From the NCBI GenBank assembly GCA_003648455.1, contig QMPG01000144.1, forward strand, positions 1 through 7,584: a stretch of DNA of 7,584 nucleotides, written 5' to 3'. The notes below the pieces were generated by a model. That model was not told where the DNA came from, made no database searches, and saw only the letters and a program-made list of their open reading frames with translations. The position numbers and the translations under genes were made by a program. This DNA is from Bacteroidota bacterium (GTDB lineage: Bacteria; Bacteroidota; Bacteroidia; Bacteroidales; B39-G9). Shown piece after piece: positions 1-7,584 of this stretch (its first letter is position 1; each line of letters starts with the position of its first letter).

Positions 1-121
1 CAATAGCGAATACACCATAAGGGTTAAACCGAAAATCGAAAGTGGTAACGTTCATTGAAATCCAGAAGTTATTGTAAATTTACTGCTTCGTAACGCCTTA
101 CGGTGCATCGCAGGGCCGTTG
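1..121 (+). repeat. attC-like structured site 1 (5' edge cut by window start)
   Basis: The 5' arm at 6-22 pairs with the 3' arm at 96-111. Of 16 aligned positions 14 are complementary, two are A/C oppositions (A12 and A17 in the 5' arm), and A10 is an extra unpaired base. The 5' arm holds the shared motif TAC-N3-AT (11-18). The loop between the arms is AT-rich, about 73 nt. The site ends in CCGTT at 116-120. In sites 2 and 4, nine bases separate AAC from TAC, and the same spacing here makes base 1 the C of an AAC box, so only its first two bases would be missing. The layout is that of an integron attC site, and the spacing matches the other three sites in the window. The recombination role is inferred. 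Confidence 0.7.
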
Positions 122-148
122 GCGGTAATACGCAAAAGAATCTTCAAT

Positions 149-180
149 TTTGAATAATTAATAGAATATTCGTAACTTTG
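149..180 (+). promoter_or_regulatory. Bacteroidota-type promoter of cassette 1
   Basis: TTTG at 149-152 and TAACTTTG at 173-180 are 20 bp apart. This fits the Bacteroidota consensus of a -33 TTTG and a -7 TAnnTTTG. Transcription would start within a few bases of the ATG at 185, so the mRNA would be leaderless or nearly so. It lies inside the cassette, downstream of site 1, so the gene pair should be expressed independently of its position in the array. No equally good match was found at the start of cassettes 2 and 3. Confidence 0.6.
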
Positions 181-184
181 TTGA

Positions 185-715
185 ATGCTTGAATATGAAA
201 ATACCGGACTGGAATTTGAGATTGATGAACTGACCAATTCCATTAGAAACGTTATTACAAACGACAGTTTTCAAACCACAATTTCGAGAATAACAAAAAG
301 CGATTTAAAATCTATCACAAAGAAAAAAGGCTGGCTGTTCAACTGGAGAAAAGAACTTGGATTTCCTGAGAGAGACGTTTTCAAATTAACGATTGTAAAC
401 AATCAACATATTATACAAGGACTGATTAGTTTGGAAGTTAAAACTGACCATGTATATATGCACCTTGTTGAGAGCGCACCATTCAACAAAGGAAAAGGAA
501 AAATATATTCAGGAGTTCCAGGGAATTTAGTTGCTTTTGCATGCAAAATATCATTCCAACGTGGACATGAAGGAAATATCGCATTCATTTCAAAAACCCA
601 ATTGATTGAGCATTATGTCAAAACTTTAGGTGCAATACATTTTGGAGGGAGACTAATGATAATTAACACAAATTCAGCATTAAAATTAGTAAACAAATAT
701 TATTCAAATCTATAG
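185..715 (+). CDS. GNAT-like N-acetyltransferase-fold protein
   Basis: A 176-aa soluble protein with no signal peptide or membrane segment. Residues 111-150 look like the acetyl-CoA-binding and following part of a GNAT fold: VPGNLVAFAC (111-120), then RGHEG and a beta strand with FISKTQLIEHY (126-144) and a terminal LGAIHFGG. The N-terminal half includes KKKGWLFNW (46-54) and a strand before VNNQHIIQGLISL (71-83). I remember similar proteins of this length and N-terminus from many Bacteroidota, usually annotated hypothetical or N-acetyltransferase. The substrate is unknown. ATG 185 is chosen because the family-like N-terminus starts here. The near-overlapping promoter would give almost no leader. 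A 51-aa gene starts two bases after its stop, and GNAT proteins paired with a small partner are often toxins (TacT/AtaT type), but this one lacks the usual DUF1778 neighbour, so that role is a guess. Confidence 0.7.
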   Translation: MLEYENTGLEFEIDELTNSIRNVITNDSFQTTISRITKSDLKSITKKKGWLFNWRKELGFPERDVFKLTIVNNQHIIQGLISLEVKTDHVYMHLVESAPFNKGKGKIYSGVPGNLVAFACKISFQRGHEGNIAFISKTQLIEHYVKTLGAIHFGGRLMIINTNSALKLVNKYYSNL

Positions 716-717
716 TC

Positions 718-873
718 ATGAAAACAAAAAGAGATAAAAAAGAGTTAGATGTTGATTTCATCGGCGGACAAGAATCTTTGACAAAAGAGGAAGAAAAAAA
801 ATTAAGTGAATACTTCCAGAGAAATAAGCAACGGAAAACAAGGTTGCGAAAAAGAGAAAAAGAAACCGCTTAA
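718..873 (+). CDS. Small highly charged 51-aa protein, possible partner or antitoxin of the GNAT-like protein
   Basis: ATG 718 lies two bases after the stop of the GNAT-like gene, so translation is probably coupled. The 51-aa product starts MKTKRDKKELDVDFIGGQ, continues with LTKEEEKKLSEYF (21-33) and ends in a basic tail rich in K, R and E. I recall short Bacteroidota proteins with the same DVDFIGG...LTxEExxxLSxYF pattern next to GNAT-like genes, which supports a real conserved gene rather than a chance frame. The first part looks like a flexible binding peptide and the second a single amphipathic helix. Gene order (possible toxin first, small gene second) and the private promoter suit a toxin-antitoxin cassette, a common cargo of large integrons. 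No DNA-binding fold is evident. The function is inferred. Confidence 0.7.
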   Translation: MKTKRDKKELDVDFIGGQESLTKEEEKKLSEYFQRNKQRKTRLRKREKETA

Positions 874-884
874 GGATAAAGTAC

Positions 885-1022
885 TACCGCCAACAGCAAA
901 TAATACCCCATAGCCGGTTAGCAGTTATTAAGAAAAATGAGAAGAAAAATTAACATACAAGTAATCAACAAAAATCCTGCAAAGAAACGGCTACGGGGCA
1001 TATTTGCGACACGTTGTAGGGC
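885..1022 (+). repeat. attC-like structured site 2
   Basis: The AAC box is at 892-894. The 5' arm 896-916 pairs with the 3' arm 988-1007 along 20 bp, with one extra A in the 5' arm (902 or 903) and two A/C oppositions (A905, A910). The shared TAC-N3-AT motif is at 904-911. The loop 917-987 is 71 nt and AT-rich. The CGTT box is at 1012-1015. The outer sequence on the left (TACCGCCAAC, 885-894) matches the start of cassette 1, and that on the right (GTTGTAGGGC, 1013-1022) matches the end of cassette 2, so in the array the outer arms do not pair with each other beyond AAC/GTT. AAC to CGTT spans 124 bp. Confidence 0.75.
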
Positions 1023-1066
1023 ATTTGAAGAAACAGCAGAAAATAAAGAATTTAAGGAATAAATAA

Positions 1067-2140
1067 ATGGCAAATAAAATTTTAAGAAATGCTGATAGAG
1101 CAAAGAAAGATGAGTTCTACACACAACTTACTGATATTGAAAAAGAAGTAAAACATTACAAAGATCAATTTAAAAACAAGGTTGTTTATTGTAATGCTGA
1201 CGACCCATTTGAAAGTAATTTTTTTAAATATTTTGCTTCAAATTTTAATATGCTGGGGCTTAAAAAATTAATTGCAACAAGTTATGCTGGTTCACCAATT
1301 GTGGGTAAACAATTATCATTTTTTGATATAGAAGGTGTCAAGAATGAAAAGAAAAAAGAACCTATGATGATTGAAATCAATGAAGTAAAAGACTTCAACA
1401 ATGATGGTGCAATAAACATAACAGATGTAGAATATTTATTAAAACACAATAAAAATGTTGCCACCCCTCTTGAAGGCAGTGGAGATTTTAGAAGTAAAGA
1501 ATGTGTTGAAATCTTAAAAGAAGCAGATATTGTTGTTACTAATCCACCATTTTCATTGTTTCGTGAATATGTTGAACAATTAGAAGAATACAAAAAGAAA
1601 TTTTTAATTATTGGGAATACAAATGCAATTACATATAAAGAGATTTTTAGATTAATTAAAGAAGATAAGATTAGAACAGGTTATACAAATTTTAATGTTG
1701 GAATGTTCTTTGTTGTGCCGGATGATTGGGAAAAATACCACCATATTGATGAAAATGGTAAAAAAATAGCACGGGTTTCAACTTCTTGTTGGTTTACTAA
1801 TCTTGATGTAAAAAAACATCAAGAAGACATTATTCTTTATAAAACATATATCGACAATGAAGATGATTATCCCAAATTTGATAATTATGATGCTATAAAT
1901 GTAGATAAAGTAAAAGATATACCTATGGATTACGATGGTGTAATGGGTGTGCCTATAACTTTTGTTGATAAATATAACCCTGCCCAATTTGAGATAATTG
2001 ATGGTTTAAATAGATACACAATATTAGATGTTGCTGGACTTAATAAAGACGCTATAAAAAACCATCTTCATATGACTGAAATAAATGGAAAGTCAAAATA
2101 TTTTAGAATTCTGATTAAAAATAAAAAGGTGATTAAATAA
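1067..2140 (+). CDS. EcoRI-family adenine-specific DNA methyltransferase
   Basis: This 357-aa protein should transfer a methyl group from S-adenosylmethionine to N6 of adenine in a specific DNA site. The N-terminus has the EcoRI-methylase pattern: KKDEFYTQ (13-20), VVYCNADDP (39-47), FFKYFASNF (52-60) and LGLKKLIATSY (63-73). The catalytic motif IV NPPF is at residues 159-162 within DIVVTNPPFSLFREYV. NTNAITYKEIF (184-194) and VGMFFVVPDDW (211-221) continue the family pattern. Residues 110-121 form an EF-hand-like loop, FNNDGAINITDV. The length is normal for the family. An AAGGA at 1054-1058, 8 bp before ATG 1067, supports the start. The nuclease gene follows after two bases. The recognition sequence cannot be read from the protein; the EcoRI resemblance does not prove GAATTC specificity. 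Confidence 0.9.
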   Translation: MANKILRNADRAKKDEFYTQLTDIEKEVKHYKDQFKNKVVYCNADDPFESNFFKYFASNFNMLGLKKLIATSYAGSPIVGKQLSFFDIEGVKNEKKKEPMMIEINEVKDFNNDGAINITDVEYLLKHNKNVATPLEGSGDFRSKECVEILKEADIVVTNPPFSLFREYVEQLEEYKKKFLIIGNTNAITYKEIFRLIKEDKIRTGYTNFNVGMFFVVPDDWEKYHHIDENGKKIARVSTSCWFTNLDVKKHQEDIILYKTYIDNEDDYPKFDNYDAINVDKVKDIPMDYDGVMGVPITFVDKYNPAQFEIIDGLNRYTILDVAGLNKDAIKNHLHMTEINGKSKYFRILIKNKKVIK

Positions 2141-2142
2141 TT

Positions 2143-3240
2143 ATGAAAATAGAATTACAAGAAATTACAGTTCGTGATTTAACAAAAGACTTTGAAGACA
2201 ATTCAGAAGCAGGTGTAATTGGATATGGGGGAAAACTCGATATTCGTCCACCTTATCAACGAGAATTTATATATAAAGATAAGCAGAGAGATGCTGTAAT
2301 TAATACTATTACAAAAGAATTTCCGCTAAATGTAATGTATTGGGCTGTTCGTGAAGACGGAAATTTTGAAATTATTGACGGACAACAACGCACAATTTCA
2401 GTTTGTCAATATGTTAATAATGATTTTTCAATAAGTGGTTTGGCTTTTCATAATTTACCAAAGGATAAGCAGGAACAAATACTAAATTACAAATTAATGG
2501 TTTATTTCTGTGAAGGAACAGACAGCGAAAAATTGGAATGGTTTAAAACAATTAACATTGCAGGTGAAAAATTAACAGACCAGGAATTAAGAAATGCTGT
2601 TTATTCAGGTTCGTGGGTAACAGACGCAAAAAAATATTTTAGTAAAACAGGTTGTGTTGCTTACCAAATAGGAAGTGATTATTTGAATGGTTCGCCAATT
2701 CGTCAAGACTATTTAGAAACAGCAATAAAGTGGATTTCTGATGGAAAAATTGAAGATTATATGTCAAAACATCAGCACGACCCAAACGCAAGTGCTTTAT
2801 GGAGATATTTTCAAGATGTAATCACTTGGGTTGAAGCAACTTTTCCAAAGAAATACAATAAGAAAAGAAAGAAATTTATGAAAGGTATTGATTGGGGAAC
2901 CTTATACAATCAATTCAAAGATAAAACCTATGATACTGAAAAATTAGAAGAAGAAATAGCAAAACTGATACTTGATGATGATGTTACAAACAAAAAAGGA
3001 ATATATCCTTATGTATTGACAAAAAAAGAAAAGTATCTTTCAATTCGTGCTTTTACAGATGCCACGAAAATAAAAGTTTACGAAAAACAAAAAGGAATTT
3101 GTGTAAAATGCAAAAAACATTTTGAAATAACAGAAATGGAAGCCGACCATATTACACCTTGGCACGAAGGCGGAAAAACTATTGAAGAAAATTGTCAAAT
3201 GTTATGTAAGGATTGTAATAGGAAAAAATCAGGAAAATAA
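2143..3240 (+). CDS. DUF262 (GmrS-like) domain fused to a C-terminal HNH endonuclease
   Basis: A 365-aa cytoplasmic protein. The N-terminal DUF262 region carries RPPYQREF (35-42) and the hallmark IDGQQR (78-83), which in GmrSD, BrxU and SspE relatives belongs to a nucleotide-binding or hydrolysing centre. The C-terminus is a zinc-type HNH nuclease: CVKC (320-323), ADHITPWHEGG (334-344) with H336 as likely general base, N350 in EENCQMLC, and CKDCN (355-359) closing the zinc site. All expected HNH residues are present. It starts two bases after the methyltransferase stop, with AAGGTGA at 2126-2132 inside that gene, so translation is probably coupled. Known DUF262 nucleases are often modification-dependent; here the adjacent methyltransferase suggests it is the restriction partner whose sites are protected by methylation. 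That pairing is inferred. Confidence 0.87.
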   Translation: MKIELQEITVRDLTKDFEDNSEAGVIGYGGKLDIRPPYQREFIYKDKQRDAVINTITKEFPLNVMYWAVREDGNFEIIDGQQRTISVCQYVNNDFSISGLAFHNLPKDKQEQILNYKLMVYFCEGTDSEKLEWFKTINIAGEKLTDQELRNAVYSGSWVTDAKKYFSKTGCVAYQIGSDYLNGSPIRQDYLETAIKWISDGKIEDYMSKHQHDPNASALWRYFQDVITWVEATFPKKYNKKRKKFMKGIDWGTLYNQFKDKTYDTEKLEEEIAKLILDDDVTNKKGIYPYVLTKKEKYLSIRAFTDATKIKVYEKQKGICVKCKKHFEITEMEADHITPWHEGGKTIEENCQMLCKDCNRKKSGK

Positions 3241-3248
3241 AGAAAAAC

Positions 3249-3384
3249 GCCCTACAACAAAAGCTATACGTAATGCGGGTAAAGTGCTAATTATGAAGAT
3301 TATAACATTAAATAAAATTTGCAGTAAACTGAAAGTGTGGTATTTCAAAGTCCCGCACTACGCATAGCCCTAACCGTTACCTGC
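3249..3384 (+). repeat. attC-like structured site 3
   Basis: The AAC box is at 3256-3258. The 5' arm 3263-3279 pairs with the 3' arm 3352-3368 at 15 of 17 positions, the other two being A/C oppositions (A3268, A3273). The shared TAC-N3-AT motif is at 3267-3274. The loop 3280-3351 is 72 nt. The CGTT box is at 3375-3378. AAC to CGTT is 123 bp. Unlike the other sites I see no extra base in the 5' arm. The left outer sequence GCCCTACAAC belongs to cassette 2 and the right one, GTTACCTGC (3376-3384), to cassette 3. Confidence 0.75.
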
Positions 3385-3440
3385 AAGGCTATCCAAGAAA
3401 ACAACAAACGTTTAAGTAGAAGACAAAAAAACAGAGACTT

Positions 3441-5555
3441 ATGAAAAAAAAAGTTTTACTCATTTTAATAATTTACTTGACAAATTTTGCTAATGCTGTT
3501 GAACCATCGTGGATAAATTATACCAATGGTGATAATGTACTAGTTCTGGTTGAAGAAGGCAATATTATTTGGATAGGCACAAGTGGTGGTTTGGTGAAAC
3601 TTAATAAAATAACCGGAATTCCAACTTTTTACAATGGCTCAAATTCAAGATTGCCAGATAACAATATAAGCTCATTAGCCATAGATGATAATGGAACTAA
3701 GTGGATTGGAACAAGTAGAGGACTTGCAGCTTTTGATGGAACAAACTGGATAATTTACGATGCCTCAAATTCAGGTTTGCCCAGTAACAGACTTACTTCA
3801 ATTGCCATTGATGAAAATGGGACTAAATGGATTGGTACTTATTATTATGGTTTAACAGAGTTTAACGGTACTAACTGGATTGTATATGATTCTTACAACT
3901 CGGATTTACCCAATAATCATGTCAATTCAATAGCAATAGATGATAACGGGTCTAAATGGATTGGTACTTATGACGGTGGCTTAACAGAATTTGACGGAAC
4001 GAATTGGACATCCTACAATACATCAAATTCGGGATTACCAAACAATGATGTGTATACAATAGCCATCGACGAAAACGGAACCAAGTGGATTGGTACTTTG
4101 GGTGGGGGTTTAACAACTTTTAATGGAACAAATTGGACAATTTACAACACTTCAAATTCTAGCTTACCCTCTAACTATGTGATGTCATTAGCGATTGAGG
4201 GAAACGCTTCTAAGTGGATTGGAACTTGGAATGGATTGACAAAATTTGACGGGGCAAACTGGACAACTTATAATATATCCAATTCTGGATTGCCAGATAA
4301 CTTTGTCCATTCAATTATAATTGATGAAGGTGGCACAAAGTGGATTGGAACTCGGGAGGAGGGGTTAATAACTTTTGACGAAGTCAACTGGCTAGCATAC
4401 AACACTTCAAATTCGGGTTTACCTGATAACAGAGTCATGGCAATAGCTATTGACCTAACTGGAACAAAGTGGATTGGAACCGACTATTCTGGACTAGCAC
4501 AATTTGACGGGACAAACTGGATCATCTACGACACCTCAAATTCTGGTATACCAAGTGACAGGCTCACAGCAATCGCCATTGATGCAAGTGGGTCAGAATG
4601 GATTGGGACTCTTGATAAAGGATTAACAGTATTTAATGGGACTGTCTGGACAACTTACAACACATTAAACTCAGACATACCAAGCAATAGGCTCACTTCA
4701 ATAGCAATTGATGTAAACGGGGTAAAATGGGTTGGAACATATGATGGCGGATTAACAGAATTTAGCGAAACAAACTGGACAGTTTACAACACATCAAATT
4801 CAGGAATCCCTAGTAACAGAATTATCTCATTAGCTATTGACGTAAGTGGAACTAAGTGGATTGGGACTAATAAAGGATTGGTAAAATATAATGGGACTAA
4901 CTGGACAGTTTACGACACTTCAAATTCAGAATTACCCAGTAATTGGGTTTTGTCAATAGCGATTGATGAAAATGGGACTAAGTGGATTGGGTCTCAGAAT
5001 GGTGGTTTAGCAGCTTTTGACGGAACGGATTGGACAATATACAACACTTTAAATTCTGGCCTACAAGATAATTATGTTCACTCAACTGCCATTGACGAAA
5101 ACAATACGAAATGGATTGGAACTTGGGGTGGTTTAGCGACTTTTGATGGAACAATCTGGACATCTTTTATCTCTTCTAATTCAGGCTTGCCTTCTAATTA
5201 TGTTTACAAAATAACCATAGATGAGAACGGCACAAAGTGGCTTGGAACTCTCGATGGTGGTCTGGCAGTTTATAATGAAAATGGTATTCCTATTTCAATT
5301 GATGAAAATATATTATCAATGAACAAAGTAAATGTTTACCCTAATCCAGTTTTTGATTTTGTGCATATCAAATTGCTTTCTGGAGGTGACATATCAAGCA
5401 TAGAAATTATTAATATTCAAGGCCAACCAATTAAACATCTAAAGTATTCAGTTAATCACAACACAATGGATGTAAGGGGTTTGCCCAAAGGTTTTTACTT
5501 GATTAAAATTTATTATGATAATGAAATTGTTCTTAAAAAACTGATAAAAAACTGA
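3441..5555 (+). CDS. Secreted two-component-regulator-propeller-like repeat protein with T9SS sorting domain
   Basis: A 704-aa protein. Residues 1-19 form a signal peptide (MKKK, hydrophobic core, ANA before V20). Residues about 20-613 hold 14 propeller-type units: one degenerate first unit and 13 clear ones of 42-43 aa from residue 67, with the pattern SNSGLPSN..., IAID-NGTKWIGT, GL--F-GTNWT-YNT. Fourteen units fit two seven-bladed beta-propellers. WIGT-type units are those of the Reg_prop family, but no membrane segment or kinase follows. Residues 628-704 are a type A T9SS sorting domain with VYPNP (632-636), GLPKGFYLI and a basic end, so it should be exported across the outer membrane and cleaved or anchored. 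Ligand and role are unknown. It is an odd neighbour for a nuclease, and could be unrelated cargo. Confidence 0.85.
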   Translation: MKKKVLLILIIYLTNFANAVEPSWINYTNGDNVLVLVEEGNIIWIGTSGGLVKLNKITGIPTFYNGSNSRLPDNNISSLAIDDNGTKWIGTSRGLAAFDGTNWIIYDASNSGLPSNRLTSIAIDENGTKWIGTYYYGLTEFNGTNWIVYDSYNSDLPNNHVNSIAIDDNGSKWIGTYDGGLTEFDGTNWTSYNTSNSGLPNNDVYTIAIDENGTKWIGTLGGGLTTFNGTNWTIYNTSNSSLPSNYVMSLAIEGNASKWIGTWNGLTKFDGANWTTYNISNSGLPDNFVHSIIIDEGGTKWIGTREEGLITFDEVNWLAYNTSNSGLPDNRVMAIAIDLTGTKWIGTDYSGLAQFDGTNWIIYDTSNSGIPSDRLTAIAIDASGSEWIGTLDKGLTVFNGTVWTTYNTLNSDIPSNRLTSIAIDVNGVKWVGTYDGGLTEFSETNWTVYNTSNSGIPSNRIISLAIDVSGTKWIGTNKGLVKYNGTNWTVYDTSNSELPSNWVLSIAIDENGTKWIGSQNGGLAAFDGTDWTIYNTLNSGLQDNYVHSTAIDENNTKWIGTWGGLATFDGTIWTSFISSNSGLPSNYVYKITIDENGTKWLGTLDGGLAVYNENGIPISIDENILSMNKVNVYPNPVFDFVHIKLLSGGDISSIEIINIQGQPIKHLKYSVNHNTMDVRGLPKGFYLIKIYYDNEIVLKKLIKN
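3639..5279 (+). repeat. 13 in-frame tandem coding repeats of 126-129 bp
   Basis: Within the propeller gene the DNA repeats every 126 or 129 bp (residues 67-613). Each unit encodes SNSGLP, then AID, then KWIGT, then GL..F.GTNW..Y. Protein identity between units is high while third codon positions differ, so the units are related by duplication but are not fresh copies. The last unit is shortened, running into the linker before the sorting domain. Confidence 0.85.
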
Positions 5556-5617
5556 GGTCAAATTCTGTGCCTAATAAAGGTAATCAGTAAGGATTTAAGT
5601 TGCAATATTTCAATGCT

Positions 5618-7330
5618 ATGTCAACAAACTCTAAAGGAGATATTCTTGAATCAATTACAGAAATATTAGAAAGAAGTCTTTCTGATGAATCTACAGTAAT
5701 TACTAAAAAGAAAAAAATTGAAGACTTGGATGGTATCGTCCGAGAAATTGACATTTATATTGAGACTATTGTAAACAAAAGAAAATTTTCCATTGCAATT
5801 GAGTGTAAGAATTACAAAGAAGAATCAAGGATTGATATGGATAAGATTGGCGCTTTTTATGAAAAGTGCGAAAGATTACCATTTATTAATAAAATGATTT
5901 TTCTTACAACTAGTGATTATCAAAAAGGAGCTATAAAAAAGGCACGAACACGGAACATTGAACTATACAGAATTAGTCAAGAATTACTAGAAGACAAAAG
6001 TCAATTAGGTATTGACAAAGTTTCAATAATTGAAAAAAAATGTAAAATATTAGCAGTTAGGTTTAATAGTGAAAAGTTATTGAAGAATAGGATTTTTACT
6101 AATGAAAAGTTTGAGTTCTATAGTGATGATAAAAAACTTATTAAACATGAAGATTTTCTTCAGAAAATTATTGAATTACCTGGGATATGGAGATTCTTAT
6201 TCACTAAATCAGGAGTATTACTAAATCAAAAAAAGAGAATCTACCCAAACTTGAACACTAAGAATATTTATACTAATTATCGCGGAAATTATTATCCAGT
6301 CGAATTAATGCAATTTACTTTGGAAATTGAATACTTGTTTAACCCTCTTGAAATAAGTAACATTAAGAAATATCAATCTTTGACCGAGAATACTACATTA
6401 GCATTATTCTCTGACTTAGAATTTGTCGCGAATGGAATTAAACATAGGTTTTGTTATGTGAAACCCACAGACGAGAATATAGGAAGATTTTTCATCTCAA
6501 CTTCCAATGAAAAGGAATCAGTTGAGTTGAAAACATTAGGCAAGCTAGCATTAGAACCAAAACCTAAATCAAAACTTCGAAACATTCAAGTTCTACCTTA
6601 TGAATTCAAAATATCGAAACATACCGTTAATAATTTAAATTTAAACAATCAGACTGCACCTATCGAAGAGAATTCAAGATTCCTTAAAGAATTAAAATCT
6701 AAAAAGTCGTCTGCTCTTATAGGACTTGATGAACACAAAAGAAAACTATTTATTATGATACCATTTTCACATAACAAAAAACTTATTACTGCAAAATTTC
6801 CTGAACCAATAAGTTTGTTTTTTAATCATGCCATAGAATTGCATTTAAAAAGCATGTCTTATAAAAGTATAATGGTTTCACATTCAACTGATGATGAGTC
6901 TATCTTATTGCAGGATGACAGTTATCATAAGTTTTTGCAATATGGAGTTAGTAGTATTTTTATGCTTCATTCAGCAATTGAATTATTCATAAATTCTTGT
7001 ATAAAAGATAATTTTAAATTTGACCTATATGGTAAATTTTTGAATAAAAAAGAACTTGAAGAACAGTTGACTTTAAACGAAAAACTAGAAAAAATTATAC
7101 CTCAAATTAGTAATTTCAAACTCAATTCAAATAAACGGATAGTAAGAAACATAATAGATTTAAATGAATTAAACGAAGAACTACAAAACTTAAAAACCTC
7201 TGAAACTGTTAATCAACCATTTCTTGACACATTTGAAAGACTTATAAAATTCAACATGGAAGATTGTTTTGAATCAACTAAAAATCTTTTTAAAAAGGTG
7301 AATAAAAATTTTAGACTAATAGAATTGTAA
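5618..7330 (+). CDS. Mrr-like PD-(D/E)xK restriction endonuclease with long C-terminal region
   Basis: 570 aa from ATG 5618. The N-terminal 130 residues look like an Mrr_cat-type nuclease: GDILES with E11, then REIDIYIE with D45, a strand, and ECK with E62 and K64 in IAIECKNYK, then NKMIFLTTSDYQKGA and a final ELYRIS strand. E11, D45, E62 and K64 supply the expected catalytic set. The rest is not recognised in the middle. The last 130 residues are helical, with SIFMLHSAIELFINSCI near residue 450, recalling HEPN-type domains. A start at TTG 5600 would add six residues and has an AAGGA 6 bp upstream (5589-5593); ATG 5618 is preferred because MSTNSKGD resembles the start of relatives. It follows the propeller gene by 62 bp and is the last gene of cassette 3. 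A modification-dependent defence nuclease is likely, target unknown. Confidence 0.75.
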   Translation: MSTNSKGDILESITEILERSLSDESTVITKKKKIEDLDGIVREIDIYIETIVNKRKFSIAIECKNYKEESRIDMDKIGAFYEKCERLPFINKMIFLTTSDYQKGAIKKARTRNIELYRISQELLEDKSQLGIDKVSIIEKKCKILAVRFNSEKLLKNRIFTNEKFEFYSDDKKLIKHEDFLQKIIELPGIWRFLFTKSGVLLNQKKRIYPNLNTKNIYTNYRGNYYPVELMQFTLEIEYLFNPLEISNIKKYQSLTENTTLALFSDLEFVANGIKHRFCYVKPTDENIGRFFISTSNEKESVELKTLGKLALEPKPKSKLRNIQVLPYEFKISKHTVNNLNLNNQTAPIEENSRFLKELKSKKSSALIGLDEHKRKLFIMIPFSHNKKLITAKFPEPISLFFNHAIELHLKSMSYKSIMVSHSTDDESILLQDDSYHKFLQYGVSSIFMLHSAIELFINSCIKDNFKFDLYGKFLNKKELEEQLTLNEKLEKIIPQISNFKLNSNKRIVRNIIDLNELNEELQNLKTSETVNQPFLDTFERLIKFNMEDCFESTKNLFKKVNKNFRLIEL

Positions 7331-7336
7331 AGCCCA

Positions 7337-7475
7337 GCAGGTAACATGCGCTCATACTGCATGCCGCTATTGATTGTAAAAAGTAAAATCATGTTCCATA
7401 ATTTAATATATTCGTACACAGAAAAATACTAAAACCCAACGGCGGCACGCATTATAGCGCCACCCGTTGGCAATT
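7337..7475 (+). repeat. attC-like structured site 4
   Basis: The AAC box is at 7343-7345. The 5' arm 7348-7367 pairs with the 3' arm 7442-7460, with one extra base (C7353), one C/T opposition and one A/C opposition (A7361). The shared TAC-N3-AT motif is at 7355-7362. The loop 7368-7441 is 74 nt. The CGTT box is at 7465-7468. AAC to CGTT is 126 bp. The left outer arm GCAGGTAAC belongs to cassette 3, and the right one (GTTGGCAATT) starts the next unit. A second short inverted repeat, CCAACGG (7436-7442) with CCGTTGG (7464-7470), brackets its 3' half. Confidence 0.72.
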
Positions 7476-7584
7476 ATAGTACCCCCCACAACCGAAAAAC
7501 CGTTCTTTGAAATAAAGATTCTACTAAACAATTAAAATACATCATGAAAACGTTGAATACCTGAGTTTGGGCTCTCGCTCATCA
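7466..7584 (+). mobile_element. Start of putative gene cassette 4 (runs off the window)
   Basis: The segment begins GTTGGCAATTATAG at the CGTT box of site 4 and has A at position 11 (7476), as the other three units do. No gene can be supported: the ATG at 7544 meets a stop after six codons (7562-7564), and the other frames show no ATG leading out of the window. A TTTG at 7506-7509 has no TAnnTTTG at the right distance. The cassette gene, if any, probably starts beyond the window. Confidence 0.4.

Follow-up and report, generated by a model that had tools for sequence, protein, structure and literature searches.

The 7,584-nucleotide stretch of DNA analysed here (the window) is very probably, at a rough probability of 0.88, part of an integron-like cassette array that works by the full mechanism proposed below. 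Arrays of this new type, together with the tyrosine-recombinase family linked to them, form an integron-like system that is common in Bacteroidota. Its integrases lack the insertion of IntI, and its sites mostly do without the extrahelical bases of classical attC.

The window contains four attC-like sites that delimit three whole cassettes. All lie on the + strand: site 1 at 1-120 (GTT at 118-120, the 5' box being lost at the window edge), site 2 at 892-1015 (AAC 892-894, GTT 1013-1015), site 3 at 3256-3378 (AAC 3256-3258, GTT 3376-3378) and site 4 at 7343-7468 (AAC 7343-7345, GTT 7466-7468). The boxes are where the initial annotation had placed them, with AAC-to-GTT lengths of 124, 123 and 126 nt for sites 2, 3 and 4, and the TAC-N3-AT motif it had described is found in the 5' arm of all four. 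Alignment of the arms shows two A/G differences in site 1, which are A.C mismatches, and two A.C mismatches in each of the others, with one extra base in sites 2 and 4 and none in site 3; the TAC-N3-AT motifs together contain eight As, and seven of them sit in these mismatches. Two covariance models made without the window sequence, R1 and R2, both returned the four sites as their best + strand hits with filters off. For the hits at 891, 3255, 1 and 7342, R1 gave 44.7, 29.3, 14.8 and 7.5 bits, and the last of these (site 4, E 0.37) barely exceeds the next + strand hit at 6.6 bits. R2 gave 53.6, 70.3, 24.5 and 33.8 bits in the same order (E-values of 8e-5, 4e-12, 3e-16 and 4e-7 for sites 1 to 4), the next + strand hit scoring 9.3 bits. 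Sites 2 and 3 were also listed by both models in reverse complement, on the - strand.

The feature that decisively identifies these sites as attC-like is the integron rule that the two ends of each cassette are complementary. In the window, each cassette opens at GTT with 14 or so bases that are complementary to the 14 or so with which it closes, up to AAC, at a distance of 0.8 to 4 kb, and 10 of 12 positions pair in all three cassettes, which is above chance. Cassette 1 (119-1013) begins with the R'-like arm GTTGGCGGTAATAC (118-131), complementary to its 3' outer arm GTACTACCGCCAAC (881-894); cassette 2 (1014-3376) begins with GTTGTAGGGCATT (1013-1025), complementary to AACGCCCTACAAC (3246-3258); and cassette 3 (3377-7466) begins with GTTACCTGCAAGGC (3376-3389), complementary to GCCCAGCAGGTAAC (7332-7345). 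The cut points used here are putative and follow the G|TT of integrons by analogy. A further cassette starts at the GTT of site 4 (7466) and runs out of the window.

All genes of the three cassettes are on the + strand. Cassette 1 holds a gene for a 176-aa protein (185-715), a recurrent cassette gene without a Pfam family, followed by a second small ORF of 51 aa (718-873). Cassette 2 encodes an EcoRI-type adenine methyltransferase (1067-2140; PF13651, E 1.6e-136) and a protein with GmrSD_N (PF03235) and HNH (PF01844) domains (2143-3240), which is the probable restriction partner of the methyltransferase. Cassette 3 encodes a propeller-repeat protein with a secretion tail (3441-5555; PF07494, PF18962) and a protein with an Mrr-type restriction domain (5600-7330, with an ATG start at 5618; PF13156, PF04471). 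The initial annotation had every gene ending at a site or its outer arm; this is so for the last gene of each cassette, which stops 1-7 bp ahead of the outer arm, and not for the genes that stop at 715, 2140 and 5555, each the first in a two-gene cassette.

In relatives the same organization recurs, with tandem cassettes on one strand, and a single hairpin site closes each of them at the 3' end. For 108 consecutive site pairs, the cassette ends matched at a mean of 8.38 of 12 positions compared to 3.98 for shuffled partners (maximum 4.54 in 1000 shuffles) and 5.36 for partners shuffled within a locus (maximum 6.19). Forty-seven of the 108 pairs fall below 9/12, some of them because an intervening site was missed. 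Among the 83 pairs scoring at least 7/12, position +8 is an A in 82 and is paired in two. Of 54 paired-end cassettes, 49 have their longest ORF on the strand of the array. Fixed sites with the same neighbours in all relatives, which would have refuted the reading of the initial annotation, did not materialise: of 80 loci with relatives of the 176-aa gene, 20 have sites and 60 have none, and the arrays differ. The site hits in these loci are on the gene strand in 95 of 96 cases.

Arrays in relatives start from an attI-like site, next to which lies a dedicated tyrosine recombinase gene. The tandem sites, unrelated genes and terminal recombinase gene predicted by the initial annotation are all found in these relatives. 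We selected 60 new-type integrases by protein similarity alone, and 93 of the 95 sites near them lie downstream on the integrase strand. Adjoining sites were read at 44 of these 60 best-scoring integrases, with two further ones doubtful; of the 14 without a site, seven have less than 0.5 kb to the contig end and seven showed none in the sequence read. An attI-like motif, TATAAANRA|GTT, usually precedes the sites about 90 bp past the integrase stop codon, at a near-constant distance (median 91 bp, 34 candidates). In 37 of 44 loci it pairs with the end of the first cassette at no fewer than 9/11 positions (mean 1.6 and maximum 5 over 200 shuffles), as an attI joining its first cassette should. 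As a natural comparison, homology between integrase loci that are 92-95% identical stops at or shortly behind the attI GTT, a pattern that cassette gain and loss at attI might produce; the junction of loci L178 and L179, whose comparison was out of register, was left out. In the main sub-type the integrase and its array are co-directional and attI is AT-rich, and a sub-clade of the new type has the divergent geometry of integrase and array. In a sample of 395 Bacteroidota genomes, with scoring limited to three candidates per genome, 117 have a relative of the integrase at E 1e-40 or better. A prevalence estimate from the RNA models over 296 genomes was discarded: scoring had been limited to 17 candidates per genome, and Flavobacterium caeni gave none in spite of the 146 or more sites in its arrays. 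The window itself contains no integrase gene within its 7,584 nt, and it probably sits inside a new-type array whose integrase is outside the view.

The defining part of IntI is an insertion of about 41 residues whose I2 helix docks the extrahelical bases of attC. The new-type integrases lack it: the K..H spacer is 64-70 aa in 72 of the 73 measured out of 75 (the exception, L234, has 80) compared to 105-107 aa in all 20 IntI measured, and alignment with 2A3V shows 24 aa where 2A3V has 66. None of eight genomes behind site-like loci (one of which, G008, lacks an R2 site in its locus) exceeded the TIGR02249 cut-off of 265 bits, and three new-type proteins scored 177-211 bits. A separate true IntI is also present in some other genomes that hold a new-type integrase. 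At one locus (L250), in a genome with both integrases, new-type sites of 59, 38 and 32 bits lie at least 3.8 kb upstream of the IntI gene. In a quick tree, made with no bootstrap and with 18 rows left out, the 21 IntI group together as one clade (SH-aLRT 99), separate from the 55 new-type integrases (91), and nine Xer of Bacteroidota form their own clade (99) with the new-type integrases outside it; an earlier tree gave the new-type family a support of 84. The tree sets the new-type integrases beside IntI and not inside the IntI clade. The initial annotation had offered a divergent integron family or a distinct recombinase system, and both guesses hold, as the working is integron-like and the part that defines IntI is missing. 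An N-terminal extension is present in 30 of 37 integrases of the main sub-type and in none of 11 in the divergent clade; the domain hints in it stay below the Pfam cut-offs (HARP, 22.6 bits, in L097; DUF5710, 19.4 bits, in L093).

The sites differ along with the integrases. An A.C mismatch is found in 95 of 101 new-type sites versus one of 12 IntI-linked sites, and 81 of 101 have no extra 5' base versus none of 12, although the bulge-free share is biased upward because the R1 and R2 seeds were chosen for ungapped complementary arms. The other 20 carry one or two extra bases, and 2-3 extra bases are seen in 11 of the 12 IntI-linked sites of the same phylum. In the divergent type, all 15 sites measured have the A.C mismatch and all 15 are free of extra bases. 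The loss of the R boxes, which had been put forward as a peculiarity of these sites, is real (RYYYAAC and GTTRRRY occur together in six of 100 new-type sites, with YAAC in 100 and GTTR in 99) but is not distinctive, since IntI-linked sites of the phylum mostly fail too. With RYYYAAC found once and GTTRRRY twice among those 12 sites, degenerate R boxes were dropped as a marker of the new type. Calculated energies make the arm duplex of the bottom strand the more stable one in 78 of 107 sites and favour the bottom strand for the whole site in 65 of 107. Covariation counts were not taken as proof of structure, as structure had itself guided the choice or the fitting of the sites.

Could the window instead belong to an ordinary IntI integron, or to an attC cluster without IntI, with degenerate R boxes? 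The idea that Bacteroidota have no true IntI is wrong, as 84 of 296 genomes exceed the TIGR02249 cut-off, and among 20 IntI loci that were read the array is divergent in six, three of which supplied the sites of R3, our model of IntI-linked sites. The cassette-end rule is common to both systems, as is the decay of the R boxes. The site scores and mismatches nevertheless make this reading very unlikely: R3 gave 13.0 bits to site 3 (R2, 70.3) and 14.5 to site 4 (R2, 33.8) and listed neither site 2 nor site 1 (R2, 53.6 and 24.5) up to E 5, and each of the window sites has two A.C mismatches and at most one extra base. R3 likewise reached a maximum of 29.3 bits in six new-type loci. Because each window site has two A.C mismatches and R2 scores far above R3, the window sites belong to the new type and not to the IntI-linked type.

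The chance is slimmer still that the arrays are served in trans by Xer or a canonical IntI, with the linked new-type integrase a mere passenger. Several genomes do contain both kinds of integrase (G013, G106, G292), and some arrays lie on contigs without an integrase among the matches listed, such as contig C69 of F. caeni. Against this reading, 93 of 95 sites have a fixed place and strand relative to the linked integrase, the spacing between its stop codon and the attI motif is nearly constant, and F. caeni with its many sites has no TIGR02249 match that reaches E 1e-50. That the sites are RNA elements, gene-end terminators or miniature transposable elements has a practically negligible probability. 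Such elements would account for hairpins directly behind genes and on the gene strand, yet they are contradicted by the complementarity between cassette ends up to kilobases apart and between attI and the end of the first cassette, and an Rfam search returned zero matches up to E 1.

For the integron-like array, we propose that the recombinase cuts at GTT and that cassettes are excised as circles, in which the site would become a full hairpin with its outer arms paired, and are re-inserted at attI. The site would be recognised in single-stranded, folded form, probably on the bottom strand. Its polarity may be marked by the conserved A.C mismatches of the inner stem, which are G.T wobbles on the bottom strand, and also by the unpaired A at outer-stem position +8, and the small N-terminal domain of most co-directional integrases might assume part of site recognition. 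The wider proposal, which we hold at somewhat better than even odds, is that this is a second widespread kind of integron, with structure-specific recombination that needs neither the I2 insertion nor extrahelical bases, the A.C/G.T mismatches supplying a polarity that is read elsewhere in the integrase.

The new type resembles classical integrons in its tandem one-strand cassettes with one hairpin site each, complementary ends, CGTT-type junction and attI by the integrase. The classical intI gene is divergent from its array, a geometry that the divergent sub-clade shares. Unlike classical integrons, the new type has no IntI insertion, its sites mostly lack extrahelical bases and carry A.C mismatches and a near-invariant unpaired A at +8, and its main sub-type is co-directional, with an AT-rich attI and usually the N-terminal extension. 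Long outer arms alone were rejected as a novelty, as outer-arm pairing of 9-11 nt is already known in classical integrons (PMC2727003). With the archaeal XerA and with XerC/XerD the new-type integrases share the fold and the lack of an insertion: the closest solved chains, over the compared residues 66-327 and so with the N-terminal domain outside, are 4A8E and 5HXY, then IntI 2A3V, and two of three proteins scanned, including L094 of an outlier lineage, have NF040815 as their best NCBIfam model. They differ from XerA and XerC/XerD in their linkage to cassette arrays and attI, and from the Xer of Bacteroidota in their place in the tree, beside IntI. The family may fall within the integron-like subgroup of Smyshlyaev et al. 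2021, where conservation of the IntI insertion is incomplete (PMC8138268). That paper calls the insertion essential for integron function and, in its available sections, ties no cassette array to insertion-less members. Searches of the open-licence literature turned up no description of the new type.

The I2 helix and the docked extrahelical bases are held to let integrases recombine folded attC and to stop second strand exchange, and missing intermediates are named as an obstacle to tracing the origin of folded-attC recombination (PMC7790495). Since the new-type system does without the matching recombinase and site features to which integron function is attributed, it could be a natural intermediate that has so far been missing from the account of integron evolution. 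If the wider proposal is true, the new type, as sister group of IntI, would represent either the lineage out of which the insertion and the extrahelical bases emerged jointly or one alongside which they did so. A natural system beside IntI that is without both makes the question of origin testable. Furthermore, cassette gene flow in Bacteroidota, restriction genes included, may escape surveys that use IntI and classical attC models.

The initial annotation had placed four attC-like sites at about 1-120, 892-1015, 3256-3378 and 7343-7468, and these were confirmed on the window sequence. The stretch behind each GTT is close to the reverse complement of the stretch ahead of the next AAC (GTTGGCGGTAATAC with GTACTACCGCCAAC, GTTGTAGGGCATT with AACGCCCTACAAC, and GTTACCTGCAAGGC with GCCCAGCAGGTAAC), the paired arms lying 0.8-4 kb apart and both within one cassette. 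In integrons, the 5' end of a cassette supplies the partner for its own 3' core box. Hairpins that simply mark gene ends would not give complementarity between the two ends of one cassette, and judged from sequence it is this complementarity across a single cassette that settled the integron-like reading. Extended pairing of integron cassette ends is described in the part of PMC2727003 consulted. A bulk comparison took sites from relatives' and integrase loci found with R1, a covariance model of new-type sites (those of the integrase family without the IntI insertion), plus two weak window sites, for 108 consecutive pairs in all; reverse-strand duplicates, a few other sites and integrase loci with one site were left out. 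On average, 8.38 of the 12 nt behind GTT agreed with the reverse complement of the 12 nt ahead of the next AAC, compared with 3.98 (sd 0.16, maximum 4.54 in 1000) for partners shuffled among all pairs and 5.36 (maximum 6.19) for partners shuffled within loci; agreement was below 9 of 12 in 47 of the 108 pairs, some from a missed intervening site. Among the 83 pairs having at least 7 agreements, positions 1-6 were paired in 77-81, and position 8 was A in 82, paired in 2 and mostly an A.C mismatch (64).

R1 was trained on 14 sites from relatives' loci, found by a script that sought complementary arms flanked by AAC/GTT, and a second model, R2, on 108 matches of R1 that included one reverse-strand duplicate; no site of either set came from the window. 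The best + strand hits of R1 on the window were the four sites, the fourth only at E 0.37, and R2 gave them E values of 3e-16, 4e-12, 4e-7 and 8e-5; a search of the window against Rfam gave no match. The + strand genes are open frames, and the suggestion that every gene abuts a site stood for the last gene of each cassette and failed for the genes ending at 715, 2140 and 5555, which are first genes of two-gene cassettes. Pfam matches comprised an EcoRI-type methylase adjoining a GmrSD_N/HNH protein, a propeller protein with a secretion tail and an Mrr-type protein, so that restriction-type genes are present in two of the three cassettes (the methylase with GmrSD_N/HNH at 1067-3240 and the Mrr-type protein at 5600-7330); the 176-aa protein (gene 185-715) has no Pfam family. 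A search of genome contigs with this protein returned 80 loci, 1.17 Mb in total, and the further tandem sites that the initial annotation had called for were found by the site script in several of them. At least one R2 site was present in 20 of the 80 loci, and 95 of the 96 hits at E <=0.01 shared the strand of the 176-aa gene; the remaining hit is a listed site read in reverse complement. Flavobacterium caeni (e.g. loci L010 and L093) has at least 146 sites across many contigs; its very large array has probably broken the assembly. Longer sites of about 155-195 nt occur in the arrays of L053 (Agriterribacter humi), L240, L016, L024 and L019, and L053 also has a run of several near-equal cassettes, each about 500 bp.

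A tyrosine recombinase near the array end, also anticipated, was encountered directly upstream and on the same strand in two loci of relatives. When the protein of L097:215-1852 was used as the query against 395 Bacteroidota genomes drawn evenly, 117 yielded a relative with E <=1e-40. Around the 60 best-scoring integrase rows, read up to 8 kb downstream and 1.5 kb upstream (341.5 kb versus 87.7 kb), the 119 hits of R1 fell at 95 places, of which 93 were downstream on the integrase strand and 2 upstream on the other strand; one or more downstream sites were present for 34 of the 60 integrases, and R2 gained five more (L170, L191, L207, L208, L210), giving 39. Sites of at least 41 bits lay upstream on the opposite strand of five integrases (L180, L182, L201, L202, L216), appearing for L182 and L216 only once more upstream DNA was read, and L213 and L219 had doubtful short hits in this arrangement. 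No sites were found at the remaining 14, seven of which have less than 0.5 kb to the contig end and seven none in the DNA read, which extended beyond 1.5 kb upstream for only a few loci. Further divergent cases were L231-L233 and the outlier L234, beside which 116-nt A.C-type sites lie on the opposite strand. Several integrases extend to the end of their contig, which would be expected of an assembly broken by repeated sites. In a plasmid collection, Acinetobacter plasmids carry recombinases that share about 50% identity with the L099 integrase, one match being annotated TnpF.

In eight genomes behind site-like loci, the integron-integrase model gave a two-piece match with a gap at positions of about 178-240, and none of the eight exceeded the cut-off; the locus from one of them, L025, has no R2 site. 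The spacer between the catalytic lysine motif and HxxRH was 64-70 residues in 72 of 73 new-type proteins measured (of 75), the exception being L234 with 80 (L094, from its outlier lineage, has 69), and 105-107 residues in 20 of 20 IntI measured. Aligned to the solved IntI 2A3V, the L178 integrase shows 24 residues opposite 66 of IntI. The relative P0003, modelled with AlphaFold2 at a mean pLDDT of 83.5 and a pTM of 0.51, is predicted to have an N-terminal beta-beta-alpha-beta-beta-alpha domain (residues 3-56) followed by the recombinase, and its best fold matches were archaeal Xer, XerA and IntI. An N-terminal extension (at least 280 residues ahead of HxxRH) was present in 30 of 37 co-directional proteins, whose arrays lie on the integrase strand, versus 0 of 11 from the divergent clade. 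The N-terminus of L093, L095, L097, L178 and relatives shows a small WSxTxKxWHxP-like repeat with a weak resemblance to HARP/DUF5710, and a loose form of this motif falls within the first 110 residues in 26 of 37 co-directional versus 0 of 11 divergent-clade integrases. NCBI already labels some new-type proteins 'site-specific tyrosine recombinase/integron integrase'. In the portions of the literature consulted, archaeal integrons possess the IntI domain (PMC9668308), Nemergut et al. made the additional domain or intI patch a requirement (PMC2426708), and none of the 11 attC models of Ghaly et al. is for Bacteroidota (PMC8352920).

A quick tree was built for 87 recombinases, with Bacteroidota Xer as the root and 18 rows omitted beforehand (long branches, near-copies and some others). 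It placed 55 new-type proteins in one clade (SH-aLRT 91) and 21 IntI in another (99), and united both with L094/L234 in one larger clade (99); the smallest clade of the divergent rows had a support of 79. Support in an earlier tree, which included two IntI, was 84 for the 73 new-type rows and 87 for an 11-row divergent clade. L234 and L094 make up a third lineage, for which the trees give a support of 100.

True IntI exceeded the cut-off in 84 of 296 Bacteroidota genomes, and six of the 20 IntI loci read (L250-L269) have arrays divergent from IntI with at least 36 bits by R3, a model trained on 11 IntI-linked sites whose suppliers, L253, L255 and L265, are three of these six. In each of 12 IntI-linked sites the 5' arm carried 1-3 extra bases (11 of the 12 had 2-3), and one site had an A.C mismatch, whereas 81 of 101 new-type sites had no extra base and 95 had A.C mismatches, although the R1 seeds had ungapped arms and bulge-free sites were thereby favoured. 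The window sites have two A.C apiece and 0-1 extra base. All 15 divergent-type sites sampled were without extra bases and with A.C (two from L234; 10 of 25 hits had been dropped as same-place repeats, short, weak or over-long). R3 reached at most 29.3 bits on six new-type loci, and on the window listed two of the sites, at 14.5 and 13.0 bits. One genome has both integrases: at L250, 451-2173, three new-type sites lie on the strand of the IntI gene, at least 3.8 kb upstream of it.

For 44 testable of the 45 co-directional loci listed, the GTT behind the integrase best matching the first cassette's end was taken as a candidate attI. Pairing was at least 9 of 11 in 37 loci, 32 of them within 250 bp of the stop codon, compared with a mean of 1.6 loci (maximum 5) in 200 shuffles of partners. 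The 34 candidates with at least 7 of 11 at 10-135 bp behind the stop codon (median 91 bp) share a TATAAANRA-like sequence ahead of GTT, with A at -8 in 33, T at -7 in 30 and A at -6 in 31. Four loci from three genomes (L207, L218, and L212 and L237 from one genome) are 92-95% identical up to attI and then different: in their six comparisons identity was 0.95-1.0 over the last 20 nt ahead of GTT and 0.2-0.5 from 23 nt behind it, and the local alignment stops exactly at GTT for L207/L212 and L237/L207, the remaining alignments continuing for 3 to about 30 nt past it. About 70 nt ahead of the attI GTT, the core motif seemingly recurs in L178 and L190, in both direct and inverted orientation, and these additional copies could serve the integrase as accessory sites. 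On the bottom strand each A.C becomes G.T, and the arm duplex is stabler there in 78 of 107 sites (65 of 107 only by whole-site energies). By analogy with IntI, as treated in the consulted parts of PMC2727003 and PMC7790495, the GTT junction would be cut, with a single folded strand as the substrate.
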